Assembly (NCBI GenBank): GCA_026982705.1
Contig: JALSGP010000033.1
Coordinates: forward strand, 248,001 to 312,000
Source: Alphaproteobacteria bacterium
GTDB taxonomy: Bacteria; Pseudomonadota; Alphaproteobacteria; Geminicoccales; Geminicoccaceae
Length of the DNA: 64,000 nt
Direction of reading: 5' to 3'
Shown here: in pieces, positions 1 through 64,000 of the stretch
Layout of the letters: the number at the start of each line of letters is the position of its first letter
How positions within the stretch are numbered: the first letter of the stretch is position 1
The notes under the pieces: model-generated
The model's database searches: none
What the model was told of the DNA's origin: nothing
Seen by the model: only the letters and a program-made list of their open reading frames with translations
Program-made: the position numbers and the translations under genes

Positions 1-307
1 CCAGGGCGAAGACGGGAATGGCCTGGCTCGCCACCAGCACCGGCTCCAGCCAGCGCCGCAGCGGGCGGAAGGCGGCGAGGCCCGCCGCCGCCGCCACGCC
101 GAGCAGGGTACCCAGTAGCAGCCCCAGCAGGATCTCGCCGAGGGTGACGAGGCCGTGGGCCGCCAGCAGGTCGGCGTCGCGGAGGAGACGGCGGGCCACG
201 TCCAGCGGCGCCGGCAGGATGTAGCGGGGCACGCCGGTGGCCCACACCAGCGTCTGCCACAGGGCCAGCAGGCCGGCGAGGGTCAGGAGGGGGCGGAGGA
301 CGCGCAC
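1..307 (-). CDS. ABC transporter permease, SsuC/TauC/ThiX type (partial)
   Basis: N-terminal 102 codons of an inner-membrane permease; the gene runs off the left edge. A GTG start at 307 follows a strong GAGGAGG and lies 25 nt inside the upstream ATPase gene, so the two are translationally coupled. The residues form a first hydrophobic helix (TLAGLLALWQ), a periplasmic stretch with LPAPLDVARRL, and a second helix leading to SQAIPVFAL, the usual lead-in to the EAA coupling loop of nitrate/sulfonate/taurine-type importers. It should be the channel partner of the ATPase at 283-1065. The thiamine-regulated setting suggests a thiamin precursor or related substrate, but that is inference. Confidence 0.85.
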   Translation of the reverse strand, partial: MRVLRPLLTLAGLLALWQTLVWATGVPRYILPAPLDVARRLLRDADLLAAHGLVTLGEILLGLLLGTLLGVAAAAGLAAFRPLRRWLEPVLVASQAIPVFAL

Positions 308-1065
308 GGCACCTCCTCCCCGCGGGTGACCGAGGCCACCAGCTCGCGCAGCAGCACCGCCTCCCGTTCCAGCAGCTCGCGCGAGGCGGGATCGCGCGGC
401 GGCTCCCCCGCCGGCACCGGCACCTCCCGCAGCCGGGCCGGGCGGCCGCCCAGCACCAGCACCCGGTGGGCGAGGCGCAGCGCCTCCCGCGGGCTGTGGG
501 TGACCAGCAGCACCGTGCGGTCCCGCAGCAGCGCCGCCGCCAGATCCTGCAGGCGGTGGCGGGTGACGGCGTCCAGTGCCGAGAAGGGCTCGTCCATCAG
601 CACCACCGGCCGGTCCTCCATCAGCGTCCGGGCCAGCGCCACCCGTTGGCGCATGCCGCCGGAGAGCGCCGCCGGCAGGTCGTCGCCGCGGCCGGCGAGC
701 CCCACCCGCGCCAGGAGGTCCTCCGCCCGGGCCACCAGCGCCGCACCGCGCCGCCGGCGTTGGCCACGGAGACGGAAGCCCAGCAGCACGTTCTCACGGA
801 CGGTGAGCCAGGGCAGCAGCAGGTCCTGCTGCGCCATGAGGGCGAGACGGCCGTCCATGGGCCGGCCGTCGTCGGTGACCACGAGGCCGCCCGGCACGAG
901 CCCGGCCAGCAGCCGCAACAGCGTGGTCTTGCCCACCCCGGAGGGGCCCAGGAGACAGGTCCAGCGGCCGGCCTCGAGGTGGAGACGCAGGTTCTCGAAC
1001 AGCAGCCGGCCGCCCAGCACCAGCCGCGGCACGCCGAGGGTGACGGCGGGCGGACGCTCAGCCAC
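283..1065 (-). CDS. ABC transporter ATP-binding protein, SsuB/TauB/ThiZ type
   Basis: Cytoplasmic ATPase of an importer, 260 aa, a normal length. It has Walker A GPSGVGKTT (about residues 41-49), a Q-loop in MAQQDLLLPW, signature LSGGMRQRVALAR, Walker B VVLMDEPFSALD and switch histidine VTHSPREAL. The PWLTVRENV segment after the Q-loop is typical of the nitrate/sulfonate/taurine class, which includes the ThiXYZ pyrimidine importers. The start overlaps the TRAP-like binding-protein gene by 8 nt and the end overlaps the permease by 25 nt. Operon position behind thiM-thiE-thiD and a TPP riboswitch implies thiamine control. The substrate is not readable from the ATPase. Confidence 0.93.
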   Translation of the reverse strand: MAERPPAVTLGVPRLVLGGRLLFENLRLHLEAGRWTCLLGPSGVGKTTLLRLLAGLVPGGLVVTDDGRPMDGRLALMAQQDLLLPWLTVRENVLLGFRLRGQRRRRGAALVARAEDLLARVGLAGRGDDLPAALSGGMRQRVALARTLMEDRPVVLMDEPFSALDAVTRHRLQDLAAALLRDRTVLLVTHSPREALRLAHRVLVLGGRPARLREVPVPAGEPPRDPASRELLEREAVLLRELVASVTRGEEVPCASSAPS

Positions 1066-2137
1066 CGGTGCGCGCCTCCAGGAAGCCGGTCACCGACACC
1101 CGCGGCCAGTCGCCCAGTTCCGCCAGCATGGCGCGGTAAGAGTCGACGATGCGGGCGGCGATCCCGCCGGCGGCCGCGAGTTCCGCCAGCACCTCGGGGG
1201 CGCGGGTCCGGGCGCCGGCGATCACCTCGTCGGGAAAGCGCCGCAGCACCACGCCGTGGCGCTCCACCAGCGCCCGCAGGGCCGCCGCGTTGCGGCGTTC
1301 GCTCTCGGCCAGGGCGTAGGCGTTCTCGGCCCGGCAGGCCTCCGTCACCACCGCCCTCAGCTCCCCGTCCAGCGCCTCCCAGGCGGCGCGCGAGACGATG
1401 GCCTCGCCGGTGCCGTTCGGCTCGTGCAGACCGGGCCAGTAGTAGTATTTCGCCACCTTGTGGAAGCCGAGGGCGAGATCGCTCGCGGGACCCGCGAACT
1501 CGGCGGCGTCGATGGCACCACTCTGCAGCGCCGGCAGGATCTCGCCCGGCGGCAGCGACACCTGGACGATGCCGAAGGCGGCGTAGAGACGGCCACCGAG
1601 ACCGGGCATGCGCCAGCGCAGTCCCCTGAGGTCCGCGGCCGCGCGGATCTCGTGGCGGAACCAGCCACCCATGGACATGCCGGTGTTGCCGGCCATGAAG
1701 GGGATCACGCCGAAATCGGCATAGAGCTCCCGCCACAGCTCCCCGCCGCCGCCGTGCTCGATCCAGGCCATGTGCTCGAGGGGGGTGAGGCCCATGGGCG
1801 CGGCGGTGAAGAGGGCCGCCACCGGGGCCTTGCCGGTCCAGAAGAGGGCGGCGCTGTGCCCCATCTCGGCCACGCCGCGGCCCACCGCGTCCAGCACCTC
1901 GAAGGCCGGCACCAGCTCGCCGGCGGCGAAGAGTTCCACGGTGAGACGACCGCCGGAGAGGGCGGTGATACGTTCGGCCAGACGACGGGCGGTGACGCCG
2001 GGCCCGGGCAGGTCGCGCGGCCAGCTGGTCACCATCCGCCAGCGGTGGTGGCGTTCGGCACGGACGACGGAGGGCGCGGCCAGCGGGGCGGCGGCCGCGG
2101 CGGCGAGCAGACGGCGGCGTCGGGTCACGGCTTCCAC
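1058..2137 (-). CDS. TRAP-type substrate-binding protein, DctP/TakP family, in an ABC operon
   Basis: Exported solute-binding protein of 359 aa. The N-terminus ([19 protein letters not shown]) looks like a Tat-type or long Sec signal ending near VRA, residue 27. The mature part reads like the 2-oxoacid-binding TakP subfamily of TRAP receptors: SWPRDLPG near the start, LFAAGELVPAFEVLDAV, FMAGNTGMSMGGWFR and KVAKYYYWPG. TRAP receptors normally serve DctQ/DctM membrane subunits, yet none is present; the next genes are an ABC ATPase (8-nt overlap) and an ABC permease. It overlaps thiD by 13 nt. Whether it feeds the ABC pair or a TRAP membrane unit encoded elsewhere cannot be decided here. Confidence 0.88.
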   Translation of the reverse strand: MEAVTRRRRLLAAAAAAPLAAPSVVRAERHHRWRMVTSWPRDLPGPGVTARRLAERITALSGGRLTVELFAAGELVPAFEVLDAVGRGVAEMGHSAALFWTGKAPVAALFTAAPMGLTPLEHMAWIEHGGGGELWRELYADFGVIPFMAGNTGMSMGGWFRHEIRAAADLRGLRWRMPGLGGRLYAAFGIVQVSLPPGEILPALQSGAIDAAEFAGPASDLALGFHKVAKYYYWPGLHEPNGTGEAIVSRAAWEALDGELRAVVTEACRAENAYALAESERRNAAALRALVERHGVVLRRFPDEVIAGARTRAPEVLAELAAAGGIAARIVDSYRAMLAELGDWPRVSVTGFLEARTGG

Positions 2138-2949
2138 TCCTCGAGACGGGGCCAGAGGTGCCAGAAGTGATGGACGGGGCCGTGGCCGTGGCCGATTCCG
2201 AGTTCACCGGCATGGCGCAGGGCGCCGGTGAGATAGCGTTTGGCGAGATCCACCGCCTCCGGCAGCGGCCGGCCACGAGCGAGCCAGGCGGCGATCGCCG
2301 AGGAGAGGGTGCAGCCGGTGCCGTGGGTGTTGCGCGTCGCCACCCTCTCGCCCTCGAGCCAGTGCAGCTCGCCGCCGTAGAGCAGCAGGTCCGGGCTCTC
2401 CGCATCGCCGAGATGGCCGCCCTTGAGCAGCACGTTGCGCGCGCCCAGGCCCTGCAGCCGCGCCGCCACACGCCCCATGGCCCGGCGCTCGGTGACCGGT
2501 TCCTCGCCCAGCAGCACCGCCGCCTCGGGCAGGTTCGGGGTGATCAGATCGGCGAGCGGCAGCAGGTGCCGGCGCAGTGCCTCCACCGCCTCCGCGCGCA
2601 GCAGCCGGTCGCCGCTCTTGGCCACCATCACCGGATCGAGCACGATCCAGCGCGGCCGCCAGTGGCGCAGGCGCTCGGCCACCGCCTCGATGATCGGCAC
2701 GTGCGAGAGCATGCCGATCTTCACCGCGTCGATGCGGATGTCCTCGAACACGGCGTCGATCTGGCGGGCGACGAACGCCGCCGGCACGTCGTGGATCGCC
2801 GTCACCTGCCGGGTGTTCTGCGCGGTGAGCGCGGTGAGTACCGAGGCGCCGTAGACGCCGAGCGCCGAGAAGGTCTTGAGGTCGGCCTGGATGCCGGCAC
2901 CACCGCCGGAATCCGAACCGGCAATGGTGAGGGCCGTGGGCACGCTCAT
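2125..2949 (-). CDS. thiD: hydroxymethylpyrimidine/phosphomethylpyrimidine kinase
   Basis: Phosphorylates HMP and then HMP-P to HMP-PP, the pyrimidine half of thiamine, in the cytoplasm. 274 aa, the usual ThiD length. The N-terminal [18 protein letters not shown] is the family hallmark, and DPVMVAKSG and the C-terminal [14 protein letters not shown] anion hole are intact. An open frame continues further upstream, but the ATG at 2949 gives the canonical [14 protein letters not shown] start and overlaps the thiE stop by 4 nt (ATGA). It follows thiE and precedes the TakP-like receptor gene, inside the TPP-riboswitch operon. Confidence 0.97.
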
Positions 2950-3617
2950 GGCGAGGTCCTCCGGGCTTCGAGGGCGGAATCGACCGCGGCGCGCAGGCGG
3001 CGGGCCGCCGCCTCCACGTCCTCGGCCATGAAGATGGCGGAGATCACCGCCACGCCGTCGGCACCCGCGCGGATCACCTCGGCGGCGTTGGCGGCGGTGA
3101 TGCCGGCGATGCCCACCACCGGAAAGCCGGGCGCACGGGCGCGCAGGCGGGCGATCAGCCGTGCGAGCCCCTCCGGGCCCAGCGGAGGATCCCCGGGATC
3201 CTTGGTGGCGGTGGGATGGACGGGGCCGAGGCCGGCGTAGTCGGCGACGGCGGGATCGATGGCGTCCACCTCCTGCGGACGGTGGGCGGTGACGCCGATC
3301 ACCGCCCGCGGCCCCAGCAGACGACGGGCATCCTCCGGCGCCATGTCCTCGCGACCGAGATGGACGCCGGCGGCCCCGGCGGCCAGCGCCACGTCCACCC
3401 GGTCGTCGACGACGAGGGGCACGCCCAGCGGCGTGAGCCGGGCCAGGAGTGTCCGCGCCAGCGCCACCGCCCGCCGGGTGTTCCGACCCTTGTCGCGGAG
3501 CTGGAGGAGGGTGGCGCCGCCGCGAGCCGCCGCCTCGGCGAGGGCCACGGGATCGCACCCGCCCGTCCGGTCCGGGTCGAGGATGGCGTAGAGGCGGAGA
3601 TCGAGGGCGGGTCTCAT
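2946..3617 (-). CDS. thiE: thiamine-phosphate synthase
   Basis: Joins HMP-PP to the thiazole phosphate to give thiamine phosphate. 223 aa, TIM-barrel family of normal length. Recognisable motifs are LQLRDKGRN, the HLGREDM phosphate/Mg region, [11 protein letters not shown] (pyrophosphate binding) and [14 protein letters not shown] near the C-terminus. The ATG at 3617 overlaps the thiM stop by 4 nt and the 3' end overlaps thiD by 4 nt, so thiM-thiE-thiD are translationally coupled. The three enzymes form the salvage half of the pathway; no thiC, thiG or thiS lies in the window. Confidence 0.97.
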
Positions 3618-4384
3618 CGCGGATCGCTCCCCTCGCGGAGGGTGGCGGGGTCGAGGTCGGCGAGGGCGTCCAACAGGTGGACCGCCAGGGTGCCGGGACC
3701 GGCGGCGCGCGCGTCCGCCACCTCCGCCGCCACGGCGAAGACCAGCAGCGCCGCCGCGATGGCGAGAAAGGCGTCGGCCTCGACGGCGAGGAAGGCGCCG
3801 GCCAGTGCCGAGAGGGCGCAGCCGGTGGCGGTGATCCGGTCCAGCCGCGGCGTGCCGCGGGCGATCGCCACGCGCCGGTGGCCGTCGGTGACGAGATCGA
3901 CGGGACCGGTGACGGCCAGCACGGTGCGGAGGCGGCGCGCCCCGGCGGCGATCTCCGCCGGCCCGCGGCCGGCCAAATGGGCCGCCTCCCTCCGGTTGAG
4001 GCGGACGGCGGCGGGGCTGCGGGCGAGGAGGGTGCGGGCCAGGCGGCCGCGCGCGCCGGCCATTTCCAGCTTCACCGGGTCCAGCAGCCACGGCAGACGT
4101 CGCGCCTCCGCCACCGCCGTCGCGAGATCCACGGCGATCTCGCGGTCGTGCTCGAGCATGCCGAGATTGACCACCAGCGCGTCGGCGGCGGCGAGGAAGT
4201 CGGGGAGATCGCGCGGGCGCGCCGTCATGGAGGGTTCGGCGCCGACGGCGGCGAGGGTGTCGGCGGAGCGGCGGGCGGCGACGGGGCTCGTGAGCACGTG
4301 CACCCGCGGTCCGCGGGCGCGCACCCGCTCCAGCAGCTCGCCGGCACGACGGGGAAGCTCGCGGTCGCTCTCAGTCCCGCCCAT
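3614..4384 (-). CDS. thiM: hydroxyethylthiazole kinase
   Basis: Phosphorylates 4-methyl-5-hydroxyethylthiazole for thiamine salvage. 256 aa from the ATG at 4384. An in-frame TTG at 4447 would add 21 residues, but it lies in the 3' strand of riboswitch stem P1; the ATG has a GGGGGA Shine-Dalgarno 5 nt upstream and matches the family N-terminus. The sequence has VHVLTSPVAARRSADTLAAV, LLDPVKLEMAG and ATGCALSALAGAF, the catalytic Cys-containing loop. The DPV-loop differs from the glycine-rich form of E. coli-type ThiM but resembles an alphaproteobacterial variant. First gene of the operon and the direct target of riboswitch control. Confidence 0.93.
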   Translation of the reverse strand: MGGTESDRELPRRAGELLERVRARGPRVHVLTSPVAARRSADTLAAVGAEPSMTARPRDLPDFLAAADALVVNLGMLEHDREIAVDLATAVAEARRLPWLLDPVKLEMAGARGRLARTLLARSPAAVRLNRREAAHLAGRGPAEIAAGARRLRTVLAVTGPVDLVTDGHRRVAIARGTPRLDRITATGCALSALAGAFLAVEADAFLAIAAALLVFAVAAEVADARAAGPGTLAVHLLDALADLDPATLREGSDPR

Positions 4385-4388
4385 GACC

Positions 4389-4417
4389 GTCCCCCGGAGC
4401 GCGGCCGGTCGGGGGAC
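4389..4417 (-). promoter_or_regulatory. Shine-Dalgarno-sequestering hairpin between the TPP aptamer and thiM
   Basis: Perfect 8-bp inverted repeat, GTCCCCCG at 4389-4396 and CGGGGGAC at 4410-4417, with a 13-nt loop. On the transcript the 3' arm contains GGGGGA, the thiM ribosome-binding site, ending 5 nt before the ATG at 4384. No T-run follows, so it is not a terminator. This is the layout expected of a translational TPP riboswitch: ligand binding frees the 5' arm to mask the ribosome-binding site. The alternative pairing that keeps it open was not worked out. Confidence 0.72.
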
Positions 4418-4440
4418 GATGCGGGCACCGCGGTGTCGGC

Positions 4441-4538
4441 ATCTCAATTCCCTCCGCCGGTACGAACCGGATCAGGTTCGACGGGTTGCCGCGAGGCTAC
4501 GCGGCTCTCAGCGCCTTCCCGGCGCACCCCGTTGAGAT
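4441..4538 (-). promoter_or_regulatory. TPP riboswitch aptamer (THI element)
   Basis: Read on the minus strand it has the THI-box hallmarks: GGGGTGC near the 5' side, GCTGAGA (complement of 4506-4512), AACCTGATC (around 4470-4478) and GTACCGGCGGAGGGAA near the 3' side. P1 closes with a perfect 7-bp stem, ATCTCAA (4532-4538) with TTGAGAT (4441-4447). It lies about 57 nt upstream of the thiM ATG, and its 5' end sits just after a promoter whose predicted start is near 4541. It should turn the whole thiM-thiE-thiD-transporter operon down when thiamine pyrophosphate is high. Confidence 0.97.
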
Positions 4539-4547
4539 CCCGACGGC

Positions 4548-4576
4548 CATATGGAACGGCGCCGGGACGGGGACAA
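4548..4576 (-). promoter_or_regulatory. sigma-70-type promoter of the thiamine operon
   Basis: On the minus strand, TTGTCC (4571-4576) and CATATG (4548-4553) are separated by exactly 17 nt. The predicted start near 4541 lies three bases before the first base of riboswitch stem P1, so the aptamer would occupy the very 5' end of the message. The -10 box is only a partial match to TATAAT; the geometry relative to the aptamer is the main support. Confidence 0.55.
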
Positions 4577-4691
4577 GGGCCCGGGTGCGACGGCGGGCAC
4601 CGTGGAACGGGGGCGGAGCGGCCTCGACGCGTCGCCGGCGGGAGGCTAGAAGGTGGCCGGTCGTGCACGCGGGGCACGGGGGAGCGCATCG

Positions 4692-6188
4692 ATGGCCAAG
4701 GACATCGGACATTTCATCGGCGGCCGGCACGTGGCGGGTGAGAGCGGCCGCTTCGGTCCCATCCACGATCCGGCGACGGGAGAACGGACGGGCCGGGTGG
4801 CCTTCGCCACCGCCGCGGAGGTGGACCGGGCGGTGCAGGCGGCGAAGAAGGCGCAGCCGGCCTGGGCGGCGCTGCCGATCATCCGCCGCACGCGCGTCAT
4901 GTTCCGCTACAAGGAACTGATCGAGAAGCACATGGACGAGCTCGCGCGCCTGATCACCGAGGAACATGGCAAGACCCTCGAGGACTCGAAGGGCTCGATC
5001 ATCCGCGGCCTCGAGGTGGTGGAGTTCGCCTGCGGCGCGCCGCACCTGCTCAAGGGCGAATTCAGCCTGAACGTCGGCACCGGCGTGGACCTCGTCTCCC
5101 AGCGCCATCCGCTGGGCGTGTGCGCGGGCATCACGCCCTTCAACTTCCCGGCCATGATCCCGCTCTGGATGGCGCCGCTGGCGCTGGTCACGGGGAACGG
5201 CTTCGTGCTCAAGCCGTCGGAGAAGGATCCCTCCTGCCCCATGCGGCTGGCCGAACTGGCGATCGAGGCGGGCGTGCCCGAGGGGCTGTTCAACGTGGTC
5301 AACGGCGACAAGGAGGCGGTGGACGCGATCCTCGCCCATCCGGACATCGCGGCGGTCTCCTTCGTCGGCTCGACGCCGGTGGCCGAGTACGTGTGGAAGA
5401 CCGGCACGGCGCACGGCAAGCGGGTGCAGGCGCTGGGCGGCGCCAAGAACCACATGGTGATCATGCCCGACGCCGACCTCGACCAGGCGGTCGACGCCCT
5501 CTACGGTGCGGCCTACGGCTCGGCGGGCGAGCGCTGCATGGCGATCTCGGTGGCGGTGCCCATCGGCGACGAGGTGGCCGACCGGCTGATCGAGAAGCTG
5601 GCGCCCAAGGTGCGGCAGATCCGCATCGGCCCGGGTACCGAGCCCGGCGTGGAGATGGGGCCACTGGTGACGCGGGAGCACCTGGAGCGGGTGCGCCGCT
5701 ACATCGACCTCGGCGTGGAGGAGGGCGCGGAGCTGGTGGTGGACGGCCGCGACTTCCGCATGCAGGGCTACGAGAACGGCTTCTTCATCGGCGGCTCCCT
5801 GTTCGACCGGGTCACGCCGGACATGCGGATCTACCGGGACGAGATCTTCGGCCCGGTGCTGTCGGTGGTGCGCATGCCGACGCTCGAGAAGGCGGTGGAG
5901 ATCATCAACGCGCACGAGTACGGCAATGGCGTGGCGATCTTCACCCGCGACGGCGGGGTGGCGCGTGAGTTCGCCAATGCGGTGCGGATCGGCATGGTGG
6001 GGATCAACGTGCCGATTCCGGTGCCGGTGGCCTATCACAGCTTCGGCGGCTGGAAGCGCTCGCTGTTCGGCGACCACCACACCCACGGCATGGAGGGGAT
6101 CCGCTTCTACACGCGGCTCAAGGCGATCACCGCCCGCTGGCCGGAGAAGCCCCAGGGGCCGGAGTGGAGCATCCCGACATTGGGGTGA
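4692..6188 (+). CDS. mmsA: methylmalonate-semialdehyde dehydrogenase (CoA-acylating)
   Basis: Oxidatively decarboxylates methylmalonate (or malonate) semialdehyde to propionyl-CoA (or acetyl-CoA), in valine and myo-inositol breakdown. 498 aa, normal for the family. ALDH-fold signatures include [14 protein letters not shown], the NAD-binding [11 protein letters not shown], the catalytic cysteine in [14 protein letters not shown] and the C-terminal [12 protein letters not shown]. The frame is open back to 4653, but the ATG at 4692 has GGGGGAG upstream and gives the usual [11 protein letters not shown] beginning. Transcribed alone, divergent from the thiamine operon, with an AT-rich foreign islet directly downstream. 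No other valine-catabolism gene is adjacent. Confidence 0.96.
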
Positions 6189-6310
6189 GGCTCCCTGCCA
6201 GTATAACTTCTTTGCTATGTGCAAGTTGACCGATCCCGCCACTTCTTCAGATTCAAATAATAAGAACACTCTCAAAAGATAAACGCAATTTTTTCAATCA
6301 CAATACGCCA

Positions 6311-7909
6311 TCAGCTGATAGGGCCTTTAATAGCAAGAGCTCTTTCAATCCAACCGACAATACTTTCTCGGCCCTCTCTGTCAATTTCAGATGAAACTCG
6401 AACCAAATCTCTCCATGTTTGCTCTCTGTTCAATGCAAAAGACATTGCTAGAAAATTCACAGACTCATGGCAATCATAGATTGCGCACGCCTCTTCCAAT
6501 CTAGACCGAACTTCTCCATTTTCTGCCCTCCACATCCCAGATAATTTCGTTATAGCCTCGTCAGTACGCAGTATGTTAATAACATACTTCTCTGGGGAAG
6601 TATTACCTGGCAATTTGTAGATTGCATCTTTAACGAAATTTTCATCATAATATTCTTTCAACTCGTCGAGATATCTCTGTAAATACTTATCCTCGACATC
6701 CCCATCAAAAACTGCTAGGCATTTTTCTGCCTTATTCAACTTTCTATGCCATATAAGAGCTTTCGGTATCTCACTATGTGAACCAATAGACGTAATACGA
6801 ATGCGCTTTCGCAATTCTGCTGGAAGGTACGCTTTGAGAAATTCCTCCGCTGCATCATCTTCACAGTATATCTCAACCTCAGGTTTTTGTACGTTGGACA
6901 ATCTCGCCATTGCGTAGCGTGCAGTAGGTTCATAAATAACTCTATGATCTTCCCCAAGTTTTTCGATGTAAACTCGCGAGATTCTTGGAAGAGCATCAAA
7001 CACTACATCAGAATGAGTAGAGATAATAATTTGAAGTGATTTTCTCCTGGCAATTTCAACGAAATGCTTACATAACTTTTTCAACGCATTTTGATGAATT
7101 CCGACTTCAATTTCCTCGATAGCAATTAGGCTTCCTTTATATGCTTTATCTAACATCCACAAAATCTGTAGAACGGCGTCCTCTCCTGTTCCCATATTGA
7201 AACTTGAATATGTGTGACCACTAACTGTTTCACATGAGCGCAAATGATAACGAGATTTTTTATGCAAAAGGGTACTGCTATAATTAGACCCTAGAATGTC
7301 GCAAAATCGTTGTAGCATATCATCAGTAAGCAAAGAGGTGGGATCTGTATCGATACGTGCCTTAAAAAGGTTTTTCAAAGTTCTAACCTCAAATGCTGGT
7401 ATACATCTCGACAACCCAAAATAATCAACAGGTCTCTTAGGGCGCTTATCATAATTCATCCATTTCTTTTTTCCCTTCTTTATGGAAAGCTTCCAGTCTT
7501 CGATCTCGGAGCCGCGGCTACGTTTGCCACGGTAATCCCATTGAATTGAGACGCCTGTAACATCTGGATCGACCGGCCCGCGATAGAAGAAATCCCGAAA
7601 GGTATAATATGACGTACCTTCCGAGTCGGGCTTGCGAAGCGCGTTAAAGGGAGCATAGCCCAATATGCTATGAAATGCGAGCACAGACAGTGCGAGAATA
7701 GTACTCTTTCCGGAGCCGTTTGGCCCCGCAATCGCAGTTATTGGATATCTGAATTCGATATCGAGGTTTCTTATCCCACGTAAACCAGCATCGGTGCTAT
7801 TTCCCGAGGAAGAAATGTGAATAGCTCGAAGCGTTGGATAAGGATATTGTCCGTGTTGCCAGCGCCGCAACAAATTACGCTCGTCGTCGGTTAGACTTAC
7901 GCCGGGCAT
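6311..7909 (-). CDS. OLD-family-like ATPase with C-terminal TOPRIM nuclease domain
   Basis: 532 aa, probably cytoplasmic. The N-terminal half is an ABC-type ATPase: Walker A GPNGSGKST (about 62-70), signature-like FNMGTGEDAVLQIL, Walker B SLIAIEEIEVGIH (about 263) and switch histidine IISTHSDVV (about 298). The C-terminal half keeps TOPRIM acidic motifs, E in VEIYCEDD (about 345) and DGD in LAVFDGDVED (about 401). This matches OLD-type ATP-dependent nucleases, many of which act against phages. There is no UvrD-like partner, so it would be a stand-alone (class 1) type rather than Gabija. The ATG at 7909 has GGAG 9 nt upstream. Strongly AT-rich, so recently acquired. A defence role is inferred. 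Confidence 0.8.
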   Translation of the reverse strand: MPGVSLTDDERNLLRRWQHGQYPYPTLRAIHISSSGNSTDAGLRGIRNLDIEFRYPITAIAGPNGSGKSTILALSVLAFHSILGYAPFNALRKPDSEGTSYYTFRDFFYRGPVDPDVTGVSIQWDYRGKRSRGSEIEDWKLSIKKGKKKWMNYDKRPKRPVDYFGLSRCIPAFEVRTLKNLFKARIDTDPTSLLTDDMLQRFCDILGSNYSSTLLHKKSRYHLRSCETVSGHTYSSFNMGTGEDAVLQILWMLDKAYKGSLIAIEEIEVGIHQNALKKLCKHFVEIARRKSLQIIISTHSDVVFDALPRISRVYIEKLGEDHRVIYEPTARYAMARLSNVQKPEVEIYCEDDAAEEFLKAYLPAELRKRIRITSIGSHSEIPKALIWHRKLNKAEKCLAVFDGDVEDKYLQRYLDELKEYYDENFVKDAIYKLPGNTSPEKYVINILRTDEAITKLSGMWRAENGEVRSRLEEACAIYDCHESVNFLAMSFALNREQTWRDLVRVSSEIDREGRESIVGWIERALAIKGPIS

Positions 7910-7940
7910 CTAGGATATCTCCATAATACAAGAAGGACAA

Positions 7941-10613
<2,673 letters not shown>

Positions 10614-10641
10614 GGTCCGTCCGTGGGCTGGGGCGGTGGCG

Positions 10642-11709
<1,068 letters not shown>

Positions 11710-11784
11710 GGAGAACTCGCTTCCGTCCGGGGGTTGTCGCTGCCGCTAAATATAGTGCGGAGGAAGGGCGGGAAACCGTGGGTC

Positions 11785-12795
11785 CTACAGCAGACCGGCG
11801 GCGCGGAAGCTGGTGTGGCGCCCCCTCCCCACCACCACATGGTCGTGGACCGTCACGCCCACCGCCGCCAGCGCCTCCACCACCCGCCGGGTCATGGCCA
11901 CGTCGGCCTCGGAGGGGGTGGGGTCCCCGCTCGGATGGTTGTGGACCAGGATCACCGCCGAGGCGCCCAGCTCCAGCGCCCGCTTCGCCACCTCCCGCGG
12001 GTAGAGGGGCGTGTGGTCGACGGTGCCCCGCCCCTGCACCTCGTCGGCGATGAGCCGGTTCTTGCGGTCGAGGAACAGCACCCGGAACTGTTCGCGCGGC
12101 TCGTGGGCCAGCGTCCCCTCCAGATAGCGCAGCAGGGCCGACCAGCTCGAGATCACCTCCCGCTCCCGCACCGCCTCCGCCAGCACCCGCTTGTGCAGCT
12201 CGTAGACGGCCTTGAGCAGCACCCGGGTGAACAGCAGGTCGTCCTCGCGCACCTGCCGCGCCGCGCCCTCGCCCGCGGCGGTGGGATCGAGACCGAAGCA
12301 TTCGCGATAGCGCGCGGGATCCGCCGCCAGCACCGCCCCCAGCGAGCCGAAGCGCGCCAGCATGTCCTTGGCGATGGGCTTGGTGTCGCGCCGCCAGACG
12401 GAGAAGAACAGGAGCAGCTCCAGGAGCTCGTAGTCGGCCAGCGCCTCCCCGGAGGCCCGCAGGAAGCGTTCGCGGAGCCGCCGGCGATGGCCGTGATAGT
12501 GGGGACGTCCCCGGCCCTCCGGCCGCGCCGCCTCCCCGTCCGCGGCGAAGTTGGCGGGACGTTCGGCGAGGCCACCGGCCTCCGCGAGGGTCTCCAGACG
12601 CCCGGCGAGCCTCGTCAGGGCCTCCCCGTCCAGCCGCCAGACCCGTGCGGCGGCATCCCAGCGGCCGCCCGCCTCCCGCAGCAGATGGCGCAGCGGATAG
12701 GTCCCGCCCCGCAGCACGAAGCCGCCGTCGGCCGGCTCCACGGCGAGGCCGAAGCGGGCGAGACGATCGACGGCCGCGGGAGAGGGGGTGTCCAT
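11785..12795 (-). CDS. radC: RadC/JAB-domain protein with an extra N-terminal domain
   Basis: 336 aa, well above the roughly 220-230 aa of ordinary RadC. Residues about 100-336 are the RadC family: helix-hairpin region [11 protein letters not shown], then the JAB/MPN metal motif [15 protein letters not shown]. The first 95 or so residues form an added unit with [20 protein letters not shown], resembling small domains of the GG-x-WD-x-W type seen on other DNA-related proteins. The biochemical role of RadC is still unsettled; the old DNA-repair name is not secure. Located 75 nt upstream of recA and 9 nt downstream of sfsA in the same direction. Confidence 0.9.
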
Positions 12796-12804
12796 GCCCC
12801 CGGA

Positions 12805-13500
12805 TTAAACCACCGGTATCGTTCTGTCGAGTATGATCTCGCGAAAGTTGACATGGCAGCACCACGCCTCCACCTGCACGCCGGCCGCCCGTGCCCGCGC
12901 CAGGGCCGCGGCATAATCGGGATCCACGTCGGCGGCGGCGGTGAAGCGGTCCACGTCACCGCGCTGGGCCACGAACAGCAGCAGCGTCGCCGCACCACGG
13001 GCGGCGAGATCGGTCAGCACCTCCAGATGGCGGCGGCCGCGGGCGGTGGGGGCGTCGGGAAAGGCGGCGAGGCCGCCGCCGCGGTGCCAGGTGACCCCCT
13101 TCACCTCGATCCACAGCGGGTCGCCGTCGGCGCGCTCCACCAGGAAGTCGAGGCGGGTGCCGGCGCCGGCGCGGGGCTCGGGGCGGACGCGGCGCACCGC
13201 GCCCACCGCGAGCCGTCCCGCTTCCAGCCCCTCCCGCACCAGCCGGTTGGGATTGCGGCTGTCCACCGCCACCGGCCGCCCGTCCTGGAGGATGAGCCGC
13301 ACCGTCCAGGCGAGGCGCCGGTGGGGCGCCGGATCGTGGGAGAGGAACACGCGGGCGCCGGGGACGGCGAGACCGGGCAGGCGGCCGGGATCGGCGATGT
13401 GGGCGGTGACGGCGGTGCCGTCCGCGAGCTCGACATCGGCGAGAAAGCGCCTATAGCGTCGCAGCAGGATGCCTTCGTGCAGGGGGCGGGGAAGACGCAC
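12805..13500 (-). CDS. sfsA: SfsA family DNA-binding/nuclease-like protein
   Basis: 231 aa, the usual SfsA length. It has an N-terminal OB-like part with ADPGRLPGL, then a restriction-endonuclease-like core with [11 protein letters not shown] and [13 protein letters not shown], and ends with [13 protein letters not shown]. The name comes from a sugar-fermentation stimulation effect in E. coli; the biochemical role is not established. First gene of the minus-strand run sfsA-radC-recA-alaS. Its start is only 23 nt from the divergent start of the CinA-type gene, so its promoter must overlap the neighbouring coding sequence. Confidence 0.94.
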
Positions 13501-13523
13501 CGTTCGCTCCTCGGGACGGCGAC

Positions 13524-14294
13524 ATGATGGAGAGGGCAGGGCTCCCGCGCACCGCCGCGGTCATCGTCATCGGCAACGAGATCCTCTCGGGCCGCACCCG
13601 CGACGCCAATCTCCCCCATCTCGCGCGGGAGCTGGCCGCCCTCGGCATCCGGCTGCGCGAGGCGCGGGTGGTGCCCGACGAGATCGACGCCATCGCCGAG
13701 GCCGTCAACACCTGCCGGCGCCGTTACGATCTGGTGTTCACCACCGGCGGCATCGGCCCCACCCACGACGACGTCACCGCCCGCGCCGTCGCCCGCGCCT
13801 TCGGCCGCCGGCTGGTCCGCGATCCCGAAGCGGAGCGGCGGCTTCGGACCTGGTACGGTGCGGAACGGCTCAACCCCGCCCGCCTCAAGATGGCCGAGGT
13901 GCCGGAGGGGGCCGAGCTCGTGGACAATCCGGTGAGCGCCGCGCCCGGCTTCCGCGTGGACAACGTCTACGTGCTGGCCGGCATTCCCGAGGTGGCGCGG
14001 GCCATGTTCGAGACCCTGCGATCCGGCCTCGTCGGCGGGCCGCCCCTCGCCGCGCGCACCCTCCTGGTCCTGGCCCCGGAGGGCGAGGTGGCCGTGGTGC
14101 TGGCGGAGGTGCAGCGCACCTTTCCCGATCTCGAGATCGGCAGCTATCCCTTCTACCGGCAGGGCCGCGTGGGCACCCACGCCGTCTTCCGCGGCGCCGA
14201 TCCCGTCCGGCTGGAAGCCGCGCGCACCCGCCTCGCCGAGCGGCTCGCGGCGCGGGGTATCGAGACGGTGCGGATGGAGGAGGACGGAGGGTGA
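13524..14294 (+). CDS. CinA N-terminal/MoaB-type molybdopterin-binding domain protein
   Basis: 256 aa. AAVIVIGNEILSGRTRDAN and FTTGGIGPTHDDVTA are the two hallmark segments of the CinA-N (MoCF-biosynthesis) fold, with LNPARLKMAEVPEGAE following as in CinA-like proteins. The C-terminal NMN deamidase domain of full-length CinA is absent. Such single-domain forms are common in alphaproteobacteria and their role is uncertain, possibly nucleotide-pyrophosphate repair. ATG ATG at 13524; I keep the first. It overlaps the zincin gene at its 3' end by 4 nt (GTGA). Confidence 0.9.
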   Translation: MMERAGLPRTAAVIVIGNEILSGRTRDANLPHLARELAALGIRLREARVVPDEIDAIAEAVNTCRRRYDLVFTTGGIGPTHDDVTARAVARAFGRRLVRDPEAERRLRTWYGAERLNPARLKMAEVPEGAELVDNPVSAAPGFRVDNVYVLAGIPEVARAMFETLRSGLVGGPPLAARTLLVLAPEGEVAVVLAEVQRTFPDLEIGSYPFYRQGRVGTHAVFRGADPVRLEAARTRLAERLAARGIETVRMEEDGG

Positions 14295-14734
14295 GGCCGG
14301 AGGACGGCGCCTGGCCGGGGGCCATGTACCCGCCCACCCTCGACGACATCGCCACCGTCGCCCGCGAGCTGCTGCGGGAGCTGCCGGAGCCCTTCCGCCG
14401 GCTGGTGGCGGTGGTGCCGGTGAAGGTGGAGGACTGGCCCGACGAGGCCACGCTGGATTCCCTGGAGATCGAGGATCCGCTGGAGCTCACCGGTCTCTAT
14501 CGCGGCGTGCCGGTGGGCGAGCGCCATGCCCTCGCCCTGCCGCCCGAGGAACCGGAGATGATCCACCTCTACCGCATGCCCATCCTCCACGAATGGTGCG
14601 AGCGGGGCTGCAGTCTCGAGGAGGTGGTCTTCGACGTGCTCATGCACGAGATCGGCCATCATTTCGGCATGAGCGAGGAGGAGGTGCTGGCGCTGGAGGC
14701 GGAGGTCCGCCGTCAGCGCGCTTCCGGGCCTTGA
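14291..14734 (+). CDS. zincin-like metallopeptidase family protein (DUF1025 type)
   Basis: 147 aa from the GTG at 14291, which overlaps the previous stop as GTGA and follows GGAGGACGGAGG. An ATG at 14324 is the alternative. The HExxH zinc motif sits in LMHEIGHHFGMSEEE near the C-terminus, and the rest (YRGVPVGERH, HLYRMPILHEWCERG) matches the short cytoplasmic possible-zinc-peptidase family common in actinobacteria and alphaproteobacteria. No signal peptide. Substrate unknown. The last 22 nt overlap the convergent lipoprotein gene. Confidence 0.9.
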   Translation: MRPEDGAWPGAMYPPTLDDIATVARELLRELPEPFRRLVAVVPVKVEDWPDEATLDSLEIEDPLELTGLYRGVPVGERHALALPPEEPEMIHLYRMPILHEWCERGCSLEEVVFDVLMHEIGHHFGMSEEEVLALEAEVRRQRASGP

Positions 14735-15132
14735 GCCCCGCTGCGGCGCCCCGTTCGGATCTGGCCGGCGAAGGGGTCCGGGCGCAGGCGCCAGCGGCCG
14801 GCGTCGTCGCGGCAGGCGAAGCCCGTGAGGGTGGGATGACCCGCCGCCTCCACGCGGAACCGGCGGCACCAGCGGCCGTCGCGTCGACGGTAGGTCCGCA
14901 GCACCACGATGCGGCCGGGGACGGCGTGGCGCACCGTCACCGGCTCGCCGCTGCGCCGGGTCTCCAGCGTCCACTGGAGGGTGCGGGCCCAGGCGGGTTG
15001 CCGCAGCAGCCGGGTCAGGGAAAGGGACGGGGCCGGATCCGGGCGGCCGCCGGGGGAGGGCGCACAACCCAGCAGTCCCGCGATCACCACCACGGCGGAG
15101 CACAGCCTCCTCCCGGTCCGATCCACCGTCAC
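14713..15132 (-). CDS. small lipoprotein, surface-antigen-like
   Basis: 139 aa with a lipoprotein signal: hydrophobic CSAVVVIAGLLG followed by Cys in GLLGCAPS. The C-terminal half has RWCRRFRVEA and GFACRDDAGRWRLRP, the pattern of the 17-kDa surface-antigen (RT821) family tail in which two Cys and the aromatic W/F residues are kept. Probably anchored to the outer membrane. Its ATG overlaps the stop of the upstream acidic exported protein by 4 nt, so the two are made together. Function unknown. Confidence 0.78.
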   Translation of the reverse strand: MTVDRTGRRLCSAVVVIAGLLGCAPSPGGRPDPAPSLSLTRLLRQPAWARTLQWTLETRRSGEPVTVRHAVPGRIVVLRTYRRRDGRWCRRFRVEAAGHPTLTGFACRDDAGRWRLRPDPFAGQIRTGRRSGAQGPEAR

Positions 15133-16070
15133 GATCTCCAGCGCAGCCTCAGGATGATCTCCTCCTCCTCTTCCGGGATCGGCTCGTAGAGATCGCTCGG
15201 ATCGCCGCCCTCGTCGAGGCCGGGGACCGCGTCCGCCGATCCCCCGCCGTGCCGGTCCCCGTCGTCGAAGCGGTCGGAACCGTCCGGACCCTCGTCGCCG
15301 CCGTCGTCGTCCCCGCCTCCGGAATCGTCGTCCGGCCCATCCTCGCCGTCGGACGGGACTCCGTCCCCGTCGGGTGCGGGGCTCCCTTCCGGGCCCCCGG
15401 CATCGCCGTCGTCGGCGGAATCACCGTCATCGGCGTCCGCGGATCCACCGGAACCACCGTCGTCCGGGGTTCCGCCGGCCCCGCCATCGGCGTCGTCGTC
15501 GGAAGACGGATCGTCGTCGGACGGGCCGTCGCCGGAACCGTCCGACGCACTCCCGTCGTCTTCGCCCTCGGCGGAACCGTCGGGCCCGTCGTCGCTCCCG
15601 TCGTCCGCGGAGCCGTCGTCCTCCTCACCGGAGGGACCCTCCTCGTCGGAGGCCCCGTCCTCTTCCCCGCCAGCGGTGTCGTCGTCTCCGTCGTCCGGGT
15701 TCCCGTCGTCGTCCCCGTCGTCATCGTCGGTTCCGGAGCCCGCACCGTCGTCGGAGGCCTCGGTGCCGTCGGACCCGCTGCCGGAGGGGGCGTCGTCCCC
15801 GTCGGAAGTGGCGTCCTCGTCCCCGTCGTCTCCTCCGTCGTCCGAATCCGACGCATCATCGTCGGAATCGTCGTCCTCGTCCCGATCGTCGTCCCGGTCG
15901 TCGTCCCGATCCTCGTCGGACTCGTCCACGTCCTCGTCGGCCCAGGCGACGCCGCCCGCGGCCGGCCACGGGGAGATCGTCGCCGGTGCCACGAGCCAGC
16001 CGAGGGCGAGCAGCGACACGCCCAGCAGCCGGCGCCCGACCTCCCGGATCCTCTCGTGCGTGCGTTCCAT
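15129..16070 (-). CDS. exported, extremely acidic low-complexity protein
   Basis: 313 aa from the ATG at 16070, chosen because GGGGGAGG lies 9 nt upstream; another ATG at 16079 is too close to that site. A basic N-region (GRRLLG) and hydrophobic core lead to a likely cleavage after AWA at residue 44. Residues 45 to about 295 are nearly all D, G, S and E with few other types, then the chain changes to PIPEEEEEIILRLRWRS. No known domain, and no RTX GGxGxD nonapeptides. Calcium binding or a polyanionic coat is possible but unproven. Coupled by ATGA to the lipoprotein gene. The antisense frames over it are compositional shadows. Confidence 0.72.
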   Translation of the reverse strand: MERTHERIREVGRRLLGVSLLALGWLVAPATISPWPAAGGVAWADEDVDESDEDRDDDRDDDRDEDDDSDDDASDSDDGGDDGDEDATSDGDDAPSGSGSDGTEASDDGAGSGTDDDDGDDDGNPDDGDDDTAGGEEDGASDEEGPSGEEDDGSADDGSDDGPDGSAEGEDDGSASDGSGDGPSDDDPSSDDDADGGAGGTPDDGGSGGSADADDGDSADDGDAGGPEGSPAPDGDGVPSDGEDGPDDDSGGGDDDGGDEGPDGSDRFDDGDRHGGGSADAVPGLDEGGDPSDLYEPIPEEEEEIILRLRWRS

Positions 16071-16123
16071 CGAAGGCATCCTCCCCCGGATCGATGTCCC
16101 GCCGCTTCCCCCCGTGGCACGGC

Positions 16124-16142
16124 AACCTTGCCGTAACCTTGC
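16124..16142. repeat. tandem AACCTTGC repeat in a divergent intergenic region
   Basis: AACCTTGC occurs at 16124-16131 and again at 16135-16142, an 11-nt period. Eleven-base direct repeats are the usual binding pattern of OmpR/PhoB-family response regulators. It lies 54 nt upstream of the acidic-protein start and 104 nt upstream of the divergent FAD-dehydrogenase start. Two copies can arise by chance, so this is a weak call. Confidence 0.3.
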
Positions 16143-16245
16143 ACGCGACACACGAGCGAGGCAATCGCCCCATACGCGGATATGCTCTTCCCTGCCGTCC
16201 CGTTCCGTGCCACAGCGGGGGTGGTGCGGGAAGGGGCGATCCGTC

Positions 16246-17655
16246 GTGTCCGCCGAGGTCCCATCCGCCGCCCGTGAAGGGGTGCTGGCCGAGCTGGAGA
16301 CCCGTTTCGGCCCGCGTGCCTCGCGCAATCCCACGGTGCGGGCCCAGCACGGTCGTGGCGAGGCGTGGCATCCGGCCATGCCGCCGGAGCTGGTGATCTG
16401 GCCCGAGAGCACCGCCGAGGTGGCCGAAGTGCTGGCCCGCTGCCACGAAGCGCGCGTTCCGGTCGTGCCCTTCGGGGCCGGCACCTCCCTCGAGGGTCAC
16501 GTGCTGGCCCCCGAGGGCGGCGTCTGTCTCGATCTCTCCCGCATGGACCGCATCCTCGCCGTCCAGGTGGAGGACATGGACGCGGTGGTGCAGCCCGGCG
16601 TCACCCGCCGCCGGCTGGAGGAGCATCTGCGCGACAGCGGCCTGTTCTTCCCGGTGGATCCCGGGGCCGATGCCACGCTCGGCGGCATGGCGGCGACCCG
16701 CGCCACCGGCACCACCACCGTCCGCTACGGCGGCATGCGGGAGAACGTGCTGGCGCTGGAGGTGGTGCTGCCGGGCGGGCGGGTGCTGCGCACCGGCACC
16801 CGCGCGCGCAAGTCGGCGGCCGGCTACGACCTCACCCGCCTGTTCCTGGGCTCGGAGGGCACCCTCGGCGTCATCACCGAACTCACCCTGAGGCTGTGGC
16901 CGCGGCCGGAGCGGACGGCCGCCGCGGTCTGCGCCTTTCCCTCGGTGGAGGCGGCGGTGGACGCGGTGGTGGAGACGGTGGCCACGGGCATCCCGGTGGC
17001 CCGCATCGAACTCCTGGACGAGCTGCAGATGCGGGCCTGCATCGACTTCGCCCGTCTCGACGATCTCGCCCCGGTACCGACCCTGTTCTACGAGTTCCAC
17101 GGCAGCGAGGCCTCGGTGCGGGAGCAGGCGGAGCTCGCCGGCGAGATCGCCCGCGCCCACGGCGGCACCGCCTTCCGCTGGGCGACGCGGCCGGAGGAGA
17201 TGCGGCGGCTGTGGCGGGCCCGTCACGACGCCTTCTACGCCGCCAAGGCGCTCCGTCCCGGCGCCGAGCCCTGGGTCACCGACGTGTGCGTGCCGGTCTC
17301 GCGGCTGCCGGAACAGATCCGGGCCGCCCGCGCCGATCTGCACCAGCTCGGCATGCCCGCCACCATCCTCGGCCACGTGGGCGACGGCAATTTTCACGTG
17401 ATCCTGCTGGTGGATCCGCGGGCGGAGGAGGAGTGGGCGCGGGTGCGCGCCTTCAACGCGCGGCTGGTGGAACGGGCGCTGGCCGCCGAGGGGACCTGCA
17501 CCGGCGAGCACGGCGTGGGGCTCGGCAAGAAGGTGTGGCTCGCCCGCGAGCTGGGACCGGAGGCGGTGGCGGCCATGCGCGCCCTCAAACGCGCCCTCGA
17601 TCCCCACGGCATCATGAACCCGGGGAAGATCGTGGATCCGGACGGGGCCGCCTAG
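16246..17655 (+). CDS. FAD-linked D-lactate dehydrogenase/glycolate-oxidase family protein
   Basis: 469 aa from a GTG at 16246 with AAGGGG upstream; the frame is open far beyond, but that part is antisense to the acidic protein. PCMH-type FAD domain: VVPFGAGTSLEGHVL, DPGADATLGGMAATRATG, FLGSEGTLGVITELTL. C-terminal substrate/cap domain: LGHVGDGNFHV, CTGEHGVGLGKK, HGIMNPGKI. This is the cytochrome-linked D-lactate dehydrogenase (DLD/GlcD) pattern, feeding electrons to the quinone pool or cytochrome c. Exact substrate is not readable. Stands alone, convergent with cueR. Confidence 0.9.
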   Translation: MSAEVPSAAREGVLAELETRFGPRASRNPTVRAQHGRGEAWHPAMPPELVIWPESTAEVAEVLARCHEARVPVVPFGAGTSLEGHVLAPEGGVCLDLSRMDRILAVQVEDMDAVVQPGVTRRRLEEHLRDSGLFFPVDPGADATLGGMAATRATGTTTVRYGGMRENVLALEVVLPGGRVLRTGTRARKSAAGYDLTRLFLGSEGTLGVITELTLRLWPRPERTAAAVCAFPSVEAAVDAVVETVATGIPVARIELLDELQMRACIDFARLDDLAPVPTLFYEFHGSEASVREQAELAGEIARAHGGTAFRWATRPEEMRRLWRARHDAFYAAKALRPGAEPWVTDVCVPVSRLPEQIRAARADLHQLGMPATILGHVGDGNFHVILLVDPRAEEEWARVRAFNARLVERALAAEGTCTGEHGVGLGKKVWLARELGPEAVAAMRALKRALDPHGIMNPGKIVDPDGAA

Positions 17656-17704
17656 CGGCGGCACCACCTTCGCGGTCGGTTCCGGGAGCCCGCGGCGGCC
17701 GCGA

Positions 17705-18124
17705 TCACGCCGCCGGCGCCGGCGCCGTCTCCGTCTCCTCCGCCGCCAGATCGTCGAGGATGGGGCAGTCCGGCCGGTCCTCGCCGTGGCACTTCTCGGC
17801 GAGATGTTCGAGCGCCCGCTTCATCGCCTCCAGCTCGCGGATGCGGCGTTCGATCTCGCGGATGCGGGCCAGCGCCAGCCGCTTGACCTCCGCCGCCGAG
17901 CGGCCGGGGTCGAGATAGAGGGCCAGCAGTTCCCGGCAGTCCGCCACCGAGAAGCCGAGGGCGCGGGCGCGCTGGACGAAGCGCAGCAGGTGGACGTCCC
18001 GCTCGCTGTAGTCACGATACCCGTTCGCCCGCCGCCCGCTCGGCACCACCAGGCCGATCTCCTCGTAGTAGCGCAGCGTCTTCGCGGGCAGCCCCGCGCG
18101 CTTCGCCGCCTCGCCGATGTTCAT
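17705..18124 (-). CDS. cueR: MerR-family copper-responsive regulator (CueR/HmrR)
   Basis: 139 aa. Winged-helix N-terminus MNIGEAAKRAGLPAKTLRYYEEIGLV, a dimerisation coiled coil, and the metal loop KCHGEDRPDCPIL. The two cysteines spaced C-x7-C are the Cu(I)-binding pair of CueR and HmrR. It should activate the copA promoter at 20575-20605 by twisting its 19-nt spacer. Its ATG at 18124 lies 113 nt inside the 3' end of copA in another frame, so it is probably co-transcribed and autoregulated through the copA promoter. Confidence 0.94.
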   Translation of the reverse strand: MNIGEAAKRAGLPAKTLRYYEEIGLVVPSGRRANGYRDYSERDVHLLRFVQRARALGFSVADCRELLALYLDPGRSAAEVKRLALARIREIERRIRELEAMKRALEHLAEKCHGEDRPDCPILDDLAAEETETAPAPAA

Positions 18125-20543
18125 GGCTCTCCTCCTCCACGATGTCCGGAACCCAGCGCCGCAGCAGCAGGGCGTTGGTGACCACGCTCACGCTCGAGAA
18201 GGCCATGGCGAAGGCCGCCACCGCCGGATCCAGCAGCCCCGCCGCGGCGACGGGGATGCCGGTGACGTTGTAGGCGAAGGCCCAGAAGAGGTTCTGGCGG
18301 ATCTTGCGGCGGGTGCGGCGGGCGATGTCGAGGGCCGCCGGCACCAGCACCGGCCGCGGCCGCATCAGGGTGATGCCGGCCGTCTCCATGGCCACGTCGG
18401 TGCCCGAGCCCATGGCGATGCCCACCTCCGCCGCCGCCAGCGCCGGCGCGTCGTTGACCCCGTCGCCCACCATGGCGACGGTGCGTCCCTCCCGCTGCAG
18501 TTCCACGACCCGCGCCGCCTTCTCCTCCGGCGGCACCGGAGCGAGCACCCGGTCGATGCCCAGCCGCGCCGCCACCGCCTCGGCGGTGGTCCGGTTGTCG
18601 CCGGACATCATCACCACCAGGAGCCCGCGGGCGCGCAGGCGCAGCACCGCCTCCGCCGCATCCGGCCGTACCCGGTCGGCGAGGGCCACGAGGCCGATCA
18701 CCGCACCGTCGGCCACCACCCAGGTGACGGTCGTCCCCTCCCGCTCCAGCGCCGCCGCGCGTGCCTCCACGACCGGATCCACGGTGATGCCGGAGGTGGC
18801 GAAGCCGGGGCGGCCGACGCGCACCGGCGTCCCCTCCACCACCGCCTCGATGCCGCGGCCGGGCACCGCCCGGAAGCGCTCGGGCGCCGGCAGGTCGAGA
18901 CCGCGGGCCTCGGCCTCCCGCACCATCGCCCGGCCTAGGGGATGCTCGCTGCGGCGCTGGGCGGCGGCGGCGAGCCGCAGCACCTCCCCTTCGTCGCGGC
19001 CGAAGCCCACCACCGCCACCACGTCGGGCCGCCCCTCGGTGAGGGTGCCGGTCTTGTCGAAGACCACCGTGTCGACGGCGTGGGCCCGCTCCAGCGTCTC
19101 GATGTCCTTGACGAGGATGCCGGCGCGGGCGGCGGCGCCGGTACCGGCCACCAGCGCCGCCGGCGTGGCGAGGCCGAGGGCGCAGGGACAGGCGATCACC
19201 AGCACCGAGACGGCCGCCACCAGCGCCTGTTCGAAGCCGCCGCCGGCCACCAGCCAGCCGGTGAAGGTGAGAAGGGCGATGCCCACCACCACCGGCACGA
19301 AGACGGCCGCCACCCGGTCCACCAGCTTCTGGATGGGGGCCTTGCCGGCCTGGGCCTGGGCCACCAGCCGGGCGATGCGGGCGAGGGTGGTGTCGCGGCC
19401 CACACGGGTGGCACGGATCTCCACGTAGCCGCTGCCGTTGACGGCGCCGGCGATCACCGTGTCGCCCGCGCCGCGGGCCACCGGCAGGCTCTCGCCGGTG
19501 ACCAGGGATTCGTCGAACTCGCTCTCGCCGGCGAGGACGACGCCGTCCACCGGCACCCGCTCGCCCGGATGGATCAGCACCAGGTCGCCGACCCGCACCT
19601 CCTCCACCGGCACTTCCACCTCGGTGCCGTCGCGCCGCACCCGGGCCCGCTCCGGCCGCAGCTCCATGAGCCGGCGGATGGCCTCGGCGGCGCTGCGCTT
19701 GGCCCGCTCCTCCAGCCACTTGCCGATGCGGGTGACGGCGACGATGGCGGCCGAGGCCTCGAAGTAGAGCCGTCCGGCGGCGGCCGCGCCCAGATCCCAC
19801 ACCAGCCACAGACTGTAGGCGTAGGCGGCGGTGGTGCCGAGGGCGATCAGGAGATCCATGTTGCCGCTGCCGGCCCGGAGCGCCTTCCAGGCGCCGCGGT
19901 AGAAGCGCCAGCCGGCGACGAACTGGACGGGCGTGGCCAGCACCAGCTCCGCGAGGGGCGCGAGATGGAAGGGCCAGCCCACCAGCCGCGCCACCATCTG
20001 CGCCACCAGCGGCAGGGTGAGGAGCACGGCCCCGAGGGTGAGGAACGCCTCGGAGCGGCGTGCACCTTCGCCGGCCTCCGCCTCCCGTCGCGTCTCCTCG
20101 CGCAGATGGGCCTCGTAGCCGGCGCGACGCACCGCCGCGATCAGATCGGCGACCTCGACGGCGCCGGGGACCACCGCCACCTCGGCCAGGGCGAGGGCGA
20201 GATTGACGCGGGCCTCCAGCACGCCCGGCACCGCCGCGAGCGCCCGTTCGATGCGGCGCACGCAGGCGGCGCAGCTCATGCCCTCGACGGCGAGGGTCAC
20301 GGTCTCGCGGGGCACGCCGTAGCCGGTGCGTTCCACCGCCTCCACGAGGCGGCCCACCGGAACGCCCCCATCCGCCTCCACCCGCGCCCGCTCGAGGGCG
20401 AGGTCCACCTCCGCCCGACGCACGCCCTCCACCCCTTCCAGCGCCCGGCGGATGCGCGCGGCGCAGGCGGCACAGCTCATGCCCTCCACCGGGAAGGCGA
20501 TCTCCCGCACGGTCTCGCGGGTCTCCGTCGCCGTCTCGTGCAT
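18012..20543 (-). CDS. copA: P1B-type copper-exporting ATPase
   Basis: 843 aa inner-membrane Cu(I) exporter. Two N-terminal heavy-metal domains, each with EGMSCAAC, are followed by the membrane core with the CPC translocation motif (VIACPCALGLATP), the DKTGTLTEG phosphorylation site, an HP motif (SEHPLGRA), and GDGVNDAPAL. ATG at 20543. After the last helix the frame continues about 45 residues past a typical CopA end, reading through the cueR start region in another frame to a stop at 18012, so the tail may be non-functional. Controlled by the CueR-type promoter just upstream. Confidence 0.96.
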   Translation of the reverse strand: MHETATETRETVREIAFPVEGMSCAACAARIRRALEGVEGVRRAEVDLALERARVEADGGVPVGRLVEAVERTGYGVPRETVTLAVEGMSCAACVRRIERALAAVPGVLEARVNLALALAEVAVVPGAVEVADLIAAVRRAGYEAHLREETRREAEAGEGARRSEAFLTLGAVLLTLPLVAQMVARLVGWPFHLAPLAELVLATPVQFVAGWRFYRGAWKALRAGSGNMDLLIALGTTAAYAYSLWLVWDLGAAAAGRLYFEASAAIVAVTRIGKWLEERAKRSAAEAIRRLMELRPERARVRRDGTEVEVPVEEVRVGDLVLIHPGERVPVDGVVLAGESEFDESLVTGESLPVARGAGDTVIAGAVNGSGYVEIRATRVGRDTTLARIARLVAQAQAGKAPIQKLVDRVAAVFVPVVVGIALLTFTGWLVAGGGFEQALVAAVSVLVIACPCALGLATPAALVAGTGAAARAGILVKDIETLERAHAVDTVVFDKTGTLTEGRPDVVAVVGFGRDEGEVLRLAAAAQRRSEHPLGRAMVREAEARGLDLPAPERFRAVPGRGIEAVVEGTPVRVGRPGFATSGITVDPVVEARAAALEREGTTVTWVVADGAVIGLVALADRVRPDAAEAVLRLRARGLLVVMMSGDNRTTAEAVAARLGIDRVLAPVPPEEKAARVVELQREGRTVAMVGDGVNDAPALAAAEVGIAMGSGTDVAMETAGITLMRPRPVLVPAALDIARRTRRKIRQNLFWAFAYNVTGIPVAAAGLLDPAVAAFAMAFSSVSVVTNALLLRRWVPDIVEEESHEHRRGGEARGAAREDAALLRGDRPGGAERAAGERVS

Positions 20544-20574
20544 GGCACTCCCCCGTGGGTCGCCGTCGGGGGAA

Positions 20575-20605
20575 CATCTGGACCTTCCGGGAACGGGAAG
20601 GTCAA
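20575..20605 (-). promoter_or_regulatory. CueR-type promoter/operator of copA
   Basis: On the minus strand: -35 TTGACC (20600-20605), a 19-nt spacer and -10-like CAGATG (20575-20580). The spacer contains the dyad GACCTTCC-N7-GGAAGGTC at 20581-20603, which is close to known CueR/HmrR operators. A 19-nt spacer is the MerR-family signature. The TGA inside the -35 is the stop codon of the upstream ABC ATPase gene. The copA ATG is 32 nt further down. Confidence 0.9.
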
Positions 20606-21603
20606 GGGGCGGCGGGTGCACCGGCGCGCAGCCCGGGATCGCGGGCCACCAGCCGCAGGAACACCTCCTCGAGATCGGGCTCGCGGGTGCGCAGGTCGAG
20701 AATGCGGAAGCCGGCCTCCCGCACCGCCTCCAGCAGCGCATCCACACGGGTGCGGCCACGCGAGTACCGCACCCCGAGCTCGCCGGTGGCGAGGCGGCGG
20801 AAGCCGAGACGCACGAGCGCGGGAGGCAGGTCCGCCGGCGGGGGGTCCACCCGCAGGGTCAGTTCCTTCTCGTCGAGACGGTGGAGGAGACGTTCCGTCC
20901 GATCACAGGCCACCACCCGCCCGCGGTCGACGATGGCGATGGTGTCGCACAGTTCCTCCGCCTCCTCCAGATAGTGGGTGGTGAGCACCACCGTGGTGCC
21001 CCGGGCGTTGAGCTCCTTCATGTAGCGCCAGAGCTGGCGGCGCAGCTCCACGTCGACGCCGGCGGTGGGCTCGTCGAGGATCACCACCGGCGGGTCGTGG
21101 ACCAGCGCCTTGGCCACCAGCAGCCGCCGCCGCATGCCGCCGGAGAGGGTGCGGGCGTAGGCGTCGGCGACGTCGGCCAGATCCAGGGCGGCGAGCAGCT
21201 CGTCGGTGCGGCGGCGGGGCTTCGGCACGCCGTAGAGGCCCGCCTGGTACTCCAGCGTCTCGCGCGGCGTGAAGAAGGCGTCGATGTTGAGCTCCTGCGG
21301 CACCACCCCGATCAGCCGGCGGGCGAGGCGCGGGCGGGCGTCGATGTCGACGCCGAGGATGCGGCAGCGGCCGGCGGTCTTGGTCACCAGCCCGGCGAGG
21401 ATGTTGATGGTGGTGGACTTGCCGGCGCCGTTGGGGCCCAGCAGGCCGAAGAAGCCGCCGCGGGGGACGGTGAGGTCGATGCCCGCCAGCGCCTCCTTGT
21501 CCGGTCGGCCGCCCTGGCCGCGGTAGACCTTGCGTAGGCCGCGGATCTCGATGGCCGCGACCGCTTCGGGACTCGACGCTGCGGGGGCGTCCGGCCTATC
21601 CAT
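20602..21603 (-). CDS. ABC-2 type exporter ATP-binding protein (no permease nearby)
   Basis: 333 aa from the ATG at 21603; an earlier ATG at 21639 would overlap the divergent gene. Walker A GPNGAGKSTT, VPQELNIDAFFTP Q-loop, LSGGMRRRLLVAKAL signature, Walker B VVILDEPTAGVD, and H-loop LTTHYLEEAE. The C-terminal extension ending DLRTREPDLEEVFL is typical of DrrA/CcmA-like export ATPases. The ABC-2 membrane partner is not in the window. Its stop codon is built into the -35 of the copA promoter. Substrate unknown. Confidence 0.92.
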   Translation of the reverse strand: MDRPDAPAASSPEAVAAIEIRGLRKVYRGQGGRPDKEALAGIDLTVPRGGFFGLLGPNGAGKSTTINILAGLVTKTAGRCRILGVDIDARPRLARRLIGVVPQELNIDAFFTPRETLEYQAGLYGVPKPRRRTDELLAALDLADVADAYARTLSGGMRRRLLVAKALVHDPPVVILDEPTAGVDVELRRQLWRYMKELNARGTTVVLTTHYLEEAEELCDTIAIVDRGRVVACDRTERLLHRLDEKELTLRVDPPPADLPPALVRLGFRRLATGELGVRYSRGRTRVDALLEAVREAGFRILDLRTREPDLEEVFLRLVARDPGLRAGAPAAP

Positions 21604-21637
21604 GCCCCGGCCCTCACCATCGGGAGACACGGCTTCC

Positions 21638-21889
21638 ATGTCGGTTGCGGCGACGGCGGGTAAAGGGATCGAGGAGCATTACATCCTCGACGGCGAGGAG
21701 GTGGTGATCGTCGACCGGATGGAGGTGCGCTGCGACGGTGGCGGCGGCGTGCTCGGCCATCCGGTGGAGTTCATCACCCTCGAGAAGGGCGGCGAGGCGG
21801 TGTGCAAGTACTGCGACCGCCACTTCTACCACGTCGCCCATCCGCGGGTGGAGGAGATCCGCGCGCGGGGCGAGCCCTTCGCGGGCTGA
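21638..21889 (+). CDS. zinc-finger protein, NDUFS6-like (zf-CHCC)
   Basis: 83 aa. The Cys/His ligands appear in order: EVRCDGGGGVLGHPVEF, then EAVCKYCDRHFYH, giving the C-H-C-C pattern of the zf-CHCC family. In mitochondria the homologue NDUFS6 is a complex I subunit, and alphaproteobacterial members are small cytoplasmic proteins thought to have the same role. ATG at 21638, divergent from the ABC ATPase. The acyl-CoA synthetase gene starts 28 nt downstream. Confidence 0.9.
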   Translation: MSVAATAGKGIEEHYILDGEEVVIVDRMEVRCDGGGGVLGHPVEFITLEKGGEAVCKYCDRHFYHVAHPRVEEIRARGEPFAG

Positions 21890-21917
21890 GACGCGACGGG
21901 GACGGGGAGGGGGTCTC

Positions 21918-23498
21918 ATGGACATCGGCCGGTGGATCGAACGCCACGCCGCCTTCCAGCCGGAGCGCCCCGCCATCCGCTTCGCGGAGCGGGTCCTCAC
22001 CTATGCGGATCTGGACCGGCGGGTGCGGGCGGTGGCGCGGGCCCTGAAGCACGCCCTCGGCGTCGGCCGCGGCGACCGCGTCGCCTGGCTCGGCTACAAC
22101 CATCCCGACATGCTGGTCCTGCTGTTCGCCGCCGCCCGTCTCGGCGCCATGCTGGTGCCCCTCAACTGGCGGCTGGCGCCGGCCGAACACCTGTGGATCC
22201 TCCGCCATGCCGGCGCGGAGCTGCTGATCTGCGGGCCCGGACACGAGCTGCGCGGGTGCGATCTCGCCGCCCGGCTCCCGCGGCTGCGGACGGTGACGGT
22301 GGCGCCGGCGGAGGACCTGCCCCATCTGGACGCGCTCGCCGCCGTCGAGGGCGACGACCGCAACCCCCACGTGGACCTCTCGACGCCGCTCCTGGTGGTC
22401 TACACCTCCGGCACCACCGGCCGCCCCAAGGGCGCGGTGCTCACCCAGGAGGCCCTCTTCTGGAACGCCCTCAACGCCGTCCACATGCACGATCTCGGTG
22501 CGGACGACCGGGTGCTGACGGTGTTGCCCATGTTCCACGTGGGCGGCCTCAACATCCAGACCACTCCGGCCCTCTACGTGGGCGCGGAGGTGGTGCTGCT
22601 GGAGCGTTTCGACGCCACCCGCACCCTCGCCGCCATCGCCGCCGCCCGTCCGACCCTGACCGTGCTGGTGCCCGCCACCATGCAGGCACTGGTGGATCAT
22701 CCGCTGTGGTCGTCCACCGATCTCTCCAGCCTGCGCATGATCGCCTGCGGCTCGCAGGTGGTGCCGCGTCATTTGCTGGACGCCTTCAACCGCCGCGGCG
22801 TGCCGGCGGCCCAGGTCTACGGCTCCACCGAGACCGGACCCATCGCCGTCTACCAGCGGGCCGACGACGCCCTCGCCCGGCCCGGCTCCACCGGCAAGCC
22901 GGGGCTCCATGTGGAGATGCGGCTGGTGGACGAACGGGGGCGCGACGTGCCGCCGGGCGAGCCGGGCGAGGTGCTGATCCGCGGTCCCAACGTCATGTAC
23001 GAATACTGGGCCGACGAGGCGGCCACCCGTGAGGCCTTCCTCGACGGCTGGTTCCGCACCGGCGACGTGGGCCGGCTCGACGGACACGGTGATCTCTGGA
23101 TCGTCGACCGCAAGAAGGACGTGGTGATCTCCGGCGGCGAGAACATCTATCCGGCGGAGCTGGAGGCGGTGTTGCAGAGCGATCCCCGCATCCGCGACGC
23201 CGTGGTGGTGGGGCGTCCCGATCCGCGCTGGGGCGAGATCCCGGTGGCGGTGGTGGTGCGGGCCGATGCCGGTCTCGACGAGGCGGCGGTGCTGGCCCTC
23301 TTCGAGGGCCGCCTCGCCCGCTTCAAGCATCCGCGCGCGGTGGTCTTCATGGACGAGCTGCCCCGCAACGCCATGGGCAAGGTGCTGCGCTACCGCGTGC
23401 GCGACTGGATCGCCCGCGGCTGTGGGCCCTGCGGTCCGTTCACCGATCCTCAACCTTCCGCGCGCAGGATGACCGGGGCCGCCGGGGGGCCGGAGTGA
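21918..23498 (+). CDS. fatty-acyl-CoA synthetase/AMP-forming ligase
   Basis: 526 aa, ANL superfamily. Adenylation motifs: VYTSGTTGRPKGAVL (P-loop), GSTETGPIA, DGWFRTGDVG, DRKKDVVISGGENIYP and the catalytic Lys in PRNAMGKVLRYR. It activates a carboxylic acid as acyl-AMP and then acyl-CoA; the chain length is not readable. ATG at 21918 after GGGGAGGGGG. A 20-residue tail after the catalytic lysine domain is unusual and low-complexity. The 3' end overlaps the membrane-protein gene by 4 nt (GTGA). Confidence 0.93.
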   Translation: MDIGRWIERHAAFQPERPAIRFAERVLTYADLDRRVRAVARALKHALGVGRGDRVAWLGYNHPDMLVLLFAAARLGAMLVPLNWRLAPAEHLWILRHAGAELLICGPGHELRGCDLAARLPRLRTVTVAPAEDLPHLDALAAVEGDDRNPHVDLSTPLLVVYTSGTTGRPKGAVLTQEALFWNALNAVHMHDLGADDRVLTVLPMFHVGGLNIQTTPALYVGAEVVLLERFDATRTLAAIAAARPTLTVLVPATMQALVDHPLWSSTDLSSLRMIACGSQVVPRHLLDAFNRRGVPAAQVYGSTETGPIAVYQRADDALARPGSTGKPGLHVEMRLVDERGRDVPPGEPGEVLIRGPNVMYEYWADEAATREAFLDGWFRTGDVGRLDGHGDLWIVDRKKDVVISGGENIYPAELEAVLQSDPRIRDAVVVGRPDPRWGEIPVAVVVRADAGLDEAAVLALFEGRLARFKHPRAVVFMDELPRNAMGKVLRYRVRDWIARGCGPCGPFTDPQPSARRMTGAAGGPE

Positions 23499-24610
23499 CC
23501 GCCGTCCGCGACATCCCACGCGAGGAGAAGGTGGTGGACCGTCCCGAGGGGACGGTCGCGTCCGCCGCATCCCCACCGTCGCCGCCGCCGGCCGCGGTGC
23601 GGCGGGGACGGCTCCGGCTGCGGCAGGCGCTGTCGCTCCTCCTGGGCGTGGGGCTCCTCGCCTTCTCCGTGGAGGTGCTGGCCGGCTGGGCCCGCCACGT
23701 GACCCTCGACGATCTGCTGGCGGCGCTGGCCGCCATCGGTCCCGTGCGGGTGGGGCTCGCGGTCCTGTTCACCGCCCTCAGCTTCGTGGCGCTGGTGGGC
23801 TACGAATACCACGCGGTGCGCTACACCCGCCGGCGTCTGGCGTTGCCGGTGGTCGCCCTCTACTCCTTCATCACCCAGGGGATCGCCCACGCCACCGGCT
23901 TCGCCATCTTCGTGGGCGCCACCGTCCGCTACAAGCTCTACGGCGCCCGCGGCTTCGGTCTGCTGGACGTGGTCACCGTCCAGGTCTACTTCTCCACCAC
24001 CTTCGGCCTCGCCCTGGTGACGCTGGTGGGCCTCGGCCTCGCCCTCGATCCCGAACCGCTGGCGCGGGCGGTGGGCACCGGCACCTGGCCGTGGCGCGTG
24101 GTGGGCGGTCTGCTCATCGCCGGCGTGGCCGTAGTGGTGTTCCTGAGCGCGGTCCTGCACCGCCGGGTGCGGATCCTCGGCCATCTGGTGGACCTGCCCT
24201 CCCTCGGCACCAGCCTTTTCCTGCTGGCCCTCGGCGTGGGCGATCTGCTGGGCGTGGCGGCGACGCTCCACGTGCTGCTGCCCGGCGTGCTGGGACTCCA
24301 CTTCTTCGAGACCCTCGCCATCTTCGTCGCCGCCCTCGGCCTCGGTCTCCTCTCCCACGTGCCCGGCAGTCTCGGCGTCTTCGAGGGGGCGGTGATGCTG
24401 CTGGTGGATCCGGCACCGGAGCTGGCGGCGGCGGTGCTGGGGGCGCTGGTGGCCTTCCGCGCCATCTACTACATGCTGCCGCTGATGCTGGCGCTCTTGG
24501 CCTTCGGCGGGGTGGAACTGGTGCGGCTGTGGCGGCGGCCGGCGCTGGCGCCGCCCGAGGCGGGCGGTGAGGGGATGGCCGCTAGGCGTCCAGGAGCTTG
24601 CCCGGATTGA
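23495..24610 (+). CDS. lysylphosphatidylglycerol-synthase-like membrane protein (UPF0104)
   Basis: 371 aa, about eight hydrophobic helices after a Pro/Arg-rich N-terminus. It has SFVALVGYEYHAVRYTRRRL, the FITQGIAHATGFAIFVGATVRYKLYG segment and LLSHVPGSLGVFEG, all typical of the MprF N-terminal flippase-like domain. The cytoplasmic aminoacyl-transferase domain of MprF is absent, so this would be a stand-alone lipid-translocation or lipid-associated unit. GTG start coupled to the acyl-CoA synthetase. Convergent with the FAD dehydrogenase, overlapping by 29 nt. Confidence 0.88.
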   Translation: MTAVRDIPREEKVVDRPEGTVASAASPPSPPPAAVRRGRLRLRQALSLLLGVGLLAFSVEVLAGWARHVTLDDLLAALAAIGPVRVGLAVLFTALSFVALVGYEYHAVRYTRRRLALPVVALYSFITQGIAHATGFAIFVGATVRYKLYGARGFGLLDVVTVQVYFSTTFGLALVTLVGLGLALDPEPLARAVGTGTWPWRVVGGLLIAGVAVVVFLSAVLHRRVRILGHLVDLPSLGTSLFLLALGVGDLLGVAATLHVLLPGVLGLHFFETLAIFVAALGLGLLSHVPGSLGVFEGAVMLLVDPAPELAAAVLGALVAFRAIYYMLPLMLALLAFGGVELVRLWRRPALAPPEAGGEGMAARRPGACPD

Positions 24611-25973
24611 GGATGCCGTTGGGATCGAGGGCCCGCTTGAGCCGCCGCATGGCCGCCACGTCGGCCGCACCGCGCACCAGATGGAGCCATGGCTTCTTGA
24701 CGGTGCCGATGCCGTGTTCGGCCGAGATGGTGCCGTCGAAGGCGCCCACCGTCTCGTAGACCACCGCCTCCACCGCCCGCTTGTCCACCCCTTCGGGCAG
24801 ACCCGTCACCACGTGGATGTTGCCGTCGCCGAGGTGGCCGAAATAGACGGCGGTGATGCCGGGAAAGCGGCGCGGCAGCTCCCGGCGCAGCGCGTCCACG
24901 AAGGGCCGGGTGCGCTCGGGGACGAGGCCGAGATCGAAGTTCACGTGGCGGTCGCGGCCGAAGAGGAGGGGGAACTCCGCCACCGCGTCGCGCACCGCCC
25001 AGAAGGCGCGGACGTCCGCCTCGGAGCGGGCGACGGCGGCATCCTCCAGCAGCCCCTCCTCCACCATCTCCTCCAGGAGCCGCTGGAAGCGCGGCGGATC
25101 GCCCTCCGGGTCGAAGCCCTGGGCCTCCAGCAGCACGTACATGCCGTGACGGCCCGCGAGCGGCGGACGCAGGTGGGCCACCCGCGCCATCATCAGATCG
25201 TAGTACTCGGGCCACATGGCCTCGAAGGCGGTGAGCAGCCCGCCCAACCGCGCCCGCGCCCGTCGCAGCAGGGTCACCACCGCGTCGAAGTCCACGAGAC
25301 CGCAGAAGGCGGCCATGGTGGTGCGGGGTTCCGGCTGGAGACGCAGGACCGCCCGGGTGACGAGGCCGAGGATCCCCTCCGAGCCCACGAACAGCCGCTC
25401 GAGATCGACGCCGGCGTTGTTCTTGAGCAGGCGGTCGAGGCGCCCCACGCGGGTGCCGTCGGCCAGCACCGCCTCGAGGCCGAGGCAGTTCTCCCGCGCC
25501 ATGCCGAAGCGGATCACCCGGTTGCCGCCGGCGTTGGTGGCGAGCACGCCGCCCACCTGGCAGGAGCCGCGGGCGCCCAGGTCCACGGGCAGGAACATCC
25601 CGGCCTCGCGCGCCGCCTCCTGGGCCCGTTCCAGCACCACGCCCGCCTCCACCACCATGGTGGCGCCGGCGGGATCCACGTCCAGCACCCGGTTCAGCCG
25701 CTCCAGCGACAGCACCACCGCGCCCTCGCTGGGCCGCGCGCCTCCGGCGAGACCGGTGCGGCCGCCCTGCGGCACCACCGGCTGCAGGTGACGGTGGCAG
25801 ACGGCGAGGGCCACCGCCACCTCCTCGACGCTGCGGGGACGGACCACCGCCTTCGGCACCACCGGCTCGAGGCCGGCCCAGTCGTTGTGATAGCGCGGAT
25901 CCGACTCCTCCCCCGGAATCACCGCCCCGGCGCCCAGGGCGTCCCGGAGTTCGCGCAGCACCGGATCCCTCAC
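24582..25973 (-). CDS. FAD-binding dehydrogenase, D-2-hydroxyglutarate dehydrogenase-like
   Basis: 463 aa. FAD domain: [48 protein letters not shown]-terminal domain: [38 protein letters not shown]. The [13 protein letters not shown] element and NAGG track favour the D-2-hydroxyacid (D2HGDH) branch over the lactate branch at 16246. Electrons would go to a flavoprotein or quinone. The GTG at 25973 overlaps the argH stop by 4 nt, so it is made with argH. Confidence 0.9.
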
Positions 25974-27418
25974 GGCTCCGCCTCCCCGGTTCCATCCTCC
26001 TCCTCGAGGCCCCAGCGGCGCACCGCCTCGGCCAGGGCCGCCCGGACCCGCGCCGGCGCCGTGCCGCCGTAGCTGGTCCGGCTCGCCACCGCCCGCTCCA
26101 CCGTCAGCACCGCGAGCGCACCGGCATCCAGCCGCGGGTCCACCGCCCGCAGCTCCTCGGCCGACAGTTCGTGGAGCTCGACGCCCCGTTCCTCCGCCCG
26201 GCGCACCACCCGGGCGGCGATGCCGTGGGCCTCGCGGAAGGACACGCCCTTCTCCCGCACCAGCCAGTCGGCGAGATCGGTGGCGAGGGTGTGGCCGACG
26301 GTGGCGGCGGCCCGCATGCGCTCCGGCCGCACCTCCATCCCCCGCAGCATCTCGCGGACGGCGGCGAGGCACAGTTCGAGGCCGTCGGCGGCATCGAACA
26401 CCCCCTCCTTGTCCTCCTGCATGTCCTTGGAATAGGCGAGGGGAAGGCCCTTCAGCACCACCAGCAGCCGCTGGAGATCGCCGAAGATGCGCCCGCTCTT
26501 GGCCCGCACCAGCTCGGCCGCGTCCGGATTGCGCTTCTGGGGCATGATGGAGCTGCCGGAGGTGAAGGCCTCCGGCAGGCGCACGAAGCCGAACTGGGGC
26601 GTGGACCAGATCACCAGCTCCTCGCCCAGCCGCGAGAGATGGACGGCGGTGATGGCGGCGGCGGCCAGATAGTCGAGGGCGAAGTCGCGGTCCGAGACGG
26701 AATCCACGGAATTGGCGGTGGGGCGGGCGAAGCCCAGCAGCCGCGCCGTCATGAAGCGGTCGACGGGAAAGGAGGTGCCGGCGAGGGCGGCGGCCCCCAG
26801 CGGGCATTCGTCCATGCGTCGCCGCGCGTCGCGGAAGCGGCTGCGGTCGCGCCCGAACATCTCCACATAGGCCAGGAGATGGTGGGCGAGGGTGACGGGC
26901 TGGGCCGCCTGCAGATGGGTGAAGCCGGGCATCACGGTGGTCACGTGCTCGCGCGCCCGCGCCACCAGCACCCGCTGCAGCGCCCGCAGCAGCCCGTCGG
27001 CACGACGGCAGGCGCGCACGACCCAGAGGCGCAGGTCGGTGGCCACCTGGTCGTTGCGGGAGCGGGCGGTGTGGAGGCGGCGCCCCGGTTCGCCCACCAG
27101 TTCGGTGAGCCGGGCCTCGATGTTGAGATGGATGTCCTCGAGGGCCCGGGAGAAGGGGAAGCGCCCCTCCTCGATCTCGCGGGCGATGCGATCGAGGCCG
27201 GCGAGGATGGCGTCCCGGTCGGCCGCGGAGATGATGCCGCAGGCGGCGAGCATGCGCGCGTGGGCCCGCGAGCCCTCGATGTCCTCCCGCCACAGGCGGC
27301 GGTCGAAGTCGATGGAGGCGTTGATCCGTTCCATGAGGGGAGCGGCGTCCTCGGCGAAATGACCGCCCCAGAGTTCCCGGGCGGTGCGGGTGCCGCTATG
27401 GTCCTCGCGGTCGCTCAC
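25970..27418 (-). CDS. argH: argininosuccinate lyase
   Basis: Cleaves argininosuccinate to arginine and fumarate, last step of arginine synthesis. 482 aa. Signature [13 protein letters not shown], the [15 protein letters not shown] segment and [15 protein letters not shown] are all intact. The GTG at 27418 ([19 protein letters not shown]) was chosen because it keeps the full N-terminus; the frame remains open upstream only as antisense. The start is 12 nt from the divergent thioredoxin gene. Followed by the FAD dehydrogenase with a 4-nt overlap. C-terminal tail is Glu-rich. Confidence 0.97.
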
Positions 27419-27430
27419 CGGAGATCTCCC

Positions 27431-27955
27431 ATGCTGCGCCTGGTGGCCCTGCTCCTCGCCTTCACGGTCCCGCTGGGGACGGCGTCGGCGGCGCTGGCGC
27501 CGAAGCCGCCCGAGGCACGGGCGCCGGTGCCCGAATTGCCGATGACGGACCTCGACGGCAAGCCGCTGCGCCTCGCGGATCTGCGCGGGCGGGTGGTGGT
27601 GCTCAACGTCTGGGCCACCTGGTGCCTGCCCTGCCGCGAGGAGATGCCGTCGCTGGACCGGCTGCAGGAGGCCTTTTCCGACCGGCCGGTGGTGGTGCTG
27701 GCCCTGTCGGTGGATCGGGGCGGCAACGAGAAGGTGGTGGCCTTCCTGGAGGAGATCGGGGTGCGGCACCTCACCGTCGCCCGCGATCCGAAGATGCGCA
27801 GCACCCGCATCCTCGGCATCCCCGGTCTGCCGGCGACGCTGGTGATCGACCGGCAGGGGCGCGAGGTGCTGCGCCGCTTCGGTCTCTATCGCTGGGACGG
27901 GGAGGACGTGCGGACCCTGATCGAGGACCTCCTGGCCGAGTCCGCCGGCACCTGA
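27431..27955 (+). CDS. TlpA/ResA-type exported thioredoxin-like protein
   Basis: 174 aa. An N-terminal hydrophobic segment ([15 protein letters not shown]) with a likely cleavage near ASA puts it in the periplasm or anchored in the membrane. Active site [13 protein letters not shown], cis-Pro region [15 protein letters not shown]. Family members reduce apocytochrome c or other periplasmic disulphides. A TlpA-type gene beside argH is common in alphaproteobacteria. ATG at 27431 with GGAG upstream; only 12 nt separate it from argH, so each promoter lies in the other gene. Confidence 0.92.
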
Positions 27956-27990
27956 GCCCGTCCGGGGATCCGCGCCCTCCGTCCCCGCGG

Positions 27991-28018
27991 TTGACAGGGC
28001 GAGGGGGGCGGGTATGTC
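27991..28018 (+). promoter_or_regulatory. sigma-70-type promoter upstream of fabD
   Basis: TTGACA (27991-27996), a perfect -35, then 16 nt, then TATGTC (28013-28018). The predicted start near 28025 leaves a 5' leader of about 36 nt before the fabD ATG. It lies in the 105-nt gap after the thioredoxin gene, which holds nothing else that I can see. Confidence 0.6.
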
Positions 28019-28060
28019 CGGCCGCGGATGGCGCAACCCCGCCCGCTTCCGGAAGGTCGC

Positions 28061-29026
28061 ATGCCCACCATCGCCGTCTTCCCCGGTCAGGGGGCCCAGG
28101 AGCCCGGCATGGGCCGGGCGCTGGCGGAGGCCTTTCCCGCCGCCCGCCGGGTGTTCGAGGAAGTGGACGAGGCGCTGGGCGAGTCCCTCTCCCGTCTCGT
28201 CTTCGAGGGACCGGCCGAGACCCTCACCCTCACCCGCAACGCTCAGCCGGCGCTGATGGCGACTTCCCTCGCCGCCGTCCGCGCCGTGGAGTCGCTGCTG
28301 GGCCGCGCCCTCACGACGGCGGTGGACTATGTGGCCGGCCATTCGCTGGGCGAGTACTCGGCCCTGGCGGCGGCCGGCGCCCTGTCGGTGGCGGATGCGG
28401 CGCGGCTGCTGCGCCTGCGCGGCGAGGCCATGCAGGCGGCGGTGCCGGTGGGCACCGGTGCCATGGCCGCCATCCTCGGTCTCGCCACCGAGGCGGTGGC
28501 GGCGGTGGCGGCGGAGGCGGCCCGCGACGGCGAGGTGTGCGAGCTCGCCAACGACAATGCCGAGGGTCAGGCGGTGGTCTCCGGGCATCGCACGGCGGTG
28601 CTGCGGGCGGTGGAGCTGGCCCGCGCCCGCGGCGCCCGCCGCGCCGTGCTGCTGGAGGTGAGCGCCCCCTTCCACTGCCGGCTGATGGCGCCCGCCGCCG
28701 AGCGGCTGGCGGCGGCCCTCGACGGGGTGGCGCTGCGCGAGCCCGCCGTCCCGCTCGTGGCCAACGTCACCGCCGGGCCGGTGCGGGAGACGGCGCGGAT
28801 CCGCGAGCTGCTGTGCCGGCAGGTGACGGCGCGGGTGCGCTGGCGCGAGACCATGGCCTTCGCGCGGGCGGCCGGGGTGGACCGGCTGGTGGAGTTCGGC
28901 GCCGGGCGGGTGCTCACCGGCCTCGCCCGCCGGGCCCTGCGGGGGGCGGATCTGTTCAACGTGCGCGAGCCGGCCGAGGCCGAAGCGGTGGCGGCGGCCC
29001 TCGCCGACGGCGGGGAGGGGAGATGA
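28061..29026 (+). CDS. fabD: malonyl-CoA:ACP transacylase
   Basis: Loads malonyl groups on acyl carrier protein for fatty-acid synthesis. 321 aa. [12 protein letters not shown] at the N-terminus, the nucleophile elbow [17 protein letters not shown] and the catalytic His in SAPFHCRLM are all present. The ATG at 28061 ([10 protein letters not shown]) after GGAAGG was preferred to 28028, which would add 11 residues. It overlaps fabG by 4 nt (ATGA). acpP and fabF, often next in this cluster, do not follow. Confidence 0.97.
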
Positions 29027-29769
29027 TGTTCGATCTCTCGGGCCTGCGGGCGGTGGTGACCGGGGCCTCCGGCGGCATCGGCGGCGGCATCGCCCGGGCC
29101 CTGCACGCCGCCGGCTGTGCGGTGGTCCTCTCCGGCCGGCGGGCGGAGGCGCTGGAGGCGCTCGCCCGCGAGCTGGGCGAGCGGGTTGCGGTGTCGGTGG
29201 GCGACCTCACCGATCCCGCCTATGCCGGCCGACTGGTGGCCGTCGCCGAGGAAGAGGCCGGCGGGCTCGACATTCTGGTCAACAACGCCGGCGTCACCCG
29301 CGACCAGCTCACCCTGCGCATGAAGGACGAGGACTGGCAGGCGGTGCTGGACACCAACCTCACCGCCGCCTTCCGCCTCGCCCGGGCGGCGCTCAGGGGC
29401 ATGATGCGGCGCCGCTTCGGCCGCATCGTCAACATCGGCTCGGTGGTGGGCAGCACCGGCAATCCCGGCCAGGTCAACTACTGCGCCGCCAAGGCCGGCC
29501 TCGTCGGCCTCACCAAGGCACTGGCGCAGGAGGTGGCGGGCCGCGGCATCACCGTCAACTGCGTCGCGCCCGGCTTCATCGCCACCGCCATGACCGACGC
29601 TCTCGACGAGCGGCAGCGCGCCCGCATCGTCGAGCGCATTCCCACCGGTCGTCTCGGCACGCCCGAGGACGTGGCGGCGGCGGTGGTGTATCTGGCCAGC
29701 CGCGAGGCGGGCTACGTCACCGGCCACGTCCTCCACGTCAACGGCGGCCTCGCCATGCCGGCGGGCTGA
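29023..29769 (+). CDS. fabG: 3-oxoacyl-ACP reductase
   Basis: NADPH-dependent reduction of 3-oxoacyl-ACP. 248 aa, SDR family. [15 protein letters not shown] (cofactor), [14 protein letters not shown], the catalytic Ser in IGSVVGS and Tyr/Lys in YCAAKAG, then [10 protein letters not shown]. Standard FabG length and C-terminal [11 protein letters not shown]. Start ATG ATG at 29023 overlaps the fabD stop. The next gene is a methyltransferase, not acpP, so the cluster is rearranged relative to the usual fabD-fabG-acpP-fabF order. Confidence 0.96.
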
Positions 29770-29772
29770 GCC

Positions 29773-30462
29773 GTGTCCGGGCGCCCCCGCCGCCGCAATG
29801 CCGAGGTGCTGGCCGGGCTCCTCGACTGGCGTGGACGGCGGGTGCTGGACGCGGGCTGCGGGCGCGGCGCGCTGCTGGCTTGGCTGGTGCGCCGCGGCGC
29901 CCGGCCGGTGGGCCTCGATCCCGATGCCGAAGCCCTGCGCGCGGCCCGCGCGCGCCTTCCCGAGGTGCCGCTCGTGGCCGGGCGCGGGGAGGCGCTGCCG
30001 CTGGCGGGCGGCCGCTTCGATCTGGTGGTGTGGTTCAACGCCCTCCACCATGTGCCGGTCGTGGCCATGGCCAGGGCCCTCACGGAGTCCCTGCGGGTGC
30101 TGGCCGAGGGCGGCCGGCTGCTGGTGGTGGAGCCGCTGGCCGAGGGGCCCTGGTTCGAGGTGATGCGACCGCTCGAGGACGAGAGCGACGTGCGGGCGGC
30201 CGCCGCCGGGGCGGTGGACGCGCTGGTGGCGGTGCGGCGGGCGCGGCGGCTGCGGCGCGAGGAATGGTGCGATCCCGCCCGTCTCGACGGGTTCGCGGAA
30301 CTGCGGCGGCGTCTGCTCGCCGCCGATCCCGCCCGCGCCGCCCGCATCGCCGGGGTGGAGGCGGAGCTGGCGCGGCGCTTCGCCGAGCGGGCGGAGCCGC
30401 AGCCGGACGGCGGCTTCGTCCTCGCCCAGCCCATGCGGCTGGACCTGCTGGCGCCCGTGTGA
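29773..30462 (+). CDS. class I SAM-dependent methyltransferase
   Basis: 229 aa. Rossmann motif I LDAGCGRGALLAWL, acidic ribose ligand in GLDPDAEAL, and the post-motif FNALHHVPVVAMAR typical of Methyltransf_11 proteins. GTG start 3 nt after the fabG stop. Acceptor substrate is not readable. The C-terminal helical region (RRLRREEWCDPARLDGFAEL) is specific to this protein. Co-directional with fabG and the following transporter. Confidence 0.82.
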   Translation: MSGRPRRRNAEVLAGLLDWRGRRVLDAGCGRGALLAWLVRRGARPVGLDPDAEALRAARARLPEVPLVAGRGEALPLAGGRFDLVVWFNALHHVPVVAMARALTESLRVLAEGGRLLVVEPLAEGPWFEVMRPLEDESDVRAAAAGAVDALVAVRRARRLRREEWCDPARLDGFAELRRRLLAADPARAARIAGVEAELARRFAERAEPQPDGGFVLAQPMRLDLLAPV

Positions 30463-30469
30463 GGCCCCG

Positions 30470-31393
30470 GTGCTGGAGCGGCTGGCCCGGCACGGCGCAC
30501 CCGCCCTCGCCGCCGGCATCTTCCTGGGGCTGGCGCTGCCGGAGCTGGCGGCGGCGCTGCGGCCGCTGCTGGTGCCGGCCATCGCCGTCTCCTTCGTGGT
30601 GGCGCTGGCGCGGGTGGATCCGGGCCGGCTGCGCGCCCTCGCCCGCACGCCGCGCACCACCTTGCCACTGCTGTCGTGGCTGCTGCTGGGGGCACCGGCG
30701 CTGGTGATGTTCGTGACGGAACGGCCGGAGGTGCCGCCGGCCCTCGGCGACGCCCTGCTGCTCCACGCCGCCGCCCCGCCGGTGATGGCCTCGAGCGCGC
30801 TGGCGCTGCTGCTGGGGCTGGAGGTGGAGCTGGCCGTCCTCGCCACCACCGCCGCCACCCTGCTGGCGCCCCTCACCCTGGCGCTGGTGGTGCACGCCGC
30901 CGGCATCGAGGTGGCCGTCGCCGCCCCGGAGCTGGCGCTCCGCCTCGCCCTCCTGCTCGCCGTCTGCGGGCTGCTCGGCGCCTGGCTGCGCCGCCGCCTC
31001 GGGCCCCTCGGCCTGCTCGCCCACGCCCGCCGGCTGGACGGGGCGGCGGTGGCGGGGCTGCTGGTCTTCGCCGTCGCCGTCATGGACGGCGTGCGCGGTC
31101 GCCTCGCCGCCGATCCCGGCGCCTTCCTCGGTCTCCTCGCCGCCGCCTTCGCCCTCAATCTGGGGCTGCAGCTCGCGGGCGCCCTCCTCTTCGCCCACCA
31201 CGGCCGGCGCACCGCCCTCACGGTGGGGCTGCTCTCCGGCAACACCAATCTGGGCCTGGTGATGGCCGGTCTCGCCGACGTGGCGCCGCCGACCCTCGCC
31301 CTCTACGTGGCGCTGGCCCAGTTCCCCGTCTATCTGCTGCCGGCGCTGCTCCTGCCCCTCTGTCGCCGGCTGCTGGACGACGGCGACGGATGA
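30470..31393 (+). CDS. membrane transporter, BASS (bile-acid:sodium symporter)-like
   Basis: 307 aa with about nine to ten hydrophobic helices and almost no loops. LLSGNTNLGLVMAGLADVAPPT resembles the conserved discontinuous-helix region (GNxNLxL) of BASS-family sodium symporters, and ALARVDPGRLRALARTPRT the first cytoplasmic loop. GTG at 30470, 7 nt after the methyltransferase stop. Distant family membership; substrate unknown. Confidence 0.7.
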   Translation: MLERLARHGAPALAAGIFLGLALPELAAALRPLLVPAIAVSFVVALARVDPGRLRALARTPRTTLPLLSWLLLGAPALVMFVTERPEVPPALGDALLLHAAAPPVMASSALALLLGLEVELAVLATTAATLLAPLTLALVVHAAGIEVAVAAPELALRLALLLAVCGLLGAWLRRRLGPLGLLAHARRLDGAAVAGLLVFAVAVMDGVRGRLAADPGAFLGLLAAAFALNLGLQLAGALLFAHHGRRTALTVGLLSGNTNLGLVMAGLADVAPPTLALYVALAQFPVYLLPALLLPLCRRLLDDGDG

Positions 31394-31449
31394 CCGGCCG
31401 GCGGCTCCGTGCTAGGGAGGATGCGGACCGTCGTCCGGGGGGAGGGGCC

Positions 31450-32283
31450 GTGCACGTCGTCGAGGCCAACGGGGCGCGGATCCCGGCGCTGGGACTCGGC
31501 ACCTGGGAGCTGCGCGGCGCCGTCGCCATCCGCATCGTCGAGACGGCACTGGCGGCGGGTTACCGCCACATCGACACCGCCCAGATGTACGGCAACGAGC
31601 GGGAGGTGGGCATCGCCCTGCGGGCGAGCGGTCTGCCCCGCGAGGAGGTGTTCCTGGTCACCAAGGTCTGGCCCGACCGTTTCCGCCGCGGCGATCTGGA
31701 GCGGTCGGTGGCGGAGAGTCTGGAACGCCTCGGCACCGATTACGTGGACCTGGTGCTGCTGCACTGGCCCAGCCGCGAGGTCCCGCTGGCCGAGACGGTG
31801 GCGGCGCTGGTGGCGGTGCGCGCGCGCGGCCTCGCCCGCCACATCGGCGTCAGCAATTTCACCGTGGCGCTGCTCGAGGAGGCGGTGCGGCTGGCGGCGC
31901 CGGTGCCGCTGGTCACCGACCAGGTGGAATACCACCCCTTCCTCGCCCAGGGGCGGGTGCTGGCCGCCTGCCGCCGCCACGGCATGGCGCTCACCGCCTA
32001 CTGTCCGCTGGCGCGCGGGCGGGTCCTCCGCAACCCGGTGCTGCAGCGCATCGGCCGCCACTATGGCAAGAGCCCGGCCCAGGTGGCGCTGCGCTGGCTG
32101 GTCCAGCAGGAGGGCGTGGTGGCCATCCCCCGCTCCTCGCGGCCGGAACACGTGCGGCGCAATTTCGAGATCTGGGACTTCCACCTCACCGAGGCCGAGA
32201 TGGCGGAGATCGCCGCCCTCGCGAGTCCCTCGGGCCGCATCGTCGATCTGCCCGACCTCGCGCCGGCGTGGGACGAGGGCTAG
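31450..32283 (+). CDS. aldo/keto reductase
   Basis: 277 aa, TIM-barrel AKR family, DkgA/DkgB-like length. Catalytic tetrad: Asp in HIDTAQMYGNE, Tyr in the same motif, Lys in VTKVWPD and His in VLLHWPS. NADPH-site segment AIPRSSRPEHVRRNFEIWDF. Likely a reductase of methylglyoxal or other small oxo compounds. The GTG at 31450 has GGGGGGAGG just upstream. Convergent with meaB with a 4-nt overlap. Confidence 0.93.
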   Translation: MHVVEANGARIPALGLGTWELRGAVAIRIVETALAAGYRHIDTAQMYGNEREVGIALRASGLPREEVFLVTKVWPDRFRRGDLERSVAESLERLGTDYVDLVLLHWPSREVPLAETVAALVAVRARGLARHIGVSNFTVALLEEAVRLAAPVPLVTDQVEYHPFLAQGRVLAACRRHGMALTAYCPLARGRVLRNPVLQRIGRHYGKSPAQVALRWLVQQEGVVAIPRSSRPEHVRRNFEIWDFHLTEAEMAEIAALASPSGRIVDLPDLAPAWDEG

Positions 32284-33193
32284 ATGCCGTCCCGGTCCGC
32301 GCCCCCGGCATCCAGGGCCGCGGCGAAGGCAGCGTAGCGGGCGAAGGGGGAACGGCCGGGCAGCTCGGCGGCGCGGCCCCGCAGGCGACGCAGACCCGAG
32401 CGGCCGAACTCCTCCCGCACCATCGCCTCGAGCCAGGCCTCCGCCTGACGCGCGCGGCGGCGGACGAGCTCGCCCGAGCGGAGGAGGGCGGCGAAGCCGT
32501 CCTCCACCGCCGCGAGCAGGGTGTCGAGCCCCTCGCCACTCCGGGCCGAGACCGCCAGCACCGGCAGCTCCGACCCCAGCGCCCCGCGGCGGACGGCGAG
32601 CTCCAGCTCGCGCCGCGTGCGCTCGGCCACCGCGCCCAGATCCGCCTTGGTCACCGCCACCAGATCCGGGATCTCGAGGATGCCGGCCTTGAGGAACTGG
32701 AGGAGGTCGCCGGCGGCCGGCTGCATCGCCAGCAGCACCAGATCGGCGAGATCGGCGATGTCGGTCTCGCTCTGGCCCACGCCCACCGTCTCCACCAGCA
32801 CCCGGTCGAAGAGGGCGCGCAGGAGGGTGACCACCGGCGGGCACAGGTCGGCGAGACCGCCCAGCCGCGCGCGGGCGGCCAGCGAGCGCACGAAGAGGCC
32901 GCTGTCCTCCGGGTCGAGGTCGAGGCGGGTGCGGTCGCCCAGGAGCGCGCCGCCGGAGCGGCGGGAGGAGGGGTCCACCGCCACCACCGCCACGGTGAGC
33001 CCCCGTGCCCGCCAACGGCGGACCAGCGCCCCCACCAGCGTCGACTTGCCCACGCCGGGCGGACCGGTGAGCCCCAGCACCCGCGCCCGCGGGGCCGCGA
33101 AGGCCTCCTCCAGGAGGGCCAGCGTCGCGGGAGCGAGGGGATCGGTCTCGACGGCGGCGAGCGCCCGCGCCAGCGCCGCCTTGCCGCCGGCCC

Positions 33194-33221
<28 letters not shown>
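32280..33221 (-). CDS. meaB: MeaB/ArgK-type GTPase, methylmalonyl-CoA mutase chaperone
   Basis: 313 aa G3E GTPase that protects and reloads cobalamin-dependent acyl-CoA mutases. Walker A GLTGPPGVGKSTL, DPSSRRSGGALLGDR switch region, VETVGVGQSE, and KADLG near the guanine site. Typical MeaB N-terminal arm and a C-terminal dimerisation helix. It overlaps ppdK by 28 nt, so it is the last gene of glyQ-glyS-ppdK-meaB. No mutase gene is in the window; mmsA at 4692 makes propionyl-CoA, which would feed such a mutase. Confidence 0.94.
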
Positions 33222-35890
<2,669 letters not shown>

Positions 35891-35903
35891 CGACACCCCT
35901 CCG

Positions 35904-37997
35904 TCATGCCGTCGTCGTCTCGCGGTCCTCGATGCGCGAGAAGTCGGCGATCCGCTCGAACACCCGACGCAGCCGGTCGAGGAGCAGGAGACGGTTGGCG
36001 CGCAGGTCCGGCTCGTCGACGTTGACGCGCACCCGGTCGAAGAAGGCGTCCACCACGGGCCGTGTGGCCGCCAGCGCCCGCATGGCGCCCGCGAAGTCCT
36101 CCGCCGCGAGGGCGCGGGCGATCTCCGCCTCGGCCCGGACCAGCGCCGCGTGGAGCGCGCGCTCCTCCGGCGCCCGCAGCAGGGCGGGATCGGGCTCGCC
36201 GGCGTACTCCCGACGGTCCTTCCGGGACTCGATGGCGACGATGTTGCGGGCACGGCGATAGGCCGTGAGCAGATCGCGCCCGTCGGCGCCGGCGAGGAAG
36301 CGGTCCAGCGCCTCCACCCGCCGGAGCAGACGGGCGAGATCGTCGTCGGGGACGATGGCGAAGACCGCCTGCACCCGGTCGTGGCGCACGCCCCGCTCCC
36401 GCAGGTGCGCCACCAGCCGGTCGGCGAAGAAGCGCAGCATCTCGCCGGTGAAGGCCTCGCGGTCGAGGGCGGCGAAGCGGCGGCCGTAGAGGTCGAGGGC
36501 GGTGGCGAAGACCTCCGCCAGCGGCAGCCTGAGGTCGTTCTCCAGCACCAGCCGGATCACGCCCAGCGCCGCCCGCCGCAGCGCGAAGGGGTCCTTGGAG
36601 CCGGTGGGGCGGATGCCGGCGGCGAAGAAGCCGGCCAGGGTGTCGATGCGGTCGGCGAGGGCCAGCGCCACCGCCACCGGCGCCCGCGGACAGTCGTCCT
36701 CCGGTCCCTTCGGCCGGTAGTGCCAGGCGATGGCCTCGGCCACCCGCGCGTCCTCGCCCTGGTGACGGGCGTAGTAGCCGCCCATGACGCCCTGCAGCTC
36801 CGGGAACTCGGCCACCATGCCCGTCACGAGATCGGCCTTGCAGAGACGGGCGGCACGGGCGGAGAGGACGGGATCGGCGCCGGGGACGTGGCGGGCGAGG
36901 GCCGGGGTGAGCGATTCGAGGCGCGCCACCTTCTCCGCGAGGGTGCCGAGCTGCTGGTGGAAGACCACCTTCTCCAGCATGGGCAGGCGATCCTCCAGCG
37001 GCACCCGGCGGTCGTTCTCCCAGAAGAAGCGCGCGTCCCACAGCCGCGCCCGCAGCACCCGCTCGTTGCCGGCCACCACCGCGGCGCCGCCGTCGCGGGT
37101 CTCGGTGTCGGCCACCACCAGGAAGCGCGGCGCGAGGCGTCCCTCCGCGTCCTCCAGTGCCAGATAGCGCTGGTGGGTGCGCATGGAGGTGACCAGCACC
37201 TCCGGCGGCAGGTCCATGAAGGCGGGATCGATGCGGCCCAGGAGCACCACCGGCCATTCCACGAGGCCGGCGAGCTCGGCGAGGAGGGCCGGATCCTCCC
37301 GCAGCCGCAGCCCCTCCCCGGCGGCGAGGCGGCGGGCCTCGGCGAGGATGCGGGCGGCCCGCGCCTCCGGCTCCAGCAGCACCTTCGCCGCCTCCAGCCC
37401 CCGCCGGTAGTCGGCGAAGTCGCGCACGGCGAAGCCGCCGGGGGCCATGAAGCGGTGGCCGCGGGTGCGATCGCCGCTCTCCACCGGTCCGAATCGGAAG
37501 CGCACCGGCCGGCCGTCGAACAGGCAGAGGATGCCGTGGAGCGGCCGCACCCAGCGCACCCGGTACGTCCCCCAGCGCATGGACCTGGGCCAGGGAAAGC
37601 GGGCGAGGCGTTCGGGCAGGTGCTGGGCCAGCAGCTCGGCGGTGGGGCGGCCGCGACGCTCGATCACCGCCACGAGATGGCGGCCCCGGCGGGGATCCTC
37701 CCGCTCCTCCAGGCGGAAGTCCTGTCCCTCGAGGCTGCGCAAAAAGCCTCGACGGGCCCGCTCCGGCGCGTCCACCCGCGGGCCGCGCCGCTCCGTCACC
37801 CGGTCCGGCTGGCGGGTGGCGAGATCCTCCACCACCGCCACCAGCCGTCGCGGCGTCGCGAAGGTGCGGATGGCGCCGTGGTCCAGCTCCTGTTCGGCGA
37901 ACAGCGCCTCCAGCAGGCGGGCGAGATCGCGCCGGGCCCCCGCCTGCAGGGCCGCGGGGATCTCCTCGGAATAGAGCTCCAGCAGGAGTTCAGCCAT
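35904..37997 (-). CDS. glyS: glycyl-tRNA synthetase beta subunit
   Basis: 697 aa, the tRNA-binding beta chain of the alpha2-beta2 enzyme. [15 protein letters not shown] start, [56 protein letters not shown] in the anticodon-binding part. The ATG at 37997 lies within the glyQ end (8-nt overlap); the longer frame back to 38066 is not needed. Co-transcribed with glyQ, ppdK and meaB. Confidence 0.97.
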
Positions 37998-38880
37998 CGG
38001 CCGCCGTCCCCCGGCCGCGGGCGGCGAGCCAGGCCTCGGCGCAGGCCCGCGCCAGCGCCCGCACACGGGCGATGTAGGCCTGGCGCTCGGCCACGCCGAT
38101 CACCCCGCGGGCATCCAGCAGGTTGAAGATGTGGCTCGCCTTGAGGCACTGGTCGTAGGCCGGCAGCGGCAGACCGAACTCGAGGATGTGCCGACACTCG
38201 CGCTCGGCGTCCTCGAAGTGACGGAACAGCATGTCCGTGTCCGCCACCTCGAAGTTGTACTTCGAGTACTCCCGTTCGTTCTGGAGGAAGACGTCGCCGT
38301 AGGTGGTTCCCCGACCGTTCCAGTCCAGCTCGAAGACGTTCTCCACGCCCTGCACGTACATGGCCAGCCGTTCGAGACCGTAGGTGATCTCGCCGGTGAC
38401 CGGGTCGCAGTCGATGCCGCCCACCTGCTGGAAGTAGGTGAACTGGGTCACCTCCATGCCGTCGCACCAGACCTCCCAGCCGAGGCCCCAGGCGCCGAGG
38501 GTGGGGCTCTCCCAGTCGTCCTCCACGAAGCGCAGGTCGTGGAGCGTCGGGTCGATGCCGAGGGCCTGGAGGCTCCGCAGATAGACCTCCTGGATGTCGT
38601 CCGGCGAGGGCTTCAGCACCACCTGGAACTGATAATAGTGTTGCAGGCGGTTGGGGTTCTCGCCGTAGCGGCCGTCGGTGGGCCGGCGCGAGGGCTGGAC
38701 GTAGGCCGCCTTCCAGGGCTCGGGGCCGAGGGCGCGCAGCGTGGTGGCGGGATGGAAGGTGCCGGCGCCCACCTCCATGTCGTAGGGCTGGAGCAGCACG
38801 CAGCCGTAGTCGGCCCAGAACTGCTGGAGTCGCAGCACGAGCTCCTGGAAGGAGCGGGGCGGTTCCTTCGGCGGGGACAT
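37990..38880 (-). CDS. glyQ: glycyl-tRNA synthetase alpha subunit
   Basis: 296 aa catalytic subunit that activates glycine. [53 protein letters not shown] and [19 protein letters not shown] are all standard. ATG at 38880. First gene of the glyQ-glyS-ppdK-meaB operon, with a good promoter 42 nt upstream. The last residues overlap glyS by 8 nt. Confidence 0.98.
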
Positions 38881-38921
38881 GGCGATCGCCGGGGGACCCT
38901 CGGTCTTGTTGCGGCGCCGAA

Positions 38922-38950
38922 AGCGTAGTGTCCGGCCGGATCGGGGTCAA
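38922..38950 (-). promoter_or_regulatory. sigma-70-type promoter of glyQ-glyS-ppdK-meaB
   Basis: On the minus strand: TTGACC (38945-38950), exactly 17 nt, then TACGCT (38922-38927). Predicted start near 38915, about 35 nt before the glyQ ATG at 38880. Both boxes are fair matches and the spacing is ideal. It is the only clear promoter upstream of the four-gene unit. Confidence 0.62.
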
Positions 38951-39042
38951 CCGCCGGGTCCTCGCCGGTGCATCCCCGGACGGGGCTTGCCGGCCGGTCC
39001 CGGCGGGCGCAGATGGGGACGGGGACGGCGCACGAGACGCGC

Positions 39043-40602
39043 ATGCCGCGCACCGATCCCGACGACCATGTGCTGCTGACCCCGGCCGCCGCGGCGGCGG
39101 TGGACCGCACCGCCATGGCCGACGGGATCGCCGGCCACGTGCTCATGGAGAACGCCGGCCGTGCCGTGTTCCGCGAGATCCTGAGGCGCTTCCCGCCGCG
39201 GCCGGTGGCGGTGCTGTGCGGTCCCGGCAACAATGGCGGCGACGGCTGGGTGGTGGCGCGGCGCCTGCGGGAAGCGGGCTGGCCGGTGCGGGTGCTCGCC
39301 CTGGTGCCGAGAGAGCGTCTCGCGGGCGACGCCGCCCGCGCCGCCGCCCGCTACGACGGCCCGGTGGCGCCCCTCGCCCCGGAGGGGCTGGCCGGGGCCG
39401 GGCTGGTGGTGGACGCCCTCTTCGGTGCCGGCCTCTCCCGCGATCTCGAGGGCCCCGCCCGGGCGGTGGTGGAGACGGCGACGGCGGCCGGCCTGCCGGT
39501 GGTGGCGGTGGACGTCCCCTCCGGGGTCGACGGCGCCACCGGCGCGGTCCGCGGGGCGGCACCCCGCTGCGGGCTCACCGTCACCTTCGTGCGGGCCAAG
39601 CCCGGCCATCTGCTGCTGCCCGGCCGGCTGTACGTGGGCGAGCTGGTGGTGGCGGACATCGGGATCACCGACGATCACGTCCGCGCCCACGACGAGGGGC
39701 TGCGCCGCCTGCACCCCGCCCTCTTCCGCCATCTCCTGCGCCCGCGCACGCCCCTCGACCACAAGTACCGCTTCGGCCACGCGGTGGTGGTGGGCGGGCC
39801 GCCGCACGCCACCGGCGCCACCCGCATGGCGGCGGAGGCGGCACTGCGGGCCGGCTGCGGACTGGTCACCGTCGCCTGCACGCCCGAGGCGCTTCCGGTC
39901 TACGCCGCCCGTCACACGGCGGTGATGACGCGGCCGTGGCGCCACGGGGCGGAGCTGGACGCGCTGCTGGCCGACCGCCGGGTGACGGCGCTGCTGTTCG
40001 GGCCGGCCGCCGGCGTCGACGACGGGACCCGCGCGCTGGTCCCGCGGCTGCTGGCCCACGGCCGCCCCACCGTCCTGGACGCCGACGCCCTCACCGTCTT
40101 TCGCGACGATCCCGCGGCCCTCTTCGACCGGCTCGGGCCCCACTGCGTGCTCACGCCCCACGACGGCGAATACGCCCGCCTGTTCCCCTTCCGCGGCGAC
40201 CGCCTGTCGCGGGCGCGGCGGGCGGCGGAGACGGCGGGGGCGGTGGTGCTGCTCAAGGGAGGCGACACGGTGGTGGCGGCGCCGGACGGCCGCGCCGCCG
40301 TCATGGCCGACGCCCCGGCGGAACTGGCGACCGCCGGCAGCGGCGACGTGCTGGCGGGGATCCTCGTGGGCCTGCTGGCGCGGGGGCTGCCCGCCTTCGA
40401 GGCGGCCTGTGCGGCGGTGTGGCTGCACGCGGCGGCGGCGTGGCGGGCGGGAGGGCCGCTCACCGCCGAGACCCTGCTGGAGACCCTGCTGGCGGCCCGG
40501 GCCGAACTGGAACGGGAGGATGCCTGTCGGGCGGGCCTCCCGGAAGGAACGGCCGCCTCGTGCGTCGACGGGGAGGAGCCGGCGCGCTCGCTTCCGCGGT
40601 GA
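39043..40602 (+). CDS. bifunctional NAD(P)H-hydrate epimerase and ADP-dependent dehydratase
   Basis: Repairs hydrated NAD(P)H. About 519 aa. The N-terminal YjeF-N epimerase domain (LCGPGNNGGDGWVVARRL, VVDALFGAGLSRDLEG, VDVPSGVDGATG) is fused to a ribokinase-like C-terminal dehydratase domain (TPHDGEYARLF, VLLKGGDTVV, ELATAGSGDVLAGILVGLLA). This is the NnrD/NnrE fusion found in most bacteria. ATG at 39043 chosen by homology to usual N-termini; ATG at 39013 is possible. Single gene, divergent from glyQ. Confidence 0.94.
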   Translation: MPRTDPDDHVLLTPAAAAAVDRTAMADGIAGHVLMENAGRAVFREILRRFPPRPVAVLCGPGNNGGDGWVVARRLREAGWPVRVLALVPRERLAGDAARAAARYDGPVAPLAPEGLAGAGLVVDALFGAGLSRDLEGPARAVVETATAAGLPVVAVDVPSGVDGATGAVRGAAPRCGLTVTFVRAKPGHLLLPGRLYVGELVVADIGITDDHVRAHDEGLRRLHPALFRHLLRPRTPLDHKYRFGHAVVVGGPPHATGATRMAAEAALRAGCGLVTVACTPEALPVYAARHTAVMTRPWRHGAELDALLADRRVTALLFGPAAGVDDGTRALVPRLLAHGRPTVLDADALTVFRDDPAALFDRLGPHCVLTPHDGEYARLFPFRGDRLSRARRAAETAGAVVLLKGGDTVVAAPDGRAAVMADAPAELATAGSGDVLAGILVGLLARGLPAFEAACAAVWLHAAAAWRAGGPLTAETLLETLLAARAELEREDACRAGLPEGTAASCVDGEEPARSLPR

Positions 40603-40625
40603 CGCGTACAAGCTTGCATTCCGGC

Positions 40626-40654
40626 TTTACGCGGACGCGCGGACCGCCTACACA
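40626..40654 (+). promoter_or_regulatory. possible promoter upstream of the bactofilin gene
   Basis: TTTACG (40626-40631), 17 nt, TACACA (40649-40654), predicted start near 40661 and about 53 nt before the bactofilin ATG. Both boxes are weak matches to consensus, so only the spacing and position support it. Confidence 0.33.
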
Positions 40655-40713
40655 GGTGGAGAGCCGTCGCTGCCGGCTTCGGTCGAACCCGTCCCGTGGA
40701 GGAGCCGCGTCCC

Positions 40714-41268
40714 ATGTTCAGTCGCAAGCGCGAGCCCGAGAAGTCCACCGCCCAGACCCGCACGCCGGCGGCGGAGGGCAGGGTGCCGGAGCAGGAGCTG
40801 GAGCTGCCGCGGCGCAGCGAGCCCGTCCGGCCCGCCGAGCGCGGCACGCCGGTGCCGCCGGAGGGCAAGCGGCTGATCGTGGGCCGCGGCATCAGCCTCT
40901 CCGGCGAGATCACCGCCTGCGACCGGCTGGTGGTGGAGGGCAGCGTCCAGGTCACCCTCAACCAGACCCGCGCCATCGAGATCACCGAGAGCGGCCGCTT
41001 CATGAACGGCAAGGCCGAGGTGGAGGAGGCGGAGATCAGCGGCGTCTACGAGGGCGAGCTCACCGTCCGCAACCGGCTGCTGATCCGCTCCACCGGCCGG
41101 GTCACCGGCAAGATCCGCTACGGCGAACTGGAGATCGAACGGGGCGGTCGCATCTCCGGCGAGGTGGAGGTGCTGGAGGGCGCACGCCCGCAGAGCGGTG
41201 GCGGTGCCGGCGGCAGCGCGGCCCGGCCGGTGGCCGGTGGTGCCGGCCCCGAGGCCAAGGCCTCCTGA
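40714..41268 (+). CDS. bactofilin (polymer-forming cytoskeletal protein)
   Basis: 184 aa. A Pro/charged N-terminal tail, then a right-handed beta-helix core (GRGISLSGEITACDRLVVEG, VEEAEISGVYEGELTV, STGRVTGKIRYGELEIE, GGRISGEVEVL) with the regular V/I and G spacing of bactofilins, then a Gly/Ala-rich tail. Such proteins self-assemble into membrane-associated filaments linked to cell shape and peptidoglycan. The ATG at 40714 has GGAGGAG 8-10 nt upstream and was chosen over a GTG at 40696. Confidence 0.93.
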   Translation: MFSRKREPEKSTAQTRTPAAEGRVPEQELELPRRSEPVRPAERGTPVPPEGKRLIVGRGISLSGEITACDRLVVEGSVQVTLNQTRAIEITESGRFMNGKAEVEEAEISGVYEGELTVRNRLLIRSTGRVTGKIRYGELEIERGGRISGEVEVLEGARPQSGGGAGGSAARPVAGGAGPEAKAS

Positions 41269-41297
41269 ACGGCCGCGGATCCGGAGAGGGTCGGGAG

Positions 41298-41759
41298 GTG
41301 TCGCGGATCCCGCATCTCCGATCCCTCGCGGCGGTGGCCTGGGTGGTGCCGGTCCTGGCCGGCTGCCTCGCCCCGACGCCGACGGCCCTCCGCGCGACGG
41401 CGACGGTCGAAGAGCCGGCGTCCGCCGGCGGTGCGGCGGTGACGAGGCCGGTGATCGCGCGTCCCCGGCCGTTGCCGCCGCGCGTCCGTCTCACGGGCGC
41501 GCCGGCCCCCTATCTGCGCGCGCTCCTGGGCGAGCCGAGCCTGCGCCGCAGCGAGCCGCCGGCGGAATACTGGCGCTACAGCTTCCCCCGCTGCACCCTC
41601 GACCTCTTCCTCTATGCCGACACCCCCTTCGCCGAGCCGAAGGTGGTCTATTGGGAGCTGCGTTCGCCCTGGCCGGGGGCGGGGTTCGACGGCTGCGCCG
41701 ACATGCGCGCCCGCTTCGACCGGCCGGCCCCGGCGTCGCCGGCCGCCCCGGAGATCTGA
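41298..41759 (+). CDS. SmpA/OmlA-like outer-membrane lipoprotein
   Basis: 153 aa. Lipobox VLAGCLAP after a short hydrophobic segment. The C-terminal domain carries LLGEPSLRRSEPPAEYWRYS and CTLDLFLYAD, the pattern of small SmpA/BamE-like lipoproteins common in alphaproteobacteria. GTG at 41298, 29 nt after the bactofilin stop. Its 3' 112 nt overlap the convergent methyltransferase gene, an unusually long overlap. Confidence 0.82.
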   Translation: MSRIPHLRSLAAVAWVVPVLAGCLAPTPTALRATATVEEPASAGGAAVTRPVIARPRPLPPRVRLTGAPAPYLRALLGEPSLRRSEPPAEYWRYSFPRCTLDLFLYADTPFAEPKVVYWELRSPWPGAGFDGCADMRARFDRPAPASPAAPEI

Positions 41760-42640
41760 TCCTCGCCGCCGCCCGGCGGACGCCCCAGCAGCGCCGCCAG
41801 GTCCACCCGGCCGCTGCCGCGCGGTCGCGGCTTCGGTTGGCCCGGGTGCGGCTTCCAGCCGGTGAGGAAGAGGAGCTCGAAGCTCGCCACCACCCGGCCG
41901 TCGGCGTCGGCGAAGGCCTCGCGGTAGCGGGCGAGGGCCGCCGCCAGCACGTCGCGGCGGAGGGGACGGCGCGCCCGCAGCACGCCGGTGAGGCCGGCCG
42001 CCCGCAGGTCCAGGAGCAGCCGCCAGGGATCGGCGTAGCGCACGCGGATGCGGTCGCGGTCGGCCACCGCCAGGGCGAGTCCCAGCCGCTGCAGCAGCGC
42101 CGCCGCCTCCAGCAGATCGGCGAAGGGGGCGACGCGGAGGGCGGCCCCGCCGCGGAGGGCGAGCTCCGCCTCCACGAACGCGGTCCTGAGCTCCACCAGG
42201 GTCTCGCCACCCCAGAAGGCGGCCAGCAGCAGCCCGTCCGGCACCAGCGCCCGTACCATCTGGGCGAGCGCCCCCGGCACGTCGTCCACCAGCGCCAGCC
42301 CCGGTCCCGCCAGCACCAGGTCGAAGGTCGCCGCCGCCACCGGCAGCCATGCCTCGTCCGCCACCGCCACCCGGGCCGCGTCGGGGGCGAGGCGGGCGGG
42401 CGCGGGATCGAGATGGAGCAGCAGGGCCGCCGGACCGAGGCGGCGGCGGAGGGCCCGGGCGAGGTCGGGACCGCCGCCCACCACCAGGGCGCGGCGGAAG
42501 GTGCGGCGGACGTCGTCCAGGCGGTCCAGGAGGCGCGCCGCCGCCTCGGCCTCGAGGAAGAAGTCGCCGCCGGCGCGGGCGGCGCGTTCGCGACGGAGAC
42601 GGATGCGGGGGCGGTCGAAGAGTTGGGGTGGCGGGGACAC
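41648..42640 (-). CDS. NDUFAF5/BioC-like SAM methyltransferase domain protein
   Basis: 330 aa from the GTG at 42640. LFDRPRIRLRRERAA at the N-terminus, ALVVGGGPDLARAL as motif I, VRALVPDGLLLAAFWGGETLVELR and FELLFLTGWKPHPGQPKP are the NDUFAF5-like features. In mitochondria that protein modifies a complex I subunit; bacterial members are linked to respiratory assembly or biotin-like methylation. The last 45 or so residues lie in the part overlapping the lipoprotein gene and look non-conserved. Divergent from the COQ9 gene. Confidence 0.87.
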   Translation of the reverse strand: MSPPPQLFDRPRIRLRRERAARAGGDFFLEAEAAARLLDRLDDVRRTFRRALVVGGGPDLARALRRRLGPAALLLHLDPAPARLAPDAARVAVADEAWLPVAAATFDLVLAGPGLALVDDVPGALAQMVRALVPDGLLLAAFWGGETLVELRTAFVEAELALRGGAALRVAPFADLLEAAALLQRLGLALAVADRDRIRVRYADPWRLLLDLRAAGLTGVLRARRPLRRDVLAAALARYREAFADADGRVVASFELLFLTGWKPHPGQPKPRPRGSGRVDLAALLGRPPGGGEDQISGAAGDAGAGRSKRARMSAQPSNPAPGQGERSSQ

Positions 42641-42728
42641 GCGACGGCTCCGACGGTGCGGCGCGGCGCCCCTTGCGCGACGGCCGTTCCCGGCGCCATC
42701 TTGGATGCGTGCCCGGGGAGACAAGACC

Positions 42729-43388
42729 GTGTCGGAAGCCGCGGCGCGACGCATCGCGCTCAGGGACCGCATCCTCGAGGCGGCGTTGCTGCACGCCCCG
42801 TTCGACGGCTGGACCGATCGCGTGCTGGAGCATGCCGCCCGCGACGCCGGCGTGGATCCCGCCACCGCCCGCCGCCTCTTCCCGCGGGGCGGCGACGGGC
42901 TGCTGGAGTGGCTGGACGACTGGGCCGACCGGCGGATGCTGGCGGCGGTGGCGGAGGAGGATCTGGCGGCGCTGCCGCTGCACCGGCGCATCGCCCGCCT
43001 GCTGTGGGCCCGCTTCACCGTCCTGGCCCCCCATCGCGAGGCCCTGCGGCGGGCGGTGGTGGCCAAGGGTCTGCCCCACAATCTGCCCGGCGGACTGCAG
43101 GCGCTGTGGCGCACGGTGGACCGCATCTGGAAGGCGGCGGGCGTGCGCGAGGCCGAGGACCGCGGGTTCTCCCGCTACACCCGTCGGGCGCTGCTGGCGG
43201 CGGTGCTGGTGACCACCTTCTTCTACTGGCTCGAGGACGAATCCGACGACTCCATCGCCACCCGCGCCTTCCTCGACCGCCGGCTCCGCGACGTGCTGGT
43301 GCTGGGCCGCACCGTGGGCCGCCTCGCCGACTTCCTGCCGGCCCCCTTCCGCCGGCGCCCCGGCGCGGCCGGAACGGGTCCGTCGTAG
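42729..43388 (+). CDS. COQ9 family protein
   Basis: 219 aa. A TetR-like helical start (RDRILEAALLHAPFDGWTDRVLEHAARDAGVDPA) runs into AHREALRRAVV-like and LVTTFFYWLEDESDDSIATRAFLDRRL, the most conserved COQ9 segment. Binds lipid and supports ubiquinone synthesis with COQ7. GTG at 42729 chosen over an ATG at 42705 because GGGGAG precedes it. Divergent from the NDUFAF5-like gene by 88 nt, a typical alphaproteobacterial pairing. Confidence 0.92.
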   Translation: MSEAAARRIALRDRILEAALLHAPFDGWTDRVLEHAARDAGVDPATARRLFPRGGDGLLEWLDDWADRRMLAAVAEEDLAALPLHRRIARLLWARFTVLAPHREALRRAVVAKGLPHNLPGGLQALWRTVDRIWKAAGVREAEDRGFSRYTRRALLAAVLVTTFFYWLEDESDDSIATRAFLDRRLRDVLVLGRTVGRLADFLPAPFRRRPGAAGTGPS

Positions 43389-43416
43389 TGCGCTGCAGCA
43401 GCCGATTCCTCCCCTC

Positions 43417-43445
43417 TTGATCGGGAATCGCGGCCGGCGCATGCT
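43417..43445 (+). promoter_or_regulatory. probable promoter of the MaoC-family gene
   Basis: TTGATC (43417-43422), 17 nt, CATGCT (43440-43445), predicted start near 43452, about 26 nt before the ATG at 43478. Fair -35, weak -10. Confidence 0.4.
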
Positions 43446-43477
43446 GCGCCGCGTCCCGAGGGAGAGGCGGAGCGGCG

Positions 43478-43909
43478 ATGACGGAGCACGGCTATTTCAT
43501 CGAGGACCTCGAGCCCGGCATGTCGGCCACCTTCGGCAAGACCATCACCGATGCCGACATCCTCATGTTCGCCGGGGTCTCGGGCGACACCAATCCGGTC
43601 CATCTCAACGAGGAATTCGCCGGCGACACCCCCTTCAAGGGCCGCATCGCCCACGGACTGCTCACGGCGAGTCTCATCTCCACCGCCATCGGCACCAAGC
43701 TGCCGGGGCCGGGCTGCATCTACGTGAGCCAGAGCCTGCGCTTCCGGGCGCCGGTGCGGGCCGGCGACACGGTGACCGCCCGCGTCACCGTCCTCGAGGT
43801 GGAGCGGGAGCGGCGGCGGGTGCGCATGGAGACGATCTGCCTCGTCGGCGGCCGGGTGGTGCTGGACGGCGAGGCGGTGATCATGGTGCCGAGTCGCGCC
43901 GAGCGCTGA
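43478..43909 (+). CDS. MaoC-family (R)-specific enoyl-CoA hydratase
   Basis: 143 aa, single hotdog domain, PhaJ-like. The hydratase-2 motif is present in FAGVSGDTNPVHLNEEFA (Asp and His catalytic pair) followed by GRIAHGLLTASLISTAIG. Would supply (R)-3-hydroxyacyl-CoA from beta-oxidation intermediates, for example for polyhydroxyalkanoate or lipid synthesis. ATG at 43478 with GAGGGAGAGG upstream. Followed by a redoxin gene 72 nt downstream. Confidence 0.93.
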   Translation: MTEHGYFIEDLEPGMSATFGKTITDADILMFAGVSGDTNPVHLNEEFAGDTPFKGRIAHGLLTASLISTAIGTKLPGPGCIYVSQSLRFRAPVRAGDTVTARVTVLEVERERRRVRMETICLVGGRVVLDGEAVIMVPSRAER

Positions 43910-43981
43910 TCCGCCGCCTTGCGGTCGCCGCCGGGCCCCGCCATTTCCGCACCGGGCCATCGCAGCACGGAGGGAGCGACC

Positions 43982-44539
43982 ATGGCGGTGACCGCACCGG
44001 TGTGTGATTTCGGCGAGAAGGCCAAGCCGTTCCGCCTGCTCGGCGTCGACGGGAAGTGGCACACCCTCGACGAGCTCCGGGGCGAGCGCGGGACGCTGAT
44101 CGTCTTCATGTGCAACCACTGTCCCTACGTGAAGGCGATCATCGACCGGCTGATCCGCGACGCCCGCGAGCTGCGCGAACACCGCGTCGCCACCATCGCC
44201 ATCAATCCCAACGACGCCGAGCGCTATCCCGAGGACAGTTTCGAGAACATGAAGCGCTGGGCGGAGGAGAAGGATTTCCCCTTCCCCTATCTCCGCGACG
44301 AGACGCAGGAGGTGGCCCGCGCCTACGGCGCCGTCTGCACGCCCGACTTCTTCGGCTACAACGCCGATCTGGAGCTGCAGTACCGCGGCCGGCTCGACTC
44401 CTCCGGCCGCCAGCCGGCGCCGCCGGACGCCCGCCGCGAGCTGTTCGAGGCCATGGTGCAGATCGCCCGCACCGGCCGCGGGCCCAGGGAGCAGATCCCG
44501 TCCATGGGCTGTTCCATCAAGTGGCGCGAGGCCGCCTGA
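43982..44539 (+). CDS. redoxin/thioredoxin-fold family protein (CNHCPYVK type)
   Basis: 185 aa AhpC/TSA-like. FMCNHCPYVKAIIDRL holds the paired cysteines in a variant active site, followed by ATIAINPNDAERYPEDSFENM and FPYLRDETQEVARAYGAVCTPDFFG. This is a widespread uncharacterised peroxiredoxin-like family. ATG at 43982; the frame from 43919 is not needed. No signal peptide, so cytoplasmic. Three nt upstream of ubiD. Confidence 0.9.
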   Translation: MAVTAPVCDFGEKAKPFRLLGVDGKWHTLDELRGERGTLIVFMCNHCPYVKAIIDRLIRDARELREHRVATIAINPNDAERYPEDSFENMKRWAEEKDFPFPYLRDETQEVARAYGAVCTPDFFGYNADLELQYRGRLDSSGRQPAPPDARRELFEAMVQIARTGRGPREQIPSMGCSIKWREAA

Positions 44540-44542
44540 ACC

Positions 44543-46048
44543 GTGGCCTTCCGCGATCTGCGCGACTTCCTCGCCCATCTCGAGGCGCGGGGGCGCCTGG
44601 CCCGCATCCGCGAGCCGGTGGATCCCGCCCTCGAGATCACCGAGATCCATCGCCGGGTCCTCGCCCGCGGGGGCCCGGCGCTGCTCTTCGAGCGGGTGGC
44701 GGGCCACGACATCCCGGTGGTCACCAATCTCTTCGGTACGGTGGAGCGCGTGGCCTGGGGCATGGGGCGGGAACCGGAGGAGCTGCGCGAGTTCGGCCGC
44801 CTGCTCGCCTTCCTGCGCCAGCCGCAGCCGCCGCGCAGCCTGCGGGAGGCGCTGGGGCTGGCGCCGGTGCTGAAGACCGCCCTCGCCGCCCGCCCCCGCG
44901 TCGTCGCGCGGGCGCCGTGCCAGGAGGTGGTGCTGCGCGGCGGGGAGATCGACCTCGGCCGCCTGCCGATCCAGACCTGCTGGCCGGGCGAGCCGGCACC
45001 GCTCATCACCTGGGCGCTGGTGGTGACCCGCGGCCCCGGCGAGGGCGGCGAGGACGACGTCAATCTCGGCATCTACCGCATGCAGGTGGTGGGGCGCGAC
45101 CGCACACTTATGCGCTGGCTCCGCCACCGCGGCGGCGCCCAGCACTGGCGGCGCTGGCGCGAGCACCGGCGCGAGCCGATGCCGGCGGCGGCGGTGATCG
45201 GCGCCGATCCGGCGGTGATGCTGGCGGCCGTCACGCCGGTGCCGGACGATCTCTCCGAGTACCGTTTCGCCGGCCTGCTGCGGGGCGAGCGGGTGGAGCT
45301 GGTCCGGGGCGTCACCGTGCCGCTGGAGGTGCCGGCCTCGGCCGAGATCGTCCTCGAGGGGCAGGTGATGCTGGACGAGTTCGGCGAGGAGGGGCCCTAC
45401 GGCGACCACACCGGCTACTACAACGCCGTCGAGCGCTTTCCGGTCTTCCGCATCTCCGCCGTCACCATGCGGCGCGATCCCCTCTATCTCACCACCTACA
45501 CCGGCCGGCCGCCGGACGAGCCCTCGGTGCTGGGCGAGGCGCTGAACGAGATCTTCATCCCCATCCTCCAGCAGCAGTTCCCCGAGATCGTGGACTTCTG
45601 GCTGCCACCGGAGGGCTGTTCCTACCGGGTGGCGGTGGTGTCCATCCGCAAGGCCTATCCCGGCCACGCCCGCCGTATCATGATGGCGGTGTGGTCCTAT
45701 CTGCGGCAGTTCCTCTACACCAAGTTCGTCATCGTGGTGGACGACGACATCGACTGCCGCGACTGGAAGGACGTGGTCTGGGCCATCTCCACGCGGGTGG
45801 ATCCGGCCCGCGATCTCCTCGTGATCGACCACACCCCCATCGACTATCTCGACTTCGCCTCACCCGAGCCGGGCCTCGGCGGCAAGCTCGGCATCGACGC
45901 CACCACCAAATGGCCGCCGGAGACCCGCCGCGAATGGGGACGGCCCATCGTGATGGATCCCGAGATCGTCCGCCGCGTCGACGCGAAGTGGGCGCGGCTG
46001 GGGCTCGAGGCGCTGCTGGCGGAGACGCCGCCGCGGGCCGGGCGCTAG
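44543..46048 (+). CDS. ubiD: UbiD family decarboxylase
   Basis: 501 aa prenyl-FMN-dependent decarboxylase, likely acting on 4-hydroxy-3-polyprenylbenzoate in ubiquinone synthesis. [17 protein letters not shown] start, [42 protein letters not shown] (metal/prFMN site), and [19 protein letters not shown] at 44543, 3 nt after the redoxin stop. UbiX, which makes prFMN, is not adjacent. Convergent with erpA by 4 nt. Confidence 0.95.
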
Positions 46049-46392
46049 ACGGCGAAGCTGTGGCCACAGCCGCAGGAGGCGGTGGCGTTGGGATTGTGGA
46101 CGCGGAAATAGGCGCCGGTCAGGTCCTCCACGAAGTCCAGCTCGGCGCCCACCAGGAACAGCAGCGCCATGCCGTCCACCGCCACCCGCACGCCGTCGCG
46201 CTCCACGAAGACGTCGTCGGCCTGCGGGGTGTCGTCGAGATCGAAGCGATAGCGGAAGCCCGAACAGCCACCGCCCTCCACCGACAGGCGCAGGAACACC
46301 CCCCTCCGTCCGTCGGCGGCGTAGATCTCGCGCAGCCGGCGCACGGCCCGCTCGCTCAGCCTCACCGGCGCATCCCGCACCTCGGCGCTCAT
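46045..46392 (-). CDS. erpA: iron-sulfur cluster insertion protein, ErpA/IscA family
   Basis: 115 aa A-type carrier. [19 protein letters not shown] gives the first cysteine, [16 protein letters not shown] the paired C-terminal cysteines. Delivers Fe-S clusters to apoproteins. ATG at 46392 ([12 protein letters not shown]); the longer frame to 46440 runs into the divergent gene. In alphaproteobacteria erpA beside dgt and argS is a familiar arrangement. Confidence 0.95.
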
Positions 46393-46466
46393 GGCCCGGT
46401 TCCTTCCGTCCGCGATGGAATGTAAGGGATCGGGTGCCATTTTCCAAACGATCCCGGAAGTCCGCC

Positions 46467-47621
46467 ATGCGCCGAGCCTGTGCCAGCGATCCCGCCCGCT
46501 CCCGCGGCCGCGCCTCGGGAGCGCCGGAGCACGCCTTCCGCAGCGCCTTCCAGCGCGACCGCGACCGTATCGTCCACTCCGGCGCCTTCCGGCGGCTGCA
46601 GTACAAGACCCAGGTCTTCGTCGCCTTCGAGGGCGACCACTACCGCACCCGCCTCACCCACACCCTGGAGGTGGCGCAGATCGCCCGCACCGCCGCCCGC
46701 GTCCTCGGCCTCGACGAGGATCTGGCCGAGGCGGTGGCCCTCGCCCACGACCTCGGTCATCCCCCCTTCGGCCATGCCGGCGAACGCGCGCTCGACGAGG
46801 CGCTCGGGGACTTCGGCGGCTTCGACCACAACCTCCAGACCTTCCGCCTCGTCACCCGTCTGGAGCGGCGCTATGCCGCCTTCGACGGGCTCGATCTGAC
46901 GGCCGAGACGCTGGAGGGCATCGTCAAGCACCACGGACCGCTGACGCCGGAAGGCGTGCCGGCGCCGGTGCGCGAACATCCCCTGTTCGAGCGGATGGAC
47001 CCCTTCGCCCGCTGCCACGCCGAGGGGCAGCTCGCCGCGCTCTGCGACGATCTCGCCTACTGCAGCCACGACATCGACGACGGCGTGCGGGCCGGCTTCC
47101 TGCGCCCGGAGGAGCTCCTGGAGGTGCCGGTGGTGGGCCGCGCGGCGCGGGCGGTGCGCGACGCGTACGGGACCCTTTCCCGCGAGCGCTTCGCCCACGA
47201 GACGGTGCGGCGGACCATCGACTTCCTGGTGGGCGATCTGGTGGCCGAGACGGAACGGCGGCTGGCGCGCTGGCGGCCGGCCGACGCCGATGCGGTGCGC
47301 CGGCTCGACGAGCCGGTGGTGGCCTTCTCGCCGGCGACGGCGCGCGATCTCGAGGCGCTGCGCCGCTTCTTGCACGAACGGGTGTACCGGCACTACAGGG
47401 TGTGCCGCGCCGCCCACCGCGCGCGCCGGATCGTTCGCGAACTGTTCGGGACCCTCCACGCCCATCCCGAATGCCTGCCCGACGACTGGCGCCGGCGGGC
47501 GGGGGCGGCGGGGTCGCAGGAGACGGCGGCGGTGGTGCGCGACTACATCGCCGGCATGACCGACCGCTACGCGGCACGCGAACACGAACGCATCTGCAGC
47601 ACGCGCTGGGACCGTCCATGA
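46467..47621 (+). CDS. dgt: deoxyguanosinetriphosphate triphosphohydrolase-like protein
   Basis: 384 aa HD-domain enzyme that hydrolyses dNTPs to nucleoside and triphosphate. SDPARSRGRASG, FQRDRDRIVHSGAFRRLQYK, RLTHTLEVAQIAR (first His) and AHDLGHPPFGHAGE (HD pair) are diagnostic. The ATG at 46467 (MRRACASDPARSRGR) matches family N-termini and has GGAAG upstream; a GTG at 46434 is possible. Overlaps argS by 4 nt. Confidence 0.95.
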   Translation: MRRACASDPARSRGRASGAPEHAFRSAFQRDRDRIVHSGAFRRLQYKTQVFVAFEGDHYRTRLTHTLEVAQIARTAARVLGLDEDLAEAVALAHDLGHPPFGHAGERALDEALGDFGGFDHNLQTFRLVTRLERRYAAFDGLDLTAETLEGIVKHHGPLTPEGVPAPVREHPLFERMDPFARCHAEGQLAALCDDLAYCSHDIDDGVRAGFLRPEELLEVPVVGRAARAVRDAYGTLSRERFAHETVRRTIDFLVGDLVAETERRLARWRPADADAVRRLDEPVVAFSPATARDLEALRRFLHERVYRHYRVCRAAHRARRIVRELFGTLHAHPECLPDDWRRRAGAAGSQETAAVVRDYIAGMTDRYAAREHERICSTRWDRP

Positions 47622-49366
47622 ACCTCTACGAGACCATGCTGGAGCGGGTGCGCGCGGCCCTCGCGCGGCTCGCCGAACGGGGCGAGCTCCCCGCCGACCT
47701 CGATCTCTCGGCCGTCACCGTGGAGCCGCCGCGCGATCCCGCCCACGGCCAGATGGCCACCAACGCCGCCCTGGTGCTGGCCCGCCGTGCCCGCCGGCGG
47801 CCGCTCGAGATCGCCGAACGTCTCGCCGCCGAGCTCTCCGCCCTCCCCGAGGTGGCGGCGGCGCGGGCGGCCCCGCCCGGCTTCGTCAATCTGGTCCTCC
47901 ACGACCGGGTCTGGCGCGAGCAGATCCGCACCGTGCTGGAGCTGGGCCACGACTACGGACGCTGCGATCTCGGCCGCGGCGAGCGGGTCGACGTGGAATA
48001 CTGTTCCGCCAATCCCACGGGTCCCCTCCACGTGGGCCACGGCCGCGGCACGGTGGTGGGCGACGCGCTGGCCAATCTCCTCGCCTTCACCGGCTGGCGG
48101 GTGACGCGCGAGTACTACGTCAACGACGGCGGCGGCCAGATCGAGGCCCTCGCCCGCTCCGTGTACCACCGCTACCGGGAGCTCCTGGGCGACGATCCGG
48201 GTCCTCTGCCGGAGGGGCTCTATCCGCTGGAGGAGCTGGTGCCGGTGGCACGCCGCATCGTGGCCGAGGACGGCGACCGCTGGCTGGGCCGGCCCGAGTC
48301 CGAATGGCTGGATCGCTTCGGCCGTGTCGCCGTGGAGGCGATGATGGCGCGCATCCGCGAGGATCTGGAGCGGCTCGGCGTGCGCCACGACGTCTTCGTC
48401 TCCGAACGGGCGCTGATCGAGGCCGGGCGCATCGAGGAGGTGGTGGCGGCGCTGGAGGCGCGGGGGCTGGTCTACACGGGGACCTTGCCGCCGCCCAAGG
48501 GGCGGCCGGTGGAGGACTGGGAGCCCGCGCCGCAGCTCCTGTTCCGCGCCAGCGCCTTCGGCGACGACATCGACCGGCCGCTCCGGCGTTCCAACGGCGC
48601 CTGGACCTATTTCGCCGCGGACATGGCCTACCACTACGACAAGTTCCGCCGCGGCCACACCGTCCTGATCGACGTCTGGGGTGCCGACCACGGCGGCTAC
48701 GTCAGGCGCATGGAGGCGGCGGTGGCGGCCCTCACGGAGGGGCGGGCGCGGCTCGAGGTGCTGCTGTGTCAGATCGTGCATCTCCACGAGCGCGGCGAGC
48801 CGGTGCGGATGTCGAAGCGCGCCGGCAACATCGTGTGGCTGCGCGACGTGGTGGAGCGGGTGGGACGCGACGTCTTCCGCTTCATGATGCTCACCCGCAA
48901 GAACGACGCCCCTCTCGACTTCGACCTCGAGAAGGCGGTGGAGCAGAGCCGCGACAACCCCGTCTTCTACGTCCAGTATGCCCACGCCCGCATCTGTTCG
49001 GTCTTCCGCCACGCCCAGCAGGCGGGCATCCCCGTCGATCTCGACACGCTGCGGGCGGCGGAGCTGGAGCGGCTGCGGGATCCGGACGAGCTGGCGCTGG
49101 TGCGGCGGATGGCGGACTGGCCGCGGGTGGTGGCGGGGGCGGCCCGGGCGCGGGAGCCGCACCGCATCGCTTTCTACTTGCACGAGCTGGCCGGTTCGTT
49201 CCATTCTCTGTGGACGAGGGGCAAGGAGGACGCGACGCTGCGCTTCCTCGTGGCGGACGACCCGGCCGTCACCCGGGCGCGGCTCGCCATGCTGGCGGCG
49301 GTGCGCGTCGTGATCGCCTGCGGGCTCGGGATCATGGGGGTGGAACCCGTGGAGGAGCTCCACTGA
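47618..49366 (+). CDS. argS: arginyl-tRNA synthetase
   Basis: 582 aa class I synthetase. HIGH-type motif TGPLHVGHGRG (about residue 134), KMSKS-type RMSKRAGN (about 396), SANPT before the HIGH motif, and a C-terminal DALR anticodon-binding region with YHELAGSFHSLW-like sequence LHELAGSFHSLW. ATG at 47618 overlapping the dgt stop. Followed 3 nt later by the SPOR gene. Confidence 0.98.
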   Translation: MNLYETMLERVRAALARLAERGELPADLDLSAVTVEPPRDPAHGQMATNAALVLARRARRRPLEIAERLAAELSALPEVAAARAAPPGFVNLVLHDRVWREQIRTVLELGHDYGRCDLGRGERVDVEYCSANPTGPLHVGHGRGTVVGDALANLLAFTGWRVTREYYVNDGGGQIEALARSVYHRYRELLGDDPGPLPEGLYPLEELVPVARRIVAEDGDRWLGRPESEWLDRFGRVAVEAMMARIREDLERLGVRHDVFVSERALIEAGRIEEVVAALEARGLVYTGTLPPPKGRPVEDWEPAPQLLFRASAFGDDIDRPLRRSNGAWTYFAADMAYHYDKFRRGHTVLIDVWGADHGGYVRRMEAAVAALTEGRARLEVLLCQIVHLHERGEPVRMSKRAGNIVWLRDVVERVGRDVFRFMMLTRKNDAPLDFDLEKAVEQSRDNPVFYVQYAHARICSVFRHAQQAGIPVDLDTLRAAELERLRDPDELALVRRMADWPRVVAGAARAREPHRIAFYLHELAGSFHSLWTRGKEDATLRFLVADDPAVTRARLAMLAAVRVVIACGLGIMGVEPVEELH

Positions 49367-49369
49367 CCG

Positions 49370-50548
49370 GTGCGATCCCCCAGTCGAGGAGAGCGCGCAT
49401 TGCAGGCCTCGTCCCCCACCTCGCCCGCCGGCACCGACGCGGCGCCGGTCGCACGTGCGCCGCGTCCGCTGGCCCGGGTGCTCGCCGCCCTGGTGGTGGC
49501 GGCGGCCTTTCTCGTCTTCGCCGCGGTGATCTGGTACGCCTATCGCGAGGGCCGGGCGCTGCTGGCGTCGGAGCCGCCGCTGGTGACCGCGCCGCCCGGT
49601 CCCTACCGGGTGGAACCGGAGGAGCGCGGCGGCATGCCCGTGGTCAACGAGTCGGCGCCCATCACCACCGTGCTGGAGGGAGCGCGGGAGGAGCCGCCCG
49701 TCACCCTGGTGCCGCCGCCGGTGACGCGGGTGGCGGTGCCGGAACCGGAGCCGGCCGCCCGCGGCGATGCCGGGGCCGCCGGGGACGGCGCCGCCCGGGC
49801 GCTGGCCGCGGCCGAGCGCATCCGCCCGGCCGCCGGGCTCGAACCGGAGCGCCGCGAGACGGTGGCGCCCTCCAGCGGCGCCGAGCCGGTGCTGCTGATC
49901 CCGCCGCCGCTGCGCGAGAAGGGGCCCGGTGCGACACCGGCGAAGGGGAGCGGGGACGACCGTCCGGCGGCGACGCCGTCCCTCGCGCCCGCGGCCCCGG
50001 CGCCCGCTCCTACCGCGGTCTCGGCGCCGACGTCCGCACCGGCACCGCCGCCGGCGGAGGCCCGTGCGCCCGCCGCCGCCCCGCCGGCCGCATCGCCGCG
50101 GGAGCCGGTGGAAGCCGCCAGCGCGGACGGGGCGCCGGCCTCGCGGCCATCCCCCGTGGCCACGGAGGAAACGCCCGCGGCCGCCGGCTCTTCGACCGCG
50201 CCGACGACGGCCGACGAGGCCGGGAAGACCGGGAAGGCGGACGCCTCGGCCGGGACGGCGACGGAGTCCCGGCCGCAGGCCGCAGCCGCGCGGTTCTGGC
50301 GGGTGCAGCTCGGCGCCTATGCCAGCCGCGGGGCGGCCCTCGCCGCCTGGAAGCGGGCGCGGGGGCGCTTCGCCTCGGTGATCGGCGACGCGGAGCCGGT
50401 GCTGGTGCCCGTCACCGTGCGCGGGCGCGCGCTCTACCGCCTCCAGTTCGGACGTTTCGCCGAGCGCACGGCGGCGCGACGGGCCTGTGCCGCCATCCGC
50501 GGGGCCGGCGGCGACTGTCTCGTGGCCGGACCGGTGCGGGCGAGGTGA
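49370..50548 (+). CDS. SPOR-domain membrane protein
   Basis: 392 aa. One N-terminal helix (ARVLAALVVAAAFLVFAAVIW, residues about 35-55), a long Pro/Ala-rich periplasmic linker, and a C-terminal SPOR domain starting at FWRVQLGAYASRGAALAAW. Binds denuded peptidoglycan at the septum. A GTG at 49370 gives the full frame; a TTG at 49400 has a better GAGGAG site and would drop ten residues. Lies in the conserved argS-SPOR-nagZ-scpA-scpB run. Confidence 0.88.
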   Translation: MRSPSRGERALQASSPTSPAGTDAAPVARAPRPLARVLAALVVAAAFLVFAAVIWYAYREGRALLASEPPLVTAPPGPYRVEPEERGGMPVVNESAPITTVLEGAREEPPVTLVPPPVTRVAVPEPEPAARGDAGAAGDGAARALAAAERIRPAAGLEPERRETVAPSSGAEPVLLIPPPLREKGPGATPAKGSGDDRPAATPSLAPAAPAPAPTAVSAPTSAPAPPPAEARAPAAAPPAASPREPVEAASADGAPASRPSPVATEETPAAAGSSTAPTTADEAGKTGKADASAGTATESRPQAAAARFWRVQLGAYASRGAALAAWKRARGRFASVIGDAEPVLVPVTVRGRALYRLQFGRFAERTAARRACAAIRGAGGDCLVAGPVRAR

Positions 50549-50552
50549 GGGC

Positions 50553-51560
50553 GTGCGGGCGGCGGTGGTGGGGATCCGGGGCATCGCGCCGAGCGAGAGC
50601 GAGCGCGCCCTCTTCGCCCGCCTGCCGCCCGCCGGCGTGATCCTCTTCCGCCGCAATCTGGACGGACCCGAGACGCTCGCGGCGCTGGTGGCCGAACTCC
50701 GGGCCCTGCTGCCGGAGGCCCTGCTGTTCGTAGACCAGGAGGGCGGCCGGGTGCAGCGGCTGGGCCCGCCGCTGGCCCCGGCCCTGCCGCCGCCCGGACT
50801 GCTGGGCGAGCTCCACGCCCGTGACCCCGCCGCCGCGCTCGAGGCCGCCGGTCTCCACGCCGCCGCCATCGCCGCCACGGTGGTGGCGGCCGGTCTCGAC
50901 GTCACCTGTGCGCCGGTGCTGGACGTGGCCACGACGGAGACCACCGACGCCATCGGCGACCGCGCCCTCGCCGACGATCCGGCGACGGTGGCGCGGCTGG
51001 GGCGGCTCGTGGTGCGCACCCTCGCCCTCTTCGGCGTGGGCGCGGTGGTCAAGCACTTCCCCGGCCACGGCCGCGCCACCGCCGACAGTCACCGCACCCT
51101 GCCGGTGGTGGCGGCCGAGCGGGACGCGCTGACCGCCCGCGATCTCGTACCCTTCCGCGCGTGTCGGGACGCCCCCTTCGCCATGACCGCCCACGTCCTC
51201 TACCCGGCGCTGGATCCCGAGCGGCCGGCGAGCCTGTCGCCCGCCGCCCACCGGCTGCTGCGCGAGGAGGTGGGTTTCCGGGGCGTGGTGCTGAGCGACG
51301 ATCTGGCCATGGGAGCCCTCACCGGACCGCCGGAGGTGCGGGTGCGGGCGGCGCGGGCGGCCGGCTGTGATCTCGTGCTGTGGTGCGACGGGGATCCGGT
51401 AGCGACGCGGGCGGTGCTGGAGGCGGCGGGCGAGGCGGACGCACGGGTGGTCCGCCGGCTCGCCCGTCTGCGGGCCGGTTTGACCCGGAGACGGCGGCCG
51501 CTACCTGCAGCCGCGATGGCGGCGGAACTGGCACGGCGGCTCGCCCCCCACCATGGCTGA
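50553..51560 (+). CDS. nagZ: beta-N-acetylhexosaminidase
   Basis: 335 aa GH3 enzyme that trims GlcNAc from peptidoglycan recycling products in the cytoplasm. FVDQEGGRVQRL, CAPVLDV, KHFPGHGRATADSHRTLPVV (catalytic loop) and the nucleophile Asp in LSDDLAMGAL. GTG at 50553, 5 nt after the SPOR stop. Overlaps the M50 protease gene by 8 nt. Confidence 0.95.
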   Translation: MRAAVVGIRGIAPSESERALFARLPPAGVILFRRNLDGPETLAALVAELRALLPEALLFVDQEGGRVQRLGPPLAPALPPPGLLGELHARDPAAALEAAGLHAAAIAATVVAAGLDVTCAPVLDVATTETTDAIGDRALADDPATVARLGRLVVRTLALFGVGAVVKHFPGHGRATADSHRTLPVVAAERDALTARDLVPFRACRDAPFAMTAHVLYPALDPERPASLSPAAHRLLREEVGFRGVVLSDDLAMGALTGPPEVRVRAARAAGCDLVLWCDGDPVATRAVLEAAGEADARVVRRLARLRAGLTRRRRPLPAAAMAAELARRLAPHHG

Positions 51561-52242
51561 GACCCTCCTCGATCTCCTGCGTCTGCTCTCGGTGTGGGCG
51601 CTGCCGGTGCTCCTCGCCGTCACCCTCCACGAGGCGGCCCACGGCTACGTCGCCCGCTTGCTGGGCGACGACACGGCGGCGCGGCTCGGGCGGGTCTCCC
51701 TCAATCCCCTGCGCCACGTGGATCCCTTCGGCACCGTGCTGCTGCCGGGCTTCCTGCTGCTGGTGGGCGCCCCCTTCGTCTTCGGCTGGGCGAAGCCGGT
51801 GCCGGTGGCCTTCCATCGCCTGCGGGACCCGCGCTCCGGCATGGTGCTGGTGGCGCTGGCGGGACCGGCGTGCAATCTCGCCCAGGCCGTCCTCGCCGCC
51901 CTCGCCATGCATCTGACGGTGCGCCTGCCCGAACCCTGGCTGTCCTGGACCGGCGAGAACCTGGCCAATGCCGTCGTCGTCAACGTGGTGCTGGCCACCT
52001 TCAACATGCTGCCGCTGCCGCCCCTGGACGGGGGACGGGTGGTCACCGGCCTGCTGCCGCCCCGCCTCGCCTGGCGCTTCGGCCGCATCGAGCGCTACGG
52101 TCTCCTGATCCTGCTGGTGCTGATCTTCCTCGTGCCCATGATCGCGCGCGAACTCGGACATCCCTTCAACCCGCTGGCGCTGGTGCTGCTGCCGGCGGTG
52201 GAATGGCTCTACGATCTGGTGCTGCGGGTGACGGGATGGTGA
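51553..52242 (+). CDS. site-2 protease (M50) family membrane protein
   Basis: 229 aa with about six helices. Zinc motif LLAVTLHEAAHGYVA, the second ligand region FNMLPLPPLDGGRVV, and GPACNLAQA. Short form without PDZ or CBS domains. Substrate unknown. It overlaps nagZ by 8 nt and scpA by 7 nt, so it is expressed with them. Confidence 0.93.
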   Translation: MAETLLDLLRLLSVWALPVLLAVTLHEAAHGYVARLLGDDTAARLGRVSLNPLRHVDPFGTVLLPGFLLLVGAPFVFGWAKPVPVAFHRLRDPRSGMVLVALAGPACNLAQAVLAALAMHLTVRLPEPWLSWTGENLANAVVVNVVLATFNMLPLPPLDGGRVVTGLLPPRLAWRFGRIERYGLLILLVLIFLVPMIARELGHPFNPLALVLLPAVEWLYDLVLRVTGW

Positions 52243-52988
52243 GCGGCGGCGACGAGGAGGTGCTGGTGGTGGAGGTGGCGGGCTTCTCCGGCCCCCTCGA
52301 CCTGCTGCTGGACCTCGCCCGTCGCCAGCGGGTGGATCTCGCCCGCATCGACATGGTGGAGCTGGCGGACCGGTATCTCGCCTGGCTGGAGGGGGCGCGG
52401 CGCCGCCGGCTGGCGCTGGCCGCCGAATATCTCGTGACCGCCGCCTGGCTGCTCTACCTCAAGAGCCGGCTGCTGCTGCCGGCGGCGGCGGTGGACGCGG
52501 AGGCCGAGGCGGAGGCCGTCGGTCTGCGGCGGCGCCTCGCCGCCCTCGATGCCGCCCGCCGCGCCGCCGACTGGCTCCGGGACCGTCCCTGGCTCGGGCG
52601 CGAACGCCACCCGCGCGGTCGGCCCGAACGCCTGCCGATGCGGCGCACGGGACCGCTCAGGGTGGACCTGGCGGAGCTGGTGCGGGCCTGGTTCGCCCTC
52701 GCCGCCCGGGCCGAGCGGGCGCGGGTGGTGACGCTGGTGCCGCGACGGCCCCTGTCGGCGGAGGAGGCCCTGAGCTGGCTGGCCCGCCGGCTCACCGGTC
52801 ACGACTGGCGCGACCTGCGCGCCTTCCTGCCACCGGTGGCGGAGGATCCGCTGGCACGGCGGGCGGCGCTGGCGGCGACGCTGGTGGCGGGACTGGAACT
52901 CGCCCGTCGCGGCGAGATCGAGCTGCGCCAGCCGCGGCCCTTCGGTCCGGTGCTGGTGCGCAGGCGGCGGAGAGGAGAGCGGCCATGA
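52236..52988 (+). CDS. scpA: segregation and condensation protein A
   Basis: 250 aa kleisin of the SMC complex. VAGFSGPLDLLLDLARRQRVDL and YLVTAAWLLYLKSRLLLP mark the N-terminal part; the C-terminal winged helix holds FLPPVAEDPLARRAALAATL. ATG at 52236 (ATG GTG), overlapping the M50 gene by 7 nt; GTG at 52239 is an alternative. Overlaps scpB by 4 nt. Confidence 0.95.
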   Translation: MVSGGDEEVLVVEVAGFSGPLDLLLDLARRQRVDLARIDMVELADRYLAWLEGARRRRLALAAEYLVTAAWLLYLKSRLLLPAAAVDAEAEAEAVGLRRRLAALDAARRAADWLRDRPWLGRERHPRGRPERLPMRRTGPLRVDLAELVRAWFALAARAERARVVTLVPRRPLSAEEALSWLARRLTGHDWRDLRAFLPPVAEDPLARRAALAATLVAGLELARRGEIELRQPRPFGPVLVRRRRRGERP

Positions 52989-53539
52989 GCGGGGAGGAGG
53001 CGGAGCGGCTGGTGGAGGCACTGCTGTTCGCCAGCGCCGAGCCGCTCACCGAGGCGCGCATCCAGGAGGTGCTGGGGGCGCGGGGCGAGGCGCGGGCGGT
53101 GCTGGCACGGCTGCGGACGCGCTATGCCGGGCGCGGCGTGGTGCTGGAGGAGAGCGCCGCCGGCTGGGCCTTCCGGACCGCGCCCGATCTCGCCCCCGCC
53201 CTCGCCCGGCTCGACCCCAGGCCGCGGCGGCTCTCCCGGGCCGCCCTCGAAACCCTCGCCGTCATCGCCTATAAACAGCCCGTCACGCGTGCGGAGATCG
53301 AGGCCGTGCGCGGCGTGGCGGTCTCCCGCGGCGTGCTGGACCAGCTCCTGGAGCACGGGCTCGTGGCACCCCGCGGGCACCGGGAAGTGCCGGGACGGCC
53401 GGTGCTGTGGGGGACCACGCCGAAGTTCCTGGACTTCTTCGGCCTCGCCTCGCTGGACGATCTGCCGCGCCTCGACGAGTTCGGGGACGGGCTGTTCGCG
53501 GCGCGCGGGGGTGGAACGGAGGACCCGTCGGGTGCGTGA
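52985..53539 (+). CDS. scpB: segregation and condensation protein B
   Basis: 184 aa winged-helix partner of ScpA in the SMC complex. LVEALLFASAEPLTEARIQ, ALETLAVIAYKQPVTRAEIE, RGVAVSRGVLDQLLEHGL and the FLDFFGLASLDDLP tail are standard. ATG at 52985 overlapping scpA as ATGA. Followed with an 8-nt overlap by an ABC ATPase gene, where tatABC is commonly found in relatives. Confidence 0.97.
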   Translation: MSGEEAERLVEALLFASAEPLTEARIQEVLGARGEARAVLARLRTRYAGRGVVLEESAAGWAFRTAPDLAPALARLDPRPRRLSRAALETLAVIAYKQPVTRAEIEAVRGVAVSRGVLDQLLEHGLVAPRGHREVPGRPVLWGTTPKFLDFFGLASLDDLPRLDEFGDGLFAARGGGTEDPSGA

Positions 53540-54638
53540 GGAAACGGCGCCGGCCGTCGTCGAGGAGATCCGCGCCGGGGAGGCGGCGGCGGAGCCGCCC
53601 GGCCTCGAGGTGCGGGAGCTGTCCCACGCCTACGACACGCGGCGGGTGGTGGAGCGGGTCTCCCTCACCGTGCGGCCGGGGGAAGTGCACTGTCTCGTGG
53701 GCCCCTCCGGCTGCGGCAAGACCACCACCCTCCGCCTCGTCGCCGGCCTCGAGCCGGTGCGGGAGGGGGAGATCCGCATCCGCGGACGGCTGGTGGCGGC
53801 GCCCGGCTTCGCCGTCCCGCCGGAGCGGCGGCGGGTGGGGCTCATGTTCCAGGACTTCGCCCTCTTTCCCCATCTCACCGTCGCCGAGAACGTGGCCTTC
53901 GGTCTGCGCCGGCTGGACCGCCGCCGCCGCGAGGCGCGGGTGCGCGAGCTGCTGGCCCGCGTCCACCTGCGGGGCTACGAGGACCGCTATCCCCACATGC
54001 TCTCCGGTGGCGAGCAGCAACGGGTGGCGCTGGTGCGGGCGCTCGCCCCCGAGCCGGACCTGATGCTGTTGGACGAGGCCTTCTCGGCGCTGGATGCGGG
54101 GCTGCGGGCCCAGGTGCGGGAGGAGACCCTCGCCATCCTGCGGGAGACCGGGACCGCCACCCTGCTGGTGACCCACGACGCCGAGGAGGCCATCCGCGCC
54201 GCCGACGTGATCCACGCCATGCTGGACGGGCGCATCGTCCAGAGCGGCACGCCCGCCCGGCTCTACGCCGCTCCGGCCCATCCCTTCGTCGCCGGCTTCT
54301 TCGGCCCGGTCAACCGCTTCCGCGGCCGGGTGCGCGGCGGCCGCGCCGCCACCCCCATCGGCGAGGTGCCCGCGCCCGGTCTCGCCGAGGGCGGCGAGGT
54401 GACGGTGGTGATCCGCCCCGAGGGCATCCGCATCGGCCCCCCCTCGGGTGCCGGCGTGCGCGCCCGCATCGTCGCCCGCAAGGACCTGGGTCCGGTCCAC
54501 CTGGTGTGGCTGGGACTGCCGGACGGCAGTCAGGTCAGGGTGCGGGAGACCGGGCCCGTCGACTTCGCCGAGGGCAGCGAGGTGGCCGTCACCCTGGATC
54601 CGGCGCACGTCTTCGTCTTCCCGGCCACCCTGCGCTGA
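53532..54638 (+). CDS. ABC transporter ATP-binding protein, FbpC/PotA-like with TOBE domain
   Basis: 368 aa. Walker A VGPSGCGKTTTLRL, Q-loop LMFQDFALFPHLTV, signature MLSGGEQQRVALVRAL, Walker B MLLDEAFSALD, H-loop VTHDAEEA. The C-terminal third is a TOBE/OB domain (VIRPEGIRIGPPSGAG). Most similar in layout to Fe(III) or spermidine importers. GTG at 53532. No permease or binding protein nearby. The 3' end overlaps the convergent glycosyltransferase gene by 50 nt. Confidence 0.92.
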   Translation: MREETAPAVVEEIRAGEAAAEPPGLEVRELSHAYDTRRVVERVSLTVRPGEVHCLVGPSGCGKTTTLRLVAGLEPVREGEIRIRGRLVAAPGFAVPPERRRVGLMFQDFALFPHLTVAENVAFGLRRLDRRRREARVRELLARVHLRGYEDRYPHMLSGGEQQRVALVRALAPEPDLMLLDEAFSALDAGLRAQVREETLAILRETGTATLLVTHDAEEAIRAADVIHAMLDGRIVQSGTPARLYAAPAHPFVAGFFGPVNRFRGRVRGGRAATPIGEVPAPGLAEGGEVTVVIRPEGIRIGPPSGAGVRARIVARKDLGPVHLVWLGLPDGSQVRVRETGPVDFAEGSEVAVTLDPAHVFVFPATLR

Positions 54639-55155
54639 GGGTGCGGCGCCGCGCAGGCGTTTCGGCCGCCGTGCGGGCGAGGAAGGCGCGGACGATGGCG
54701 GGAACGTCGCTCTCCAGCCGATAGACGGGATCCGGTCCGGGATCGCGCAGCACCTCCGCCAGCACCCCTTCCAGCGCCTCCGGCGCGGCGCAGACGCGGA
54801 TGGGATGGCGGCGGGCGAGCCGTTCCAGCAGGGCGCGCTGGTCGTTGGCGGGATTGCGGCGGCGGGTGGGGCCGCGGCGGGGGACGGCGACGATGCGGCA
54901 GCCGGCGCGCATGGCGTCGCCCAGGAGTCCCATGCCGCCGTGGGTGACCACCAGCGGCCGCCGGGCGAGCCGCGCCCGCAGCTCCGCCTCCGGGAGAAAG
55001 CGCACCCAGTCCAGGTGACGCGGACGGAAACGGCCGCCGCCGATCTGGGCGAGGCCCCGGAGACCGAGCCGCACCGCCGCCCGGTCGGCCGCCACGACCA
55101 GCTCGTCGAAGCCCCAGAAGGCGGTTCCGGTGAGGACCAGCAGCTCCCGTCTCAC
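54589..55155 (-). CDS. glycosyltransferase C-terminal subunit, PssE/Alg13-like
   Basis: 188 aa, GT28-C fold: VLTGTAFWGFDELV, LVVTHGGMGLLGDAMRAG and PANDQRALLERLARR. It forms half of a two-chain glycosyltransferase with the protein at 55152, as PssE with PssD or Alg13 with Alg14, adding a sugar to a lipid-linked oligosaccharide on the membrane. GTG at 55155, 4-nt overlap with its partner. Convergent overlap of 50 nt with the ABC ATPase gene. Confidence 0.88.
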   Translation of the reverse strand: MRRELLVLTGTAFWGFDELVVAADRAAVRLGLRGLAQIGGGRFRPRHLDWVRFLPEAELRARLARRPLVVTHGGMGLLGDAMRAGCRIVAVPRRGPTRRRNPANDQRALLERLARRHPIRVCAAPEALEGVLAEVLRDPGPDPVYRLESDVPAIVRAFLARTAAETPARRRTLSAGWPGRRRRAPDPG

Positions 55156-55628
55156 AGCAGCGGTCCCGAGGCCAGCACGGCGCGGCGGTAGTGGCGGGCC
55201 TGCTCCGGCCACTGGACCACGAAGAGATCGGCGAAGGGATGGACCAGCCGGCCGGTGAGGGAGGGGCCGGTGGTGGCGCCGCTCTCGACGAACACCACGC
55301 GGGCCCCGAACAGCTTCGCGATCAGCAGGATGGGGAGCGCCACGTCGGCGCCGGTGGAGATCACCAGCTCCGGCCGCTCGCGCAGGACCACCACCAGGGC
55401 CTGCAGGGCGTTCAGGAGGGTGCGCGCCACCGAGCGTCGCGGGTGCACCAGCCGGTAGGTGCGGCGGGCGGCCGGATCGGGCGGCCGGTCGCTGGCGAAG
55501 GTGACGTCGAAGCGGTCGAGGAAACGGATGCCGGCCAGCGCCCGGTCGAGCTCGGCCTTGTGCCCACCCGGCGAATAGGCGAGGCAGGTGCGCCGGTGTT
55601 CCACCCACGTCACGTCCGCCTCGCTCAC
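55152..55628 (-). CDS. glycosyltransferase N-terminal subunit, PssD/Alg14-like
   Basis: 158 aa. CLAYSPGGHKAELDRALAG, SDRPPDPAARR, ELVISTGADVALPILLIAKL and ESGATTGPSLTGRLVHPFAD correspond to the membrane-docking, donor-side half of the split transferase. GTG at 55628. Overlaps the PssE-like gene and the nucleotidyltransferase gene by 4 nt each (GTGA), so the three are strongly coupled. Confidence 0.88.
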   Translation of the reverse strand: MSEADVTWVEHRRTCLAYSPGGHKAELDRALAGIRFLDRFDVTFASDRPPDPAARRTYRLVHPRRSVARTLLNALQALVVVLRERPELVISTGADVALPILLIAKLFGARVVFVESGATTGPSLTGRLVHPFADLFVVQWPEQARHYRRAVLASGPLL

Positions 55629-56323
55629 GCCCCCTCCATCCGGCGGCGGCCGGCGAAGTGCCGGCGGATGCGGCCGTCGCGATCCACCACCAGCCGCCAG
55701 GGATCGCGGGGATCGAGCCGGGCCAGATCCTCCACCCGGTCCTCGAGATAGAGGTCGAGGGGGATGGCCCGCAGGAACGCCCGCGCCCGCAGCGCCAGCG
55801 CCAGGAGATCGGCCCGCAGCCGCGCCGCGGCCCGTGGCGGATAGACCAGCCGCACGTCGATGTCGGAATGCGGCCCCGCGCCTTCCGCCCGCCGCACCAG
55901 CGAGCCGGTGATCACCGCCTCGCGCAGCCACGATGCGGCCCGCAGCCGCGCTTCCAGCGCGCGGCGGAAGGCCACCACCGCCGCCGGATCCCGGTGCCAT
56001 CCGGGCAGATAGCGCATCACCACCCAGAACTGGCCGTTCAGGGTCCACTGCAGGGTGTGGGCGAGGAGGAGGGCGAGGAGGAGGCCGCCGCCGGTGCCCG
56101 CGGCCGGGACCAGCGCAGGCCACAGCAGGAGCACCAGCGACGCCTCGGCCGCGAGCCGCGCCCGCCGCTCGCGCCGCCCCATGCCGCGCAGACCCTGGCA
56201 CAGCCAGTTGACGGCCAGCACCGTCAGCGGATTCTGCACCAGCGGCGAGCGGGCGAGCCGCGGCGGCAGGGGAAAGGGCTTGGGCTTGGCCAGCATGGCG
56301 GTGGCCGCTTGTGCCGTCCGCAT
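55625..56323 (-). CDS. membrane-anchored nucleotidyltransferase-like protein
   Basis: 232 aa. Two hydrophobic helices (LVLLLWPALVPAAG and GGGLLLALLLAHTLQW) precede a Pol-beta/MNT-type domain: VITGSLVRRAEGAGPHSDID gives the GS motif and first Asp pair, and IPLDLYLEDRV the third Asp. All catalytic residues appear intact. Upstream of and coupled to the split glycosyltransferase genes, so a role in polysaccharide or surface modification is likely, but no family name can be given. ATG at 56323. Confidence 0.75.
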   Translation of the reverse strand: MRTAQAATAMLAKPKPFPLPPRLARSPLVQNPLTVLAVNWLCQGLRGMGRRERRARLAAEASLVLLLWPALVPAAGTGGGLLLALLLAHTLQWTLNGQFWVVMRYLPGWHRDPAAVVAFRRALEARLRAASWLREAVITGSLVRRAEGAGPHSDIDVRLVYPPRAAARLRADLLALALRARAFLRAIPLDLYLEDRVEDLARLDPRDPWRLVVDRDGRIRRHFAGRRRMEGA

Positions 56324-56372
56324 TCTACCTGTAGTTTATCGGCTGTCGAGATGCCTTCCTCATGGGGGATCC

Positions 56373-57623
56373 GTGGTCCGCACCCTCGCCCCGGCGCTCT
56401 ACCTGGCGGTCTGGGGCTTCGTCTTCCTGTCGGCGGCGACGGCCGAGGCCCTGGGGCTCGCCCGCCTGCGGGTGGTGGTCTTCTCGGCGCTGATGGGCGC
56501 GCTCCTGCTGCTGGCGCTGGCGGGGCGGCCGCGCCTTTCCGCCCGCGGCCGCGGGATGGCGGTGGCGCTGCTGGCCCTCTACTGGGTGATGGTCACCCTC
56601 CATCCCGGAGTCCCCTTCGATCCCCTCGACCACAAGATCCTGCCGGTGCTGGCGGTGCTGCTGCTGGCCCCGGAGCTGGCGCGTCTCCTCGCCGGCGTGG
56701 TCCGGCCGCGGCGGCTCCTGGTGCTGCTCGCCGGCTATTTCCTGGCGAGCGCCGTCCTGCTGGCGGTGAAAGGCGGCGATGCCTTCGCCCGCGGGGCCGG
56801 CGGGGTGGTGCGGGTGGACGTGAGCGGCTCCATGATCGTCCATGCCGCCCTCGCCGCCGTCTTCCTCCCGGTGGCGCTGACGGCGCTGGTCCACGAGGCG
56901 CGGGCGCTGCGGCGGGCCCTCCTGCTGGGGGTGGTCGCCCTCGCCCTGGTGATGTTGTTCCTCACGGCCACCCGCACCGCCCTCCTCACCCTGCTGCTCT
57001 TCGCGCTCCTCGACCTGGCGGCGGGGCCGTGGCGCGGGCGGGCGGTGCGGCTCGCCCTCGCCGCGGGTGCCGGCGCCGTCGTCTTCACCCTCTTCACCCT
57101 CTTCGTGAACGATGCGCTGTGGCTGCGGCTGGTGGGCGCGGGGCCGGGCGACTGGACCTCGGGCCGCGCCGCCGCCCTCGCCCACTGGACGGCGCTGGCC
57201 TTCGACCATCCCCTCGGCCTCGGCATCGGTGCGGTACGGCGCCTGTTCGCCGAGGGCCGGCCGATGCTGGACGGGGCGCGGCCACTGGAATGGCCCCACG
57301 ACGAGTTCGTCCGCTTCTGGGTGGAGGGCGGGCTCTTCGGGCTCGCCTTCGCCCTGCTGCTGGTGGGCGGGCTCGTGGTGCGGGCGGTGGCGGCCGCCCG
57401 CGAGGCCCCGGATCCCCTCGACCGGGCCCTGCTGCTGGCGCTGGCGGCCGATCTCCTCGCCCAGAGCCTCCTCCAGAACTACTTCAACAACGTCTATCAG
57501 GCGACGGCGGGCGTCCTCACCCTGGTGGTGCTGGCCGGTCGGGTGCGGTGCGGTGCGGAGAGCGGCGACGCGCCGGCGCCGGTGGCCGCGGGCGGGACGG
57601 CGGTCGCGACGGGGGTGCGATGA
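56373..57623 (+). CDS. O-antigen ligase/polymerase family protein
   Basis: 416 aa, about 11 hydrophobic helices with the large periplasmic loop late in the sequence. LFLTATRTALLTLLLF, GLGIGAVRRLFAE and WPHDEFVRFWVEGGLFGLAF are typical of the Wzy_C family. Ligates or polymerises glycans on the periplasmic face. GTG at 56373 after GGGGGA. Divergent by 49 nt from the nucleotidyltransferase gene; the 3' end overlaps the next gene by 4 nt (ATGA). Confidence 0.85.
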   Translation: MVRTLAPALYLAVWGFVFLSAATAEALGLARLRVVVFSALMGALLLLALAGRPRLSARGRGMAVALLALYWVMVTLHPGVPFDPLDHKILPVLAVLLLAPELARLLAGVVRPRRLLVLLAGYFLASAVLLAVKGGDAFARGAGGVVRVDVSGSMIVHAALAAVFLPVALTALVHEARALRRALLLGVVALALVMLFLTATRTALLTLLLFALLDLAAGPWRGRAVRLALAAGAGAVVFTLFTLFVNDALWLRLVGAGPGDWTSGRAAALAHWTALAFDHPLGLGIGAVRRLFAEGRPMLDGARPLEWPHDEFVRFWVEGGLFGLAFALLLVGGLVVRAVAAAREAPDPLDRALLLALAADLLAQSLLQNYFNNVYQATAGVLTLVVLAGRVRCGAESGDAPAPVAAGGTAVATGVR

Positions 57624-58188
57624 ACGGGGAGCCGGAGACGGGAGAGGTGCGCGGCGGGCGGGTGCGGGAGGCGGTGGCCGTCTTCGACGCGGTGGCCGAC
57701 TACGAGGCGGCCCTGCACGCGCTGCTGGAGGCCGGCTTCGCGCCGGAGGAGATCCAGATGCTGGCCGGTTTCGAGACGGTGGAGAAGAAGCTGGGCCACC
57801 GCTACCGGCGGGTGGAGGAGCTCGAGGACGTGCCGGAGGCCCCCCGCACCGCCTTCGTCCACCTGGAGGATCTGGAGGCGGGCGAGCGGGCGGTGGCGGC
57901 GAGTCTCACCGTGCTGCCGACGCTGCTGGCGGGCGGACTGGTGGTGGCCTCCAGCGGTCCCCTCGCCGCCCTGCTGGCGGGCGCCGCCATGGCCGGCGGG
58001 ATGCTCGCCACCCTCCTCGCCGAGTGGCTGGGCGAGCACCGGGCCCGCGAGCTGGTGGAGCAGCTCCGCCACGGCGGCATCCTCCTGTGGGTGCGCGTGG
58101 ACACGCCCGAGAAGGAGCGGCGGGCGCTGGAGATCCTCCACCGCCACGGCGGCCGCGACGTGCACGTGCACGAGATCCCGCGGCCGGC

Positions 58189-58192
<4 letters not shown>
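57620..58192 (+). CDS. hypothetical protein with glycine/alanine-rich hydrophobic core
   Basis: 190 aa. The N-terminal AVFDAVADYEAALHALLEAG and EEIQMLAGFETVEKKLGHRY resemble general-stress-protein 17M-type domains. The middle (VLPTLLAGGLVVASS, AALLAGAAMAGGMLATLLAE) is a Gly-zipper-like hydrophobic segment. The C-terminal part ends in LWVRVDTPEKERRALEIL and a His-rich HVHEIP. I cannot name a function. ATG at 57620 overlaps the ligase stop. Convergent with queG by 4 nt. Confidence 0.75.
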
Positions 58193-59339
<1,147 letters not shown>

Positions 59340-59343
<4 letters not shown>

Positions 59344-60020
59344 CCCCACGGCCCCGGCCGACGGGATGCACGCGGCCGGCCCACCAGCGCCGCCACCAGC
59401 AGGCCGGCGGCGAAGCCACCCAGATGCGCCCACCAGGCGACGCCGCCCTCGCCGCCCGCGGTGATCGCCCCCAGGACCTGCACCACGAGCCACACGCCGA
59501 TGAGGACCGAGGCCGGCAGCCACAGGGTGAAGAGGAAGGCGACGGGGATCACCACCAGCACCCGCGCCCGCGGGAACCACAGCAGATAGGCGGCGAGGAC
59601 GCCGGAGATGGCGCCGCTCGCCCCCACCATCGGCACCTCGGAGGCGGGATCGAGGCCGAGGTGCAGCAGGCCCGCCGCCACACCGCTGCCCAGATAGAAG
59701 GCGAGGAAGGGGAGCGGCCCCAGCCGGTCCTCGACGTTGTTGCCGAAGATCCAGAGATAGAGCATGTTGCCGGCGAGGTGGACGAGGCCGCCGTGGACGA
59801 ACTGGTAGGTGAGGAGGGTGAGGGGCGCCGGCACCAGCACCAGCTCCGGCGCCAGCTCCGCGCGACCGCCGAGCACCGCCGGCACCACGCCGAGGCCTAG
59901 CACCAGCTCCTCGAAGCCGTGGGCGAGCTGCCCCAGATAGACCAGCACGCAGACGACGATCAGCGTCACCGTCACCACCGGCCGCCGGCGGGTGGGGTTG
60001 CGGTCGGCGACGGGGATCAC
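59340..60020 (-). CDS. rhomboid family intramembrane serine protease
   Basis: 226 aa, six or seven helices. The catalytic Ser is in GASGAISGV (about residue 135), the partner His in WWAHLGGFAAG (about 197), and FVHGGLVHLAGNMLYLWIFG is the conserved loop/helix. GTG at 60020 gives VIPVADRNPTRR. Overlaps DUF447 and queG genes by 4 nt each. Confidence 0.94.
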
Positions 60021-60595
60021 GGCGCCCCCGCCCGGTCCGCCGGCGCGCGGGCCAGCGCCTCCTCCAGCCACGCCCAGGCCTCGCGTTCGGCGGGACCGGC
60101 CGTCTTCTCCACCAGCACCCGGAGTCGCCGGAAGGCCGCCTCCACCTCCCCCCGCGGCAGGAGATGCAGGCGCGAGATCAGGATCGCCCCCTCCAGCACG
60201 GCGTGCCGGGCGCGGTTGAGGCCGAGGAAGGGGCGGTGGGAGGCGAAGTGGACCTCGCGGGCGAGGAAGCGCGGGCGCAGCGGGTCCGGCTCCACCGCCA
60301 CGACCTCCACCTCGGAATGGGCGAGGGCCGCCTCGAGGCGGAAGCCCGGGATCCGTTCCGCCGGCACCACCGACCAGTCGCGACGGCGACCGGTGACGCA
60401 GCCGGCGAAGATGCGGACGTCGTCCACATAGTTGACGGTGGCGAAGGGGCGGGCCTCCAGATGGTCGAGGGTGCGCGAGGGGCGGAAGGGCGCCAGCACC
60501 AGATGGGGCGGGCGTTCGATCACGCCGAGGGGGGCCGGGTGCGGCCGGCCCGCCGCATCCAGCGTCACCACCACGCTCTCGCGCACGAGACTCAC
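60017..60595 (-). CDS. DUF447 family protein (flavin-reductase-like fold)
   Basis: 192 aa. RESVVVTLDAAGRPHPAPLG, FRPSRTLDHLEARPFATVNY, and the C-terminal RARHAVLEGAILISRLHLL match DUF447, a family mostly found in methanogens and in methylotrophic bacteria that use tetrahydromethanopterin. Likely a pterin- or flavin-binding protein. GTG at 60595 overlaps the DUF6513 gene by 4 nt, the strongest evidence that they act together. Confidence 0.85.
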   Translation of the reverse strand: MSLVRESVVVTLDAAGRPHPAPLGVIERPPHLVLAPFRPSRTLDHLEARPFATVNYVDDVRIFAGCVTGRRRDWSVVPAERIPGFRLEAALAHSEVEVVAVEPDPLRPRFLAREVHFASHRPFLGLNRARHAVLEGAILISRLHLLPRGEVEAAFRRLRVLVEKTAGPAEREAWAWLEEALARAPADRAGAP

Positions 60596-61992
60596 GCGTC
60601 CTCTCCCCGCCGCCGCAGCGTCGCGCCGGGCGGGGCGAAGTGGGTGTCCGGTGCTTCCTCCCGGTCCACCGCCACCCCCCAGTCCAGCGGCTCGTCCTGC
60701 ACGTAGCGCTTGCCGAGGCGGAAGGCGATCTCGGCCCGTGCCAGCTCCACGCCGAGATAGAAGGCGTGGGCCCCGTCCGTCTCGACGCCGAGATGGGGGA
60801 AGAGGGCGAAGGGATCGCGCGCCACCCGGTGGGCGTCGCGGTTGTAGACGTGGATGCCGTCGGCGGCCACCTGGATGCGCCAGTTGCGATCCCGCACCGC
60901 CCGCGCCTCGGCGGCGATCTCCTCCGGCGCCAGCGGCCACGGCCGGCGATCGCGCAGGCACAGCAGGCCCGGATGGATGCCCTGGGGCAGACTTCCCTCG
61001 AGGCGTGCCCGGTGGAGGATGCGACGGGCGAGATCGGCCTCCTCCACCGCCCGGCGGCAGTGGGGGCTGACCGAGACCACCAGCACCTGGCGGATCCCCA
61101 GTTCCGAGCAGATGCCCATGAGGGTCATGGTGATGCCGGGAGTGTCGGCATCCGTGAGCTCGGTGAGATTGCCGATCCCCATGAGCATCTCCACTTCCGG
61201 CCGCCGGCGCCGCAGCTCCACGTAGCGGGCGAGGGAGGCGGCGAAGCCCATGTGGATGGGGTCCAGCACCGGATCGGCGAGGAAGGGGCGGCCCGCCGCC
61301 GCCAGCCGGTCCACCGCCCGCAGCAGCCCGTCGAGATCGCCCGGGCGGGCCGGGATCAGCACCGGCACCGCCTCCGTCTCGAAGGCGAGGTCCAGCGTCT
61401 CCTCGGTGAGGCTCAGCAGATAGTGGGCGCCGGCCTGGGCCCCGCGGCGGAGCTCCGCCACGTCGCCGGAATCGACGCTCACGGTGAAGCCCTCCGCCCG
61501 CAGCGCCGCCACCGCCTCCTCGAGATGGGGGAAGGCCGTGCCGGGCAGGCCGCCGAGATCGATCACGTCGGCGCCCCGCCGGCGCAGCGCGCGGGCGCGG
61601 TCGAGGATGGCCGCCACCGACAGCCGCGGCGCCTCCACGATCTCGGCGAAGATCCGGATGTCGTGGGCGGAGAGGTCGGGAGGACCGCCGGGACGGCCCA
61701 GCCATTCCGGCAGGTCGACGAGATCGTCGGGGCCGCGGAGGAAGGGGATGCCGAAGGTGCGGGCGAGCCGGTCGAGATCGCCGCGGAAGCGGCCGGGCAA
61801 CACCGCCCGGGCGGCACCGTCCACCGCACCCAGGCGGCGTTCCACGATCTCGGTGGTCATCAGCGCCGCCACCTTGACGCCGAGCTGGCGGATCTCCCAG
61901 TCGAAGGGAAGCGGGCCCATGCCCTCCAGCACCCGCCGGAGCCGCGGTTCGGCGAGCCGGCCGGTCAGGAACAGTACCTTCTCCCGGGTCAT
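60592..61992 (-). CDS. DUF6513 / dihydropteroate-synthase-like protein
   Basis: 466 aa. N-terminal DUF6513 (KVLFLTGRLAEPRLRRVLEG, MTTEIVERRL), central DHPS-like barrel (DVIDLGGLPGTAFPHLEEAV, FLADPVLDPIHMGFAASLAR, MGIGNLTELTDADTPG) and a C-terminal domain with RNWRIQVAADGIHVYNRDAH. Related to MJ0107-type proteins of tetrahydromethanopterin synthesis in methanogens and methylotrophs. ATG at 61992; the open frame beyond it is not needed. First gene of the four-gene run. Confidence 0.88.
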   Translation of the reverse strand: MTREKVLFLTGRLAEPRLRRVLEGMGPLPFDWEIRQLGVKVAALMTTEIVERRLGAVDGAARAVLPGRFRGDLDRLARTFGIPFLRGPDDLVDLPEWLGRPGGPPDLSAHDIRIFAEIVEAPRLSVAAILDRARALRRRGADVIDLGGLPGTAFPHLEEAVAALRAEGFTVSVDSGDVAELRRGAQAGAHYLLSLTEETLDLAFETEAVPVLIPARPGDLDGLLRAVDRLAAAGRPFLADPVLDPIHMGFAASLARYVELRRRRPEVEMLMGIGNLTELTDADTPGITMTLMGICSELGIRQVLVVSVSPHCRRAVEEADLARRILHRARLEGSLPQGIHPGLLCLRDRRPWPLAPEEIAAEARAVRDRNWRIQVAADGIHVYNRDAHRVARDPFALFPHLGVETDGAHAFYLGVELARAEIAFRLGKRYVQDEPLDWGVAVDREEAPDTHFAPPGATLRRRGEDA

Positions 61993-62076
61993 GCCACCGC
62001 CGCGCGCGTTCCTCCGTGCACAGGTAGCGGACGGTGCCGCCGCGACCAGTCGCGACGGGGACCGTTGGCGGGAGGG

Positions 62077-62104
62077 TTGCGGATCGCGGGGATTTGCGTA
62101 GAAT
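62077..62104 (+). promoter_or_regulatory. sigma-70-type promoter in the 251-nt intergenic region
   Basis: TTGCGG (62077-62082), 16 nt, TAGAAT (62099-62104). A good -10 match. The predicted start near 62111 is followed by a strong terminator at 62151-62176, so the transcript is short unless there is read-through to the UspA gene. Confidence 0.58.
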
Positions 62105-62110
62105 TGTCCC

Positions 62111-62176
62111 GACAAGAGGCGCAAGCCCACACGCAGGTCCGATCTCGCACGGAGGCGCAGGGCGCCTCCCTTTTTT
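62111..62176 (+). ncRNA. candidate small RNA or attenuated leader
   Basis: A 66-nt transcript is predicted between the promoter at 62077-62104 and the terminator at 62151-62176, with no ORF of note inside. It could be an independent sRNA, or a leader whose terminator controls the UspA gene 68 nt further on. No known sRNA family was recognised. Confidence 0.45.
62151..62176 (+). terminator. rho-independent terminator
   Basis: Perfect 8-bp stem GGAGGCGC (62151-62158) and GCGCCTCC (62162-62169) with an AGG loop, then C and six T (62171-62176). It is the only classic hairpin-plus-T terminator that I found in the window. Orientation is plus; the minus strand has no T-run. Confidence 0.88.
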
Positions 62177-62243
62177 CCTCCCGCCGCTTTTCGCGTCTCC
62201 CGCCGCGTGTCATTCTGGGGGCGGTCGCAAGCGGGACCACGCC

Positions 62244-63113
62244 ATGAAGCGCTACCGCCGCATCCTCTATCTCGTGGAGGGCGAGCCCGTGCGGGATTCC
62301 GCCCTCCAGCGGGTCCTCGATCTCGCCGCCGCCTTCGAGGGGCGGATCACATTGGCCCGCCTCGCCGGGCGCGGGGACGACCACGCGGACCTGGAGGGCC
62401 GGCTGCGCGGCTTTCTGGCGGGACTGGAGACACCGGTGCCGGTGACGCCGGCGGTCCTGCCGGCGGATCCGGAGGACCTGCTCGCGGCCATCGCGGCGGA
62501 GGCCTGGGACCTGGTGGCCAAGAAGGCCCAGCCGGACGACTCCCTCACGCGCTATCTCTTCGGCACGCTGGACACCACCCTGGTGGAGCGGGTGGCGGCG
62601 CCGGTGCTGATCGAGAAGCCCACACCCCACGAGCGCTTCGCGCGGATCCTCGCGGCCGTCGATCTCACCGACGAACGCGCCCTCGAGACCCTCATCCTCG
62701 ACCACGCCGTCTCCATCGCGCGGATGGAGCGGGCGCGGGTGGTGGTCTGTCACGTCTGGCACCTCGAGGGCGAGGAGGGCATGCGGGGGCGCGCCTTCAC
62801 CGACCGCGCCCGCCGCGCCATCGAACGGATGAAGGAGGAGGAGACCCGCCGGCGGCGGTCGGTGCTGGAGACCCTGCTCGCCCCCTTCACCGAGTTCGGC
62901 GTCGAGATCGCGCTGGAGGTGCACGAGGGCCCGCCGGCGCTCACCATCGTGGAGACGGCGGAGCGGCACGGGATCGACCTTGTGGTGATGGGCACCCACG
63001 TCCACTCCCATCTCGAGGGACTCGCCCTCGGCAGCACCGCCGAGGCGGTGCTGCGTCGCATCCGCTGCGCCCTGCTGGCCGTCAAGCCGCCCGACTTCGC
63101 CGTCCGCCGCTGA
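62244..63113 (+). CDS. tandem universal stress protein (UspA) family
   Basis: 289 aa with two Usp halves. The first (RRILYLVEGEPVRDSALQRV) has lost the usual ATP motif; the second (FARILAAVDLTDERALETL) ends with VMGTHVHSHLEGLALGSTAE, close to the G-2x-G-9x-G(S/T) ATP-binding pattern. Cytoplasmic stress-linked protein. ATG at 62244. Preceded by the candidate sRNA/attenuator, which may control it. Convergent with the FadL-type gene by 16 nt. Confidence 0.92.
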   Translation: MKRYRRILYLVEGEPVRDSALQRVLDLAAAFEGRITLARLAGRGDDHADLEGRLRGFLAGLETPVPVTPAVLPADPEDLLAAIAAEAWDLVAKKAQPDDSLTRYLFGTLDTTLVERVAAPVLIEKPTPHERFARILAAVDLTDERALETLILDHAVSIARMERARVVVCHVWHLEGEEGMRGRAFTDRARRAIERMKEEETRRRRSVLETLLAPFTEFGVEIALEVHEGPPALTIVETAERHGIDLVVMGTHVHSHLEGLALGSTAEAVLRRIRCALLAVKPPDFAVRR

Positions 63114-63129
63114 ACCGGCCGGCGGGATC

Positions 63130-64000
63130 TCAGAAGGTGACGCGGCCGCCGACGGCGAGGATGTCGATGGCGTTGTCGTAGCGGGCGGTGAGATTGCCGC
63201 GGAAGGTGTTGCCGGCGCCGGCGGTGGTCAGGCGCACGCGCGAGCTCTCCACCCAGATGTGGGTGTAGCCGACATCGAGGGTGAAGCCCGCGGCCGGCTG
63301 CCAGCTCAGTCCCACCGTCAGCCACCAGCGGTCGTCGCCGGGGATCCGGGGCGTGCGGAAACGGGTGCGGATGGGCGTCTGGTCGTGGGCGATCCCGGTG
63401 CGCAGCACGAGGCCGTCCACGGGACGCCAGCTGGCCCCGAGGGCGAAGAACCAGGAATCCTGCCAGCGTTCGTCGGTGACGCTGTCGGCCTCGGCCGGAT
63501 TGTCGAAGCGCACCCGCAGCTCGTCGAAGACGCTCCAGCGGGTGAGCTGGGCCTCGGCCATGAGCGCCAGCTCGGGCGTGAGTTCGTGGTAGAGGCCGAA
63601 GGAGATCTGGTCGGGCAGGGTGAGACGGGCCTCGCCGCGGGTGTCCACGAAGCGGCCGGTGGCGGCCGAGAGGGTGGCGCCGATGCCGGCGCCGTCCAGC
63701 GTGAAGTCCACGTCGCCCCGGAGATTGTGCTGCACCCGCGAACGGTAGCCGAGGCCGACGCGTGTCCCCGCCCACGGCTCCATGAGGATCCCGGCCACCA
63801 CGCCCACGCCGAGGGAGTCCCCCTCGAGTTCCACCCGACCGTCCTGGGCACCGGGGACGGCGCCCGGGATGCCCAGCACCGCGCCGATGGTGCCGAAGTC
63901 CACGGCGTTGGTGAGGCGCGCCTCGGCGTACTGGATCTGCAGACCGAGGCCCACGGCGAGGCGGGAATCCGGCCGCAGCGCCAGCATCGGCGTGACGGTG
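63130..64000 (-). CDS. outer-membrane transport protein, FadL/OmpP1/TodX family (partial)
   Basis: C-terminal 290 codons of a beta-barrel, cut by the right edge; the reading frame continues past position 64000, so the ATG at 63987 is internal. LAVGLGLQIQYAEARLTN, GTRVGLGYRSRVQHNLRG, LPDQISFGLYHELTPELALM, RTGIAHDQTPIR and the C-terminal DILAVGGRVTF ending in Phe are typical of FadL barrels, which take up fatty acids or other hydrophobic compounds. Confidence 0.9.
   Translation of the reverse strand, partial: TVTPMLALRPDSRLAVGLGLQIQYAEARLTNAVDFGTIGAVLGIPGAVPGAQDGRVELEGDSLGVGVVAGILMEPWAGTRVGLGYRSRVQHNLRGDVDFTLDGAGIGATLSAATGRFVDTRGEARLTLPDQISFGLYHELTPELALMAEAQLTRWSVFDELRVRFDNPAEADSVTDERWQDSWFFALGASWRPVDGLVLRTGIAHDQTPIRTRFRTPRIPGDDRWWLTVGLSWQPAAGFTLDVGYTHIWVESSRVRLTTAGAGNTFRGNLTARYDNAIDILAVGGRVTF

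Follow-up and report, generated by a model that had tools for sequence, protein, structure and literature searches.

The gene at 6311-7909 on the minus strand encodes a 532-amino-acid protein of the HEC-04/IbfA family, combines an ABC ATPase with a TOPRIM domain, and begins with an ATG. It lies in a stretch of 64 kb (the window) and is flanked on one side by mmsA (4653-6188, plus strand). On the other side, alaS (7941-10613, minus strand) is located directly upstream on the same strand with a gap of 31 bp and is itself preceded by recA (10642-11709, minus strand). A Shine-Dalgarno-like GGAG (7919-7922, minus strand) is present in the sequence 9 nt 5′ of the ATG, and a promoter and terminator scan around the gene showed no excess compared to shuffled sequences. 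The GC content of the gene is 0.422 overall and ranges from 0.37 to 0.48 along its length, with a GC3 of 0.375, whereas the seven neighboring genes have GC contents of 0.70 to 0.77 and GC3 values of 0.87 to 0.96. When the complete 64 kb (mean GC, 0.73; standard deviation, 0.06) was scanned in 500-bp windows, all windows with a GC content below 0.55 fell on the region of this gene, which represents the single AT-rich stretch. The first-pass annotation had described an AT-rich gene on a GC-rich background, wedged between housekeeping genes and lacking a UvrD-like partner or a second effector, and each of these observations was confirmed; inspection of the open reading frames (ORFs) in the neighborhood revealed neither a UvrD-like nor any other partner adjoining the gene. 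Elsewhere in the window, a TPP riboswitch (4431-4541, minus strand; Rfam RF00059; 78.8 bits, exceeding the gathering score) was detected upstream of minus-strand genes resembling thiM (3614-4447), thiE, and thiD. An ORF at 15129-16484 (minus strand) contains an extended low-complexity region with many D, G, E, and S residues and perhaps encodes a secreted acidic protein, but it may also be a chance frame.

The ABC ATPase domain comprises residues ~25-330 (6920-7837, minus strand) and is matched by Pfam AAA_21 (8.1e-17) and AAA_15 (3e-14). It contains the Walker A motif GPNGSGKS (residues 62-69; 7703-7726, minus strand), the signature MGTGE (residues 239-243), the Walker B motif IAIEE with E266, H272, and the H-loop TH298-299. 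The TOPRIM domain core follows at residues ~340-445 (6575-6892, minus strand), with the acidic residues E350-D351 closing the first TOPRIM strand (6857-6862, minus strand) and the DxD motif D402-G-D404 (6698-6706, minus strand). E350-D351 and both aspartates of the DxD motif were invariant in all alignments made. The protein was aligned with ten HEC-04-like proteins, IbfA included, that share ~22-29% identity with it. In this ten-protein alignment, the ATPase motifs (with G62, N64, G67, and K68 of Walker A), the TOPRIM motifs, LP433-434, and PE439-440 were all invariant, which substantiated the earlier impression that the ATPase and TOPRIM motifs are intact. The last two pairs belong to a family motif, LPGNTSPE (residues 433-440; 6590-6613, minus strand), of which P434, P439, and E440 are also invariant in two further alignments, while L433 is invariant in the ten-protein alignment only. 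The viral contigs L078-L082 encode a separate family of ABC ATPase-TOPRIM proteins of ~590 aa, whose signature reads FAGSGE and whose E, DGD, and PE residues are the same.

The Pfam search of the full protein returned AAA-type ATPase domains only, no Pfam TOPRIM family matched the C-terminal domain, and a PDB sequence search with the TOPRIM domain alone gave nothing meaningful. The structure was examined in an AlphaFold2 model built from 15 sequences (mean pLDDT, 69.6), which was of good quality in the ATPase core and in residues 330-480 and poor in residues 84-190. The best Foldseek match of the full model was the OLD protein of Thermus scotoductus (6P74; E value, 1.3e-13), with low whole-chain TM-scores, and the ATPase half aligned with the heads of SMC, Rad50, PtuA, and AriA (Z, 15 to 18). 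The C-terminal domain modeled alone reached a pLDDT of 80.6. It shows an alternation of strands and helices in which E350 and D402/D404 each come after a core strand. The five highest-ranking rows of a VIA-align comparison were OLD TOPRIM domains (Z, 8.9 to 9.7); AriB scored a Z of 8.0, and unrelated Rossmann-like folds appeared from a Z of 8.9, leaving OLD a margin of about one Z unit; Foldseek with the TOPRIM domain alone gave no match at an E value of <0.1. Since the topology, the invariant acidic residues, and the VIA ranking combine, the model supports a TOPRIM fold for the C-terminal domain, with the OLD domains as best structural matches by a modest margin. The structure prediction that had been proposed as a check of the OLD-like reading thus yielded the expected fold.

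Profile searches placed the protein more precisely. The PADLOC model HEC-04 (PDLC04149, Hma-embedded candidate 4) matched residues 43-448 with 160.2 bits (1.7e-47) and was ahead of the next model, NsnB (65.9 bits, 1.3e-18), by 94 bits. Weaker matches were obtained with AriA (64.5 bits), with PtuA, which ranked below AriA, and with AriAB (33.3 bits), and PHROG 3940 (function unknown) matched residues 43-463. The HEC-04 model is matched by all ten aligned members, among them the product of a gene annotated as ibfA on an IncI plasmid, and a tblastn search with the 532-aa protein recovered an IncI plasmid gene with the annotation ibfA (28% identity; E value, 2e-15). Lopez-Perez et al. 2025 (PMC12111858) describe IbfA as an ATPase-TOPRIM homolog of HEC-04; with ibfA as the only gene, the plating of a P22-like phage drops to 0.05 and its burst size is reduced, and HEC-04 protects against T4 and T5 (PMC12111858). 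As this study ties IbfA to HEC-04, the family is already known and has been tested for defense, with the exception of its mechanism. HEC-04 resembles our protein as a single gene with an ABC ATPase-TOPRIM fusion; however, HEC-04 sits inside an Hma system, whereas the gene described here is located behind recA-alaS. The last ~90 positions of the HEC-04 model remained unaligned, and the relation is distant. IbfA from the IncI plasmids R64 and pUA1135 likewise shares the domains, the invariant residues, and the single-gene defense, but it is encoded in a conjugative-plasmid operon with ydfA-ydeA and not in a chromosomal insert. The assignment relies on the profile score as such and not on a functional threshold for HEC-04, and the identity to IbfA is only about 25%. 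Judged by sequence, the 532-aa protein is a distant new member of the known HEC-04/IbfA single-gene anti-phage family and not a new kind of system.

The nearest alternative is a strict class 1 OLD nuclease (P2 Old or T. scotoductus OLD), i.e., a lone DNA exonuclease or tRNase that is triggered by RecBCD inhibition. Class 1 OLD is defined by its single-gene context (PMC10568477), and our protein shares with it the order of ABC ATPase and TOPRIM, the stand-alone gene, and a TOPRIM fold that is nearest to OLD domains. Its sequence, however, lies at a distance from the Old model of PADLOC: this model is absent among the best 25 matches of the protein, which HEC-04 heads by 94 bits; phmmer against T. 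scotoductus OLD gave only 5.7e-06. The Old model does match 6/10 of the HEC-04-like family members at 1e-10. On balance, we consider a strict class 1 OLD protein quite unlikely. Gabija GajA (class 2 OLD) shares the OLD-type ATPase-TOPRIM architecture, but GajA was absent among the best PADLOC matches, and Gabija was rejected because no GajB helicase is adjacent and the neighbors are alaS/recA and mmsA. A retron effector (class 3 OLD) was also rejected, as an Rfam scan of positions 4000-13000 revealed no retron RNA; there is no adjacent reverse transcriptase, since the gene is the sole ORF between mmsA and alaS. PARIS (AriA-AriB and AriAB fusions) combines an ABC ATPase head with a TOPRIM effector, and the AriA heads aligned at a Z of ~16, but our locus encodes one 532-aa protein with no second gene. 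With an AriA score that falls far below that of HEC-04, as does the AriAB score, and no AriB partner, PARIS was rejected. Of the initial proposal, the stand-alone defense gene was supported by HEC-04 membership, homology to IbfA, and the TOPRIM fold; the undescribed OLD subtype was not supported, given that a PADLOC model and published phage defense data exist for the family. Likewise, the OLD-like character held for the TOPRIM fold, whereas in the profile search HEC-04 outranked OLD class 1/2, GajA, and AriA.

Homologs are scattered. None was found in three congeners, and apart from the source genome only 2/59 relatives matched, namely, G049 (35% identity) and G008 (72 residues of the ATPase only). 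HEC-04 was present in 6/385 genomes of the class, and homologs occurred in 7/398 genomes of the phylum (source genome counted). A pattern search of genomes and viral contigs for close relatives of the protein gave none that were useful. In G049 and G245, the homolog stands alone as an AT-rich gene next to housekeeping genes of higher GC content, and no partner gene adjoins those in G245, G759, and G049. HEC-04 homologs are also found on conjugative plasmids. A viral contig (L076, 2861-5530) carries a homolog with 31% identity directly after a phage-type integrase, and in the lysogeny module of a Streptococcus prophage (L103, 2106-6865), a homolog is situated between a repressor and a methyltransferase-integrase pair. 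In G476 (L111, 1748-7400), an integron integrase (TIGR02249, 4.5e-140) precedes the homolog, and attC-like repeats flank it (at 4568, 6131, and 7362); because of these features, the homolog resembles a cassette of a chromosomal integron. The closest homolog found (G759, 37% identity) is GC-matched to its host; therefore, some copies are old residents, and a recent arrival cannot be assumed for all members. For the gene at 6311-7909, the AT-rich GC3, the patchy distribution, and the homologs on mobile elements indicate a foreign origin, and we conclude from its sequence and context that it was acquired horizontally and recently. An ancestral, GC-matched resident was not seen in the three congeners. 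A housekeeping repair protein (RecF, RecN, or SbcC-like) that is AT-rich by accident would agree with an ABC head resembling Rad50, SMC, and RecF and with the proximity to recA. This explanation is extremely improbable, given that the gene is missing from the three congeners and nearly all members of the class, that its composition is foreign, and that its relatives reside on plasmids, in prophages, and in an integron.

Comparison with the sister species G002 delimited the acquired DNA. Colinearity between the flanks of both loci (79-86% DNA identity) ends at 6193 and resumes at 7997, and this synteny break, together with the GC profile, defines an AT-rich, horizontally acquired insert from ~6194 to ~7987. 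The insert supplies the 3′ end of alaS (7941-7987, minus strand), i.e., the last ~15 codons and the stop codon, as judged against the tails of G001, G002, and G003. The alaS tail of G002 is likewise insert supplied and ends ...IRHEFDTLLTLL, and alaS of G003 has a GC-rich native tail. The inserts of the window and of G002 are both AT-rich and share no significant similarity: instead of a HEC-04-type gene, the mmsA-alaS junction of G002 carries unrelated cargo (L058, 4381-5700), consisting of a ParA-family ATPase (AAA_31, 7.1e-38) and a 126-aa ORF, directly behind alaS and on its strand. alaS was detected in 29/30 relatives, and among the 27 loci with downstream sequence, only the window and G002 showed DNA far more AT-rich than alaS following the gene. 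No empty mmsA-alaS site was found among the congeners read, since only G000 and G002 have these genes adjacent. At the insert, neither an integrase nor an attC site was detected, and target-site duplications or terminal repeats were not convincing; an inverted repeat of 7 bp (GTGAAAC-N5-GTTTCAC) where the insert meets alaS was within chance expectation. An integron cassette was rejected for the window copy, as positions 6189-6320 fold no better than shuffled sequences (z, 0.4 to 0.8).

The gene could be a passenger of a decayed mobile element that confers no present benefit, and both the lone gene in a 1.8-kb AT-rich insert without an integrase and the unrelated cargo at the G002 junction are compatible with this. 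However, the frame and all motifs are intact, a ribosome-binding site is present, and the gene starts 31 bp after alaS, so that we regard a passenger gene as very unlikely. The different AT-rich cargo at the same junction in G002 makes the 3′ end of alaS look like a small cargo site; this comparison rests on two cases, not enough for a hotspot to be claimed, and a literature search on alaS as a known insertion site of defense islands yielded nothing pertinent. A bolder version, to which we assign a low probability, is that the alaS 3′ end is a recurrent cargo site of the genus, where unrelated, integrase-free, AT-rich units of one or two genes take the place of the final alaS codons and rely on the housekeeping transcript for expression, with the HEC-04 cargo cleaving host RNA as its means of defense.

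Most probably, the locus is best explained as an anti-phage system of the HEC-04/IbfA type that consists of one horizontally acquired gene behind recA-alaS and in which the ATPase gates a TOPRIM nuclease. The gene would be cotranscribed with recA-alaS. The N-terminal ABC ATPase would act as both sensor and gate in a dimer or higher oligomer, like the SMC, Rad50, PtuA, and AriA heads, and the C-terminal TOPRIM domain, with E350, D402, and D404 placed for metal ions, would be a nuclease that is restrained until sensing. The trigger may be a phage product or phage-caused damage. Once released, the nuclease would cleave host or phage nucleic acid, and RNA such as tRNA is favored over bulk phage DNA because IbfA does not significantly lower phage DNA copies (PMC12111858). 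The TOPRIM nuclease AriB, which pairs with an ABC ATPase, cleaves tRNA (PMC12409363), and P2 Old is reported, in work cited in PMC13261556, to cleave a host tRNA. The expected outcome is abortive infection, with few phages made by the infected cell. By this reading, the 532-aa protein would confer phage resistance and act as a nuclease.

Alternatively, a HEC-04-type sensor may carry a noncutting TOPRIM domain and defend by binding nucleic acid or by changing how phage genes are transcribed, the mode of action suggested for IbfA. With IbfA, both early and late transcription of the phage change while phage DNA replication is undiminished, and the authors of that study propose a change in transcription rather than nuclease action (PMC12111858). 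In addition, the TOPRIM domain of YbjD is dispensable (PMC13261556), and this keeps the alternative alive. Against it, E350, D402, and D404 are invariant at 20-30% identity, as expected under selection for metal binding, and related ATPase-TOPRIM systems cut nucleic acid (PMC10568477, PMC12409363). We therefore judge a noncutting protein to be rather unlikely and favor the ATPase-gated nuclease. The divergent HEC-04-like alignment reveals which residues never change, namely, Walker A, the signature, E350, D402, D404, and the PE motif, and because it singles them out, the nuclease hypothesis can be tested directly by point mutation. With this gene, a validated single-gene HEC-04/IbfA defense family now reaches a distant GC-rich lineage, and the junction comparison suggests that small defense-like cargo may ride behind a housekeeping operon and not in a defense island.

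Follow-up and report, generated by a model that had tools for sequence, protein, structure and literature searches.

Among the small RNAs (sRNAs) described to date, the closest in position to the one considered here is SdhX (RybD) of the enteric bacteria, which, in the accounts consulted, derives from the end of sdhCDAB-sucABCD through cleavage by RNase E (PMC6393394; PMC9438474). Within the Alphaproteobacteria, Rhodobacter sphaeroides is described as having 3'-UTR sRNAs, such as UdsC, which lie behind protein genes and end in terminators (PMC8625941; PMC9779115), and most of which have 5' ends predicted to be RNase E ends (PMC8625941); the string 'sdh' is absent from the main text of PMC8625941. 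The same species has StsR, a trans-acting sRNA described as pairing with the leader of the dcw cluster and as being induced by RpoHI and RpoHII (PMC11354728). For the Geminicoccaceae, which the NCBI taxonomy places in the alphaproteobacterial order Geminicoccales, no described sRNA was found in the literature on sRNAs of the family, on sdh-linked sRNAs of Alphaproteobacteria and on surveys of RNA families, a body of work taken here with most subscription papers and bioRxiv outside its scope.

The locus under consideration lies in a stretch of 64 kb from a Geminicoccaceae genome (the window; its genome is numbered G000, and related genomes accordingly), and it holds what looks like an undescribed regulatory RNA gene of ~66 nt, kept almost letter for letter across the family (Table 1). 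Its likeness to SdhX resides in a placement behind the genes of succinate dehydrogenase, in a short conserved sequence presumed to be the seed and in a presumed link between the TCA cycle and other genes (PMC6393394; PMC9438474), the placement being that seen in the relatives and not at the window's own locus. The Geminicoccaceae RNA differs from SdhX, however, in having conserved promoter boxes and in being able to reside away from sdh; moreover, the SdhX targets named in those accounts, such as ackA, are not implicated for it. The best reading is that it is a counterpart of SdhX in position, shared descent or biogenesis not being implied; given that SdhX is made by RNase E and that the likeness is positional, the RNA is filed here as a new sRNA family rather than as an SdhX. 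With UdsC and its kind it shares an alphaproteobacterial host, a place behind protein genes and a terminator at its end (PMC8625941; PMC9779115), but its 5' end would not be of the RNase E kind predicted for most of them.

Table 1. Features of the predicted sRNA locus and its neighbours, in positions of the window
Feature	Positions	Strand	Basis
-35 box TTGCGG (sRNA promoter)	62077-62082	+	direct reading of letters
-10 box TAGAAT (sRNA promoter)	62099-62104	+	direct reading of letters
Predicted sRNA, ~66 nt	62111-62176	+	start inferred from -10 box, end from T-run
Small 5' hairpin GGC-GCAA-GCC	62118-62127	+	alignment of relatives
Core GCAGGTCCGATCT, presumed seed	62133-62145	+	near-invariance; start-proximal complementary sites
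Intrinsic terminator	62151-62176	+	8-bp stem 62151-62169, T6 62171-62176; stem covariation
Upstream neighbour, DUF6513 protein (weak pterin-binding match)	60592-61992	-	
Downstream neighbour, Usp-domain protein (UspA)	62244-63113	+	

Direct reading of the letters gives a spacer of 16 nt between the promoter boxes and a distance of 46 nt from the -10 box to the hairpin, in agreement with the original prediction. The hairpin, GGAGGCGC-AGG-GCGCCTCC, has eight Watson-Crick pairs and a 3-nt loop, and is followed by C and six T. It had been put forward as the only perfect hairpin-plus-T terminator in the window, and a script that demanded at least six perfect pairs with at least five T close behind indeed returned it as the sole instance on either strand; the same search applied to 20 first-order randomisations of the window gave one match, and none with 8 bp. 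The fold of the 66-mer as a whole is unexceptional (z = -1.30, with 22 of 200 shuffles equally good), and the small 5' hairpin is absent from the MFE fold of the window's own RNA. The region had also been described as having no ORF, which is correct as regards likely genes and incorrect as regards mechanical ORFs, since these run through it and include the UspA frame extended upstream (62034-63113, + strand) and the DUF6513 frame likewise extended (62130-60592, - strand). No family of Rfam (release 15) reaches its gathering threshold at the site, and two relatives compared with Rfam gave sub-threshold matches only, the best at 21 bits where the threshold is 95.5. Elsewhere, the window contains a TPP riboswitch aptamer (RF00059, 4431-4541, - strand, 78.8 bits), which is its only Rfam match at gathering threshold.

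The promoter, which had been called a good one, is weak by the E. coli consensus: a scan for at least four of six consensus positions per hexamer finds no promoter in 58000-64000, this one being missed because TTGCGG retains TTG alone. The boxes and their spacing stand, and it is their conservation in relatives that supports the assignment. The pattern TTGNNN-N15-18-TANNNT lies upstream of the RNA in 15 of the 30 loci, as compared with a mean of 0.8 and a maximum of 6 in 500 shuffles, and a looser pattern, picked after the sequences had been viewed and showing TTG or TAG at the -35 position, does so in 29 of the 30 (shuffle mean 5.1, maximum 14). In G002 and G003, both of the window's genus, the boxes are identical to those of the window. 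In other words, at the level of sequence there is a conserved pattern of the kind that a trans-acting sRNA of the Hfq type would have as its own promoter.

Within the RNA itself, an alignment of 26 sequences (A2) shows ACACGCAGGTCCGA to be invariant; the first ten bases of the core GCAGGTCCGATCT do not vary among the aligned sequences, and its last three hardly do so. The idea that a CCTCCC tail could pair with ribosome-binding sites is not upheld, as CCTCC sits in the terminator, on the 3' side of its stem, and the conserved stretch outside the stem is the core. Length changes of 1 nt and 2 nt occur among relatives inside the conserved block, on account of which it looks non-coding. A shared small ORF was considered, a few members reading ATGAGGCG..., and was rejected because its frame is broken both in the window's genus, where the block is 2 nt shorter, and in G021, where it has 1 nt inserted. 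G020, G022, G012 and G013, which are divergent members, retain GCAGGTC and a terminator, and in these four, as judged by eye, the 5' hairpin has been swapped for a different sequence that still pairs (AGGGC-ACAA-GCTCT, GCGGC-TCAA-GCTGC, AAGGC-GCAA-GCCTT and CGCGG-CTCGAT-CCGCG).

In a model alignment of 28 distinct rows (A4), 93.8% of the cells pair, a figure that leans to the favourable side because A4 was fitted to the structure; with the partners slid, pairing falls to 44-74%. Six of its 11 pairs have changed on both sides, a count as high being found in 1 of 500 shuffles, and all six lie in the terminator; the hairpin seen in the window, with its U-tail, is accordingly accompanied by stem covariation in the relatives, as befits a Rho-independent terminator. 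The 5' hairpin is nearly invariant in A4, such that the covariation count neither supports nor contradicts it. An alternative pairing of GAGGC with GCCTC allowed by RNAalifold had no pair changed on both sides and was set aside. Over the predicted folds of 30 sequences the unpaired fraction of the core averages 0.47, in part because the core is predicted to form a small hairpin of its own.

Searching 96 genomes with positions 62050-62243 of the window gave strong matches, the aligned part of which is essentially the predicted transcript, and most of which lie on contigs other than that of the nearest UspA homologue. A covariance model built from 26 sequences (R1) matches the window at 62108-62179 with 70.2 bits, the window's own sequence being among those from which it was built, and detects a single copy in 27 of the 31 genomes of the order, spread over 13 of 16 genera; the four genomes missed are G001, which belongs to the window's genus, G005, G006 and G007. 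Both the promoter and the hairpin, the conservation of which the original prediction had made its test, are kept within the family, and this supports the half of that prediction which spoke of a free sRNA. Across the class, R1 matches five genomes of the family at E <= 2e-20 among 387 genomes, and a further 19 outside it at E 2.4e-6 to 0.01; the five best of these 19 were read as coding DNA or unrelated terminators. No credible member was therefore found outside the family among the 387 Alphaproteobacteria sampled, where the sequences of these five best matches were read, and very divergent ones could have escaped detection given the stricter filters used in searches of more than 40 genomes.

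Records that carry the core pattern and have names are mostly Geminicoccaceae or alphaproteobacterial MAGs, named carriers including Geminicoccus, Arboricoccus and Marinimicrococcus, with a few odd labels. Two of the latter, L101 (labelled Pyrinomonas, and with an sdhB end) and L107 (labelled Gammaproteobacteria), do carry the sRNA and are probably mis-binned Geminicoccaceae contigs; L090 is a chance match inside a gene taken by eye for GMP synthase. A 20-nt core pattern, blind to the shorter form found in the window's genus, had no exact match among viral contigs.

As regards genomic context, 26 of the 30 loci have sdhB upstream of the RNA and on its strand, the distance being 81-206 nt (from the end of sdhB to the core, 81-95 nt for 23 of them and 182-206 nt for three, of genus g2), and NCBIfam confirms the SdhB of two relatives and the SdhA of one. 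The four loci without an upstream sdhB are L107 and those of G002, G003 and the window itself. Three genomes of the window's genus, G000, G002 and G003, have no such RNA behind sdhB, and in them it is found elsewhere; the contig of G001 stops 40 nt past sdhB. In the window's genome it sits between the DUF6513 gene and uspA, in G002 between uspA and a gene taken by eye for tgt, and in G003 it adjoins a gene taken by eye for clpA. The G003 locus (L063) also has nearby ORFs that by eye resemble a GHMP-type kinase and a dihydropteroate-synthase-like protein; together with the DUF6513 neighbour in the window, the new site may be within a pterin or methanopterin cofactor neighbourhood. Fifteen of 16 further sdhB 3' regions (those of G006, G007 and 13 genomes of other families) contain nothing similar. 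In the sixteenth, that of G005 (L163), a terminator GGAGGC-TTCG-GCCTCC-TTTCTTTTT and promoter-like boxes occur without the GCAGGTCCGATCT core, perhaps as a decayed or very divergent member. On the downstream side, uspA follows the sRNA in two of the 30 loci, and, of the 29 downstream genes called, 20 are convergent and nine co-directional. Taken together, the linkage to sdhB, the different place in the window's genus and the convergent neighbours show the sRNA behaving as an independent unit, neither a leader of uspA nor merely a terminator of sdh. The gene probably arose behind sdhB, where most of the family has it with a promoter of its own, and would then have moved, in the window's genus, to the site before uspA with promoter, core and terminator kept.

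An hfq gene is present in 29 of the 31 genomes, that of the window included, so that the host encodes the protein that would assist such an RNA. With respect to targets, an 11-base part of the core has 82 exact complements (GATCGGACCTG) in the 31 genomes, of which 23 are by position the sRNA itself. Forty of the 59 others were examined alongside 40 of 185 sites of a block-swapped control 11-mer, GGACCTGGATC, which is biased towards coding sequence; an earlier control was dropped as poor because it contains GTAC, which is rare. Genes around the sites were called with a codon score for which eight genes served as the training set, and a site was counted as start-proximal where a start on the matching strand lay between -20 and +50. 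On this basis 8 of the 40 core complements are start-proximal as against none of the 40 control sites (Fisher p = 0.005), and 23 as against three are intergenic, while antisense starts number one and two, respectively. The core complement is not commoner overall than the control; it is merely placed differently. Base pairing of the core with mRNAs is regarded as likely, the individual sites being candidates.

For seven of the eight start-proximal genes an identity was sought. Six of them are genes for a DUF900 hydrolase and a metallophosphatase in G010, a flgK-like and a gp25 baseplate-like gene in G013, and a GNAT gene (with a similar site in G029) and a DUF1127 gene in G008; the seventh received no assignment and is in G001, a genome with no detected sRNA. 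At one position of the G013 core C is replaced by T, such that pairing there would require a G-U pair. No target conserved across the family emerged among the core-complementary sites. The nearest approach to StsR, likened here by description alone, is an exact 11-base complement in the leader of rsmH, in the dcw cluster, of G004, G018 and G029; rsmH was selected after the matches had been seen, four of 30 of its leaders beat all 60 shuffled seeds, and it was rejected as a conserved target, the exact site being in three of the 30 leaders only.

Some complementary sites lie in other settings. The only non-self exact complement in the window's genome (L218, at ~61465 of G000:C33, outside the window) lies just past a stop codon, with a terminator-like hairpin following at once, and is possibly a sponge-like 3' end. 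Sites recur in similar intergenic sequence in G029, G019 and G025, which are of one genus (L230, L234 and L240), and likewise in G024, G004 and G018 of genus g2 (L222, L224 and L226), there ~60 nt behind a co-directional gene.

The presence at the site of a real sRNA gene under selection is very probable. As to what it does, the preferred reading, to which a probability of about 0.7 is given, is that of an autonomous gene the RNA of which acts in trans by base pairing, probably with the assistance of Hfq. A promoter of the housekeeping type would direct a ~66-nt transcript, ending at its own intrinsic terminator, in which the small 5' hairpin is followed by the nearly invariant core of 13 nt and by a U-tail such as Hfq binds. 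Aided by Hfq, the core would pair with the leaders or start regions of several mRNAs and thereby alter their translation or stability, and where the gene is linked to sdhB the RNA may act alongside the expression of succinate dehydrogenase.

An SdhX-type origin, with the RNA cut by RNase E from the 3'-UTR of the sdh mRNA and the promoter-like boxes secondary or incidental, would fit the placement behind sdhB on the same strand in most loci, as well as the predicted RNase E 5' ends of most known Rhodobacter 3'-UTR sRNAs (PMC8625941). It is nonetheless unlikely, as the boxes conserved between sdhB and the RNA argue against RNase E as the sole route, and the window's genus has the RNA away from sdhB with the same boxes. 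The placement behind sdhB would equally suit an intrinsic terminator of the sdh operon that is kept for that job, its RNA having no function; this is less credible still, in that conservation peaks in the core before the stem and not in the stem, promoter boxes lie upstream, and the element persists in the window's genus away from sdhB, at sites with no sdh mRNA to terminate.

The remaining half of the original prediction, a transcription attenuator or riboswitch in the uspA leader of which the short RNA is merely the terminated product, is similarly improbable. It is true that the window and G002 have the hairpin between a promoter and a co-directional uspA start, and that RNAalifold permits the 5' GAGGC to pair with an arm of the terminator; against this, that pairing has no changes on both sides, no Rfam riboswitch is found at the site, uspA is rarely the downstream gene and no co-directional gene is conserved there, most downstream genes being convergent. 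An invariant core of such length is unusual for a seed with many targets, and this, with the ability of the core to form a small hairpin and the want of a conserved mRNA target, could instead point to the binding of a protein or of another RNA, as by a sponge. That possibility is a minor one, given the excess of complementary sites near starts and that no protein-binding motif was identified.

Returning to the autonomous, base-pairing sRNA, a broader and more tentative proposal, which is rather less than evenly probable, is that it arose at the end of sdh independently of SdhX, with its own promoter, and reports the state of the TCA cycle to a changing set of mRNAs, its relocation in one genus, to uspA and other neighbours, having uncoupled or rewired that link. 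The candidate sites under such a proposal would be those before flgK, the DUF1127 gene, the GNAT gene and the dcw cluster. If correct, it would represent convergent evolution of an sdh-linked regulatory RNA, and the parallel with SdhX bears on whether operons of central metabolism repeatedly acquire sRNAs. In practical terms, the covariance model makes annotation of the sRNA straightforward. For the family, a nearly invariant core in 13 of 16 genera and a fixed place behind sdhB amount to a strong and unexplained constraint; the different location in the window's genus provides a natural experiment, the RNA there being separated from the expression of sdh, and the sRNA may tie central metabolism to other genes of these bacteria.
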